A stretch of DNA of 37,159 bases from Coriobacteriia bacterium. GTDB taxonomy: Bacteria; Actinomycetota; Coriobacteriia; Coriobacteriales; UBA8131. The notes beneath the pieces were generated by a model. The model was given only the letters and a program-made list of their open reading frames with translations, made no database searches and was not told the origin of the DNA. Positions 1 to 37,159 of the stretch are shown here, in pieces. Numbering within the stretch: position 1 is the stretch's first letter; the number at the start of each line of letters is the position of its first letter. The translations under genes were made by a program, and so were the position numbers. The stretch covers positions 1 to 37,159 of the forward strand of contig WRHL01000009.1 in assembly GCA_009783245.1 (NCBI GenBank). The letters are read 5' to 3'.

Positions 1-53
1 GGGAGAGAGGGGGACGGTTGGGACAGGGGGACGGTACTGTTTGGGTGGGACAG

Positions 54-146
54 GGGGACGGTTCTAAGGACAGAAGGGGACGGTTCTATTTTGGCCTTTT
101 CAAGGCCAAAATAGAACCGTCCCCTTCTGTCCTTAGAACCGTCCCC
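54..146. repeat. Long palindromic element, family A (left edge)
   Basis: Two perfect 45-bp arms (54-98 and 102-146) with a 3-nt loop TTC. The arms contain two copies of the GGGGACGGTTCTA core of the repeat family seen throughout the window. Degenerate further copies of GGGGGACGGT occupy 1-60. It lies directly after the 3' end of the DUF2284 gene on the opposite strand, so it could also act as a terminator, but there is no T tract. The same element, with the reverse-complement loop GAA, ends the window at 37059-37159. Confidence 0.9.
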
Positions 147-155
147 TTCTGTCCT

Positions 156-680
156 TTATACCAACACGCAGCTGCAGAAGGCAAGCGTGTCCTTGCCGTG
201 GTAGTAAGGGACACCCGCAAGCTCGCAGACCTCGCTGACCAGCAAACCGGTCGCCTCCATGGAGACAAGCATCCTATCGGGATGACAGCAGGGCGCTTCT
301 GGGTAGGTACAGCGCTCGCAAAGCATGCAGGCTCCAGCACCCAACAGCAAGACGTCGCAATCCGCTGACTGGAGGCGGTCCTGAAGCACGACAAGCCGCT
401 GGGCGTGTTCCTTACCACCGCGCTCGATGGCAGCGTAGTCAAAGGCGTCTTCCATCTGGACAACCGTCTGAAACAGGTAGCCGGTGGTAAAACATCCAAG
501 CTCTTCGCGATAGTGGGCAACGCTTCCACAGGCGGGCGGGCAGGACCAGTTCTTATCGTAGGAGTGGCAGGTATCGACCGCACACATGGCGCGGACATCC
601 TCCCTGAACTCCAGGCGAGAGACGTCAAAGCGCCCGATAAAGGGAAAGCCGGCATCTTGTATCAGGGTTTCGAGGTCCAT
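156..680 (-). CDS. DUF2284 predicted metal-binding protein
   Basis: A 174-residue cysteine-rich protein. The N-terminal half has CAVDTCHSYDKNWSCPP, the CxxxxC...YxKNWxCPP signature of DUF2284 proteins. The C-terminal half has CMLCERCTYPEAPCCHP, which looks like an iron-sulfur or metal site. The cysteine spacing suggests a cluster-binding cytosolic protein of anaerobes; the reaction is not known for the family. No signal peptide or membrane segment is visible. The stop codon (156-158) sits 10 bases from the end of the large palindrome. The next gene in the same direction is about 350 bp upstream, so it is probably transcribed separately. The family assignment is good and the function is unknown. 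Confidence 0.8.
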   Translation of the reverse strand: MDLETLIQDAGFPFIGRFDVSRLEFREDVRAMCAVDTCHSYDKNWSCPPACGSVAHYREELGCFTTGYLFQTVVQMEDAFDYAAIERGGKEHAQRLVVLQDRLQSADCDVLLLGAGACMLCERCTYPEAPCCHPDRMLVSMEATGLLVSEVCELAGVPYYHGKDTLAFCSCVLV

Positions 681-703
681 GTCCTCAAGTGTAGCATGAA
701 AGC

Positions 704-755
704 CGAAGCGGCTTCGTTACCACCGTGTGGGATTGGTGAGCACGAAGCCGCTTCG
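704..755. terminator. Inverted repeat in the 681-1028 intergenic stretch
   Basis: Perfect 14-bp arms CGAAGCGGCTTCGT (704-717) and ACGAAGCCGCTTCG (742-755) separated by 24 bp. It lies between the DUF2284 gene and the end of the membrane-protein gene at 1029, both on the minus strand. It could terminate the upstream operon, but neither side has a run of T, so this may just be another dispersed repeat. I see no convincing gene in the rest of 681-1028. Confidence 0.4.
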
Positions 756-1028
756 CTTGTTTCGCCGAGTCAATAGAGGGGAGAATCTAGACCAGCGGAG
801 GCGCGGGACACATGAGGAAGTCGAGACGGAAGACAGGAAAGAAAGGATAATGGGATGAATCACAAGGAGGAAGAACCAACCCAGGGACACGCTGCCTTCC
901 GACTCGACTTCTCTGTAAGAAGTTGAACAGCACTTCCTTCCCACGTACACCATGCTACCGTCTTGCTATCCGCTTGCAGTCAGACAGATGTCAGAAAGTT
1001 GTAAAAAGCAGAAACCGCAGGAAAAAGG

Positions 1029-2210
1029 CTAATCTGACAGCAATAAGTTGAAGCCGATGCAGCGGAGATTGATTGGTTCGATGTACAGGATAAGGCGTTC
1101 GCCAGTGGGGAGGTTGTAGCTGTAGAGGAGGTATTCGCTCGTTGTGATGACTTGGGGATAAAGCGGGGTATAGGTGATGGGGGGCAGCGCCTCCTCCTCT
1201 GAGGACTGAAGCGGCAGCAGCTGGGTATAGGGATAGCCGTAGCGGGTCTCATAATAGAACTCGAGTTGCCTGAAGGACTGGAAGAGCGCCTGCTGGCCGA
1301 TGAGCTGTGCCTCGCGCGAGGTCGCATAGGAGAAGGACCAGATGTTCTCGTCATCCTCAACAGGGAGGTGCTCGATTATCGGATTCTCCTCATCGGGTTC
1401 GGTGGCGCTCCCATTGGGGTCCTCCTGGGTGTTGTCAGGGTTGTCCTGATCCTCGGGCTCTTCCTCAGCACCGGGCGGGTTCTCCAGTTCCGCTACGCCG
1501 GTTCCGGTTTGGGGCTCCTCCTCCTTTGGCTCTTCTCCGGCAGGGGTCTGCCCGGATGGATCCTCATCATCGGAAATCGCGACAGGCAGACCGATGGGGG
1601 ATTCGATGGTGACAAGCTCCCAGGCACTGGAGAGGAAACGCAGGTCGATGATGGTGCCGTCCAGATCAACGGCGCAGACAAAATCGGGAATCGAGTCCTC
1701 ATCGATGTCCAGGTCGACAAGGACATAGCAGCCGGGGTCATCGTCTTCTGTGGGCGCAAGGTAGTTGAAGGAGTTGATGATGAGCAGATAGTAGTAGAAC
1801 TCGGTCTTTCCCTGGTCCACGGCCATTTCAAAGCCGTGGTTGCACATGGTTGCCAAAAGGAATCTGGGGATGCCCTGGGCCTCAAGGAACTCGCGTTGTT
1901 GGGAGGTGAGGGGCTGCAGCGACTGCTCGCTGTAGATGTTCCAGGGGTAAAGGACTATGGGGTTTGGGAAGATGGTCGGTTGCTCAGAGGGCTCGACCAG
2001 CTGAATGGGGTCGTTGTGGTAGAAATCGAGGTAGGGGTACAGGATAGTTGGCAACATGAAGCCCCCGGCTATGATGAGGGCTGTCAACAACAGGGTTATC
2101 AGGTTACCCAGTATGCCAAAACGGCGCTCGCGCTTCCCTGGTTTATCGCTCGCTGGCGGTTTGCCCCATGACTTGCCCTTCAGGCCCGCCTTCTTGGTCT
2201 CGTTAGTCAT
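1029..2210 (-). CDS. Membrane-anchored protein of unknown function in a two-component operon
   Basis: 393 residues. A basic N-terminus is followed by one hydrophobic segment (about residues 32-60, GNLITLLLTALIIAGG), then an extracytoplasmic region. A Pro/Glu/Asp-rich low-complexity linker divides it into two parts at about residues 215-280. I do not recognise a named domain. The ATG at 2208-2210 overlaps the stop of the histidine kinase gene (ATGACTAA), so it is translationally coupled and is the third gene of a regulator-kinase-membrane protein unit. By position it resembles kinase accessory proteins (YycH/YycI-like arrangement), but I see no sequence support for that. It may be a sensor partner or the output of the system. 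An in-frame ATG 15 bases further upstream is less likely because it lies inside the kinase gene without a clear ribosome site. Confidence 0.75.
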   Translation of the reverse strand: MTNETKKAGLKGKSWGKPPASDKPGKRERRFGILGNLITLLLTALIIAGGFMLPTILYPYLDFYHNDPIQLVEPSEQPTIFPNPIVLYPWNIYSEQSLQPLTSQQREFLEAQGIPRFLLATMCNHGFEMAVDQGKTEFYYYLLIINSFNYLAPTEDDDPGCYVLVDLDIDEDSIPDFVCAVDLDGTIIDLRFLSSAWELVTIESPIGLPVAISDDEDPSGQTPAGEEPKEEEPQTGTGVAELENPPGAEEEPEDQDNPDNTQEDPNGSATEPDEENPIIEHLPVEDDENIWSFSYATSREAQLIGQQALFQSFRQLEFYYETRYGYPYTQLLPLQSSEEEALPPITYTPLYPQVITTSEYLLYSYNLPTGERLILYIEPINLRCIGFNLLLSD

Positions 2211-3630
2211 GGTTTGCCACCTCATCCAACGTGATGCTGACGCTGGTGCCCTTGCCAGGCTTGCTGCTTATCTGCAGTTGCGACCCATGGACCTGCGCGA
2301 TCTCCGAGCAGAGCGCCAGCCCCAGGCCTGCGCCGCCGTGCTTTCTGGTCCGCGCCTTATCGAGCATGTAGAAGGGCTCGGTGAGCAGGGGTATCTGGTC
2401 CTCAGGTATGCCAACACCCTCGTCGGTGACCATGATGGTCACGCGCTCCTGCTCAGAAGTCACGGTGAGCCGGATAGAGCCTGGTGGGCTGGAAGCCTTG
2501 ATGCTGTTGTCGATGAGGTTGAAGACCAGCGACTTGATGAGCTCCTGGTCCACGTTGATGAAGACCGCCCTGTCAGGGAGCCTGACGATAAGCTCCATTT
2601 CATAGATGTGCATGATGGGGGTAAGCGTGGCAACCAGTTCGCTGAAGAGCTTGTGAACCTCGGTCTTTGCCGTGACTATGTGGAGGTTCCCCAGGGCAAG
2701 CAGCTCCATCAGCTTCCCTGAGAGCCCCTGGAGCCGCTTGGTCTCGCTGACTATGACGTTTGCGTAGTTGATGCGGTCGTCATCTGAGACCTCACGCTTA
2801 ACGCGCAGGATGTCCGCAAAGCCGAGGATTGAGGTCAAAGGCGTCTTCATCTCGTGGGCCAGGTTGCCGATGAAGATCCTGCGTGATTCGGCGAGGTTCT
2901 CCAGCTCGGTGACATTGTGTTCAATGGAGTCGGCCATGGTGTTGAAGTCGCGGGCGACCTCGGCGACCTCGTCATGGCCAGAGATCATCACACGGTTGTC
3001 AAGGTCTCCCTGCGCGATCTTGCGCGTAGTATTGCTCAGGTTGCGTAGCGGGGTCAGAAGGCTGCGTACCAGCATCTGGAGGAAACCGGCGATCACCAGG
3101 GCTGAGGCGATGCCGATGATCTTCACCTGGTCGAAGCCCGCCTTGAAGAGGTCGTAGGAGGAGCTGATATCGGTTGCGCTGACCAGCTGATAGGTTCGGT
3201 CGTTGAGCATGGCTGTCGAGACGATGAGCAGGTAGGTGCTATCGCCCTCATCGATGATGAGCGAAGTGTAGTCAGGTTGGCGGAGCAGGTCGATCTCCGC
3301 CCTCAGCGGTTCGCCGCGCCCGGAGTAGACCAGGGTGCCATCCCTGAAGAGCGTCACCCTTATCGTGGCGTCGCTGTCCCGCCGCTCGACGATCTCAGAG
3401 GCGGCTGAAAGCGTCTCCTCATCCGTCATGAAGATACGCTCGACCGTCTGGGTGAGGACGATCTCGTTTTGCAGGTCATGGGTGAGATAGCTGTGACGTG
3501 ACAGGGCGCTCTGCTGCTCGCGCTCAATGGCAAGGCGATGGTTGGCTGAGAGCAGGGCGAGCGAGGTGGTGTTGACCACCACGATAACGAGGGCAAGCGT
3601 GAGCAGGAATATCTTCTGCCAGAGCTTCAA
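2203..3630 (-). CDS. Sensor histidine kinase (HAMP-HisKA-HATPase)
   Basis: 475 residues. There is a membrane segment at residues 6-28, an extracytoplasmic sensor region at about 30-165, and a second membrane segment at about 168-190. A HAMP linker (about 188-243) and a HisKA dimerisation domain follow, with phosphoacceptor His259 in NLAHEMKTPLTSI. The ATPase domain has an N box NLIDNSIKAS (371-380), G1 DEGVGIP and G2 GGAGLGLAL (432-440). All catalytic motifs are intact, so it should autophosphorylate and pass phosphate to the response regulator encoded just upstream, with which it overlaps by 4 bp (ATGA). The sensed signal cannot be read from the sequence. Confidence 0.95.
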   Translation of the reverse strand: MKLWQKIFLLTLALVIVVVNTTSLALLSANHRLAIEREQQSALSRHSYLTHDLQNEIVLTQTVERIFMTDEETLSAASEIVERRDSDATIRVTLFRDGTLVYSGRGEPLRAEIDLLRQPDYTSLIIDEGDSTYLLIVSTAMLNDRTYQLVSATDISSSYDLFKAGFDQVKIIGIASALVIAGFLQMLVRSLLTPLRNLSNTTRKIAQGDLDNRVMISGHDEVAEVARDFNTMADSIEHNVTELENLAESRRIFIGNLAHEMKTPLTSILGFADILRVKREVSDDDRINYANVIVSETKRLQGLSGKLMELLALGNLHIVTAKTEVHKLFSELVATLTPIMHIYEMELIVRLPDRAVFINVDQELIKSLVFNLIDNSIKASSPPGSIRLTVTSEQERVTIMVTDEGVGIPEDQIPLLTEPFYMLDKARTRKHGGAGLGLALCSEIAQVHGSQLQISSKPGKGTSVSITLDEVANHD

Positions 3631-4295
3631 AGGACCTTCTGACTCTCCAGACGATAACCCAGGCGGGGGATGGTGAGCAGTGAGTCATGCAGCTCGAGTT
3701 TCTTGCGGATCTGCTGGACATGGGTGTCCACCGTGCGGGTCTCTCCGCTGAAACTGTAGCCCCAGACCGCCGAGAGCAGCCGCTCGCGCGTCAAGGCGAT
3801 GTCGATGTTCTTGATGAAGAACAGCAGCAGGTCGAACTCCTTAGGCGTGAGGATGATGGACTCCCCGTTAAGCGTGACCTCATGCTTCTCAACCTCGACA
3901 ACGATATTCTGGTAGGTGAAGACGGTCTCCTCCGGGTGGCTCCTGCGGAGCACCACCTCGATACGCGCGAGCAGCTCAACCGCCTCAAAGGGCTTGACGA
4001 TATAGTCCTCGGCCCCCATGCGCAGGCCTTTCACCTTGCTGGGCACATCGGCCATGGCCGTGAGGAAGATGACCGGCGTGGTGTTCTCACCTTTGCCCTC
4101 AAAGACCTGGAACCCATCGAGCTTGGGAAGCATGACGTCAAGCAGCACCAGGTCATAGGCGCCACTCAGTATCTCGACAACCGCGCTTGTGCCATCGCTG
4201 CAAACCGCACTGGTGTAGCCGCCAATGGAAAGGGTGGCCTCGATCATGTGGGCGATATTCTCGTCATCTTCTACGATAAGTATGTGCGCTGCCAT
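3627..4295 (-). CDS. OmpR/PhoB-family response regulator
   Basis: 222 residues. The receiver domain (1-120) has acidic residues Asp10/Asp11, phosphoacceptor Asp53 in LVLLDVMLPKLDG, and Lys101 in IVKPFEA. A winged-helix DNA-binding domain (about 127-220) ends with WGYSFSGETRTVDTHVQQIR, the recognition helix region of the OmpR class. Its stop overlaps the kinase start by 4 bp, giving a classic regulator-kinase pair. The rhodanese lipoprotein gene lies 68 bp upstream on the same strand and may be a target or an operon member. Targets elsewhere are unknown. Confidence 0.95.
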   Translation of the reverse strand: MAAHILIVEDDENIAHMIEATLSIGGYTSAVCSDGTSAVVEILSGAYDLVLLDVMLPKLDGFQVFEGKGENTTPVIFLTAMADVPSKVKGLRMGAEDYIVKPFEAVELLARIEVVLRRSHPEETVFTYQNIVVEVEKHEVTLNGESIILTPKEFDLLLFFIKNIDIALTRERLLSAVWGYSFSGETRTVDTHVQQIRKKLELHDSLLTIPRLGYRLESQKVL

Positions 4296-4363
4296 GGTTC
4301 CTCTATCTCTGGGCCCTGCCTGTCCGCTATTGTAGCATTGGGCGTCGCCGGGATGGCGTCTGC

Positions 4364-4840
4364 TTACCCACTTGTTGTCTCATAGGGCCAACTGTTGATG
4401 CCGCCCAGGTCATATACGTTGGTGTACCCCAGTCCCACCAGCGTCTGAGCTGCGCTTGCGCTCCTTCCTCCGCTGCGACAGTAGACAAAGATGAGCTGGT
4501 CCTTGTCTGGGAGTTCACCTGGGGCGCGACTTGCTACCTCGTCAACGGGCAGCAGGGTGGCGCCTATCAGATGTTTCTCCAGGTATTCGCTTTCTGTGCG
4601 CACGTCAAGGATGATGAAGTCCGTGGATTCAGCCATCATCTGCTGCGCCTTTTGGGGGGAGGCCTTTTGGTAGCTTGCCTTCTTGCTGGCAGAGTCTGCC
4701 CCTGTGCTGCCATTGGTGCCTGCGGAGCCGCTACCGTTGCCTGAGGAGCCCTGGTTTCCGCCGCATCCTGCCAGCACGGCCGCCAGCACGGCTGCCAGCA
4801 ACAGTGTTGCAACGAGGGTAAGTAATGAGAACCTCTTCAT
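4364..4840 (-). CDS. Secreted rhodanese-domain lipoprotein
   Basis: 158 residues from the ATG at 4838-4840, chosen because AAGGAG lies 6-7 nt upstream; an earlier in-frame ATG would be coded by the degenerate repeat in front. The N-terminus is a lipoprotein signal ending in the lipobox VLAGC (Cys26). A Gly/Ser-rich spacer follows, then a single rhodanese domain (about 70-155) with DFIILDVRTESEYLEKH and the active-site loop VYCRSGGRS (Cys121). Rhodaneses carry sulfane sulfur on this cysteine; being outside the membrane, it could handle thiosulfate, polysulfide or sulfite. That would fit the Dsr genes in the window, but a direct link is inference. Confidence 0.85.
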   Translation of the reverse strand: MKRFSLLTLVATLLLAAVLAAVLAGCGGNQGSSGNGSGSAGTNGSTGADSASKKASYQKASPQKAQQMMAESTDFIILDVRTESEYLEKHLIGATLLPVDEVASRAPGELPDKDQLIFVYCRSGGRSASAAQTLVGLGYTNVYDLGGINSWPYETTSG

Positions 4841-4856
4841 TCTTGACTCCTTCACA

Positions 4857-4922
4857 TGCGGGAAACGCAGGAAACCCAGCAAACCAAGCAAACCCAGCAA
4901 ACCCGGTAAATGCGGGAAACGC
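4857..4922. repeat. Short degenerate direct repeats before the lipoprotein gene
   Basis: TGCGGGAAACGC occurs at 4857-4868 and again at 4911-4922. Between them are several copies of AAACCCAGC or AAACCAAGC at 9-10 bp spacing. The block lies between the fused-protein gene and the lipoprotein start, so it forms the lipoprotein leader. Its role is unknown. Confidence 0.7.
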
Positions 4923-4945
4923 TATTATCGCAGATACTGCAGCGC

Positions 4946-7900
4946 CTAGGCTTCGAAGTTGTCCTTGGCGATGGAGATCATCAACTTGATGCGGTTGAGC
5001 TGGTTGACCTCGCTGGCGCCGGGGTCGTAGTCCACGGCTACTATGTTGGACTTGGGGTTGAGCTGACGCAGCGCCTTGATGACGCCTTTGCCGGTCACGT
5101 GGTTGGGCAGGCAGGCGAAGGGCTGCGTGCAGACTATGTTTGGCGTGCCGGTGTGGATGAGTTCGAGCATCTCGGCGGTCAGAAGCCAGCCCTCGCCCAT
5201 GGAGTTACAGAGGCTTAAGACCTCGCGCGCGTAGTCTGCCAGCTCATAGATGGTTGCCGGCGGATCGAAGCGCTCGCTTCTGCGCATGGCCTTGATGATG
5301 GGCTGGCGCATGCGATTGAGCAGGGCCAACGTGATGCGGGAACCCATGGCGGACTTGGCGGTCTTGACCAGCTCGCGCCGCTGCCAGATGGCGTTCGAGA
5401 TGCCAAAGAGGAAGAACTCCGTCAGTCCGGGCACCACCACTTCGCAGCCTTCCGCCTCCACCACGTCGACAATGCCGTTGTTGGCGGTGGGGTGGAATTT
5501 GACGAGGATCTCGCCCACGATGCCAACCCGTGGCTTGGAGCGGTCATCGACCAGCTCCAGGGTGTCGAACTCCCGGATGATCTGGCGTGCGGTGCGGCGG
5601 TAGATGCCGTAGCTGATCTTACCCAGTATCTGGCCGTCGCAGACATCCATCCACTTACGGAAGAGCGCGTACGCTGAGCCCTTGACCTTCTCGTAGGGCC
5701 GTGTTCGGTAGAGGCAGGCCATGAGCAGGTCACCGTAGTAGAAGGAATAGATGGCGCGCAGCAGCATGATGGGCTTGATCTTGAAGCCGGGGTTGTTCTC
5801 GCCACCTATGTTGTGGAAGCTCAGCGCGATGACCGGCACCTGCGGATACCCTGCCTCGCGCAGGGCCTTGCGGATGAGACCGATGTAGTTGGTTGCACGG
5901 CAACCACCGCCGGTCTGGGTGATGATGACCGCGGTGCGGTTGACGTCGTAGCGACCCGAGGTGATGGCCTCCATGATCTGGCCGGTGACCAGGATGGAGG
6001 GGTAGCAGATGTCGTTGTTGGTGTAGCGCAGGCCGGCTTCAACAGCCTCGGGATCCACGCTGGGCAGGATGTTGAGGTTGAAGCCGTACCGCTCAAAGAC
6101 CCTGCTGAGCAGCTCAAAATGGATGGGCGCCATCTGTGGGCTGAGGATGGTGTAGCCCTGCTCCTTCATCTCCTTGGTATAGGGCGGCTTGTTGATGGCC
6201 GTGGTGGTGAGGTTCGGCTTGGACATAAAGGGGACGGATGTGACAGAGGGGACGGATGTGACAGAGGGGACGGACGATGTGACAAAAGGGACCGCCCCCT
6301 TTGTCACATCGTCCGTCCCCTCTGTGTCCTCTATGTCCTGTTGCCGGGCTTCTTCCTGCTCCTTGAGGGCGGCCAGCAGCGAACGCACGCGGATGCGGGC
6401 AGCGCCCAGGTTGCTTACCTCGTCTATCTTGAGCACGGTGTAGATCTTGCCGGCCGGCTCCAGTATCTCCTGCACCTGGTCGGTGGTGATGGCATCAAGG
6501 CCGCAGCCAAAGCTGTTGAGCTGTATGAGGTCGAGGTCGTCGCGCAGCGTGCAGTACTTCGCCGCGGCGTAGAGGCGTGAGTGGAACATCCACTGGTCCA
6601 CCACGCGCAGCGGGCGCTCGGGCTTGATGATGTGCGCGATGCTGTCCTCGGTGAGCACCGCCAGGCCAAAGCTGGCGAGCAGTTCGGGGATGGCGTGGTT
6701 GATCTCCGGGTCTATGTGGTAGGGGCGCCCGGCCAGGACTATGCCGTGCGTCTTGGTCTCCTCCATCCAGCGTAGCGCGTCCTCACCGGCGCGGCGGATG
6801 TCGCTTTTGAAGGCCTCGTCCTCTGCCCAGGCCTTCTGTGTTGCCGCGGTCACCTCTGCCATGGTGGGGGCTGTGCCCTTTGCCTGGGGATGGGTATCGA
6901 AGTACTTCTTGAGCTCCTCATGGGAGCGCTCGATGAAGCGCTGCACGTTGTCATAGGGCAAGAAGGGGTTGAGGAAGGCGACCTCGCCGCTTTGCAGCTC
7001 CTCCACGTTGAGCTTGATGACCTCGGGGTAGCTGACCACAACCGGGCAGTTGAAGTGGTTGGGTGAGCCTTCGTCCTCTTGGCGCTCATAGCGGATGCAG
7101 GGCATGAAGATGAAGTCGATGGGGGATTCAGCGGACATAAAGGGGACGGATGTGACAAAGGGGACGGATGTGACAAAAGGGACCGTCCCCTTTGTCACAT
7201 CCGTCCCCTTTGTCACATCCAAGTCGATGGAGATACTGCGTTGGGCGATGCAGCCCAGGTTGACTGCCACCGGCAGCGCGGCGATGTGGCAGGGCGCCGT
7301 GAGCACATGCACGGCCAAGGCGGTGGCGCTGCCGCCAAAGCCGCCTGCGCCTATACCCAGGGCGTTTATCTCGGTGAGCAGCTCCTGCTCCAAAGATGTG
7401 GTGTCAGAACAGTACCGTCCCCCTGACACCTTTTCTGACACCTTTTGCTGCCTGACCTCGCGCAGCAAGGCGCGCTTAGCCAGACTGCCCACCTTGTCAA
7501 AGGTGCCGCCTACGCCAATGCCCACAAGCAGGGGCGGGCAGGCGTTCGCGCCTTTCTCCGCCACCGCCTCCAGCACTACGCGCTTGACCCCTTCCACACC
7601 CTCGCCAGGCGCAAGCATGACCACGCGCGAGGCGTTGTCGGAGCCGCCGCCCTTGAGCATGACGTGCAGCGTGGCGCCCTTCTTTTGGGGGTTGAGGTAC
7701 AGCTCGCAGAAGGCCGGTGTGTTGTTATAGGAGTTGGTACGGTCAGAAAGCGCGTCGCGCGTCAGGCTCATGCGCAGGGCGCCATGCCTATACGCGCGCG
7801 TAACGGCCCTGTCTACCAGCGAGAACACGTTGGCCGGCACGGTTATGGGGCGGCCGTTTGCGTACTTCTCCCCCACCTCCAGCAACACCCAGACGTACCC

Positions 7901-8119
7901 GGTGTCCTGGCAGAGTGGAACCTGCTTCTCAGCGGCGATATACGCGTTGTCGACCAGCTGCTGCAGGATGACCTGCTCCCGCTCATCAGCTGCCTGCCCA
8001 CATGCGTGCTCCAGCGCCTCAAGCACATCAGGGCGCAGCCCACAGGCAATCTGCGGGATCGCCTGCTCAACAATCTGGGCAAGCGTCTCTGCGGTCAACA
8101 TGTACTGCAACATTTTCAT
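4946..8119 (-). CDS. Chimeric protein: class I fumarase alpha domain fused to truncated activase-related (DUF2229/HgdB-like) protein
   Basis: 1057 residues from ATG 8117-8119; ATG 8111-8113 is also possible. Residues 1-300 match the alpha domain of class I fumarase/tartrate dehydratase: PLCQDTG (Cys70), KGGGSDN, NACPPLLVGIGVGG (Cys194), APCHIAALPVAVN (Cys277), that is, three Fe-S cysteines. Residues 334-590 are DUF2229, beginning abruptly at IDFIFMPCIRYER; about 80 residues that normally precede this are absent, as are the two ASKHA ATPase domains of such activase proteins. Residues 635-1057 are the HgdB-like C-terminal part (NNDICYPS, TQTGGGCRATNY, GEILVKFHPTANN). Family-A palindromes are translated at 224-243, 302-330 and 597-633. 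No fumarase beta subunit is encoded nearby, so fumarase activity is doubtful. It may be a deletion fusion, a decaying gene or an assembly join. Confidence 0.75.
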   Translation of the reverse strand: MKMLQYMLTAETLAQIVEQAIPQIACGLRPDVLEALEHACGQAADEREQVILQQLVDNAYIAAEKQVPLCQDTGYVWVLLEVGEKYANGRPITVPANVFSLVDRAVTRAYRHGALRMSLTRDALSDRTNSYNNTPAFCELYLNPQKKGATLHVMLKGGGSDNASRVVMLAPGEGVEGVKRVVLEAVAEKGANACPPLLVGIGVGGTFDKVGSLAKRALLREVRQQKVSEKVSGGRYCSDTTSLEQELLTEINALGIGAGGFGGSATALAVHVLTAPCHIAALPVAVNLGCIAQRSISIDLDVTKGTDVTKGTVPFVTSVPFVTSVPFMSAESPIDFIFMPCIRYERQEDEGSPNHFNCPVVVSYPEVIKLNVEELQSGEVAFLNPFLPYDNVQRFIERSHEELKKYFDTHPQAKGTAPTMAEVTAATQKAWAEDEAFKSDIRRAGEDALRWMEETKTHGIVLAGRPYHIDPEINHAIPELLASFGLAVLTEDSIAHIIKPERPLRVVDQWMFHSRLYAAAKYCTLRDDLDLIQLNSFGCGLDAITTDQVQEILEPAGKIYTVLKIDEVSNLGAARIRVRSLLAALKEQEEARQQDIEDTEGTDDVTKGAVPFVTSSVPSVTSVPSVTSVPFMSKPNLTTTAINKPPYTKEMKEQGYTILSPQMAPIHFELLSRVFERYGFNLNILPSVDPEAVEAGLRYTNNDICYPSILVTGQIMEAITSGRYDVNRTAVIITQTGGGCRATNYIGLIRKALREAGYPQVPVIALSFHNIGGENNPGFKIKPIMLLRAIYSFYYGDLLMACLYRTRPYEKVKGSAYALFRKWMDVCDGQILGKISYGIYRRTARQIIREFDTLELVDDRSKPRVGIVGEILVKFHPTANNGIVDVVEAEGCEVVVPGLTEFFLFGISNAIWQRRELVKTAKSAMGSRITLALLNRMRQPIIKAMRRSERFDPPATIYELADYAREVLSLCNSMGEGWLLTAEMLELIHTGTPNIVCTQPFACLPNHVTGKGVIKALRQLNPKSNIVAVDYDPGASEVNQLNRIKLMISIAKDNFEA
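6221..6338. repeat. Family-A palindromic element inside the coding frame
   Basis: Imperfect hairpin made of three GGGGACGG(A) units on the left and matching units on the right. It runs from GGACATAAAGGGGACGG to the complementary CCTCTATGTCC. It is read in frame as the linker between the DUF2229 part and the C-terminal part of the fused protein, giving VTKGAVPFVTSSVPSVTS-type peptide. Confidence 0.9.
7133..7220. repeat. Family-A palindromic element at the fusion junction
   Basis: Arms of about 35 bp with one mismatch (7148-7220) plus a GGACATAAAGG extension on the left. It is translated as DVTKGTDVTKGTVPF and continues through SVPFM. It lies exactly between the last conserved residue of the fumarase alpha domain and the first recognisable residue of the truncated DUF2229 domain. 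Confidence 0.9.
7400..7446. repeat. Palindromic element variant inside the fumarase-like domain
   Basis: GGTGTCAG (7400-7407) is complementary to CTGACACC at 7423-7430 and again at 7435-7442, with a GTACCGTCCCC core between. In the protein it adds about 15-20 residues (QQKVSEKVSGGRYCSDTTS) in a surface loop between ALLREV and LEQELLTEINALG, where fumarases normally have a short loop. Confidence 0.75.
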
Positions 8120-8164
8120 TCTTCCATTATAGATGCAGTCTGTGCGCTGTGTTAACGTCACTCA

Positions 8165-8335
8165 TCCCAAACCGCTGCCGTGGATTGCCACGTCGCTCGC
8201 GGAGTTTACTCCTCGCAATGACGAGAGTCTTTTGGACGACAACCGCTGCCATTCAGCAACCGCTGGGGTAGGCCCCGGGTCAAGCCCGGGGTGACAAGTA
8301 TCACTCGCAATGACGAGAGTCTTATGCAAAAAGAG
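8165..8335. repeat. Family-B and CCCCGGG repeats between divergent genes
   Basis: This stretch has two copies of the CTCGCAATGACGAGAG sequence (about 8209-8226 and 8307-8322). A longer family-B unit, GGATTGCCACGTCGCTCGCGG, precedes the first. Between them is the palindrome CCCCGGGTCAAGCCCGGGG (8273-8291). No reading frame here looks real. The remaining part, up to 8555, holds the promoter of the next operon. Confidence 0.8.
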
Positions 8336-8402
8336 AAGCGCCACAAACCTGTTCCTCCTCTCCCCACTCGAGAATTTCTTATCGTTTATCAATAAATTTT
8401 TG

Positions 8403-8431
8403 TTGATTATCAAAATGAATTCTGCTATCCT
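8403..8431 (+). promoter_or_regulatory. Candidate sigma-70 promoter for the DUF2975 operon
   Basis: TTGATT (8403-8408), a 17-bp spacer and TATCCT (8426-8431), inside an unusually AT-rich stretch of the intergenic region. Each hexamer matches the consensus at four of six positions. The leader would be about 115 nt. A good ribosome site (GAAAGGA) precedes the ATG at 8556. Confidence 0.4.
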
Positions 8432-8555
8432 CTTCTTCAGAAGGACGTCTTTGGTCATACTCAGCGGAGTAGGCGCCAGGCACATGCTAGCAAGTGACCC
8501 GCGCAGCCGTCTCCGCTCAGTATGACAAGACTCTAGCCACCGGAAAGGATCCCAC

Positions 8556-9011
8556 ATGCTGTGGAACAGGGACAGATCGGTCATCCTCTCGCAGGTCAGC
8601 ACCCGTATCATCATGGCGCTTGGCGTCGTTCTCGCTGCCCTCCTCCCCTTCCTCTGCACCGGCGGTTTCTTCCACGGCCGCGCCTTCATCGACGCACAGA
8701 ACATCCCGCTCATCATGCCCGCTTACTACGCCTTCTGCGTGCCAGCCTACGTCGCGCTTATCTCACTTGACCGCCTGCTCGCTGCCGTCAAACGCAACGA
8801 GGTCTTCACCGCAAAGAACGTCCGCCTGCTACGCATCATCTCCTGGGCCTCCTTCGCTGCGGCCGCCGTGCTGGCCATCAGCAGCTACGTCTCCATCACC
8901 TTCTTCGCGCTGGCCATCATCGCGACCTTCTTTGGCATCATCCTGCGAGCCATGAAGAACCTCTTCGCTGCAGCCGTCGAGCTGCAGGAAGAGAGCAAGC
9001 TCACCATCTAG
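8556..9011 (+). CDS. DUF2975 membrane protein
   Basis: 151 residues with four hydrophobic segments (about 15-35, 48-67, 92-110 and 112-130) and the inter-helix stretch RLLAAVKRNEVFTAKNVRLLRIISW, typical of DUF2975 proteins. It is preceded by GAAAGGA 8 nt before the ATG. It is followed after 12 bp by a small HTH regulator, the usual partner of DUF2975 genes in Gram-positive bacteria. The family is an integral membrane protein of unknown role, thought to work with its regulator. Confidence 0.85.
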   Translation: MLWNRDRSVILSQVSTRIIMALGVVLAALLPFLCTGGFFHGRAFIDAQNIPLIMPAYYAFCVPAYVALISLDRLLAAVKRNEVFTAKNVRLLRIISWASFAAAAVLAISSYVSITFFALAIIATFFGIILRAMKNLFAAAVELQEESKLTI

Positions 9012-9023
9012 GGCGCCGCGACC

Positions 9024-9233
9024 ATGGGAATCAGACTGCACATAGACGTGATGATGGCAAAGCGCAAGATCAGCGCCGGTGATCTGGCCGCGCGCATCGG
9101 CATCACCCCGGCTAACCTCTCCATCCTTAAAAACGATAAAGCCAAGGCCATCCGCTTCTCCACCCTGGAGGCCCTGTGCCGCGAGCTCGATTGCCAGCCC
9201 GGAGACATTCTGGAGTTCACCGACACCAACTGA
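9024..9233 (+). CDS. Small Cro/C1-type HTH regulator
   Basis: 69 residues, almost entirely one helix-turn-helix domain: MAKRKISAGDLAARIGITPANLSILKN followed by FSTLEALCRELDCQPGDILEF. This is the YozG-like class (HTH_26) that accompanies DUF2975. It lacks a sensing domain. It probably controls its own operon, possibly through interaction with the membrane protein. The start ATG has only a weak ribosome site, consistent with coupling to the gene 12 bp upstream. Confidence 0.88.
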   Translation: MGIRLHIDVMMAKRKISAGDLAARIGITPANLSILKNDKAKAIRFSTLEALCRELDCQPGDILEFTDTN

Positions 9234-9268
9234 AGCCAGCCACAACCACCGCGATTGAAAGGACCATC

Positions 9269-10924
9269 ATGGAAACATCCCCTGGTCAGGGCGCCGCCAT
9301 GCCCAATTCAGCCCCATTCCATAACGAGGAGGACGCTCTCCAACCACCCCTGCCCGCGCCCACCGTCGCCGACCTCATCCTCGCCCTCGCCCTGCTCGTT
9401 ATTGGCTTCCTCTTCTGGGACTGGGATCTCATCCTCACGCTGTACGCGGGCTTTGGCACCACGGTGATCTTCCTGGCAACCATAGCCATAAGCTTTGCCT
9501 TCCTGCAGGTCAAGGGCATCAAGCAGAACGGCAGGAGTCTGCTGTTGCTCGCAGTGGCAGTGGCGGGCGCGCTGCCCTTTGCCCTTAACGGCGAACGCTT
9601 CATGGTCAACTTCCTACTCATACTCTTTGAGATTGCTGCCTGCCTGCTCTGGCTTGCCTACAGCTGCCGCAGCCAGCTTTCCCAAAGGATTACGGCGGTC
9701 ATCATCGGCGACCTCTTCAACCAGTTCATCATCGTCCCCTTTGCGAACTTCCTGCGCTTCTTCTCGCGCCCGTTCCTGCTACTGAGAAACGGTGGCAGGA
9801 ATAGCGGCCCCAACACCACCAGCACTGACGTCACACGTACCAAGAAACCCTGGGTCCCCCTCCTCTTCGCCATCCTCGGGCTCATCGCCTGCATCCCCGT
9901 CTTCGCCCTGGTGATCTCCCTGCTCAGCAGCGCTGACGACGGCTTCTACTTCTTCATCAAAGACCTCTCGGGCTACCTCGAGAGGCTCGACCTCGCCAAA
10001 TACACACTCCAGCTCATCCTTGGCATCCCTATCACCGCCTACATCTTTGGCGCGCTTATCGGCAACACCTTCCAGCGTCACACCGCCCACCTCAGCGAAC
10101 AGGGCCTCCTCCAAACCTTCCACAAAGCACACGCCCTGCCAAAAGCCGCCATTTACCTGCCGCTTTCGCTCTTCGCCCTGCTCTACATCGTCTTCTTCAT
10201 CACCCTGGGCAACTACCTCTTCCTTGGCCTTCAAGGCCAGCTCCCCGTCACCTACACCTACGCCGAATACGCCCGCGACGGCTTCTTCCAACTCTGCGGT
10301 GTTGCCACCATCAACCTCGTCATCTTGGCCCTCACCTGGCTCTTGGCCAAACGCAGCCCCCGCAGCTACCCCCTGCCGCTGCGCCTGCTCTCCGGCCTGC
10401 TCGCCCTGCTCACCTGCCTGCTCATCGTCACCGCCGCCAGCAAACTGCTGCTCTACATCCAGGTCTACAGCCTCACCCCGCTACGCCTCTACGTCTCCTG
10501 GTTTTTGCTGCTCATGCTGCTGGTCTTCGCGCTGCTTGTCGCCTGGCACATCCGCCCCTTCAACGTCGCGCGCCCCATCATCGCGCTGATCTTCGCCTTC
10601 ACGCTGACCCTGGGCTTGGCGAACACCAACGGCATCATCGCCAACTACAACGCCGACCGTTACCTCAGCGCTCAGACCGACAGGATAGATGTCTACCTGT
10701 ATGAGGACTTGGGTGACGCAGGGGTAGACGCCCTTTACCGATTGGAGCAGAACGCTCCAGAAAAGGATGTACGAGAAAAAGCGGGCTTTATCCTCAGTTG
10801 CAACCGCTACAACCACGAGTGTTTTGTGGAAGCGCACGACACCGGCCTCACAACCTTACAGGGTTGGCAGGCGAAAAGCCTCCAACACCTCCGCGCCCAG
10901 CAGCTCCACTCCCAACACTCCTGA
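9269..10924 (+). CDS. DUF4173 multi-pass membrane protein
   Basis: 551 residues from ATG 9269 (GAAAGG 6 nt upstream). There are about 12 hydrophobic segments. The segment YAEYARDGFFQLCGVATINL is the hallmark of DUF4173. The C-terminus is soluble, with LYRLEQNAPEKDVREKAGF. It follows the DUF2975 and HTH genes in one transcription unit. The function of DUF4173 is unknown; it is often found in cell-envelope stress clusters. The Pro/Asn-rich first 35 residues are probably cytosolic. Confidence 0.82.
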   Translation: METSPGQGAAMPNSAPFHNEEDALQPPLPAPTVADLILALALLVIGFLFWDWDLILTLYAGFGTTVIFLATIAISFAFLQVKGIKQNGRSLLLLAVAVAGALPFALNGERFMVNFLLILFEIAACLLWLAYSCRSQLSQRITAVIIGDLFNQFIIVPFANFLRFFSRPFLLLRNGGRNSGPNTTSTDVTRTKKPWVPLLFAILGLIACIPVFALVISLLSSADDGFYFFIKDLSGYLERLDLAKYTLQLILGIPITAYIFGALIGNTFQRHTAHLSEQGLLQTFHKAHALPKAAIYLPLSLFALLYIVFFITLGNYLFLGLQGQLPVTYTYAEYARDGFFQLCGVATINLVILALTWLLAKRSPRSYPLPLRLLSGLLALLTCLLIVTAASKLLLYIQVYSLTPLRLYVSWFLLLMLLVFALLVAWHIRPFNVARPIIALIFAFTLTLGLANTNGIIANYNADRYLSAQTDRIDVYLYEDLGDAGVDALYRLEQNAPEKDVREKAGFILSCNRYNHECFVEAHDTGLTTLQGWQAKSLQHLRAQQLHSQHS

Positions 10925-10975
10925 CCACAGTGACAAGTGGGCAAGGAGGCACGCTGCCCTCCTACGTGACGCGTG

Positions 10976-11050
10976 CATGACAGAGGGGACGGTCCCTTTT
11001 GTCATGCTATCGCAGACAGCATGACAAAAGGGACCGTCCCCTCTGTCATG
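10976..11050. repeat. Family-A palindrome between convergent genes
   Basis: Perfect 33-bp arms (10976-11008 and 11018-11050) with a 9-nt loop. Each arm is itself partly palindromic (GGGACGGTCCC). A further half unit follows to 11075. It sits between the ends of the DUF4173 and cbiA genes, where it could stop transcription from both sides. The stretch 10925-11090 holds no gene. Confidence 0.92.
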
Positions 11051-11090
11051 TGAAAGGAATTGTCCCCTCTGTCATGCTCCAGGTCCTTTA

Positions 11091-12671
11091 TCAGATGAGG
11101 ATTGCGGGCCAATACGGGGAGGCAAGGGCGTTCACGTGCATGTGCACAGCAAGCACTTCCTTGTAGCAGATACCATCCCGCCCGTCCTTGATGCCCTTGC
11201 CACGGGTTTTGGTGAAGGCCAACCTGCATCTGGGATCCAGGTTGGTGATCTGGGCGTGGTGGTGCTCATGGCCGGTGAAGACGATTCCGGCTGGCAACCC
11301 GGGAAGCGTGTCGCTTGATTCCATCACGGCGTAGCCATGGGCCTGCCGCTGCTTGTGGATGACGGTGTCCAACGGCAATGCGCCGACCATCTCAAAGACA
11401 CCGCCCTGGTAGGTGAGCGTACGACCCAGGAAGTGCAGACCGCCGCCCTCTGCATAGACCGACAGGTCAGCTTCTATGCGCTCTTTCAGTGACGCGCGGA
11501 AGGCTGTGTTAGCCTGCAGCTGCGCGGCGAAGACCTCCGGGAAGCCGCCGCCAATGTAGAGCGCACGGATGTCCTTGGGGAGGGCGCTGTCCTCCAGGCT
11601 GTTGACGAACACCAGCTCAGCGCCCTGCTTTTGTAGCGCCTGCAGGTTCTCCTCATAGTAGAAACAGAAGGCCGCATCACGGATGACCGCGATGCGTGGG
11701 GCGGATGTGACAAAGGGGACGGGGCGTTTTGGCACAACTGGGGGCGCTTCAGCCATCGCGCCCAACTCTGCGACCTGGTCGGCTAGGTTGCCACGCTCCG
11801 GCTTCGCCTCCGCTCGCAATGACGGGGAGGTAGATACAGGTTGAGCCTCCGCTCGCAATGACGGGGAGGTGGATGCGGGCTGAGGCGCAGCTCGCAATGA
11901 CTGGGAGGTGGATGCGGGCTGAGGCGCAGCTCGCAATGACGCAGGTATCAGGGGAGCCGTGTCCTCCACTGTCGCCAACGTGAGGATGGCGTCGAGGTCG
12001 ATGTGTTCACAGACGCAATCAGCAATCCCATCCAGCAGTTCTTCTCGTGCCGGGGCTTCCTCACTGGAGAGCAGGCCCAGGTGACGGTCCGGGATATGCA
12101 GGCGGTCATCAACGGGCAGGGCGCCCACCACAGGGATACCGCAGGTGGCCTCGATGGCCTCGCGGATGAGCTCGACGTGGCGGCTCCCACGCACGTGGTT
12201 GAGGATGACCCCCACAATCTGAAGCTCTGGGTAAAAACGCTGACAGCCCAAAACAAGGGCGGCCGTTGTGCGGGTCATCCGCGTGGTGTTCATGACAAGG
12301 AGGACGGGCGTCTGGGTTATCTTGGCGATCTCAGCCGAGGAGCAGCTGCCTTGGCTGTCCAGGCCATCGAACAGCCCCATCGCCGCCTCTATGATGCTCA
12401 GGTCGCTGCCGTCTGAGCACTCCTCAAAGACGGCACAGATCTGCTCAGGGCTCATGAAGAAGCGGTCGAGGTTGCGACTTGTCCGTCCACAGGCAACGCT
12501 GTGCCAGCCCGGGTCGATGAAGTCCGGCCCCTTTTTGAAGGGCTGGACCACCATCCCCCGCCGGGTGAGCGCACGCAGCAGCCCCAGGGTGATGACGGTT
12601 TTGCCGCTTCTCCCAGAGGGCGCCGCGATCATGATGCGCGCTGGCGCTCCAGGGACAGAAGGTGTGGACAT
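11091..12671 (-). CDS. cbiA: Cobyrinate a,c-diamide synthase-like protein (DsrN type) with altered glutaminase site
   Basis: 526 residues. The N-terminal synthetase domain (1-235) has the P-loop APSGRSGKT (17-25), KKGPDFIDPGWH and EAAMGLFDG. The C-terminal class I glutaminase domain (325-520) has YIGGGFPE and GHEHHH. In dsr operons this homologue, DsrN, is thought to amidate siroheme. Two features are odd. First, the catalytic Cys of the usual AECGG motif is Gly409 (YAEGGGLHFLG, codon GGC), so glutamine hydrolysis should be lost. Second, the linker (about 243-325) is made of in-frame repeats: a 39-bp unit (13 residues, SLRAAPQPASTSQ) over three times, then a family-A half unit (VPFVTSAP). It is the last gene of the dsr unit, separated from dsrC by a repeat-rich gap. 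Confidence 0.85.
   Translation of the reverse strand: MSTPSVPGAPARIMIAAPSGRSGKTVITLGLLRALTRRGMVVQPFKKGPDFIDPGWHSVACGRTSRNLDRFFMSPEQICAVFEECSDGSDLSIIEAAMGLFDGLDSQGSCSSAEIAKITQTPVLLVMNTTRMTRTTAALVLGCQRFYPELQIVGVILNHVRGSRHVELIREAIEATCGIPVVGALPVDDRLHIPDRHLGLLSSEEAPAREELLDGIADCVCEHIDLDAILTLATVEDTAPLIPASLRAAPQPASTSQSLRAAPQPASTSPSLRAEAQPVSTSPSLRAEAKPERGNLADQVAELGAMAEAPPVVPKRPVPFVTSAPRIAVIRDAAFCFYYEENLQALQKQGAELVFVNSLEDSALPKDIRALYIGGGFPEVFAAQLQANTAFRASLKERIEADLSVYAEGGGLHFLGRTLTYQGGVFEMVGALPLDTVIHKQRQAHGYAVMESSDTLPGLPAGIVFTGHEHHHAQITNLDPRCRLAFTKTRGKGIKDGRDGICYKEVLAVHMHVNALASPYWPAILI
11805..11943. repeat. 39-bp tandem repeat coding the CbiA linker
   Basis: Copies of CGCTCGCAATGACGGGGAGG or close variants start at 11811, 11850, 11889 and 11928, an exact 39-bp period. 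The period is a multiple of three, so each copy adds 13 residues without a frame change. The core belongs to family B. Confidence 0.9.
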
Positions 12672-12704
12672 AAGGCTCCTCGCTGTGACAGTCGCCCAAC
12701 AATG

Positions 12705-12795
12705 AAAGCGCTACCGTAGATTGCCACGCCCCGCCTGTGGGCGGGGCTCGCAATGACGGAGGTTGGTACCAGGCCGAATCGCTCGCAATGACGGA
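12705..12795. repeat. Family-B repeat between dsrC and cbiA
   Basis: GATTGCCACGCCCCGCCTGTGGG with the complementary GCGGGGC forms a hairpin. Two GCTCGCAATGACGGA copies (about 12745-12762 and 12781-12794) follow. It separates cbiA from dsrC (12672-12833); no gene is seen in the gap. Confidence 0.8.
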
Positions 12796-12833
12796 AGCTG
12801 TGGAGGGCTGGTGAGTCAGGCGTAACTACGGGA

Positions 12834-13148
12834 TCAGACGCAGCCGGTTGGTTTCATCAGGCCGGCGATCTTGCAGGCACCCTTACCGGGGCCGCTGGGG
12901 AAGAGCTCGTAGATCTCGGCGTTGGACTTGCCGGTGTCCTTGAGCAACCTGCGGACCATGGGCGCCACGTTGAACTCCGCATAGTAGTTGCGCAGGTAGT
13001 TGATGATCTCCCAGTGCTCGTCGGTGAGCTCCACCTCTTCTGTCTCGGCCAGTTTGTGGGCGACTTCCTCATCCCACTCGGTGGCGTCTTCCAGGAAACC
13101 ATCGTCGTCGAGCAGGATGACGCGATCTCCAACTTTCAGTTCTGGCAT
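12834..13148 (-). CDS. dsrC: DsrC sulfur-carrier protein
   Basis: 104 residues from ATG 13146-13148, chosen for AAGGAGG 7 nt upstream. The C-terminal arm GACKIAGLMKPTGCV carries both redox cysteines, Cys92 and penultimate Cys103, 11 apart, so this is a true DsrC and not a TusE-like relative. In the pathway, sulfite reduced on DsrAB is handed to DsrC as a trisulfide, which DsrMKJOP then reduces. It lies 16 bp after dsrP in the operon, so it is co-transcribed with the membrane complex. The acidic LLDDDGFLEDATEWDEEVA region is typical. Confidence 0.96.
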   Translation of the reverse strand: MPELKVGDRVILLDDDGFLEDATEWDEEVAHKLAETEEVELTDEHWEIINYLRNYYAEFNVAPMVRRLLKDTGKSNAEIYELFPSGPGKGACKIAGLMKPTGCV

Positions 13149-13164
13149 TTCAAGCCTCCTTCTA

Positions 13165-14343
13165 TCATGAATCCGTTTTGGATAGTTCTTCCTCATTGGT
13201 TGTGCGGACTGCTATGACTATTTTATAGAGGATCGTCAGGATGAAAAGACCCAGGGCGTAGACGCCGCAGATGATGAGCAGCTCGTTTGCGGTGGGCAGG
13301 TAGTCGGTCACGCGGCCAAAGGCGTTGGGGACAAAGCCGCCCAGCACCAGTCCCACCCCCTTGTCAAGCCAGCAGGCCACAAAGATGGCGACCAGTGACA
13401 CGGGCAACAGCCTGAGGTTGCGGCGCAGCCTGGGCACCAGCAACAACGTGATGCCAGCCAGCGCAAGCACGGCGGCCACCCACATCAGCGGCACCAGGCC
13501 CCCGGAGCCGTCAAGGCCCACAAAGAGGTAGCGCAAGCTGGCCTGGTGGCTGGGGATCGCGCTATAGAACGAGGTGAACACCTCAAGCAGGAAGAAGAAC
13601 ACGTTGGCGATCATCGCATAGCAGACGATCTTGACCAGGGCGTCAACCGCGAGGTCCGTCACCTTGAAGCTGGTGAAACGCCTGATGATCAGGCTGAGGA
13701 TGATGAGCAGCGCCGGCCCCGACGCAAAGGCGGACGCGAGGAAACGCGCAGCCATGATAGCCGAGAGCCAGTACGCCTTTCCCGGCAGGCCGGCGTAGAG
13801 GAATGCGGTGACGGTGTGGATGCTGATCGCTAAAGGTATCGATAGTATCGTTAAGATCCTTGTCCATCGGGGCGGGGGGAAGCCTTTCTTCTCGGCGCCC
13901 AACACTGCCCAGCCGATGACGATGTTGACCAGCAGGTAGGCGCCCAGCACGCAGATGTCCCAGAACATGATGGAGTGGGGTGTGGGGTGGAGCAGGACGT
14001 TGAGGACGCGGGTGGGTTGGCCGAGGTCGACGAAGACGAAGAGGATGGCCATGATGACCGCCGCGACCGCCAGGAATTCGCCGAGGATGACCATGCGGCC
14101 AAACGCGCGGAAGTTGTGCAGGTAGTGCGGGATGACCACCATGACGCCGGACGCGGCGACGCCCACCAGGAAGGTGAATTGCGCGATGTAGAGGCCCCAG
14201 GGCACGTCGCGGCTCATGCCGGTCAGGCCCAGGCCGTAGGTGAGCTGGCGGGTGTAGGCCGCGGCGCCGACGGCGATGAGGACGGCGAGGATGGCCAGCC
14301 AGAGGTAGTAGCGTTTGGAGCCACGCAGGGCTTTCTCAAGCAT
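13165..14343 (-). CDS. dsrP: DsrP, NrfD-like integral membrane subunit of DsrMKJOP
   Basis: 392 residues from the ATG at 14341-14343, which overlaps the end of dsrO by 8 bp. About ten membrane helices of the NrfD/PsrC family are seen, with YGLGLTGMSRDVPWGLYIAQFTF near the N-terminus, a conserved region of this family. DsrP is expected to exchange electrons between the menaquinone pool and the DsrO/DsrJ subunits on the outside. Frames reading further upstream are shadows of dsrO. Confidence 0.93.
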   Translation of the reverse strand: MLEKALRGSKRYYLWLAILAVLIAVGAAAYTRQLTYGLGLTGMSRDVPWGLYIAQFTFLVGVAASGVMVVIPHYLHNFRAFGRMVILGEFLAVAAVIMAILFVFVDLGQPTRVLNVLLHPTPHSIMFWDICVLGAYLLVNIVIGWAVLGAEKKGFPPPRWTRILTILSIPLAISIHTVTAFLYAGLPGKAYWLSAIMAARFLASAFASGPALLIILSLIIRRFTSFKVTDLAVDALVKIVCYAMIANVFFFLLEVFTSFYSAIPSHQASLRYLFVGLDGSGGLVPLMWVAAVLALAGITLLLVPRLRRNLRLLPVSLVAIFVACWLDKGVGLVLGGFVPNAFGRVTDYLPTANELLIICGVYALGLFILTILYKIVIAVRTTNEEELSKTDS

Positions 14344-15289
14344 GCGGCTCACCGCCTTTGGGCGCGTCTGTGGGGCTTTCTGCCCCTCTGAGCAGGTAGT
14401 ACACGCTGGGCTCGGTGCCCAGCTCGGGGCGGCGGCGGATCGACAAGCTGCCCGCCAGCGCCTGCCGCACCTCTGAGGCGGGGTCGTCGAGGTCGCCGTA
14501 GAGGATGGCGCCCTGGCTGGCCTCAACGCAATGCGGCGGCAGGCCCTGCGCCAGGCGTTCCACGCAGAAGTTGCACTTCTCCACCACCCCGCGCATCCGC
14601 GTGGGGTAGCCAGGATCCACCTGGGCGATGTAGGGCTGCGGGTCGCAGAAATTCAAGCTGCGGGCACCATAAGGGCACGAGGTCATGCAGAACCGGCAAC
14701 CGATGCAGCGGTGGTAATCCATGTCCACAATGCCGTCGTCGCGCTTGAACGTAGCCTGCGTGGGACAGACGCGCACGCACACCGGGTTTTCGCAGTGGTT
14801 GCACAGCACGGGGAACTGCAGCTCCCTGAGGGCGGCAGGCAGATAGGCGCTGTCCATCTCCTCAAAACAATGCGCGAAATCATCCTGCCAGATCCACTTG
14901 ACCTCGGTCTTGGGGTCGCTTATCTGCGGGACGTTGTGGTGGCTGTGGCAGGCCTGGGCAACGGCGTTGAAGGCCTGGGTTTTAACGAGGAGGGCGGGGT
15001 CGATGACCAGCCCCCAGCGTTGGGCAGCTGGCGCCGCGGGGGCGGCGGTGGCGGTGGTGGCCGCGGGGGCGGTGGCCGCAGGGGCCGCAACCTTGCTGCA
15101 GCCAACCAGCGTACCAAGCGCACCCAAGCTGCCTAGGGCGCCCAGCCCCAGCAGCCCGGCGGCAAACCCCTGCCGGATGAACTCGCGGCGTTCCAAGGAC
15201 ATAAAGGGGACGTATGTGACAAAGGGGACGGTCCCTTTTGTCACATACGTCCCCTTTATGTCCTTCTGTGTTCTTCTCAACTCGCTCAT
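14336..15289 (-). CDS. dsrO: DsrO, Tat-exported ferredoxin subunit of DsrMKJOP
   Basis: 317 residues. The ATG at 15287-15289 overlaps the dsrJ stop (ATGA), so it is probably the native start. A family-A palindrome has put about 24 residues (through KGTVPFVTYVPFM) between this start and the twin-arginine signal ERREFIRQGFAAG. An internal ATG at 15200-15202 would give a 288-residue protein with a normal Tat signal. A possible lipobox (TLVGC) and an Ala-rich spacer follow. The mature protein has several 4Fe-4S motifs: CNHCENPVCVRVCPTQA, CIGCRFCMTSCPYG and CNFCVERL. It is an extracytoplasmic electron carrier between DsrJ and DsrP. The next gene, dsrP, overlaps its end. Confidence 0.92.
   Translation of the reverse strand: MSELRRTQKDIKGTYVTKGTVPFVTYVPFMSLERREFIRQGFAAGLLGLGALGSLGALGTLVGCSKVAAPAATAPAATTATAAPAAPAAQRWGLVIDPALLVKTQAFNAVAQACHSHHNVPQISDPKTEVKWIWQDDFAHCFEEMDSAYLPAALRELQFPVLCNHCENPVCVRVCPTQATFKRDDGIVDMDYHRCIGCRFCMTSCPYGARSLNFCDPQPYIAQVDPGYPTRMRGVVEKCNFCVERLAQGLPPHCVEASQGAILYGDLDDPASEVRQALAGSLSIRRRPELGTEPSVYYLLRGAESPTDAPKGGEPHA
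15195..15265. repeat. Family-A palindrome at the 5' end of dsrO
   Basis: 71 bp with arms from AAGGACATAAAGGGG to its complement, one mismatch. It lies in frame between the coupled start codon of dsrO and its Tat signal, and contains the alternative ATG (15200-15202) at one arm. The mRNA would form a very stable hairpin here. Confidence 0.93.
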
Positions 15290-15687
15290 CTACCCGTCAC
15301 GCCTTCCTCGCCGTTGTGGCAGCTCCAACAGTTCGGCTCTGCAGCCACATACGCATGGCAGGAATCGCAGAACTCCGCCCGGTTGTCATGGCAGCCAAGA
15401 CAGCTGTCCTCCAGGCTCATCGCATACACCCGCCCGGCGCTGCTAGTGTACGTTGTGGCGCCGTCGCGCACAACCGCGGTGCGCCAGCTGTCAAGCAGCA
15501 GCATGTGCTCGGCACGCATGTACGCCGCCGACTCCACGCACTGCCGCTCCTCCAGGGCGTTGATCGCCTGCGTATCCAGGGATGGCGCCGGCACTGCGGC
15601 GACCCGCCCCTGGTTGAGCCATACCGGCGCAAGCACCAGGCCCAATATAACAAGAAGGAAGGCGACTATCCGCACCGGCTTATACAT
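15286..15687 (-). CDS. dsrJ: DsrJ, triheme cytochrome c
   Basis: 133 residues from ATG 15685-15687, which overlaps the dsrK stop by one base. An uncleaved N-terminal membrane anchor (residues 5-25) is followed by an extracytoplasmic domain with three haem c motifs: CLGCH (96-100), CDSCH (107-111) and CWSCH (120-124). Cys50 in ECR-like context RQCVESAAYMRAEHM matches the conserved cysteine that ligates one haem in known DsrJ proteins. A c-type cytochrome subunit is absent from the DsrMK-only systems of typical Gram-positive sulfate reducers. Confidence 0.94.
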   Translation of the reverse strand: MYKPVRIVAFLLVILGLVLAPVWLNQGRVAAVPAPSLDTQAINALEERQCVESAAYMRAEHMLLLDSWRTAVVRDGATTYTSSAGRVYAMSLEDSCLGCHDNRAEFCDSCHAYVAAEPNCWSCHNGEEGVTGR

Positions 15688-17309
15688 CAGCTGGCCTCCT
15701 CCCCTACCCTCAGCGACAGGTCCGCAAGGCGGAGGTCCAGGCGGCGGTCGATCTCGCCGTCCATGACCAAGGCGTTGCCCAGCAGCTCGTGGACGCCGGC
15801 CACGCGCACGCCGGGCACCCAGTAGTCCATCAGCGCAGGCAGCGATGCGCGGTCCAGCGCGCAGATGTTGGCCAGCGTGTTGACGCCATGCCGCTCGCGC
15901 ACACCGCGCACGGCGTTCGCGCGCGGGAAGCCCCCGCGCAGCCGCAGCTCCATGTTCTCGCCGGCATTGAGCCCCGCGCCGCTCCCGCAGCACAGCGTGT
16001 GCTCCCGGATGGTATCCTCCGGCATCTCGAAGAACTGCCGACAGACCCTCTGGATGATGTAGCGCGGCTCCTCCAAAAGCCCCATCGCCCGCGCCGTGTT
16101 GCAGGAATCATGGAAGGTGACCACCAGTTCATCGTTGCGAGCGGGGTCCACCTTGATCTTATCGTGATACAGTAAATCGGCTGTGAACTCGGTAATATGC
16201 ACCATTTTTGTGGAAGCGGCGTTCTCAAAACGCGTGCCCGTGATGGGCGAGACGGGCAACTCCATGAAGTCGACCGGCCCGTTGAACGTGTCCATGTACT
16301 GGTTGACCAGCCGCCACATGTGGCCGCATTCGCCCCCGAGCATCCACCTCACACCCAGGCGTCGGGCCTCGGCGTAGAGCTTCGCGTTGAGGCGTTTTGC
16401 CATCTCGTGCGAGGTGAAGAAGCCAAAATTGCCGCCTTCTGAGGCGTAGGTGCTCAGCGTGTAGTCCAGCCCCAGCTGCTCGAGGAGCATGAGGTAGCCC
16501 ATGAAGGTGTAGGTGCCCGGCTCCGCGTACAGGTCGCCCGAGGGCACCACAAAGAGTATCTCCGCGCCCTTGCGGTTGAAGCTGGGCTCAATGTGCCTAC
16601 CGGTGATGGTCTCGATGTCCTCCAGCAAGAACTCGACGTTGTCCACCACGGTCTGCGGCTCGAGCCCCACGTGGTTGCCCTTGCGGTAGCAGTTCGCCAC
16701 GGGCCCCGCGATCCACTCGGTGTTCAGCCCCACCAGATTCAGCAGCTCACGCCCCATGAGCGTGATCTCCGCCTGGTCGATGCCGTAGGGGCAATACACC
16801 GAGCACCGCCGGCACTCGGTGCACTGGTAGAAGTAGTACCACCACTGTTTGAGCACGTCGATGGTGAGGTCGCGCGCGCCAACTAGCGGGCCGAACAGCC
16901 GCCCGGCAACGGTGAAATAGCGCCGGTACACAGAGCGCAGCAGCTCCGCGCGCTGCACCGGCATGTTGAGCGGATCGCCCGAGCCCAGATGGAAGTGGCA
17001 CTTGTCCGCGCAGGCCCCGCAGCGCACGCAGACGTCCATGAACAGCCTGAACGAGCGGTACTTGTCCAGCCGCTCCTCCATGCCTTTGACGATAAGGGCG
17101 ACCCAATCCTCGGGCAGCTTCCAGTCTTCCTCAGCCGGTGAGAAGTCGCGGGCGTTGGGCATTCCAACCGCCTCCAGGCTCCTGGCCTTGGCGCCGTAGC
17201 AGTACATGCCCGGCTTGAATTCTGTGGCCGCGCCCAGCCAGTCTGTCGCGGATGCTGGGGGCTGGTAGCTGAAGTCGAGCAGCGTGTCCTTGTCTGGCAG
17301 CTTCACCAT
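15687..17309 (-). CDS. dsrK: DsrK, HdrD-like iron-sulfur catalytic subunit
   Basis: 540 residues. Two 4Fe-4S motifs are present: CVRCGACADKC (Cys94, 97, 100, 104) and CTECRRCSVYCP (Cys163, 166, 169, 173). Two CCG-type regions follow, with HDSCNTARAMG and TLCCGSGAGLNAGEN. This is the family fold that holds the noncubane cluster for disulfide or trisulfide reduction; DsrC trisulfide is the expected substrate. The N-terminus (KPGMYCYGAK, EEDWKLPEDW) aligns with other DsrK proteins, so the start is right. The only Shine-Dalgarno-like sequence, GGGAGG about 12 nt before the ATG, belongs to a family-B repeat copy. A 1.26 kb repeat tract separates it from dsrM, normally its direct neighbour. Confidence 0.95.
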   Translation of the reverse strand: MVKLPDKDTLLDFSYQPPASATDWLGAATEFKPGMYCYGAKARSLEAVGMPNARDFSPAEEDWKLPEDWVALIVKGMEERLDKYRSFRLFMDVCVRCGACADKCHFHLGSGDPLNMPVQRAELLRSVYRRYFTVAGRLFGPLVGARDLTIDVLKQWWYYFYQCTECRRCSVYCPYGIDQAEITLMGRELLNLVGLNTEWIAGPVANCYRKGNHVGLEPQTVVDNVEFLLEDIETITGRHIEPSFNRKGAEILFVVPSGDLYAEPGTYTFMGYLMLLEQLGLDYTLSTYASEGGNFGFFTSHEMAKRLNAKLYAEARRLGVRWMLGGECGHMWRLVNQYMDTFNGPVDFMELPVSPITGTRFENAASTKMVHITEFTADLLYHDKIKVDPARNDELVVTFHDSCNTARAMGLLEEPRYIIQRVCRQFFEMPEDTIREHTLCCGSGAGLNAGENMELRLRGGFPRANAVRGVRERHGVNTLANICALDRASLPALMDYWVPGVRVAGVHELLGNALVMDGEIDRRLDLRLADLSLRVGEEAS

Positions 17310-17312
17310 GAC

Positions 17313-18578
17313 TCAGGCCAACCTCCCGTCATTGCGAGCGCTGACGGCCTGCACACAACTCCCGTCATTGCGAGCGGAGCGCCCGATGGGCGCGCAGCGT
17401 GGCAACCTAGCCGACACGTGTGCAGTTTTGGGGGTGATGGCTGAAGTATGCCCTCCGTCATTGCGAGCGCTGACTGTGTCGCGCGGGTAAAGAGCAAACC
17501 CGCGCTTGTCGCCAGCTCCGCTGGCTCCGTATTGGTAGGAAGTGCAGATGACGCAACGGCTGGCTAGGGTATAAACACTCCCGTCATTGCGAGCGGAGCC
17601 GCCAAAGGCGGCGCAGCGTGGCAATCTACGGAAGCGGTCAGGGATGTGTGGCGTTGACACAGCGCATAGACTCGCATTGCCTAAGGAAGAAGAGCGGGCA
17701 AAGAAGAGTGGCAGCGTGTGCCCTGTTGCTGCACTTTTGTTGGCACGCCTGTGGGTTTCTGCTTGGGATGCGGGTGCTGTCGTCTGTTTCTCTTCGCCCT
17801 TTGCGCCAATAAGCGCAGCCCAAGGCGTAGCATTGGGCTGCGTAACACTGCTTTCACTTGCTCCGTGACGGAAATCCGGGAGTTCCTGCCGCAAAAGTGG
17901 CGTAATGTACGATTTCCCAGCTGCCTCTTCAGAGCTATTTGCTACTTCATATCTAAACCTGCTGGTAGGTGGATTGCAGGTTGAGTAGGCTATTCTAGAG
18001 CCCTGTGATGAACCGTACATTACGCCACTTTTGCGGCAGGAACTCCCGGATTTGTGGCAAGCGGCTTCTTTTCTGCCTACGAGAAGGACAATGCCGGCGA
18101 TAGTGGCGGCCTGACTGCCGCCTACGCCTTGCTTCCCCTTCACTGCCGTCTCTTCTTCCTTCAGCAACGCAAGACTGTGCGCTGTGACAGGCTGCCGATA
18201 ATGAGAGCGCTTCCGTAGATTGCCACGTCGTTCGCTACGCTCGCTCCTCGCAATGACGGGGAGGTAGACTGAATCGCAGGTGGATGCGTCAACTGTACGA
18301 TAGAGGTAGACTTCAGCCGCCCTGCCCAAAACCGCAACTTGATGCCCTAGGTTGCCACGCTGCGCCGCCTTCGGCGGCTGCGCTCGCAATGACGGAGGTC
18401 TTGTGTGGGCTGTCGCTCCTCGCAATGACGGAGGGTAGACTTCAGCCGCCCTGCCCAAAACCGCAACTTGATGCCCTAGGTTGCCACGCTGCGCCGCCTT
18501 CGGCGGCTGCGCTCGCAATGACGGAAGTTTTGCACGAGTTGTCACTGCGCTCGCAATGACGGAGTGGCTGTGCGTCAT
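17313..18578 (-). CDS. Repeat-built open frame filling the dsrM-dsrK gap, doubtful gene
   Basis: 421 codons without a stop. The ATG (18576-18578) overlaps the dsrM stop as ATGA, with GAGGAGG 10 nt upstream inside dsrM; the stop at 17313 lies 3 nt before the dsrK start. The product is mostly translated repeats (SLRAQPPKAAQRGNL, SARNDG, IARSERSERRGNL) with a low-complexity middle, and no known domain. A frame this long is unlikely by chance at this base composition, though the repeats are stop-poor. It could be a real but unconserved protein, or a spacer kept translatable so that the downstream dsr genes are not lost to polarity. I would not assign a function. Confidence 0.3.
   Translation of the reverse strand: MTHSHSVIASAVTTRAKLPSLRAQPPKAAQRGNLGHQVAVLGRAAEVYPPSLRGATAHTRPPSLRAQPPKAAQRGNLGHQVAVLGRAAEVYLYRTVDASTCDSVYLPVIARSERSERRGNLRKRSHYRQPVTAHSLALLKEEETAVKGKQGVGGSQAATIAGIVLLVGRKEAACHKSGSSCRKSGVMYGSSQGSRIAYSTCNPPTSRFRYEVANSSEEAAGKSYITPLLRQELPDFRHGASESSVTQPNATPWAALIGAKGEEKQTTAPASQAETHRRANKSAATGHTLPLFFARSSSLGNASLCAVSTPHIPDRFRRLPRCAAFGGSARNDGSVYTLASRCVICTSYQYGASGAGDKRGFALYPRDTVSARNDGGHTSAITPKTAHVSARLPRCAPIGRSARNDGSCVQAVSARNDGRLA
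17872..18053. repeat. 40-bp perfect inverted repeats flanking a 102-bp core
   Basis: The arm at 17872-17911 (starting AAATCCGGGAGTTCCTGCCG) is exactly reverse-complementary to 18014-18053. The 102-bp core between them has no family-A or family-B motif. The structure could be a short non-autonomous mobile element, an invertible segment or a large hairpin. No recombinase is encoded nearby and I see no clear promoter in the core. Confidence 0.95.
18305..18525. repeat. 92-bp exact direct repeat
   Basis: 18305-18396 and 18434-18525 appear identical, offset by 129 bp, a multiple of three. Each contains a family-B core with the CCGCCTTCGGCGG hairpin plus about 50 bp of unique flank, so this is a tandem duplication of a larger unit and not two independent insertions. 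Confidence 0.92.
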
Positions 18579-19600
18579 GGGGCAACCGCCTCCTCTGCCT
18601 CATCGACTAGGCGTTCTACGGGCAGGCCTACTTTGAGCATCTTCTCGCGGAACTCGTCCTCATAGGCAGCGTAGGAGTGGGTCTCCACCTGTGGGTTCCA
18701 GGGGTTTATGTGGCGCTTTGCCCTGCTGTTGTTGGGGAGATTACGGGTGGGCGCCAAGAAGAACCCACCGGCATGCATGAGCTTGCTCCAGGGGAAATAG
18801 GCGGCAAGCGAGGACACCAGGAAGAGGTGGATGTAGAAGATGGGCCCCAGCGCCGTGGCGGGCTGGATAGCCGGGTGCAGCGTGACCAGGCCCATGGTCA
18901 GCTCCTTGACGGCTACCATGTCAACCTTGAAGAAGTACCGCATCAACACGCCTGTCAGTGCGACCCCGATGAGCAGGAAAAGGGCGAAGTAGTCAGCCGA
19001 CAAAGAGATATACCTGATGCGCGGCGCCACCACGCGCCGCAAGAACAGAAAGGTCAGCGCGCCCAGCAGCAGGACGTCAGTGAGATACAGCAGCGGGACG
19101 CCTACCTGCAAAAAGCTGTCGGCGGCGCCCAGGCCTAACACAAAGCCCGGCACCGGCTCAAAGAACAGGCGCAGGTGCCGCAGCGCAACAACAAGCAGCG
19201 ACCAGTGGAAGGCCAGCGCCCCCAGCCACAGCCACTTCGCCGAGCCAAAGCCCAGCGCCTCCCCGCGCTTCTCGGCACGGGTGTTATAGAACAGCGACCT
19301 GAAGAACAGCAGTTCAAGCGCCATTTTGCCCACAACGCCCGCCACCGTGCTGGGGTTGCCGATGCGGTTGTGCCGTATCCAGGGCAGGGACTTCTGTTGG
19401 CCGCCGGTGGTGGGGATGCGAAACGGCACCGCCGCCCTCCCCCAGCGGATGACGCGGTAGGTAAAGCCCACCAGGAAGAGCACAAAGGCGACGTAGGGGA
19501 TGACAACGCCAAAGACCAGCTCAAGGCGCAAAAGCCCTGCTCCCAGCCAGGCAAGCGCCACCAGGGCCACCACCCCGCACAGTGCATAAAGCAGTTTCAT
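18575..19600 (-). CDS. dsrM: DsrM, cytochrome b subunit of DsrMKJOP
   Basis: 341 residues, six or so membrane helices of the NarI-like haem b family. It contains LPWIRHNRIGNPST and HWSLLVVALRHLRLFFEPVPG. The C-terminus is cytosolic, with FPWSKLMHAGGFFLAPTRN and NPWNPQVETHSYAAYEDEFREKM, the conserved tail that contacts DsrK. It transfers electrons from the menaquinone pool to DsrK. It starts 64 bp after dsrB across a stretch of small CATCAG/CTCATCA repeats and lacks an obvious ribosome site. Its last codons and stop form ATGA with the following repeat-built frame. Confidence 0.94.
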   Translation of the reverse strand: MKLLYALCGVVALVALAWLGAGLLRLELVFGVVIPYVAFVLFLVGFTYRVIRWGRAAVPFRIPTTGGQQKSLPWIRHNRIGNPSTVAGVVGKMALELLFFRSLFYNTRAEKRGEALGFGSAKWLWLGALAFHWSLLVVALRHLRLFFEPVPGFVLGLGAADSFLQVGVPLLYLTDVLLLGALTFLFLRRVVAPRIRYISLSADYFALFLLIGVALTGVLMRYFFKVDMVAVKELTMGLVTLHPAIQPATALGPIFYIHLFLVSSLAAYFPWSKLMHAGGFFLAPTRNLPNNSRAKRHINPWNPQVETHSYAAYEDEFREKMLKVGLPVERLVDEAEEAVAP

Positions 19601-19609
19601 CAGCGGCTC

Positions 19610-19664
19610 GTCAGTCCATCAGTCCATCAGCTCATCAACAGTCCATCAGCTCATCAGCGGGCCG
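19610..19664. repeat. Short direct repeats between dsrB and dsrM
   Basis: CAGTCCATCAG and CAGCTCATCA units are repeated five or six times in 55 bp. They occupy the whole dsrB-dsrM gap, including the place where the dsrM ribosome site should be. Confidence 0.7.
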
Positions 19665-20720
19665 TCAGTACTTGAAGGCCGCCGTGGTGCGAAAACTCTC
19701 GCGTGAGAAGATGTAGTCGTCGATGTGCTTGTCGGTGAAGGGAATCCCCGTCAGCGTGAAGAAGCGCTCCCAACCGATCCGCTCCACCCATTCGCCCACG
19801 CGCTCACCCTCGCGCGCGTGCTCCAGCCAGACCTCGACGATCTGGCGGACCGCCGCCACGGTCTCCGGCCAGCGCGGCGGGGTGTTGGGCAGAAACGGGA
19901 TGACCATGCGCGAGAAGCTCGGCGCGGTGCGTGCGTTGGAGACCTTCCCGCCAATGAGGATGGCGATGCCGTCGTTGCGCGCGTCCATGATCTCCATGCC
20001 CGGTGACATGGTGAAACAGTTGCCGCAGTACATGCAACGCTCCTCCACCACCGTGACGCTCTTGTTCTTGGGGTCAGGGCGAATCGCCGCGGTGGGGCAA
20101 CAGGCGATAAGCGAGGGGATCTCGGAGGTCTTGCGGATCACGTCGTGGTTCAGGCGCGGCACGGTGCGGTGCACGCCCAGAATAGCGATATCGCTGCAAT
20201 GGACCGCCCCGCACATGTTCAGGCAGCAGGCCATGGCGATGGTCAGCTTGTTGGGCAGGTCGTCGCGGCCAAAATACTCGTAGAGGTCGTCCATGACCGC
20301 CTTGACAATGCCCGAGGCATCCGTCGCAGGCGTATGGCAATGGATCCACCCCTGCGTATGGACAATATTGCTCATGGAATTCCCCGTGCCGCCCACCGGC
20401 AGGCCCCGCGCCGTGCAGGCCGCGATAAGCGGGTCGACGTTCTCAGCATGCGGTGTGAGGAACTCGATGTTGTTGCGGCTGGTGAAGCGCAGATAGCCGT
20501 CGCAGAACTCGTCGGCCAGGTCGCAGACCTCGCGGATGAAATCGACGCTCACCAGACGCGGCGATCCCACGCGGATGCTGAAGAGCTCGCCGGCGGGTCC
20601 ATAGTGTACGAGCACACCGGGTTTCACGTGGCTGTGATCTTCCCATTTCCCATAGTTTTCCTTAATGATGGGCGGAAGGAAGTCGCGGTAGTTCGGCGGG
20701 CCGTTGTCTATCTTTGTCAT
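19665..20720 (-). CDS. dsrB: DsrB, dissimilatory sulfite reductase beta subunit
   Basis: 351 residues, normal length. The siroheme/4Fe-4S region is intact: [17 protein letters not shown] (Cys128) and [17 protein letters not shown] (Cys165/166, Cys170). The inserted ferredoxin domain has CCPTAAI (207-208) and [12 protein letters not shown] (Cys229, 232, 235). The position usually occupied by a fourth cysteine in DsrB is Ser239; DsrA has no cysteine at the equivalent place, so the cluster may still form. It overlaps dsrA by 4 bp (ATGA). With DsrA it forms the alpha2beta2 enzyme that reduces sulfite. Confidence 0.97.
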
Positions 20721-21967
20721 GGGGCCACCACCTCACTCTTCTCGTCACCCTCTTGCTCGATCTCCTCCTTCTGCCAAAAGACGTAGGGGTTCGCGCGCGG
20801 GCGGAAGACCATTTGCGGCACCGGCGGCAGGCCCACGCCGCGTAAGAAGTTGCCCATGCCCAGGCGGTAGATGAGCTCGCCGATGCGTTCGCGCGTCTTT
20901 GCGTGCTCGTCCCACCAGTCCCAGATGCGTTCGAGCAGGTCCTTGAACTCGGTGTAGGGGGCCTCCATGCGCATAAAGGGCACAATGACCCAGCTGAGGA
21001 AGGCGGATTTCACAATGGTGGATTTGGCGCCGATGAGGATGGTGGCGCCCCGCTCGCTGCCCTGCTTGATGGCATGGTGCATGGTGTTGACGCAGTGCAT
21101 GCAGCGCGAGCAGTCGGCGCCGTCAACGGTAAGTTCGCAGGTCAGCGCGTTAAAATGCAGGCAGCGCGTGGGGCAGCGGTCGCAGACCAGCGTCTGCACG
21201 TCGAGCCCGTCTTCCACGTACTTGCGCACGGCATCCTGGTCGATGCTGATGGTGTCGCGCCAGGTGCCTATTACGGAGCAGTCGGCGCGGGCGATGGCGG
21301 CGACGCAGTCGTTGGCACAGCCGGACATCTTGATCTTGAACTTGTAGGGCCACATGGGGCGGTGCATCTCGTCGAGGTACGCGTGCGTGATGTCATAGCA
21401 GAGGTCCAGCGTGTCATAGCAGGCGTACTCGCAGCGGCCGGGGCCCACGCAGCAGCTGGGCGAGCGCAGGGCCGAGCCGGAGCCGCCCAGGTCGAAGCCG
21501 GCCTCGCTGAGGTCGTCGAAGGAGGGTTGCAGTTTGTCGGTGGTGGTGCCCAACAGGATGACGTCGCCGGTGGAGCCGTGCATGTTGGTCAGCCCGCTGC
21601 CGTGCTCCTCCCAGATGTCGCACATGCTGCGCAGGGCCTTGGTGTTGTAGAACCAGCCGCTGGGTGACGAGACACGCACGGTGTGGAACTCCTTGACGTT
21701 TGGGAACTCCTCCGGCAGGTCGGTGTAGCGGCCGATGACACCGCCGCCGTAGCCCTTGACGCCCACGATGCCGCCGTGCTTCCAGTGGCCGATCTTGTCC
21801 TCAAAGGAGCGCTCGAGCAGGCCCAGCAGGTCGGTGGCCATGGGGCTCTTCTCGCCGGCGCGCTTGATCTCGGTGACAAAGCTGGGCCAGGGGCCCTGCT
21901 CCAGGTCGTCGAGCTGGGGGGTGGGGGTGGTTGGGCTAGTCGGCCCATTCTCCAGTTTGTCTGTCAT
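20717..21967 (-). CDS. dsrA: DsrA, dissimilatory sulfite reductase alpha subunit
   Basis: 416 residues. It has the signature [15 protein letters not shown] (Cys172-183) and [16 protein letters not shown] (Cys217, Cys221), which ligate the siroheme-coupled cluster. The ferredoxin domain has CDRCPTRC (262-269) and [11 protein letters not shown] (Cys286, 289, 292). The end [14 protein letters not shown] is the usual DsrA tail. The start follows the ferredoxin stop by 3 nt. Gene order and the presence of DsrMKJOP without dsrEFH support the reductive direction, though dsrD, often next to dsrB in reducers, is absent from the window. Confidence 0.97.
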
Positions 21968-21970
21968 GTC

Positions 21971-22156
21971 TCACACCTCCATGATGCTGATGGCCCCGGT
22001 CTCGCAGAGTAGGACGCAGGCCTCGCAGCCCATGCAGTCAGCCTCATCCCCCGAGACAAAAGCCTTGCCGTTGAAATCCAGGATCTCAGCCGGGCACCCG
22101 GCCGCGCAAGAGTTGCAACCGTTGCACAGATCCTCATCGATCGAGACAAAGAACAT
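21971..22156 (-). CDS. 2[4Fe-4S] ferredoxin leading the dsr operon
   Basis: 61 residues from ATG 22154-22156 (GGGAGG about 9 nt upstream). Two complete cluster motifs are present: CNGCNSCAAGCP (Cys11, 14, 17, 21) and CMGCEACVLLCE (Cys41, 44, 47, 51). It is the first gene of the unit, three bases from dsrA, so it is very likely made in step with DsrAB and may be its direct electron donor. That role is inferred from position. Confidence 0.92.
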   Translation of the reverse strand: MFFVSIDEDLCNGCNSCAAGCPAEILDFNGKAFVSGDEADCMGCEACVLLCETGAISIMEV

Positions 22157-22243
22157 CCTCAGTACCTCCCAACAAACGGTTTGCGCCGCCCCCACACATA
22201 GACGCGCGGGACGGCCCAGGATACTGCTCTTTCATGTGCCTCT

Positions 22244-22272
22244 ATTCAACACCTCAACAGGGACTTTGTAAA
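22244..22272 (-). promoter_or_regulatory. Candidate promoter of the ferredoxin-dsrAB operon
   Basis: Reading on the minus strand: TTTACA (22267-22272), a 17-bp spacer, TTGAAT (22244-22249). The leader to the ferredoxin start would be about 80 nt. The match is moderate. The rest of 22157-22365 shows no gene. Confidence 0.35.
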
Positions 22273-22365
22273 ATTGTTTAAGCTTATCCAGCCATCAGCA
22301 ATGCCTATAGCGCCCTACTTGCCTCGTTCTCGTTTTGCTTCCCCTCAAACTTATCCCAGAAATAC

Positions 22366-22417
22366 TTGAGAGATGTTTAGGAAAGTAGTACTATGACACT
22401 ATATGTAGTGTCATAGT
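22366..22417 (+). promoter_or_regulatory. Promoter and palindromic operator of the HicAB-like pair
   Basis: TTGAGA (22366-22371), 17-bp spacer, TACTAT (22389-22394). A perfect 12-bp inverted repeat, ACTATGACACTA (22390-22401) and TAGTGTCATAGT (22406-22417), overlaps the -10 hexamer. A repressor bound here would block RNA polymerase, which is the usual antitoxin autoregulation. The toxin start is 10 bp downstream. Confidence 0.7.
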
Positions 22418-22427
22418 TAGGAGCGCT

Positions 22428-22742
22428 GTGGTCTATCGGGAAAAGCTGCTGGAGAGGTTCAGGAACAATCCAAAAGCGGTCAGCTTTGAAAAGTTGGTCA
22501 GCCTTTTGGAATCATACGGATTCGAGGTTAAGAACTACTCCGGTGGTAGCCATTATTCTGTATCGCATCCAGACTACAGCATTATTGATGTCAGGGAACC
22601 AAACAGCATTCCGATGCACAAACCACATGTTCTACCCGTCTATGTCAAGCGGGCGATAGTCTGGATAGACCGCATTGAACAGGCAGAAAAAGAAAAGGCG
22701 AAGAAAGCAGAAAGGAAGGGGGCCAATAACGATGGACAGTAG
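22428..22742 (+). CDS. hicA: HicA-like mRNA interferase toxin
   Basis: 104 residues, GTG start with AGGAG about 5 nt upstream. The fold is that of small HicA/YcfA double-stranded-RNA-binding-like toxins: SFEKLVSLLESYGFEVKNYSGGSHYSVSHPD, with the catalytic-type His42 after GGS, then PHVLPVYVKRAIVWIDRIEQ. A Lys/Glu-rich tail (about 86-99) extends it beyond the usual 60-85 residues. It overlaps the antitoxin gene by 11 bp. The segment is clearly AT-richer than its neighbours, which suggests horizontal transfer. Confidence 0.8.
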   Translation: MVYREKLLERFRNNPKAVSFEKLVSLLESYGFEVKNYSGGSHYSVSHPDYSIIDVREPNSIPMHKPHVLPVYVKRAIVWIDRIEQAEKEKAKKAERKGANNDGQ

Positions 22743-23097
22743 GAGAACAGATTGCGAATACCCCTTTGCGGTAACTCCATTTATTGATGATGACTTTGAG
22801 GGTTATAGGGCATTTCTCATTGATATTCCCGCCGTTGAGTCTTTAGGTGCAACGCCCGAGGAAGCGGTGGCGGATTTGGTTGATGTAAAAGAGGAATGGT
22901 TTGCCTATGCGCGAGCCAAAGGTATCCATATCCCCAACCCTGATATCGCCTTCAGCCAGCGCATTGACTACAACGGTCGAGTGACGCTGCGGATGCCCCG
23001 GAGCCTTCACCAGCAAGTCGCGCAAAGAGCTGCGCTGGAGGGCATCTCGCTTAATTCATACCTCAATTCTGCTATCGAACGAGCCGTACTCGCCTGA
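22732..23097 (+). CDS. hicB: HicB-like antitoxin with ribbon-helix-helix domain
   Basis: 121 residues from ATG 22732 (GGAAGGGGG upstream, inside the toxin gene). The N-terminal part is the partial RNase H-like HicB domain (DDDFEGYRAFLIDIPAVESLGATPEEAVADL). The C-terminal part is a ribbon-helix-helix DNA-binding domain (GRVTLRMPRSLHQQVAQRAALEGISLNSYLNSAIERAV). It should neutralise the toxin and repress at the palindrome at 22390-22417. Confidence 0.85.
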   Translation: MDSRRTDCEYPFAVTPFIDDDFEGYRAFLIDIPAVESLGATPEEAVADLVDVKEEWFAYARAKGIHIPNPDIAFSQRIDYNGRVTLRMPRSLHQQVAQRAALEGISLNSYLNSAIERAVLA

Positions 23098-23210
23098 TAG
23101 ACGATACGGAGTAGATGTGACAAGAGAGGCAGGATGAAGTGGAGTAAAGGATCAAAGATAGTTTTATGAGATTTTGGCGGAAGGATAAGGATGTATAGGG
23201 GTGAGGTAAA

Positions 23211-23690
23211 ATGGAATCGGTTTTAAGCATAGTAGGTGTGTCTGCAGGTGTTTTAGCATTTATTATCAGTATTCTTGGTGTTATCAATAATAGGTTCCAG
23301 GCAGTATCCAACTATTATTCTATTGATAGAGATATGAGTTTCTTTGAAGCACGAAAGAAAGTATATAACCTGAAGGAGTCTGAAGTTTCAGAAGACATTG
23401 AGTTGGCATACGTTATAAGCTACTTTCATTTTTGGGGGTTAATGGTAAAGAAAAGGTATCTTCCTTTTTATGTATTCAAGTCTGCCTCGGGTATTTCAAT
23501 AATGGAGCTTTATGAGCATCTAATACCAACGATACTAGCACGACGAAACCGTGAAGAAGGCCGAAACCAGTATTACGCTGAATACTTTGAATGGCTCTAT
23601 TACAAAACAAAGAAGTATCATGATCGTAGAAAACCAAACGAAACAAAAGAGGCGTTACAAGTTGTTCCACCCAATGACAACCACTTATAA
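23211..23690 (+). CDS. Small membrane-anchored protein of unknown function
   Basis: 159 residues, GAGG 5 nt before the ATG. One N-terminal hydrophobic segment (residues 4-26) is followed by a soluble, aromatic-rich domain with EARKKVYNLKESE and YYAEYFEWLYYKTKKYHDRRKPN. The layout resembles DUF4760-type proteins but I cannot confirm this. Codon use and AT content match the preceding HicAB pair, so all three genes probably arrived together as a small accessory insert. The 113-bp gap before it has no recognisable feature. Confidence 0.6.
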   Translation: MESVLSIVGVSAGVLAFIISILGVINNRFQAVSNYYSIDRDMSFFEARKKVYNLKESEVSEDIELAYVISYFHFWGLMVKKRYLPFYVFKSASGISIMELYEHLIPTILARRNREEGRNQYYAEYFEWLYYKTKKYHDRRKPNETKEALQVVPPNDNHL

Positions 23691-23797
23691 ACTAAGGGAA
23701 TAGGGCGTTTGTCACAATGCCCTCAGACTTGCGTCTGTCATCCCGGGCTTGCCAAAAGCTCTGACAGGGTCGACGGGGCCTCTTGCCGGCTTGCTGG

Positions 23798-25486
23798 TTA
23801 CCTGGTTGTTCTTTCTTGCCGTTTCCTTCTCCACATAAGCAGACAAAACGCTCCAAGTGCGGATGCTGTAAGCGCGGCGCCCCATAAGGGCATGCTGCTG
23901 TCACCGGTCTGTGGGGTTGAGCCGGGCGTGGTGCCAGGTGTGGTGCCAGGCGTGGTGCCAGGCGTGGTATCAGGGCTTTTCACATCGACACGGAGTGTTA
24001 CGAAGGCATAGCCGTCTGTGAACTCCGCCTTGAAGGTATAGGTGCCGTTTGTAAGGGTCTTCAGGTAGCTTTCTGTCAGTGTGATGATCGTACTGCCATC
24101 GGTTATGGTGTAGTTTCCTGGATCCACCTCACTGCCGTCTAATGTGAGCCTTAAGAACTTGTCCGCTATGGCGTCTATCTTCGCTGAGGATGTCCCGTCA
24201 CCGGTAAATGTCAGGAAGGCGGACAGTTGGGCATACTCGGTGTCCTCAGCAAACCCCGGTGTCAATACCACGGCTCCTGCAGGCATGGTAAACGACTGGG
24301 TCAGATCCGTTGGGTCGACAAGCGTTGTCCCGGTTGCCGTCCAGGAGGTGAAGCGGTAGCCGGTATCTGGAGCGGCTGTCACGCTGATCGTGGTTCCTGC
24401 CGTGTAGCTTCCGGAAGATGTGCCTGACGTTGTGCCTCCTGTCACTGCATCTATAGTCAAAGCATAGGTCACCGCACCACTGTCCCTGGTGACGGCTATG
24501 GTGTAGGTCTTGGTCGTGGTCCCATCCTCTGCGGTCACGACGATATCAAAGGGGTTCGCACCGACGCTTAAGGCTTTTGTCCCTGTGCCTGCGGCCGATG
24601 CGTAGCTATCGTTGACTGTCGCGCTGATATCGATGCTTGAGGCGCTGTTAGGGACGGTCACGGAATAGTTTGTCACGGCGGGATCGAATGCAGGTGTAAG
24701 GGTGCCCGTATTGACAGAGAGCGCGGAAAGGGTGGCGTCGTCGTTTGAGAGCACTATAATTACAACCCCGCCTCCGCCGATCTTCGGATGTATGCCACTG
24801 AAATCGACGGGAGCCATAAGGCCTATGTCTACTCTTGTCTCGTTGTGGCCAACAGTCAATAACCCACTTGCAGAGATAGACGAATCTGTACCAACAGCGC
24901 CGGCTCTGTCATCGCTTACATACAACCAGTCTTTCCAATCAATAATATCTATATAGCTCTCGGGATAGACCTTTGTGGCTAGTTGGAGGGACTGTCCCTT
25001 TCTTACGGTAGGCTGCCCATATTCTTGCCCGACAACGTACGAGATTGCCGAGCACTCATAGGCATCTATAGCACTGTAGGCATACACCCCCGGATCGCCT
25101 TTCGGGGTAGCGATGATGATAAACCCTTCGTAATACACCACCGGAAGCGGATAATCCACAACCAATATCCCAGGATAACCGGAATCAGTTGCAGATATCA
25201 AAGTACTAGGCGATATCGTTTCGCTGTAGAAATCCAATTCATCCGCGGGCAGATCCCTGTTTGTGCCGTCAGAGTAAAACGCTGTAACTGTGACTTTTAC
25301 CGGTTCCCCTTTTATATAACTCAATACACCGAGCGCCTCATAAGGTGTGAATAAATGGTTCATAGATAACTGGAGGGCGATGATCTCTGGCTCATCCGCC
25401 CTTGCAGGAGGTGCTACAACCGGCAAGAAGGCCAGTAGCATGGCTGTTGCGATCAACACAGATAAGAATCTTTTCATCCTTCTCAT
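23798..25486 (-). CDS. Cell-surface protein with cadherin-like and InlB-type repeats and a sortase-like tail
   Basis: 562 residues from ATG 25484-25486 (GAGGAG 8 nt upstream). It has a signal peptide ending near PPARA/DEPE. An unassigned region runs to about 250, where a cadherin-like beta-sandwich begins (LSALSVNTGTLTPAFDPAVT, then SYSVTVPN-type core). An InlB-like repeat (GYRFTSWTATG, FTMPAGAVVLTPGF) and an X2-like Ig domain (LRLTLDGSEVDPGNYTITDG) follow. Next come a TPGTTPG tandem linker, TPQTGD (a variant LPxTG sortase site), a hydrophobic helix and a basic tail RRKRQERTTR. It should be exported and linked to the wall, which implies a Gram-positive envelope. The role is probably adhesion or structure. 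Confidence 0.85.
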   Translation of the reverse strand: MRRMKRFLSVLIATAMLLAFLPVVAPPARADEPEIIALQLSMNHLFTPYEALGVLSYIKGEPVKVTVTAFYSDGTNRDLPADELDFYSETISPSTLISATDSGYPGILVVDYPLPVVYYEGFIIIATPKGDPGVYAYSAIDAYECSAISYVVGQEYGQPTVRKGQSLQLATKVYPESYIDIIDWKDWLYVSDDRAGAVGTDSSISASGLLTVGHNETRVDIGLMAPVDFSGIHPKIGGGGVVIIVLSNDDATLSALSVNTGTLTPAFDPAVTNYSVTVPNSASSIDISATVNDSYASAAGTGTKALSVGANPFDIVVTAEDGTTTKTYTIAVTRDSGAVTYALTIDAVTGGTTSGTSSGSYTAGTTISVTAAPDTGYRFTSWTATGTTLVDPTDLTQSFTMPAGAVVLTPGFAEDTEYAQLSAFLTFTGDGTSSAKIDAIADKFLRLTLDGSEVDPGNYTITDGSTIITLTESYLKTLTNGTYTFKAEFTDGYAFVTLRVDVKSPDTTPGTTPGTTPGTTPGSTPQTGDSSMPLWGAALTASALGAFCLLMWRRKRQERTTR

Positions 25487-25592
25487 TTCAGTGCTCCTCA
25501 CCCAGATTATTGTTAAGAGAGAATCTAACATATATACGTACGCAGAACCACTACCCTCTCGGCGATTGGGCTTGCTGTCCCCTAAGTCGGTC

Positions 25593-25639
25593 TATAGGGT
25601 AGAAGTGGGACAAGGGGGACGGTACGTTTCTACCCTATA
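25593..25639. repeat. Palindrome overlapping the siroheme-gene stop
   Basis: TATAGGGTAGAA (25593-25604) and TTCTACCCTATA (25628-25639) are perfect 12-bp arms around a family-A core (GGGACAAGGGGGACGGTA). The right arm contains the stop codon of the siroheme synthase gene, so the repeat forms its 3' end and may act as a terminator. The space to the surface-protein start holds no gene. Confidence 0.85.
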
Positions 25640-26282
25640 ACAACTCCGCATATAACGAGGAGAGCAGGGTCTCTGCCTGCTGCAACCTTCCCTGTCTCAC
25701 CAGGCTGTAGACCTCCGTATCGGCAACGGCCTGCCAAAAGGCTGCGCGCTGCTGGGCGGGCAGCTCGGCCAGCGCCTTCTCGCGCCAGCGGCGCAGCAGC
25801 TCCACAAACGTGTCAACCTCAGGGCCCATCACCCCCTCAAGTTCCTCGCGGATGAGCCGTGCGGCTAAAGGCGAGCTGCCGTCGGTGGACACCGCGATGC
25901 TTAAGGCATCCCTGCGCAGCACGGATGGCAGGTAGAAGCTGCAGAGCTCGGGGCAGTCCGCAACGTTGACGGGCAACCCCAACTGGGTGGCATCCGCGGC
26001 AATACGGGTGTTGGTCTCATAATCGTCGGTGCAGGCGAACACCAGGCTGGCTCCTCTTAGGTCGCCGCTTTCATAAGGTCTTTGCAGCAGCCGGCAGCAG
26101 CCGCCTTTGCCAGCAGCAAGACCTGCGAGCTCAGGGCACAGCTCAGGCGCGACCACCGTGATGCGGGCGCCGCATTCCAGCAGGCCCACAACCTTGCGGA
26201 GCGCCACCGCGCCGCCACCGATGACCACCACGTCCTTATCGTGCAACACCAAGGCTATAGGATACGTTTGCGCCGCAGCCAT
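25635..26282 (-). CDS. Precorrin-2 dehydrogenase / sirohydrochlorin ferrochelatase (siroheme synthase)
   Basis: 215 residues. The N-terminal NAD-binding fold is DVVVIGGGAVALRKVVGLLECGA; VFACTDDYETN and the dimer region NVADCPELCSFYLPSVLRRDALSIAVSTDGSSPLAARLIREELE match the Met8p/CysG-N family. It makes siroheme from precorrin-2, the cofactor of DsrAB. There is no methyltransferase domain, so uroporphyrinogen methylation must be coded elsewhere. The start could be ATG 26282 (GAGGGG upstream) or a GTG at 26294 that overlaps the LysR stop. It forms one unit with the regulator gene. Confidence 0.92.
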   Translation of the reverse strand: MAAAQTYPIALVLHDKDVVVIGGGAVALRKVVGLLECGARITVVAPELCPELAGLAAGKGGCCRLLQRPYESGDLRGASLVFACTDDYETNTRIAADATQLGLPVNVADCPELCSFYLPSVLRRDALSIAVSTDGSSPLAARLIREELEGVMGPEVDTFVELLRRWREKALAELPAQQRAAFWQAVADTEVYSLVRQGRLQQAETLLSSLYAELL

Positions 26283-26290
26283 CAAGCCCC

Positions 26291-27205
26291 TCACGCTTCT
26301 TCGCTGTGGAGCTCTTGGAACTTCTCGCGGATGATGCTTAGGAAGTCCTCTTTCATGGGCGACATGGGCTCTTTTTTGTAGAGCATGCAGACAATGAGCG
26401 ACGCGCCTCTGATCTTCAGCGTGTCGATCTCGCCTTTTTTGAAGATGATCTCCTGGTCAAGCCCCGTCTTTGTGGCGAAACCTGCCGCCAGGCCCTCCTG
26501 GATCATCTTCTTGTACACGTGGACGTCAACGCGGTAGACCAGCGGGTTCTTGACTTGGATCATCTCAAAGGTCTCCATGGCCCAGTCGTAGAGGTTCTCG
26601 AAGACCACCAGCGGGACGCGTTTCTCAAAGAGCTCCTGGATGGTGTAGCTGCGGTGCGGGTACTTCAGTTTCTTGCTGACGCAGAAGTAGAGTTGGTCCT
26701 GCGAGAGCTTCTCCTGCTCCAGCCCGGGGGTGTCAAGCAGCTCCACCCGCCGCGGGAGCTCCTCCTTGCGCAGGTACATGAAGCCCACGTCAGCGGTGCC
26801 TTCATGCAGGTCAGCGATGATGTCGGCCGGCGCGCGCTCGGTGGTTTTGATGCTGATTGCCGGGTTGCGACGGTAGAAGTCGACGATCATCTCGGGGAGG
26901 GCGATGTAGGGGACCAGCTCCACGCGCAGCTCCCCGGTCAGCTGTTTCTCGGCGGTCTGCCCTATCGACTTGAGGTCGCGGACGCGCTCCAGGATCTCCT
27001 CGGCCTTGATGAGCGCCTCTATGCCCTGGGGGGTCAGGACCACCCCGTGGTGCGTGCGCTCGAACAGTTGGAAGCCGAGTTCGGCCTCGAGCTTGGCGAT
27101 GGCCGTACTGACGTTTTGCTGTGACATGAAGAGGTGTGAGGCTGCATGGGAGAATGAGCGGCTGCGACTGACTTCCACAAAGAAGTCGAGCTGTTCCAGG
27201 CGCAT
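26291..27205 (-). CDS. LysR-family transcriptional regulator
   Basis: 304 residues from ATG 27203-27205 (AAGGAGAGG upstream; longer frames have no ribosome site). The N-terminal winged HTH is FFVEVSRSRSFSHAASHLFMSQQNVSTAIAKLE, followed by ELGFQLFERTHHGVVLTPQG. A periplasmic-binding-protein-like effector domain spans residues 90-295. It is divergent from the dehydrogenase-MFS-ThDP-xsc operon and overlaps the siroheme gene, so it probably responds to the sulfonate substrate or an intermediate and controls both directions. Confidence 0.92.
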   Translation of the reverse strand: MRLEQLDFFVEVSRSRSFSHAASHLFMSQQNVSTAIAKLEAELGFQLFERTHHGVVLTPQGIEALIKAEEILERVRDLKSIGQTAEKQLTGELRVELVPYIALPEMIVDFYRRNPAISIKTTERAPADIIADLHEGTADVGFMYLRKEELPRRVELLDTPGLEQEKLSQDQLYFCVSKKLKYPHRSYTIQELFEKRVPLVVFENLYDWAMETFEMIQVKNPLVYRVDVHVYKKMIQEGLAAGFATKTGLDQEIIFKKGEIDTLKIRGASLIVCMLYKKEPMSPMKEDFLSIIREKFQELHSEEA

Positions 27206-27446
27206 GGCCCTCTCCTTCCGCCTTGGTCGCTTGTGTCGTGTTGACTGCCAACGCGCGGCCCCTCGCGCGGCCACTTGCGCGGGCACACGCGCATCCGTGT
27301 TGACTGCCAGCGCATCTGGCCACAAACAATATTTGTAGCTAGCCCCTCTTCCGCAATTATAAACTGTTTTCTTTTTCCCTCACAACCCTCTATAACAGGA
27401 GGTACAAATAAACAGCCTGGTAACAGTCGGAGAGTGTTGTGCTGAA

Positions 27447-27520
27447 GACGGGAGTGAGACAGGGTGATAGTGGTGTGCGACGGGGAGGGCGCCATCCTAT
27501 CTCCTTGTCCCACTCCCGTC
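27447..27520. promoter_or_regulatory. Leader hairpin before the sulfonate operon
   Basis: The arm 27447-27470 and its complement 27497-27520 pair over 24 bp with three mismatches; the outer ten (GACGGGAGTG) are perfect. It lies 28 bp before the dehydrogenase start, so it would be in the 5' leader. It could be an attenuator-like structure or just a diverged repeat. An AT-rich LysR-type near-palindrome, ACAAACAATATTTGT, is seen at about 27323-27337 in the same intergenic region. Confidence 0.45.
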
Positions 27521-27548
27521 TTTGCATAACTGAAGAATGGAGGAACAC

Positions 27549-28466
27549 ATGAAAGTAGCCGTTATCGGCGCCGGTGTCATGGGCCCCGGCATCGCCCAGA
27601 CCTTCGCCACAGGGGGGCATGACGCAGTCCTTATCGACATCGTCCCCGAGGCCCTGGAGAAGGGCCTGAAAGAGGCCGAGAAGTGCCTCAAACTCCTGGA
27701 GGACATGGAGATCATCGAAGGCGCCGCCGAGAAGTTCGCACGCATCTCAGGCGCCACCTCACTTGAGGCCGCCGCAGACGCCGACCTCATCATCGAGGCC
27801 GTCCCCGAGCGGCCAGACATCAAAAAGAGCGTCTATGACCAGCTCGACCCCATCTGCAAGCCCGACGCGGTCTTCACCAGCAACACCTCGTCCTTCCCCA
27901 TCTCAGAGATGTACCCGGAGTTCCGCCCCGGTAACTTCTTTGTCACCCACTTCTTCAACCCACCCGCCATCAACCCGCTCATCGAGATAGTGCACGGCCC
28001 AGACGCCAACCCAGAAAAGGTGCAATGGGTCCGCAACCTGCTTGAGGAATGCGGTAAGAAACCCGTTGTCCTCAAGGAGTACCTCATGGGCTTTCTGCTC
28101 AACCGCATGCAGATGGCCATGCTGCGCGAAGGCCTCTACATCACGGAGCAGGGCTACGTCACCCCCGAGGACATGGACACCGCAACCAAGGTGGGCCTTG
28201 GCTTCAAAACCGCCTGGCAGGGCATGTTCGAGACCATGGACTATATCGGCCTGGACACGGTCAGCTTTGCGCAGGCCGTGCTGCTCCCCTGCCTCTACGC
28301 CAGCACCGACCCGTCCAGCCTTGTCTCGGACAAGGTCGCAGAGGGCAAGCTCGGCCTCAAGACCGGCGAGGGTTTCATCAAATATGAAGACCCAGAGGCC
28401 ACGCAGGACCTCCGCTTCATGATGCTGGCCGATCAGCTCAAGCTCTACAAGAAGTACGGCATCTGA
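27549..28466 (+). CDS. 3-hydroxyacyl-CoA dehydrogenase-family NAD-dependent dehydrogenase
   Basis: 305 residues from ATG 27549; GGAGG lies 5 nt upstream, inside the frame of an earlier ATG, so the later one is used. A Rossmann fold (AVIGAGVMGPGIAQTFATGG) is followed by SNTSSFPISE, the catalytic THFFNPPAINPLIEIV and LLNRMQMAM, then the helical C-terminal domain. All catalytic residues of the HADH family (Ser, His, Asn) are present. Fatty-acid partners such as thiolase or enoyl-CoA hydratase are absent. In this operon an alternative substrate, for example a hydroxysulfonate such as sulfolactate, is plausible but unproven. Confidence 0.85.
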   Translation: MKVAVIGAGVMGPGIAQTFATGGHDAVLIDIVPEALEKGLKEAEKCLKLLEDMEIIEGAAEKFARISGATSLEAAADADLIIEAVPERPDIKKSVYDQLDPICKPDAVFTSNTSSFPISEMYPEFRPGNFFVTHFFNPPAINPLIEIVHGPDANPEKVQWVRNLLEECGKKPVVLKEYLMGFLLNRMQMAMLREGLYITEQGYVTPEDMDTATKVGLGFKTAWQGMFETMDYIGLDTVSFAQAVLLPCLYASTDPSSLVSDKVAEGKLGLKTGEGFIKYEDPEATQDLRFMMLADQLKLYKKYGI

Positions 28467-28552
28467 CAAAGGGCTGGCTGACAAGCGACCACCTGACAAG
28501 TAAAACAACCCTCACGATAAATACGGGTCTAGTAATAGAAAGGAGAGATAAC

Positions 28553-29959
28553 ATGGCGAAAACCAAAAAGGAAAAGACCAAGATGACCAAACGGCAGTTG
28601 CACCTGTTCATGATCATCATCCTCGGCTCCTTCTTCGAGGGGCTCGACGACTCCCTCGTCAACATCGCCCTGCCCTACATCGGCCTGACCTTCGGCTTCT
28701 CTGAGTACGGCTCACGGCTTGGCGCTGACGGCACCATGGTCAACGAGATCATCGTCAACCCAACGGTCTCCACCTACCTGCTTGCCATCATCGGCATCGG
28801 CACCGTGGTTGCCTTCCTCATGTCGCGCCTGGCAGACCGAGTCGGCCGCCGCCCGGTGTTCCTCTGGTGCGTCTATGGCTACTCCATCTGCACCTTCCTC
28901 ACCGCAGTCATCTCGATGCCCTTCTTCGTCAACCCTGAGACCGGCCTGCTCGGCCAGACGGCAGGGTTGTTCGCCTTTGGCTTCTTCCAGTTCACGGCGC
29001 GCATCTTCTTGATAGGCAGCTGGTCGCTTGGCTACGTCATCCTCACCGAGGAGTTCGCCGCCAAGGACCGCGGCTTCGCAACCGGCCGCTTCCAGCTGGC
29101 AGCGGTGTTCGGCGGCCTTCTGGTAGGCATCCTCATCATGTTCTTCATCCCCAAGGACACCATCGACGGCTTTGGCTGGCAGTGGCTCTACATGATAGGC
29201 GCCATCCCGCTCATCCCCGTCTTCTTCCTGCGCAAATGGCTGCCCGAGACCGAGGCGTTCCTGCAACGCAAGCGGGCCCTTGACGCGGGCACGGCCGAGA
29301 AGGACACCAGCTTCATGGAAGCCTGGAAGAAACCGCACCGCAAGTACCTCATCATCATGTCCGTAGTCTGGTTCTTCTTCTACTTTGGCATCAAAGGCCA
29401 GCTCAACCTCTTCTCAACGCGCGTGGTGGAAGACCTGCACTGGGTGCCCAGCGACATCACCATAGCCGTCGCCTCGGCCACGGTCATCGGCATCTTCATC
29501 ATCGCCCTCAACGGCAAACTGCTGGACATCCTCGGACGCAAGAAGGCCGCGCTCATCATCATCCTCGTGGGTGTCGCCATGAGCTTCGCCACCTTCATGT
29601 CCAAGGATTTCGTCGCGATCATCGTCTTCAACGTGGTCGCCACGGGCTGCCTGAACTCCTTCCTGATGATCGGCTCCACCATCACCAACGAGCTCTTCCC
29701 CACCAAGATCCGCGCCAGCGCCATGGCTTGGGCCAACAACATCTTCGGCCGCGTCGGCCAGATCGGCGTCCCGCTCTTTGTGGGGGCCATCGTAGCCGGC
29801 ACCGCGCTGAGCTGGGGCAACGCCCTGGCCATCGCCATGCTCCTGCCGCTCATCTCGCTCGTTTTGATCATGGTGTTCATCCCCGAGACCAGCAAGCGTT
29901 CGATCGAGGAGATAGACGGCCTGGACACGGAGGCAGCCCCTGCCGCCCTCGAGTCCTAA
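28553..29959 (+). CDS. MFS transporter, probable substrate importer of the operon
   Basis: 468 residues with 12 predicted membrane helices. The loop 2-3 signature is RLADRVGRRPVF and the matching loop 8-9 region is GKLLDILGRKKAAL; PETEAF and the C-terminal PETSKRSIEEID place it with sugar-porter or metabolite:H+ symporters. It has a strong ribosome site (AAAGGAGAG). Its place between the dehydrogenase and two ThDP enzymes suggests uptake of the sulfonate substrate. The substrate cannot be read from sequence. Confidence 0.9.
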   Translation: MAKTKKEKTKMTKRQLHLFMIIILGSFFEGLDDSLVNIALPYIGLTFGFSEYGSRLGADGTMVNEIIVNPTVSTYLLAIIGIGTVVAFLMSRLADRVGRRPVFLWCVYGYSICTFLTAVISMPFFVNPETGLLGQTAGLFAFGFFQFTARIFLIGSWSLGYVILTEEFAAKDRGFATGRFQLAAVFGGLLVGILIMFFIPKDTIDGFGWQWLYMIGAIPLIPVFFLRKWLPETEAFLQRKRALDAGTAEKDTSFMEAWKKPHRKYLIIMSVVWFFFYFGIKGQLNLFSTRVVEDLHWVPSDITIAVASATVIGIFIIALNGKLLDILGRKKAALIIILVGVAMSFATFMSKDFVAIIVFNVVATGCLNSFLMIGSTITNELFPTKIRASAMAWANNIFGRVGQIGVPLFVGAIVAGTALSWGNALAIAMLLPLISLVLIMVFIPETSKRSIEEIDGLDTEAAPAALES

Positions 29960-30034
29960 GTCTGGTTTTTAACGATAACAGATCAGGTTCCTGAAGTAGT
30001 AAGACGCTCAACAATGTGAGAAAGGATCGATATC

Positions 30035-31681
30035 ATGACACAAGTCAAAGCAGGGTCACTGGCTGGCGAACTCCTCAAGAACGCCGGCGTGTCCTACCTC
30101 TTCGGCATCCCCGGCGGCCATGTCTACCCGCTCATGGAAGGCTGCAAGGAGGCCGGCATCCCCTTCATCGGGGTGCGTAACGAGATGAACGCGGCCTTCG
30201 CGGCTGAAGGCTGGGCGCTGACCACCGGCAAGCTCGGCGCCTGCACGGGTACGGCCGGCCCCGGTGTGACCAATCTCATCACCGGTATGGGCAATGCCAA
30301 ATGCGGCGGCTACCCCGTCCTCTACCTGGGAGGACGCGCCAAGCTTGCCGAGTTCGACGTCAACCAGCTGCAGGATTTCGAGACGCTCCCGGTTGTCTCC
30401 AGCATCTGCAAGTACTCCAAGGCCGTCTACGACCCAGCGCGCCTTCCCGAGTATATGCAACGCTGCGCGACCATGGCGATCTCCGGTCGCCCGGGCCCCG
30501 TCTACTTTGAGATGGCGCGCAACTACATGGAGGGCGAAATCGAGACCGACGAGCTTCCCAAGCTCCTCCCCATCCTGGCCCAGGGCGAAGGCCGCACCAA
30601 GGCCGACCCGGCTGCCGTAGCCAAGGCTGTCGAGCTGATCGACAAGGCCGAGCGCCCCATAGTGATGGCCGGCGGCGGCGCCTGGTGGTCGCAGGCCCAG
30701 GATGCCCTCAAGGCGTTCGTCGAGAAGACCGGCGTCCCCTTCTACACACGCAACGCGGCGCGCGGCATGATCTCCGACTTCCATCCGCTGTACGGCGGGT
30801 TGGCCTATAACCATCCCGTGCTGCTCAACACCCTGCCCATGGTCGATCTTATCGTCATAGTAGGGACCCGCCCAGGATATACGCTGCATCCGCAGCACCT
30901 GGCGACCGGCGTGCCGATCATCCGCATCGATATTGACCCCGCCGAGATCACCAGCATGGTGGATGTCACCGTGCCGCTGGTGGGCGACGCGCGCGCCGTG
31001 CTGGAGCAGCTGACCGAGGGCTGCGCCGAGGCCAAGCGCGACACGTGGCTCGCAGCGGTCAACGAGGTCAAGAGCAATGTGATGATGAGCGCGATGCCGG
31101 GCTTGATGTGCGAGGACACGCCCATCCATCCCATGCGGCTGCTGTTCGAGCTGTATCAATACGCGGCGATCAACAACGACACCATCTTCTGCATTGACGG
31201 TGGCGACGCTGCTACCTGGGGCTCTGCCGTTCTGCCGGCAACCGGCCCAGGCCAGCACCTCAGCCTGGGGGCTACCTGCTTTGGCCCGCTAGGCGTGGGT
31301 ATGGGTTATGCCATGGCGTCCAAGCTGGCGCATCCCGAGAAGACCGTCATCATGTTCACCGGCGACGGCGCCTTTGGCTACAACGTCATGGAGTATGACA
31401 CCTGCATCCGTTATGGGATCAACATCATCACCGTCATCCTCAACGACAAGCAGTGGGGCATGATCCTGCGCTCCGAGGCGAAGAAGACCGAGGGGCTCGA
31501 CCCCATTGGCCTGCAGCTGCGTGAGACCCATTACGAGGAGATCGTCACGGCCCTGGGTGGCTATGGCGAGTTTGTGACGGATCCCAATGAGATCGGCCCG
31601 GCGCTCCAGCGTGCCATCGAGTCCGGCGTTCCCGCCTGCATCAACGTCATGACCGACCCCCAATACGGCCCCAACTTCTGA
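30035..31681 (+). CDS. Thiamine diphosphate-dependent decarboxylase/ligase, acetolactate-synthase-like
   Basis: 548 residues with the three ThDP-enzyme domains in order: PYR (1-170), central (about 190-330) and PP (about 370-530). The catalytic glutamate is Glu50 in [14 protein letters not shown]. The cofactor motif is GDGAFGYN near residue 443, with LNDKQWGM about 27 residues later. Unlike the next gene, it lacks the Xsc-specific motifs. Candidates include a sulfopyruvate-decarboxylase-like, oxalyl-CoA-decarboxylase-like or acetolactate synthase activity. A product of sulfoacetaldehyde would feed Xsc directly; this is an inference from position. It lies 75 bp after the MFS gene and 13 bp before xsc. 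Confidence 0.88.
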
Positions 31682-31694
31682 TTGGAGAAACAGT

Positions 31695-33431
31695 ATGAGT
31701 AAAGTGAAGATGACGCCCAGCGAGGCCATGTGCGAGACGCTGCTGGCGGAGGGCGTGACCCATGTGACAGGCATTGTGGGCAGCGCCTTCATGGACCTGC
31801 TGGACCTGTTCCCCACGGCGGGGATCAAGTTCATCCCGGTGCGGCACGAGCAGAGCGCGGGGCACATGGAGGACGCGTATTGCCGCATCACCGGTAAGTG
31901 CGGGGTCATCACCGGGCAGAACGGCCCCGGCATCACCAACATGGTGACCTCGGTGGCGGCGGCCAACATGGCGCACACGCCGCTGGTGGTGATCTGCCCC
32001 TCTGCCGGCTCCACCTCGGTGGGTTGGGACGGCTTCCAAGAGGCCGACACCGTGCAGATCTTCAAGGCTATCACCAAGGCCGCCATCCGGGTGCCGCACC
32101 CCTCGCGCGCGGCGGACTGCCTGCGCAACGCCTTCCGCATTGCCTACGCTGAGCGCGGTGCGGTGCTATTGGACATCCCGCGCGACTATTTCTACGGTGA
32201 GCTGGAAGAGCGCATACTGCAACCGCACCAGTACCGCGTGGACAAGCGCGGCTGCGGCGATCCGCAGGACCTCGCAAAGGCCATCGAGCTGCTCTCTGGC
32301 GCCAAGAACCCGGTCATCATCTCTGGCCGCGGCGTGGTGGACACGCAGGCCTGGGGGCCCGTTGCCAGTATTGCCGAGAAGCTCACGGCCCCCGTTGTCT
32401 GCACCTATCTGCACAACGACGCCTTCCCGGCGGACCACCCGCTGTGGATGGGACCCATTGGCTACATGGGCTCCAAGGCCGCCATGAAGACCCTGTCCGA
32501 GGCTGACGTCATGCTGGCCATCGGCACGCGGCTGAGTGTCTTTGGTACCCTGCCGCAGTACGACATCAACTACTTCCCCGAGGAAGCCAAGATCATCCAG
32601 ATCGACATCAACCCGCGCCACATAGGCCGCACCCACCCGGTAGAGCTGGGCATGATAGCCGACGCGCTGGAGGCCACCAAGGCCATCGACGCGGGGCTGG
32701 CTGCGCAGCCGGTCAACGAGGAGCGCATGGCTGTTGTGCGGGCACGACAGGCCGAGTGGGACCAGGAGATCTATGACCTGGCCATGGTGGATGGCGTGCC
32801 GATGAACCCGCGCCGCGCCCTGCTCGAGATCTGCAAGGTGCTGCCAGAAAACGCCATTGTCGCAACGGACATAGGCAACGTCTCCTCCACAGCTAACAGC
32901 TATCTGCGCTTCAAAGGCGAGGGGCGCCACGTTGCAGCCCTGACCTTTGGTAACACCGGCTTTGCCTATCCCGCGGCCCTGGGTGCGCAGCTCGCCAAGC
33001 CCGACGCGCCGGTGGTGGCCATCATAGGCGACGGCGCCTGGGGTATGAGCCTGCATGAGGTGAGCACGGCTGTGGAGCACAACCTGCCGGTGGTCGCTAT
33101 TGTGTTCAGGAACATGGCCTGGTGTGCCGAGAAGAAGAACCAGATCGACTTCTTCAACAACCGCTTCATCGGCTGCGAGATCCCCAATCCCAAGACCTTC
33201 GCCCCGGTGGCTGAGGCCATGGAGGCCGTGGGCGTGAGCGTCTCCGATCCGGAGCAGGTGGGGCCTGCCTTGGCTGCCGCCCTGGCATCCCGTAAGCCCA
33301 CCGTGCTGGAGATCTGCTGCGACGGCACCCAGCTGGCGCCGCCCTTCCGGAAGGACGCATTCAAGATGCCCACCCGCCTTCTGCCCAAGTACGCCCACCT
33401 GGACGTGCGCAACTGGGACATGCACGATTAA
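31695..33431 (+). CDS. xsc: Sulfoacetaldehyde acetyltransferase
   Basis: 578 residues. A ThDP enzyme of the acetolactate-synthase superfamily with traits I recognise from Xsc: [19 protein letters not shown] at the N-terminus, Glu52 in [36 protein letters not shown] then [39 protein letters not shown] near 445, [13 protein letters not shown], and the tail [13 protein letters not shown]. Xsc splits sulfoacetaldehyde with phosphate to acetyl phosphate and sulfite (EC 2.3.3.15). The sulfite released would be the substrate of the Dsr system in the same window. It has a GGAGAA ribosome site and is the last gene before a strong palindrome at 33488. No phosphate acetyltransferase or acetate kinase is seen here. 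Confidence 0.85.
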
Positions 33432-33487
33432 GCGCGACTGAGCGCGACAAAGCGCGACTAACTGACATAAAGGGGAGGGTCCCTCGA

Positions 33488-33519
33488 GAAGGGCGGTGGT
33501 CTGCAGACCACCGCCCTTC
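33488..33519 (+). terminator. Perfect 32-bp palindrome after xsc
   Basis: GAAGGGCGGTGGTCTG followed directly by its complement, with no loop bases apart from the centre. It is GC-rich and lies 57 bp after the xsc stop. There is no T run, so it is a candidate terminator or an RNA-end-stabilising stem. Confidence 0.55.
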
Positions 33520-33540
33520 CCACATGAAATGTGGTACAAT

Positions 33541-33632
33541 CCGGTGTAGCAGCGCCCGCCTACTTGTGAAGCTTGCGACGGGTGCGCTTGGGATTTTGGA
33601 AGCGGTCTGACTAGGGCCGCTTCTCTTTATCT
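33541..33632 (+). ncRNA. Possible small RNA antisense to the 3' end of the 39-residue peptide gene
   Basis: A -10-like TACAAT (33535-33540) precedes about 90 nt that can form two stems. The second, GAAGCGG (33599-33605) with CCGCTTC (33617-33623), is followed by TCTTTATCTTT, an intrinsic-terminator pattern on the plus strand. The transcript would pair with the last codons and 3' end of the small gene coded on the minus strand. There is no clear -35 box. This is a structural suggestion only. Confidence 0.35.
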
Positions 33633-33730
33633 TTGCGCATCTTGCGCCAGATCCTGCACACCGCCCCAGCTAGAGCTACCAGCGCCGTAACTATCGTCGC
33701 CACAGCTGCCGCTGCGTTGAGTGTGTCCAT
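33611..33730 (-). CDS. 39-residue membrane peptide, type I toxin-like
   Basis: A short gene with a near-ideal ribosome site AAAGGAGGTGATA about 6 nt before the ATG (33728-33730). The peptide has one hydrophobic helix (AAAAVATIVTALVALAGAV) and a strongly basic tail (RIWRKMRKDKEKRP). This is the build of holin-like type I toxins (TxpA, Fst, Ldr groups), although I see no sequence identity that proves membership. Upstream on the same strand is a small palindrome, CTTACACAAAGTGTAAG (33827-33843). It stands alone between the xsc operon and the FAD oxidoreductase operon. It could instead be a harmless small membrane protein. Confidence 0.6.
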   Translation of the reverse strand: MDTLNAAAAVATIVTALVALAGAVCRIWRKMRKDKEKRP

Positions 33731-33847
33731 GGGTATCACCTCCTTTCGCAAGGGGCGCACCCGTCTGGCGAACACTGCTACGCTTGGGAGGATAGCAGGA
33801 CGGTCTGAATTTCTTCTAAACGGTACCTTACACAAAGTGTAAGCTGG

Positions 33848-33955
33848 ATGACAAAGGGGACGGTCCCTTTTGTCATGTCCACTGGCGCCTACATGACAAA
33901 AGGGACCGTCCCCTTTGTCATGTCCCCTTTGTCACGTCCCTTTTGTCACATCTAA
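33848..33955. repeat. Family-A palindrome with extra half units
   Basis: Perfect 31-bp arms (33848-33878 and 33891-33921) with GGGACGGTCCCTTTTGTCA cores, followed by two more TGTCCC-type half units to 33955. It is intergenic; the remainder of 33956-34153 is AT-richer leader of the next gene with AAAGGAG before the ATG and no recognised gene. Confidence 0.9.
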
Positions 33956-34153
33956 GGGCTGCTGCGAAGCGGCAAATGTGATTTCAACCAAAGTTTTTCA
34001 GGTTTGGCCACCAGTCACGACAATCCAAGCCCTGTTTTTATCGTATGATGGAGGCACCAGTTCCAAGTTAATAAAAATAACGGCAAACGCAAGTAATCAC
34101 CAAGCAATCAGCAACTCACCAAACAAACGGATAGTGACAGAAAGGAGAATCAC

Positions 34154-35671
34154 ATGGTCAAAAGTGTAGATGTCCTTGTGGTTGGCGCGGGGAATGCCGG
34201 GTTGTCGGCTGCCGCGACGGCCGCGAAGATGGGGTTGAGCACCCTGCTTGTGGAGCGGCACAACCTGCCCGGTGGCAGCGCTTCCAGCTTCAGGCGGGGG
34301 CGCTTCGAGTTTGAGCCGTCTTTGCATGAGATGGCGAACTTCGGCCCACCGGAGAACCCGGGCGATTCACGGGAGCTCTTCGAATGGCTTGGCCTCAATG
34401 TGAAGATGCTGCCGGTGGAGCACGCCTTCCGCACCATTGTGACCGGCCCGGACGGCTACGACGTCACCATGCCCATTGGCGTTGAGAACTTCATTGGCAA
34501 GCTGGCCCAGGAGGTGCCCGGCAGCGCCCCCAGCGTGGCGGCTTTCTTCCAACTAGCCGCTGACGTGGGACGCGCTTTTGGCTACCTGGCGCAGGGGCCG
34601 CCAGACCCCATGGTGCTCATGGAACAGCATTCCAACTTCATGAAGGTCTCGAACCAGCCGGTGGGCGTGGTCCTCGATGAGCTGAAGATGCCGCAAAAGG
34701 CACAGAACATCCTTTTGACCTATTGGCCCTACATGGGCACGCCGCGCAGCCAGTTCGCCTTCATCATGTATGCGCTGATCACCGCCCTCTATGTGAGCAA
34801 GGGCGCCTATATCCCCACGGACCGCTCCCATGAGCTGAGCCTTGCGATGGACCAATCGATCCGCGACAACGGCGGCGAGGTCTGGTACAACACCGAGATA
34901 AGCCGGCTCCTGGTGAAGGACGGGGTCTGCCACGGCGCCGTGACAAAGGACGGGACCGAGATCCAGGCAAAGGCCGTCATCGCGAACTTCTTCCCCAGCA
35001 GGGCCTTTGGCGGCATGGTTGACGGAGCCGAGGTACCGGCGTCAGAGGTCAAGCGCGCCAACGCGCGGCGTATTGGCATGTCGGCCTTCTGCGTGTGGAT
35101 GGGCGTCAGCAAGTCCCCCGAGGAGCTGGGCATCAAGGACTACAGCGTGTTCCTTGCGGACTCGCCGGATTCCGAGGTGCTGTTCGAGGGCATGCACACG
35201 CTGGATGACAACAACTTCTCCATCATGAACTGCCTGAACATCGACAACCCCGGCGCCAGCCCGGAGGGCACCTCGCTTCTGTGGTCCACGCAGCTTTTCG
35301 CCCCCGGTGTCTGGGACAACGTGCGGCCGCAGGACTACAAGGCGCTCAAGAACCGCCTGGCACAAAAGGTCATCAAGCAGTACGAGGACGCCACGGGCGT
35401 CATCATCTCGGACTGCATCGAGGAGATCTCCGTAGGCACGCCGCTGACCTTCGCCCGCTACCTCAACCACCCCCAGGGCTCGATCTACGGCTACCACACC
35501 GCCAACTGGGACTCCATGCTGCCGCGCATCATGGCCAAGGACATGGAACAGCCCGTTAAGGGCCTGTACTTCGCCGGCGGTCACGGCATGCGCACGCTGG
35601 GCTACAGCTCCACCTATGTCAACGGAAAGCAGTCCGCCCAAATGGCCGCCGCGTACCTGAAGGAGGGCTGA
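34154..35671 (+). CDS. FAD-dependent oxidoreductase of the phytoene-desaturase-like family
   Basis: 505 residues. There is an N-terminal dinucleotide fold VLVVGAGNAGLSAAATAAKMG (7-27) with Glu at the end of beta-2 (VERHNLPGGSASSF). The C-terminal FAD motif is GLYFAGGHGMRTLGYSSTYVNG. This is the layout of CrtI/COG1233-type dehydrogenases. There are no carotenoid genes around it, so carotenoid synthesis is unlikely. It is followed after 4 bp by an NAD:2Fe-2S reductase, so the two probably form a redox pair that moves electrons between NAD(P)H and an organic substrate. The substrate is unknown; a sulfonate-related or electron-acceptor role is possible. Confidence 0.85.
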   Translation: MVKSVDVLVVGAGNAGLSAAATAAKMGLSTLLVERHNLPGGSASSFRRGRFEFEPSLHEMANFGPPENPGDSRELFEWLGLNVKMLPVEHAFRTIVTGPDGYDVTMPIGVENFIGKLAQEVPGSAPSVAAFFQLAADVGRAFGYLAQGPPDPMVLMEQHSNFMKVSNQPVGVVLDELKMPQKAQNILLTYWPYMGTPRSQFAFIMYALITALYVSKGAYIPTDRSHELSLAMDQSIRDNGGEVWYNTEISRLLVKDGVCHGAVTKDGTEIQAKAVIANFFPSRAFGGMVDGAEVPASEVKRANARRIGMSAFCVWMGVSKSPEELGIKDYSVFLADSPDSEVLFEGMHTLDDNNFSIMNCLNIDNPGASPEGTSLLWSTQLFAPGVWDNVRPQDYKALKNRLAQKVIKQYEDATGVIISDCIEEISVGTPLTFARYLNHPQGSIYGYHTANWDSMLPRIMAKDMEQPVKGLYFAGGHGMRTLGYSSTYVNGKQSAQMAAAYLKEG

Positions 35672-35675
35672 TGAG

Positions 35676-36914
35676 ATGGCTAACGAAGTCGAACTGAACC
35701 TGGACCCCATGAACCTGATGTACATCATCCCCGAGCGCGTGGACAAGATCGAGGCGGCGCCGGACACCCCACTGCCCGCAGAGTACCCCACCAACGCGCT
35801 GATGCTCTCGCTGCATCCCGAGTGGCAGTACGCGAAGATAGTGGCCATAAAGGAGCACGGAACGGACGCCAAGAGCTATGTTTTGACTCCCGATAAGGAC
35901 AAAGGCACAACCAGCTTCGCCTATTTCAACGCCGGACAATATGTCTGCGTGCTGCTCGCCATTGGCGGCTCGCGCCTGCTGCGGCCCTACTCCATCCGCT
36001 CCGCCCCGGTCGAAGCGCTGGGCGGCGGCGCTGCGGGCGTTGCGGGCTTAGGTAGCACTTACGTGCTCACCATCAAGCGCGCGGCCGACGGCTTCGCCTC
36101 GGACTACATCCTCGACACCTGGGCCGTGGGCGACGCGGTCACCCTCACCGGCCCCGAGGGCAACTTCTGCTATGAGCCGCTGCGCGACAACGCCCACATA
36201 CTTGGCATCGCCGGCGGCAGCGGCATCACGCCCTTCCACTCCCTGGCCAGCGCCATCGCAGACGGCACGGAGGACTGCTCGCTGACCCTGCTCTACGGCA
36301 GCCGCCTGGCAGACGACATCCTCCTGCGCGCTGAGCTGGACGTACTGGCGGCAAAAACCGACAAGTTCAAGGTCATCCATGTGCTCAGCGACGAGCAGGT
36401 CGAGGGCTATGAGCACGGCTTCATCACCACGGAACTCATCTCAAAGTACGCCCCGCCAGAGGGCTACAGCCTCTTCTTATGCGGGCCACAGGTCATGTAC
36501 ACCTTCTGTGACGAGCAGATCGAGCCCCTGGGGCTTGCACCCCGCCTCATCCGCCACGAGCTCTTTGGCGAGTGCAAGGCCCCTGCCGCCCAGCCGGACT
36601 TCCCCGGCTTGTCAGACGCAGCCGCCGCAGCCTACACCTGCACGGTGATCTGTCGCGACCAGAAGCAGGAGATCCCCTGCGCTGTGGGTGAGAGCCTGCT
36701 TGTGGCGCTGGAGCGTGCGGGCATCGCTGCCCCCTCCCGCTGCCGCAGCGGTGAGTGCGGCTTCTGCCACACCAAGCTGCTGGACGGCGAGGTCTTCACC
36801 CCCGCCGCCTTTGACAAGCGCCGCCTGGCCGACGTCACCTTCAACTGCATCCACCCCTGCGTGACCTTCCCGCTGGGCGACGTCACCATCGACCTTCCCA
36901 TCAAGGAGGTCTGA
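35676..36914 (+). CDS. Ferredoxin-NAD reductase-like protein with C-terminal 2Fe-2S domain
   Basis: 412 residues. A 50-residue N-terminal extension precedes the flavin domain with RPYSIRSAP (103-111), an NAD domain with GIAGGSGITPF (177-187) and LCGP (268-271), and a plant-type 2Fe-2S domain with CRSGECGFC and distal Cys395 (Cys356, 361, 364, 395). This is the reductase layout seen in electron-transfer chains of oxygenases and anaerobic flavoenzymes. AAGGAGG lies inside the upstream gene and the two are translationally linked. It likely passes electrons to or from the FAD oxidoreductase coded before it. Confidence 0.88.
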   Translation: MANEVELNLDPMNLMYIIPERVDKIEAAPDTPLPAEYPTNALMLSLHPEWQYAKIVAIKEHGTDAKSYVLTPDKDKGTTSFAYFNAGQYVCVLLAIGGSRLLRPYSIRSAPVEALGGGAAGVAGLGSTYVLTIKRAADGFASDYILDTWAVGDAVTLTGPEGNFCYEPLRDNAHILGIAGGSGITPFHSLASAIADGTEDCSLTLLYGSRLADDILLRAELDVLAAKTDKFKVIHVLSDEQVEGYEHGFITTELISKYAPPEGYSLFLCGPQVMYTFCDEQIEPLGLAPRLIRHELFGECKAPAAQPDFPGLSDAAAAAYTCTVICRDQKQEIPCAVGESLLVALERAGIAAPSRCRSGECGFCHTKLLDGEVFTPAAFDKRRLADVTFNCIHPCVTFPLGDVTIDLPIKEV

Positions 36915-36988
36915 CACTCATTGACGTGGTGGGTCTTGGTCACCCCTACCAGGATCCATTCGCCATCAAGGGGGGCTCTGAAAAGTTT

Positions 36989-37015
36989 GTCACCCCGGGC
37001 CTGGCCCGGGGTGAC
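36989..37015 (+). terminator. GC-rich stem-loop after the reductase gene
   Basis: GTCACCCCGGGC (36989-37000) pairs with GCCCGGGGTGAC (37004-37015) around CTG. The same CCCCGGG palindrome occurs at 8273-8291, so it is both a dispersed repeat and a possible terminator for the FAD/2Fe-2S operon. Confidence 0.55.
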
Positions 37016-37058
37016 GGCTATCTGAGGACAGAATGGGGACGGCAGAATGGGGACGTGA

Positions 37059-37159
37059 CAAAAGGGACGGTTCTGAGGACAGAAGGGGACGGTTCTATTT
37101 TGGCCTTGAAAAGGCCAAAATAGAACCGTCCCCTTCTGTCCTCAGAACCGTCCCTTTTG
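37059..37159. repeat. Long palindromic element, family A (right edge)
   Basis: Perfect 49-bp arms (37059-37107 and 37111-37159) with loop GAA. It is nearly the same element as at 54-146 but in the opposite orientation, and it runs to the last base of the window. Shorter family-A units fill 37021-37058. Confidence 0.92.

Follow-up and report, generated by a model that had tools for sequence, protein, structure and literature searches.

An open frame through a CGTC-type REP cluster inserted between dsrM and dsrK, a candidate translational bridge

The dsrM-dsrK junction and the frame that spans it

The window analysed here is a 37,159-nucleotide stretch of DNA from a Coriobacteriia bacterium that carries dsr genes in the order dsrABMKJOPCN, with DsrK and DsrO matching their equivalog models (697.9 bits against the NCBIfam model for DsrK). 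The dsrM gene (18575..19600, minus strand) was identified by the Pfam family Nitrate_red_gam and by tblastn to relatives, and dsrK occupies 15687..17309 on the same strand. The tract between them is spanned by a single 421-codon stop-free frame, which we refer to as ORF421 (17313..18578, minus strand; ATG at 18578-18576). An earlier note, made from the letters of the sequence, had drawn attention to this frame, and its description of the frame was confirmed. There is no internal stop from 18578 to 17313, the frame begins as ATGA on the dsrM stop codon (18577-18575), with an AGGAGG Shine-Dalgarno sequence (18589..18594, minus) in the 3' end of dsrM, 10 nt upstream of the ATG, and it ends in a TGA (17313..17315, minus) that is separated by one codon, GTC, from the dsrK ATG at 17309, a spacing typical of translational coupling. 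The note did not mention that ORF421 shares its phase with dsrK: since the distance from the ORF421 ATG to the dsrK ATG is 1,269 nt (423 codons), the open frame is the frame of dsrK itself.

Its length, the Shine-Dalgarno sequence at its start and its sharing of the dsrK phase would suit a true protein gene, or an N-terminal extension of DsrK produced by reading of the single TGA. However, both are scarcely credible, and we do not regard ORF421 as an independent protein gene. Searches against Pfam, NCBIfam and PDB sequences gave no match, and the idea that it encodes a known protein was dropped; an Rfam search likewise returned no RNA family near gathering scores. The GC content of ORF421 by codon position is 0.60/0.59/0.57, unlike that of the genes of the window (~0.6/0.43/0.85). 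Its codon usage is also unlike that of genes, with codon log-odds (trained on this genome) of -0.29 bits/codon against +0.31 for dsrM and +0.34 for dsrK, a score that resembles those of the other frames of the tract. Furthermore, relatives lack ORF421, its peptide is REP-derived, and comparison with relatives shows that the native N-terminus of DsrK, MVKLPDKDTLLDF, immediately follows the second ATG.

The distance between dsrM and dsrK at this locus is 1,265 nt, and among the loci scored this is unique. Across ~75 scorable loci where dsrK comes directly after dsrM, the two genes are separated by -176 to +21 nt, apart from a single locus at 129 nt, and in family relatives the distance is 2 to 14 nt; four further loci have their best dsrM match in another place, and two show a dsrM frame that continues through dsrK. 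Judged by this comparison, the tract is an insertion relative to relatives. Its 1,265 bp are bordered by CATG at the left insert edge (18576..18579), which includes the ORF421 start codon, and again at the right edge (17307..17310), which includes that of dsrK. The CATG pair suggests a target duplication, with the insert placed on the ancestral dsrK start codon. Joining the flanks at CATG rebuilds an empty site (..GAGGAGGCGGTTGCCCCATGGTGAAGCTG) in which the dsrM end, ..EEAVAPW*, overlaps a dsrK start, ATGGTGA, in a manner that resembles the junction at an uncultured Eggerthellaceae locus (L033). Before the insertion the dsrM/dsrK junction would have been overlapping, and it was probably translationally coupled. 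Since dsrK follows dsrM directly in relatives and the flanks can be joined in this way, the AGGAGG and ATG of ORF421 are most simply read as the old dsrK initiation site.

Repeat make-up of the insert and related sites

In structure the insert is nested and for the most part palindromic, being built of clustered CGTC-type REPs. Exact CCGTCATTGCG / CGCAATGACGG words, which are the CGTC-tagged ends of such REPs, occur nine times between 17326 and 18562, four of them pointing one way in the left part and five inverted in the right part. A central palindromic element (17872..18053) has 43-nt arms that are 98% complementary and separated by 96 nt (z = -10.4), and more copies of it are found on contigs C33, C15 and C3. 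It lies within a core (17640..18240) that is 86-88% identical to C33:8194-8872, which is likewise open in the homologous frame, and a 129-bp (43-codon) unit occurs as a tandem pair at 18305..18564. The full transcript is predicted to fold end to end (-691 kcal/mol, outermost pair 6-1262). Palindromy is visible in this folding and in local inverted repeats; a global alignment of the arms gave an identity no better than that of shuffled arms, because the units are rearranged.

In the genome the tract has 122 partial matches, and the end word CGCAATGACGG has 106 exact copies as against 2 for the reversed control, the repeats being dispersed as inverted dimers and clusters. Up to 85 copies are present in other family members, and no long match to the core turned up in 32 family relatives. 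The genome encodes one Y1 transposase. A literature search by the letters of the repeats returned unrelated papers only.

REPs are also inserted in frame within ~20 other genes in this genome, conserved protein genes among them, including the CobB-type dsrN of the dsr operon and genes for P-type ATPase-like and YfiH-like proteins (the last two named from motifs). In dsrN/CobB (11091-12671, minus) the REP piece lies in frame in the interdomain linker (window 11812-11941) as 3.3 tandem copies of a 39-bp (13-codon) piece, and this linker is ~97 residues long compared with ~31 at locus L026. REP peptides (such as SVIASEARSAERGNL and PSLRAEPPEAERGNL) are found in frame in three proteins: the P-type ATPase-like protein, past its DKTGT motif (C4:16420-19107; L136), the YfiH-like protein (C12; L130) and a 1274-aa protein (C23:2370-6194; L123). 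A second REP pair fills the 162-nt dsrC-dsrN gap (window 12672-12833) and is open in one sense frame.

A second repeat family is associated with two genes of the window. In one of them, an ORF of 1071 aa at 4946-8161 (minus), a complete fumarase alpha-type domain is fused to a DUF2229 (CoA-enzyme activase) region without its first 67 profile positions, and the family (AAAGGGGACGGATGTGAC, peptide KGTVPFVTS) is present both at the join and at a later point, as if the repeats had made the join. The other is dsrO, at whose N-terminus (window 15180-15289, minus) the same family (GGGGACGG) encodes the first residues, KGTYVTKGTVPFVTYVPFMS, ahead of the DsrO homology; the true dsrO start may lie downstream.

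Extent and source of the opening

Given its base composition the tract should contain one stop in every 29.8 codons, close to the one in 29 given in the earlier note, and the remaining five frames have 13-17 stops each, with longest open runs of no more than 100 codons. Under independent bases the probability of 421 open codons is ~6e-7, and Markov shuffles of order 0-5 reached this length 0 or 1 times per 2,000 simulations at each order. Because repeats could break the composition and shuffle nulls, a block-bootstrap was also run in which random blocks of the genome's own non-genic repeat stretches were concatenated. At least 400 open codons were seen in 0 to 4e-4 of these trials, and when the core was taken as given the flanks were open in 0.5-0.7%. 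Since ORF421 was chosen after being seen, these figures are guides and not clean P values. The stop simulation on repeats that the earlier note had proposed thus gave an openness beyond chance (<=5e-4), and the 421-codon opening exceeds chance even for repeat DNA. The note had called the frame unexpected despite stop-poor repeats; the improbability was borne out by shuffles and block-bootstraps, but on average the repeats are not short of stops, the genome's repeat pool having 1 stop trinucleotide per 30, and only particular phases are stop-poor.

As judged from the other copies, the openness is largely inherited from the repeats. In the phase homologous to ORF421 these copies have stops at 28 of 3,725 codons, compared with 101 of 3,752 and 188 of 3,725 in the other phases, and, the copies being similar sequences, the stop-poor phase shows inheritance. 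A typical unit is without a stop in five of its six frames. The core was compared with a second nested palindromic REP array of 1.2 kb between convergent genes (C33:8194-9348; L102 4195-5349), into which a further repeat, CACCCCGGGCTTGACCCGGGG, is inserted. There, at 88% identity, the same frame is open throughout a core of 240 codons, and a core given the same substitutions stays open in 15% of random cases. Its pN/pS against the C33 copy is 0.67, inside the range of the other frames (0.60-1.07), and coding selection on the core is therefore unsupported. In the C33 flanks the homologous frame is broken several times; at dsrM-dsrK it is intact. Finally, in a count that omits gaps holding genes missed by the simple gene caller, ten other REP-bearing co-directional gaps of at least 150 nt were scored, and the dsrC-dsrN gap was the only one open on the sense strand. 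A genome-wide rule that co-directional REP gaps are kept open is unsupported, as the gaps are mostly broken.

Translation of dsrK and comparison with known systems

The Shine-Dalgarno sequence of dsrK, GGGAGG (17322..17327, minus), is provided by the outer repeat end (..CGCAATGACGGGAGG), 12 nt before the ATG. The predicted cost of opening the dsrK start region is 20.7 kcal/mol, which ranks 2 of 145 genes (median 8.8). In the full predicted fold the site pairs with the ORF421 start, and otherwise with local partners. Merely removing the 5' part of the tract did not free the site, because the Shine-Dalgarno sequence remained paired locally in the prediction; given this local pairing, only ribosomes that had come right up to the ORF421 stop would open the site. 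The earlier note had suggested that translation through the tract prevents Rho-dependent polarity and keeps dsrKJOPC expressed, and had named a separate strong promoter before dsrK as evidence that would count against this. Our search saw no sigma-70-like promoter in the tract ahead of dsrK. The formerly tight junction, the improbable opening, the predicted occlusion and the presence of rho in the genome also agree with the suggestion, but the mostly inherited openness and the other co-directional gaps do not. Moreover, no Rut-like excess of C over G was seen in the tract, which is ordinary in this respect, so there is no specific sign of Rho. A need to couple dsrK translationally would explain translation of the tract at least as well as would escape from Rho, which may add to the effect of a bridge.

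We propose, giving it roughly even odds of being correct, that a REP insertion at the dsrK start bridges translation from dsrM to dsrK and that coupling of the two genes has been kept. The REP cluster would have entered the dsrK start codon within the coupled dsrM/dsrK overlap, so that ORF421 would now begin at the left copy of that codon, behind the old Shine-Dalgarno sequence, and dsrK still at the right copy. We infer that ORF421 is translated: ribosomes ending dsrM would be handed on at the ATGA, would be able to cross the array since its units are linked in the open (dsrK) phase, and would stop 3 nt before dsrK, open the structured site and re-initiate. Such bridging would couple expression from dsrM to dsrKJOPC, and would cover 1.27 kb that is otherwise untranslated, hairpin-rich and exposed to Rho. 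It is a more doubtful proposition that a selfish array has been co-opted, with selection on operon coupling keeping the 421 codons open and dsrK translated mainly by the ribosomes that cross them.

The open frame could instead be a by-product of REP-cluster insertion, in which stop-poor phases were joined by chance and dsrK uses its own repeat-derived Shine-Dalgarno sequence with no selection involved, and the chances of this are appreciable, if short of even. Units that lack stops in five of six frames, and a homologous phase that is stop-poor across the genome, would account for the core, which is as open at the non-coding C33 site, where nothing lies downstream to serve; they account less well for 400 or more open codons, seen in at most 4e-4 of block-bootstraps, or for flanks that were open in ~0.5% and are repeatedly broken at C33. 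The post hoc choice of ORF421 and the mostly closed co-directional REP gaps count for the by-product, as does the fact that dsrK has its own Shine-Dalgarno sequence, although that site is predicted to be occluded and the open phase is exactly that of dsrK, with its stop 3 nt away. Selection may keep the frame open. Taking the predicted occlusion of the site, the absence of a promoter-like sequence, the presence of rho and the TGA-GTC-ATG arrangement together, we favour the bridge over the by-product. All of these results come from one draft genome (79.7% complete), whose 117 contigs include several with these multi-copy repeats at their ends, and repeat copies might have been misjoined between dsrM and dsrK during assembly. 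This is very unlikely, however, as both flanks are the expected neighbours of one operon, the CATG edges are clean with the dsrM end and dsrK start intact, and the ends of the palindrome match the edges of the insert.

The locus represents a natural experiment in the survival of an operon whose coupled start codon has received 1.3 kb of hairpin-rich DNA. If the bridging frame is kept by selection, stop-free DNA in operons that is not a gene can have a function, and annotation should avoid both calling such a tract a gene and dismissing it.

Closely spaced genes with a structured ribosome site are known to be coupled via unfolding or re-initiation (PMC12548453). The locus resembles such coupled gene pairs in its -4 nt ATGA overlap (at 18578), its +3 nt stop-start spacing (TGA-GTC-ATG at 17315) and the predicted occlusion of the downstream site, but the candidate coupling element is a repeat-derived bridge ORF and not a gene. 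Among the dsrMKJOP loci of sulfate/sulfite reducers, the others examined in which dsrM directly precedes dsrK have a gap of at most 129 nt.

CGTC-tagged REP families, which include RPE-4/RPE-6 of Rickettsia conorii and dRS3 of Neisseria, have a stem of 8-9 bp starting with AT, a loop of 4-5 nt and an unpaired tail that fits CCA in most but not all cases, and their clustered intragenic repeats span 43-82 residues (PMC3733652). The repeats described here share the CGTC end followed by AT and the small palindromic units in inverted pairs or clusters, many of them between co-directional or convergent genes and some in frame within genes. The unit of one relative (G009), CGTC ATTGCGGG CTTGA CCCGCAAT CTA, is canonical, with an 8-bp stem and a 5-nt loop. 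Units of this genome combine ATTGC/GCAAT with interrupted inner stems and long loops; the tail is CTA here and in G009, and CCA in G007. They depart from the usual form of CGTC-tagged REPs in their longer, variable loops, interrupted stem and CTA rather than CCA tail, and in forming a cluster between two operon genes whose 421 open codons exceed the 43-82 residues of that report.

The RPEs of Rickettsia (Ogata et al. 2000) are, by the summary in PMC2229807, palindromes of 105-146 bp that lie within genes, their frames open and in phase with those of conserved proteins. CGTC-type REPs of this actinobacterial family likewise enter genes in frame, whereas the 1.27-kb array between dsrM and dsrK is intergenic and meets the start codon of the next gene.

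Follow-up and report, generated by a model that had tools for sequence, protein, structure and literature searches.

The locus and its features

The question raised by this locus concerns the 722-bp gap separating xsc, which codes for a sulfoacetaldehyde acetyltransferase (31695-33431, plus strand; TIGR03457, 815 bits, above the cut-off), from a FAD-dependent desaturase-like gene (34154-35671, plus strand): does this gap embed a type I toxin-antitoxin locus, as proposed in a preliminary description of the DNA, and, if so, of which kind? The window, i.e., the whole stretch of 37,159 nucleotides analysed here, belongs to an uncultured Coriobacteriales genome. A second ThDP-type enzyme, with scores below the cut-offs shown, is encoded immediately 5' of xsc (the pair spanning 30035-33431), and the desaturase-like FAD protein is followed by a ferredoxin-reductase-like protein (34154-36914), both below the curated cut-offs shown.

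The sequence data indicate that the gap likely harbors a chromosomal type I toxin-antitoxin module belonging to a Coriobacteriales-wide family, and consisting of the mRNA for a probably toxic single-helix membrane peptide and of an antisense RNA of about 87 nt. According to the best reading of its features, listed below, the layout would be new among the type I toxin-antitoxin systems.

33488-33519, minus strand: 16-bp perfect palindromic hairpin, between xsc and the antisense promoter
33535-33540, plus strand: -10-like box TACAAT of the antisense RNA, assigned from the sequence and from relatives
33549-33560, minus strand: 3' arm a', GGCGGGCGCTGC, from motif and covariation; on the plus strand, the 5' end of the antisense RNA
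33549-33635, plus strand: antisense (putative antitoxin) RNA, about 87 nt; 44.2 bits with RNA model R1, whose training set contains this RNA, and best match in the window (E=0.022) with R2, trained without the window's family
33577-33587, minus strand: 3' arm b', GCGCACCCGTC, from motif and covariation
33599-33623, plus strand: hairpin across the peptide stop codon, GAAGCGG../..CCGCTTC, terminator-like for the antisense RNA only
33611-33730, minus strand: putative toxin ORF, 39 aa (stop codon included), with homologs and a pooled pN/pS of 0.47 in relatives
33735-33746, minus strand: Shine-Dalgarno sequence AAAGGAGGTGAT, predicted to pair with a CCUU just upstream (probability 0.87)
33755-33765, minus strand: leader arm b, GACGGGTGCGC, from motif and covariation
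33767-33778, minus strand: leader arm a, GCAGTGTTCGCC, from motif and covariation; putative 5' end of the toxin mRNA
33789-33794, minus strand: -10-like box TATCCT of the toxin, its role being suggested by relatives

The same order (-10 box, arm a, arm b, Shine-Dalgarno sequence, ORF, stop hairpin, b', a', opposite-strand -10 box) recurs in most of the 100 members collected. The pairing of the leader arms with arms downstream of the stop codon, and the 11-bp inverted repeat formed by 33577-33587 with 33755-33765, were absent from the preliminary description.

Other repeats lie close to the module. A REP-like palindrome containing GGACGGTCCCTTTTGTCA occupies 33848-33921 and is also found near 7171, 10987, 11022, and 15226; in the genome as a whole, this motif gives 92 + 87 matches at no more than one mismatch, and the reversed pattern gives 0. 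The Rfam miRNA matches near 33480-33529 and in the palindrome at 33848-33921 were all below the gathering scores and were judged artefacts.

The peptide and its translation signal

The 39-residue peptide, MDTLNAAAAVATIVTALVALAGAVCRIWRKMRKDKEKRP, is hydrophobic and basic, as originally stated: its net charge is +5, its best 19-residue hydropathy is 2.3, and a single helix (residues 3-37, mean pLDDT 84) is predicted from the single sequence. The upstream signal is also the near-perfect Shine-Dalgarno sequence previously reported; AAAGGAGGTGAT is unique in the window, with one copy over the two strands together and 0.0023 expected from base composition. The locus thus shows a general feature of type I systems, namely a ribosome-binding site dedicated to a short hydrophobic peptide whose tail is basic. 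Beyond the TAG stop, the frame remains open for 16 codons, many of which are basic (33560-33610, minus strand, read by eye).

Among 70 distinct peptides, 67 contain a 19-residue stretch with a KD value of at least 1.6, and 54 carry a net charge of at least +2 within the last 16 residues. The pooled pN/pS (0.47) was obtained over 14 groups, single groups ranging from 0.18 to 1.38 and three of them lacking any synonymous change; the peptide is, on these values, under a constraint that is moderate rather than strong.

The antisense RNA, its terminator, and the promoters

A convergent RNA of about 90 nt, with a terminator overlapping the peptide stop codon, had been suggested for the opposite strand, and this agrees well with the antisense RNA of about 87 nt delimited here, whose start would fall near 33547-33549 and whose hairpin spans the stop codon. 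The hairpin is followed by the U-rich tract TCTTTATCTTT, extending to about 33635 on the plus strand. A perfect stem of at least 6 bp near the stop codon was found in 63/75 members and was absent in 12/75; once nine duplicates had been dropped, 54 distinct hairpins were left, 44 of which span the stop codon. Per 10 nt after these 54 hairpins, 5.9 T are counted in the antisense direction vs. 2.1 in the toxin direction; the antisense U-run is the richer one in 52/54 cases and the poorer one in none, and at least five T in 10 nt occur in 47/54 cases on the antisense side vs. 1/54 on the toxin side. The stop-codon hairpin is, from its sequence context, suited as a terminator to the antisense RNA only. 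This one-sided U-run implies that the toxin mRNA probably continues past the hairpin and through b' and a'; the palindrome at 33488-33519 is a candidate site for the termination of the toxin mRNA, of the xsc transcript, or of both.

As for the promoters, 71 members have a -10 box on each side, the distance to the arm being 8-13 nt in most cases. Their mean score (out of 7) is 6.24 on the antisense side, 5.75 on the toxin side, and 3.89 in shuffled sequences (n=71), the antisense box being better than the toxin one in 37 members, equal in 25, and worse in nine; matches to the -35 element are weak for both promoters (3.0 and 3.4 out of 6, with no control made). Since a generic promoter scan of positions 33200-34200, on both strands, yielded nothing passing the two-hexamer rule, the promoter assignments rest on the -10 boxes and on their conservation. 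Two features of known systems can thus be recognized: the convergent promoters of Fst/Ldr, given by the -10 boxes on both sides of the 71 members, with start sites placed from the sequence, and, as in type I systems in general, a small RNA that overlaps the toxin mRNA, is complementary to it, and possesses, at the sequence level, its own promoter and terminator.

The antisense RNA also carries a conserved 5' hairpin (GCCCG..CGGGC), any of whose five pairs is broken in no more than 1/34 sequences. A YUNR U-turn in the loop of the antisense hairpin was considered and found to be unsupported (46/66 distinct loops vs. a mean of 39 and a maximum of 49 in shuffled ones).

Pairing between the two ends of the putative toxin mRNA

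The arms a and b were located by leader-only motifs, and b' and a' by tail-only motifs, in order to limit circularity; the motif seeds were picked after inspection of the members. With two of the 100 members left out because of their short flanks, all four arms were found by the automatic motif test in 75/98 members, at least one arm being missed in the other 23. In some of the latter, the arms are visible by eye (G027, G001a, G004b, and G029a); the leader is missing in others (G014c, G234_C7, G362_C84b, and G377_C23), and no arm at all is present in G001b.

In 64 distinct members, the two pairs of arms give 1344 pairing cells: 1110 Watson-Crick, 165 G.U, 16 A.C, and 53 other. The paired fraction is 94.9%, vs. 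a mean of 89.3% with permuted 3' arms, and none of 2000 permutations reached 94.9%, the pairing register (10 or 11) having been taken for each locus by better fit, which introduces a small bias. Changes on both sides occur in 11/21 columns of these 64 members. About a third of the G.U cells come from a single column, a6 (U.G in 57/64); without it, 108 G.U face 16 A.C. The members are related, so that counts across them are not independent. Such an excess of G.U over A.C on the toxin strand would not be predicted by a DNA inverted repeat alone, and it argues that selection is acting on the pairing of the toxin mRNA, i.e., on the RNA strand.

The predicted energies point in the same direction. 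The duplex between leader and tail of the same member averages -64.9 kcal/mol, vs. -51.7 with swapped tails and -45.2 with shuffled tails (94/100 members); the own tail ranks among the top 5% of all tails in 47/94 members only, a modest ranking due to the fact that many members share one consensus. In 75 members, the long-distance interaction is predicted to be more stable (-50.6; -52.6 in the window) than the two local hairpins (-9.5 and -14.8). Concerning the Shine-Dalgarno sequence, its mean predicted pairing probability is 0.81 vs. 0.57 when the segment from arm b to the Shine-Dalgarno sequence is shuffled, and it is above the shuffled value in 61/64 members (Wilcoxon 6.5e-12); these are 64 of 75 members, the rest being duplicates or lacking the Shine-Dalgarno sequence or a long enough spacer. 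A local hairpin is therefore predicted to mask the Shine-Dalgarno sequence. Of the features of the Hok/AapA class, the covarying 5'-3' long-distance interaction is present, and the hairpin sequestering the Shine-Dalgarno sequence is present by prediction.

Distribution and dispersal of the module

The preliminary description proposed a search for homologous peptides with the same convergent terminator, and held that a lack of conservation would speak against the locus. Both peptide and layout recur in relatives. With the single peptide as a query, 26/60 relatives gave a match at E<=1, the clear ones starting from E=4e-5. A 20-member peptide profile matched 17/33 genomes of the window's family and 36 of 297 sampled genomes of the order, and a 22-member diverse profile matched 81/395 Coriobacteriales genomes at E<=0.01 and 51 at E<=1e-5; the rows of this profile derive from some of the 395 genomes searched, and chance probably accounts for the weak matches located within long frames. 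In a class-level sample of 296 genomes, one further genome outside the order (G414) matched at E<=1e-4; its locus (L199, G414:C33:455-565), of the same class, has E=6.6e-7. As for the RNA, R1 gave matches at E<=0.001 in 100/297 genomes of the order and in 3/149 genomes of the phylum, all three from Coriobacteriales. The peptide and its facing RNA are, as far as these homology searches indicate, conserved in many Coriobacteriales genomes.

No match on phages or plasmids was obtained with one Gordonibacter-type peptide as the only query, and R1 reached nothing better than E=0.28 on the viral-contig pattern hit (L067) and on 20/26 genome-contig pattern hits from other lineages. At five loci (L036, L097, L102, L186, and L192), the module or its RNA is present in tandem. 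In a pair of closely similar loci from two genomes (L104 and L105), one ORF is open and the other carries a frameshift (by eye).

In nine within-genome paralog pairs, one of which is cut by a contig end, the similarity is confined to the module of about 250 bp and to flanks of 1-51 bp (upstream) and 8-64 bp (downstream), as opposed to at least hundreds of shared bases per flank in five pairs from related genomes. The confinement of paralog similarity to the module and its short flanks would be expected of a MITE-like mobile element, with the arms as terminal inverted repeats and the ORF and the RNA as incidental passengers. We regard this explanation as very improbable, since the similarity does not stop at the arms but continues in the direction of the promoters, no target-site duplication is visible by eye (three pairs with both flanks; in a fourth, one copy lies at a contig end), the large excess of G.U over A.C reveals selection on the RNA strand, and the peptide and Shine-Dalgarno features are conserved, with a pooled pN/pS below 1. 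Mobility and a toxin-antitoxin role are, in any case, compatible with each other.

The genome under study contains a second copy of the RNA (G000:C67:9515-9600, L200; E=4e-4), opposite to which only a C-terminal remnant of the toxin can be read by eye (...KKRKERP-stop). This copy is apparently an antitoxin that outlived its toxin.

Relationship with the Collinsella-1 RNA

One relative (L112) has, on its antisense strand, a full-length match with the Collinsella-1 RNA (RF01700) of 24.3 bits, below the gathering score. A search with RF01700 recovered 60/395 genomes of the order at E<=0.01, 34 of them above the cut-off, and 0/14 control genomes. Eight RF01700 matches abut a peptide match on the opposite strand (G158, G260 twice, G169 twice, G091, G167, and G214). 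The window's own RNA has no scoring match with RF01700; the link to this motif therefore runs via its relatives.

This link was examined with the two RNA models, whose E-values are rough. R1 was built on 34 antisense RNAs, including that of the window, none of which comes from an RF01700-listed locus, although one of its rows (G366_C21) differs very little from L112, i.e., to the sub-gathering RF01700 match. On 30 RF01700 loci, R1 found the RF01700 match itself in 27 at E<0.01; in the other three (L187-L189), its only match, also at E<0.01, was to a neighbouring RF01700 match oriented towards the first one. On 21 decoy loci, no match was better than E=0.28. R2, without rows from the window's family, matched 19/30 RF01700 loci at E<=0.01 and, in the window's family, 6/20 loci at E<=0.1; in the window, its best match is the antisense RNA (E=0.022). 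The bridge drawn by R2 between the window's family and RF01700 is, at the level of these matches, real but weak. In L188, the facing RF01700 matches are G081:C1:1076288-1076414 (plus strand) and 1076672-1076822 (minus strand), the second having no toxin ORF beside it according to the automatic test; G368 and G117 show the same facing pair.

A leader with arms a and b, a Shine-Dalgarno sequence, and an ORF of 25-70 codons were found opposite the RF01700 RNAs in 12/30 loci, vs. 0/30 in the mirrored control. Similarly, a toxin-like ORF lies opposite 8/20 R1-found loci missed by the peptide profile (control 0/20; 12/20 by eye). The antisense RNA appears to correspond to the 3' half of RF01700, whose first ~95 positions would lie upstream of the putative RNA start, in the promoter region.

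The automatic test found no toxin ORF opposite 18/30 RF01700 loci, and one solo RNA is identical over 110 nt in five g35 genomes (L169-L173). Both observations might suggest that the plus-strand RNA works chiefly on its own, as a trans-acting sRNA, and that the peptide ORF is secondary to it. This possibility appears improbable, given that toxin-coupled copies with a matching leader exist in several families, that the mirrored control gave no case, and that terminator and stop codon are interlocked in 44/54 hairpins; from their sequences, the other RNA copies look solo or decayed.

In the main text of the paper reporting Collinsella-1, the only mention of the name is in a row of a table ("y n n, Actinobacteria, human gut"), and the words toxin and antitoxin are absent (Weinberg et al. 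2010, PMC2864571). In the literature searched, from which most subscription journals were excluded, the name or accession was found only in this paper, no function was found for it, and no description of type I systems in Coriobacteriales was found. We place at even chances the broader proposal that RF01700 is the antitoxin of an order-wide, undescribed type I family, in which both RNAs start in a near-identical way from inverted-repeat promoters, the 3' end of the toxin mRNA copies the start of the antitoxin gene and thereby locks its own leader, and the solo copies act as antidotes in trans.

Comparison with known type I systems

In the TxpA/RatA and BsrG/SR4 systems of Bacillus, the antisense RNA overlaps the 3' end of the mRNA for a small hydrophobic toxin. 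The module shares this arrangement and differs from both systems in its conserved two-helix 5'-3' interaction derived from inverted repeats; no TxpA/RatA toxin model was among the matches of the family searches. Of the two layouts originally invoked, TxpA/RatA and Fst, the 3'-overlapping antisense RNA holds, and the resemblance to Fst fails on the inverted repeats and on the one-sided U-run (52/54).

According to the relevant passages of PMC7472228, the Fst RNAs cross at direct repeats, share a bidirectional terminator, and are characterized by convergent promoters and by a lock on the Shine-Dalgarno sequence. With Fst/par (pAD1), as presented there, the module has in common the convergent promoters, a short membrane peptide with a charged C-terminus, an antisense terminator hairpin, and an intramolecular lock on the Shine-Dalgarno sequence. 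Unlike in that account of Fst, the repeats of the module are inverted, so that the two RNAs share their 5' sequence rather than being complementary there, and the U-run is one-sided, so that the terminator is not bidirectional; Fst-type direct repeats DRa/DRb and an Fst-type bidirectional terminator (at least five T on the toxin side in 1/54 vs. 47/54 on the antisense side) were hence ruled out. The PXXXG(C) motif, given for Fst/Ldr, is absent from the window peptide, and neither an Fst nor an Ldr model was among the matches.

The passages of PMC6733600 on AapA3 and Hok describe a 5'-3' interaction with transient hairpins. The module resembles AapA/IsoA and Hok/Sok, in the features given there, in having a 5'-3' long-distance mRNA interaction and local, possibly metastable hairpins; unlike in these systems, there is no match in peptide sequence and the 3' arm doubles as the start of the antisense gene. 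Finally, the comparison with Collinsella-1 places the 3' half of RF01700 on the module's antisense RNA, many RF01700 copies being solo.

The proposal of a type I toxin-antitoxin locus is thus borne out as concerns the order-wide conservation of the peptide and of its facing RNA, and finds no counterpart among the known families: no toxin family was above a shown cut-off in Pfam, NCBIfam, and PADLOC (none in PADLOC). The nearest is the C. difficile type I toxin family NF047374, to which one relative shows a sub-threshold likeness (E=0.072); membership was rejected (13.5 bits vs. a cut-off of 60). Three further matches were judged to be chance similarities of a short hydrophobic helix: FeoB_associated (window peptide, E=0.0048, 17.6 bits vs. 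27), Phage_holin_10 (window peptide, E=0.015, 15.8 bits vs. 27), and CcmD (one relative at 7e-4, in a table giving no cut-off), the first two being the best that the window peptide obtained.

Proposed mechanism and significance

The layout, its conservation, the covariation, the strand-specific pairing, the one-sided U-run, and the better antisense -10 boxes support the toxin-antitoxin reading at the sequence level, and we infer the transcription, the toxicity, the order of events, and the involvement of an RNase. The minus strand would give the mRNA for the small single-helix membrane peptide, probably toxic when overproduced, and the plus strand the antisense RNA of about 87 nt, complementary to the last codons, the stop codon, and the 3' region of the mRNA. 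Translation might be held back by a first lock, the local hairpin over the Shine-Dalgarno sequence, by a second one, the long-distance a:a' and b:b' pairing of the full-length mRNA, and by a third one, the perfect pairing of the antisense RNA with the mRNA 3' region, presumably leading to cleavage. During mRNA synthesis, translation would be delayed by the Shine-Dalgarno hairpin and by an a:b hairpin; completion of the 3' arms would then allow a:a' and b:b' to close the mRNA. The antisense RNA would be in excess, provided that a better -10 box means a stronger promoter, and its pairing would lead to mRNA decay. Since the leader would be released when the antisense RNA occupies b' and a', repression would have to come from cleavage or from a further contact. 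On loss of the antisense RNA, a truncated or refolded mRNA might be translated and the peptide might insert into the membrane.

The moderate constraint on the peptide, whose toxicity is putative, would also suit a small non-toxic membrane peptide, regulatory or stress-related, whose level is tuned by the antisense RNA and by mRNA folding, with no toxin-antitoxin role. We consider this unlikely, in that it does not fit well with several separate translation locks, and that both the multi-copy dispersal and the RNA copies devoid of an intact toxin ORF (18/30 RF01700 loci and the remnant in the own genome) fit an addiction-type module better. The chromosomal position amid metabolic genes is not decisive, because par EF0409, a characterised locus, has a similar setting, between two phosphotransferase systems, as reported in the relevant passage of PMC7472228.

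If the toxin-antitoxin reading is true, a new toxin-antitoxin family, with a peptide so short that gene callers may miss it, would exist in an order containing common gut bacteria; a catalogued RNA motif, with no assigned function in the sources searched, would acquire one, and one inverted repeat would supply both the lock of the mRNA and the start of its antitoxin.
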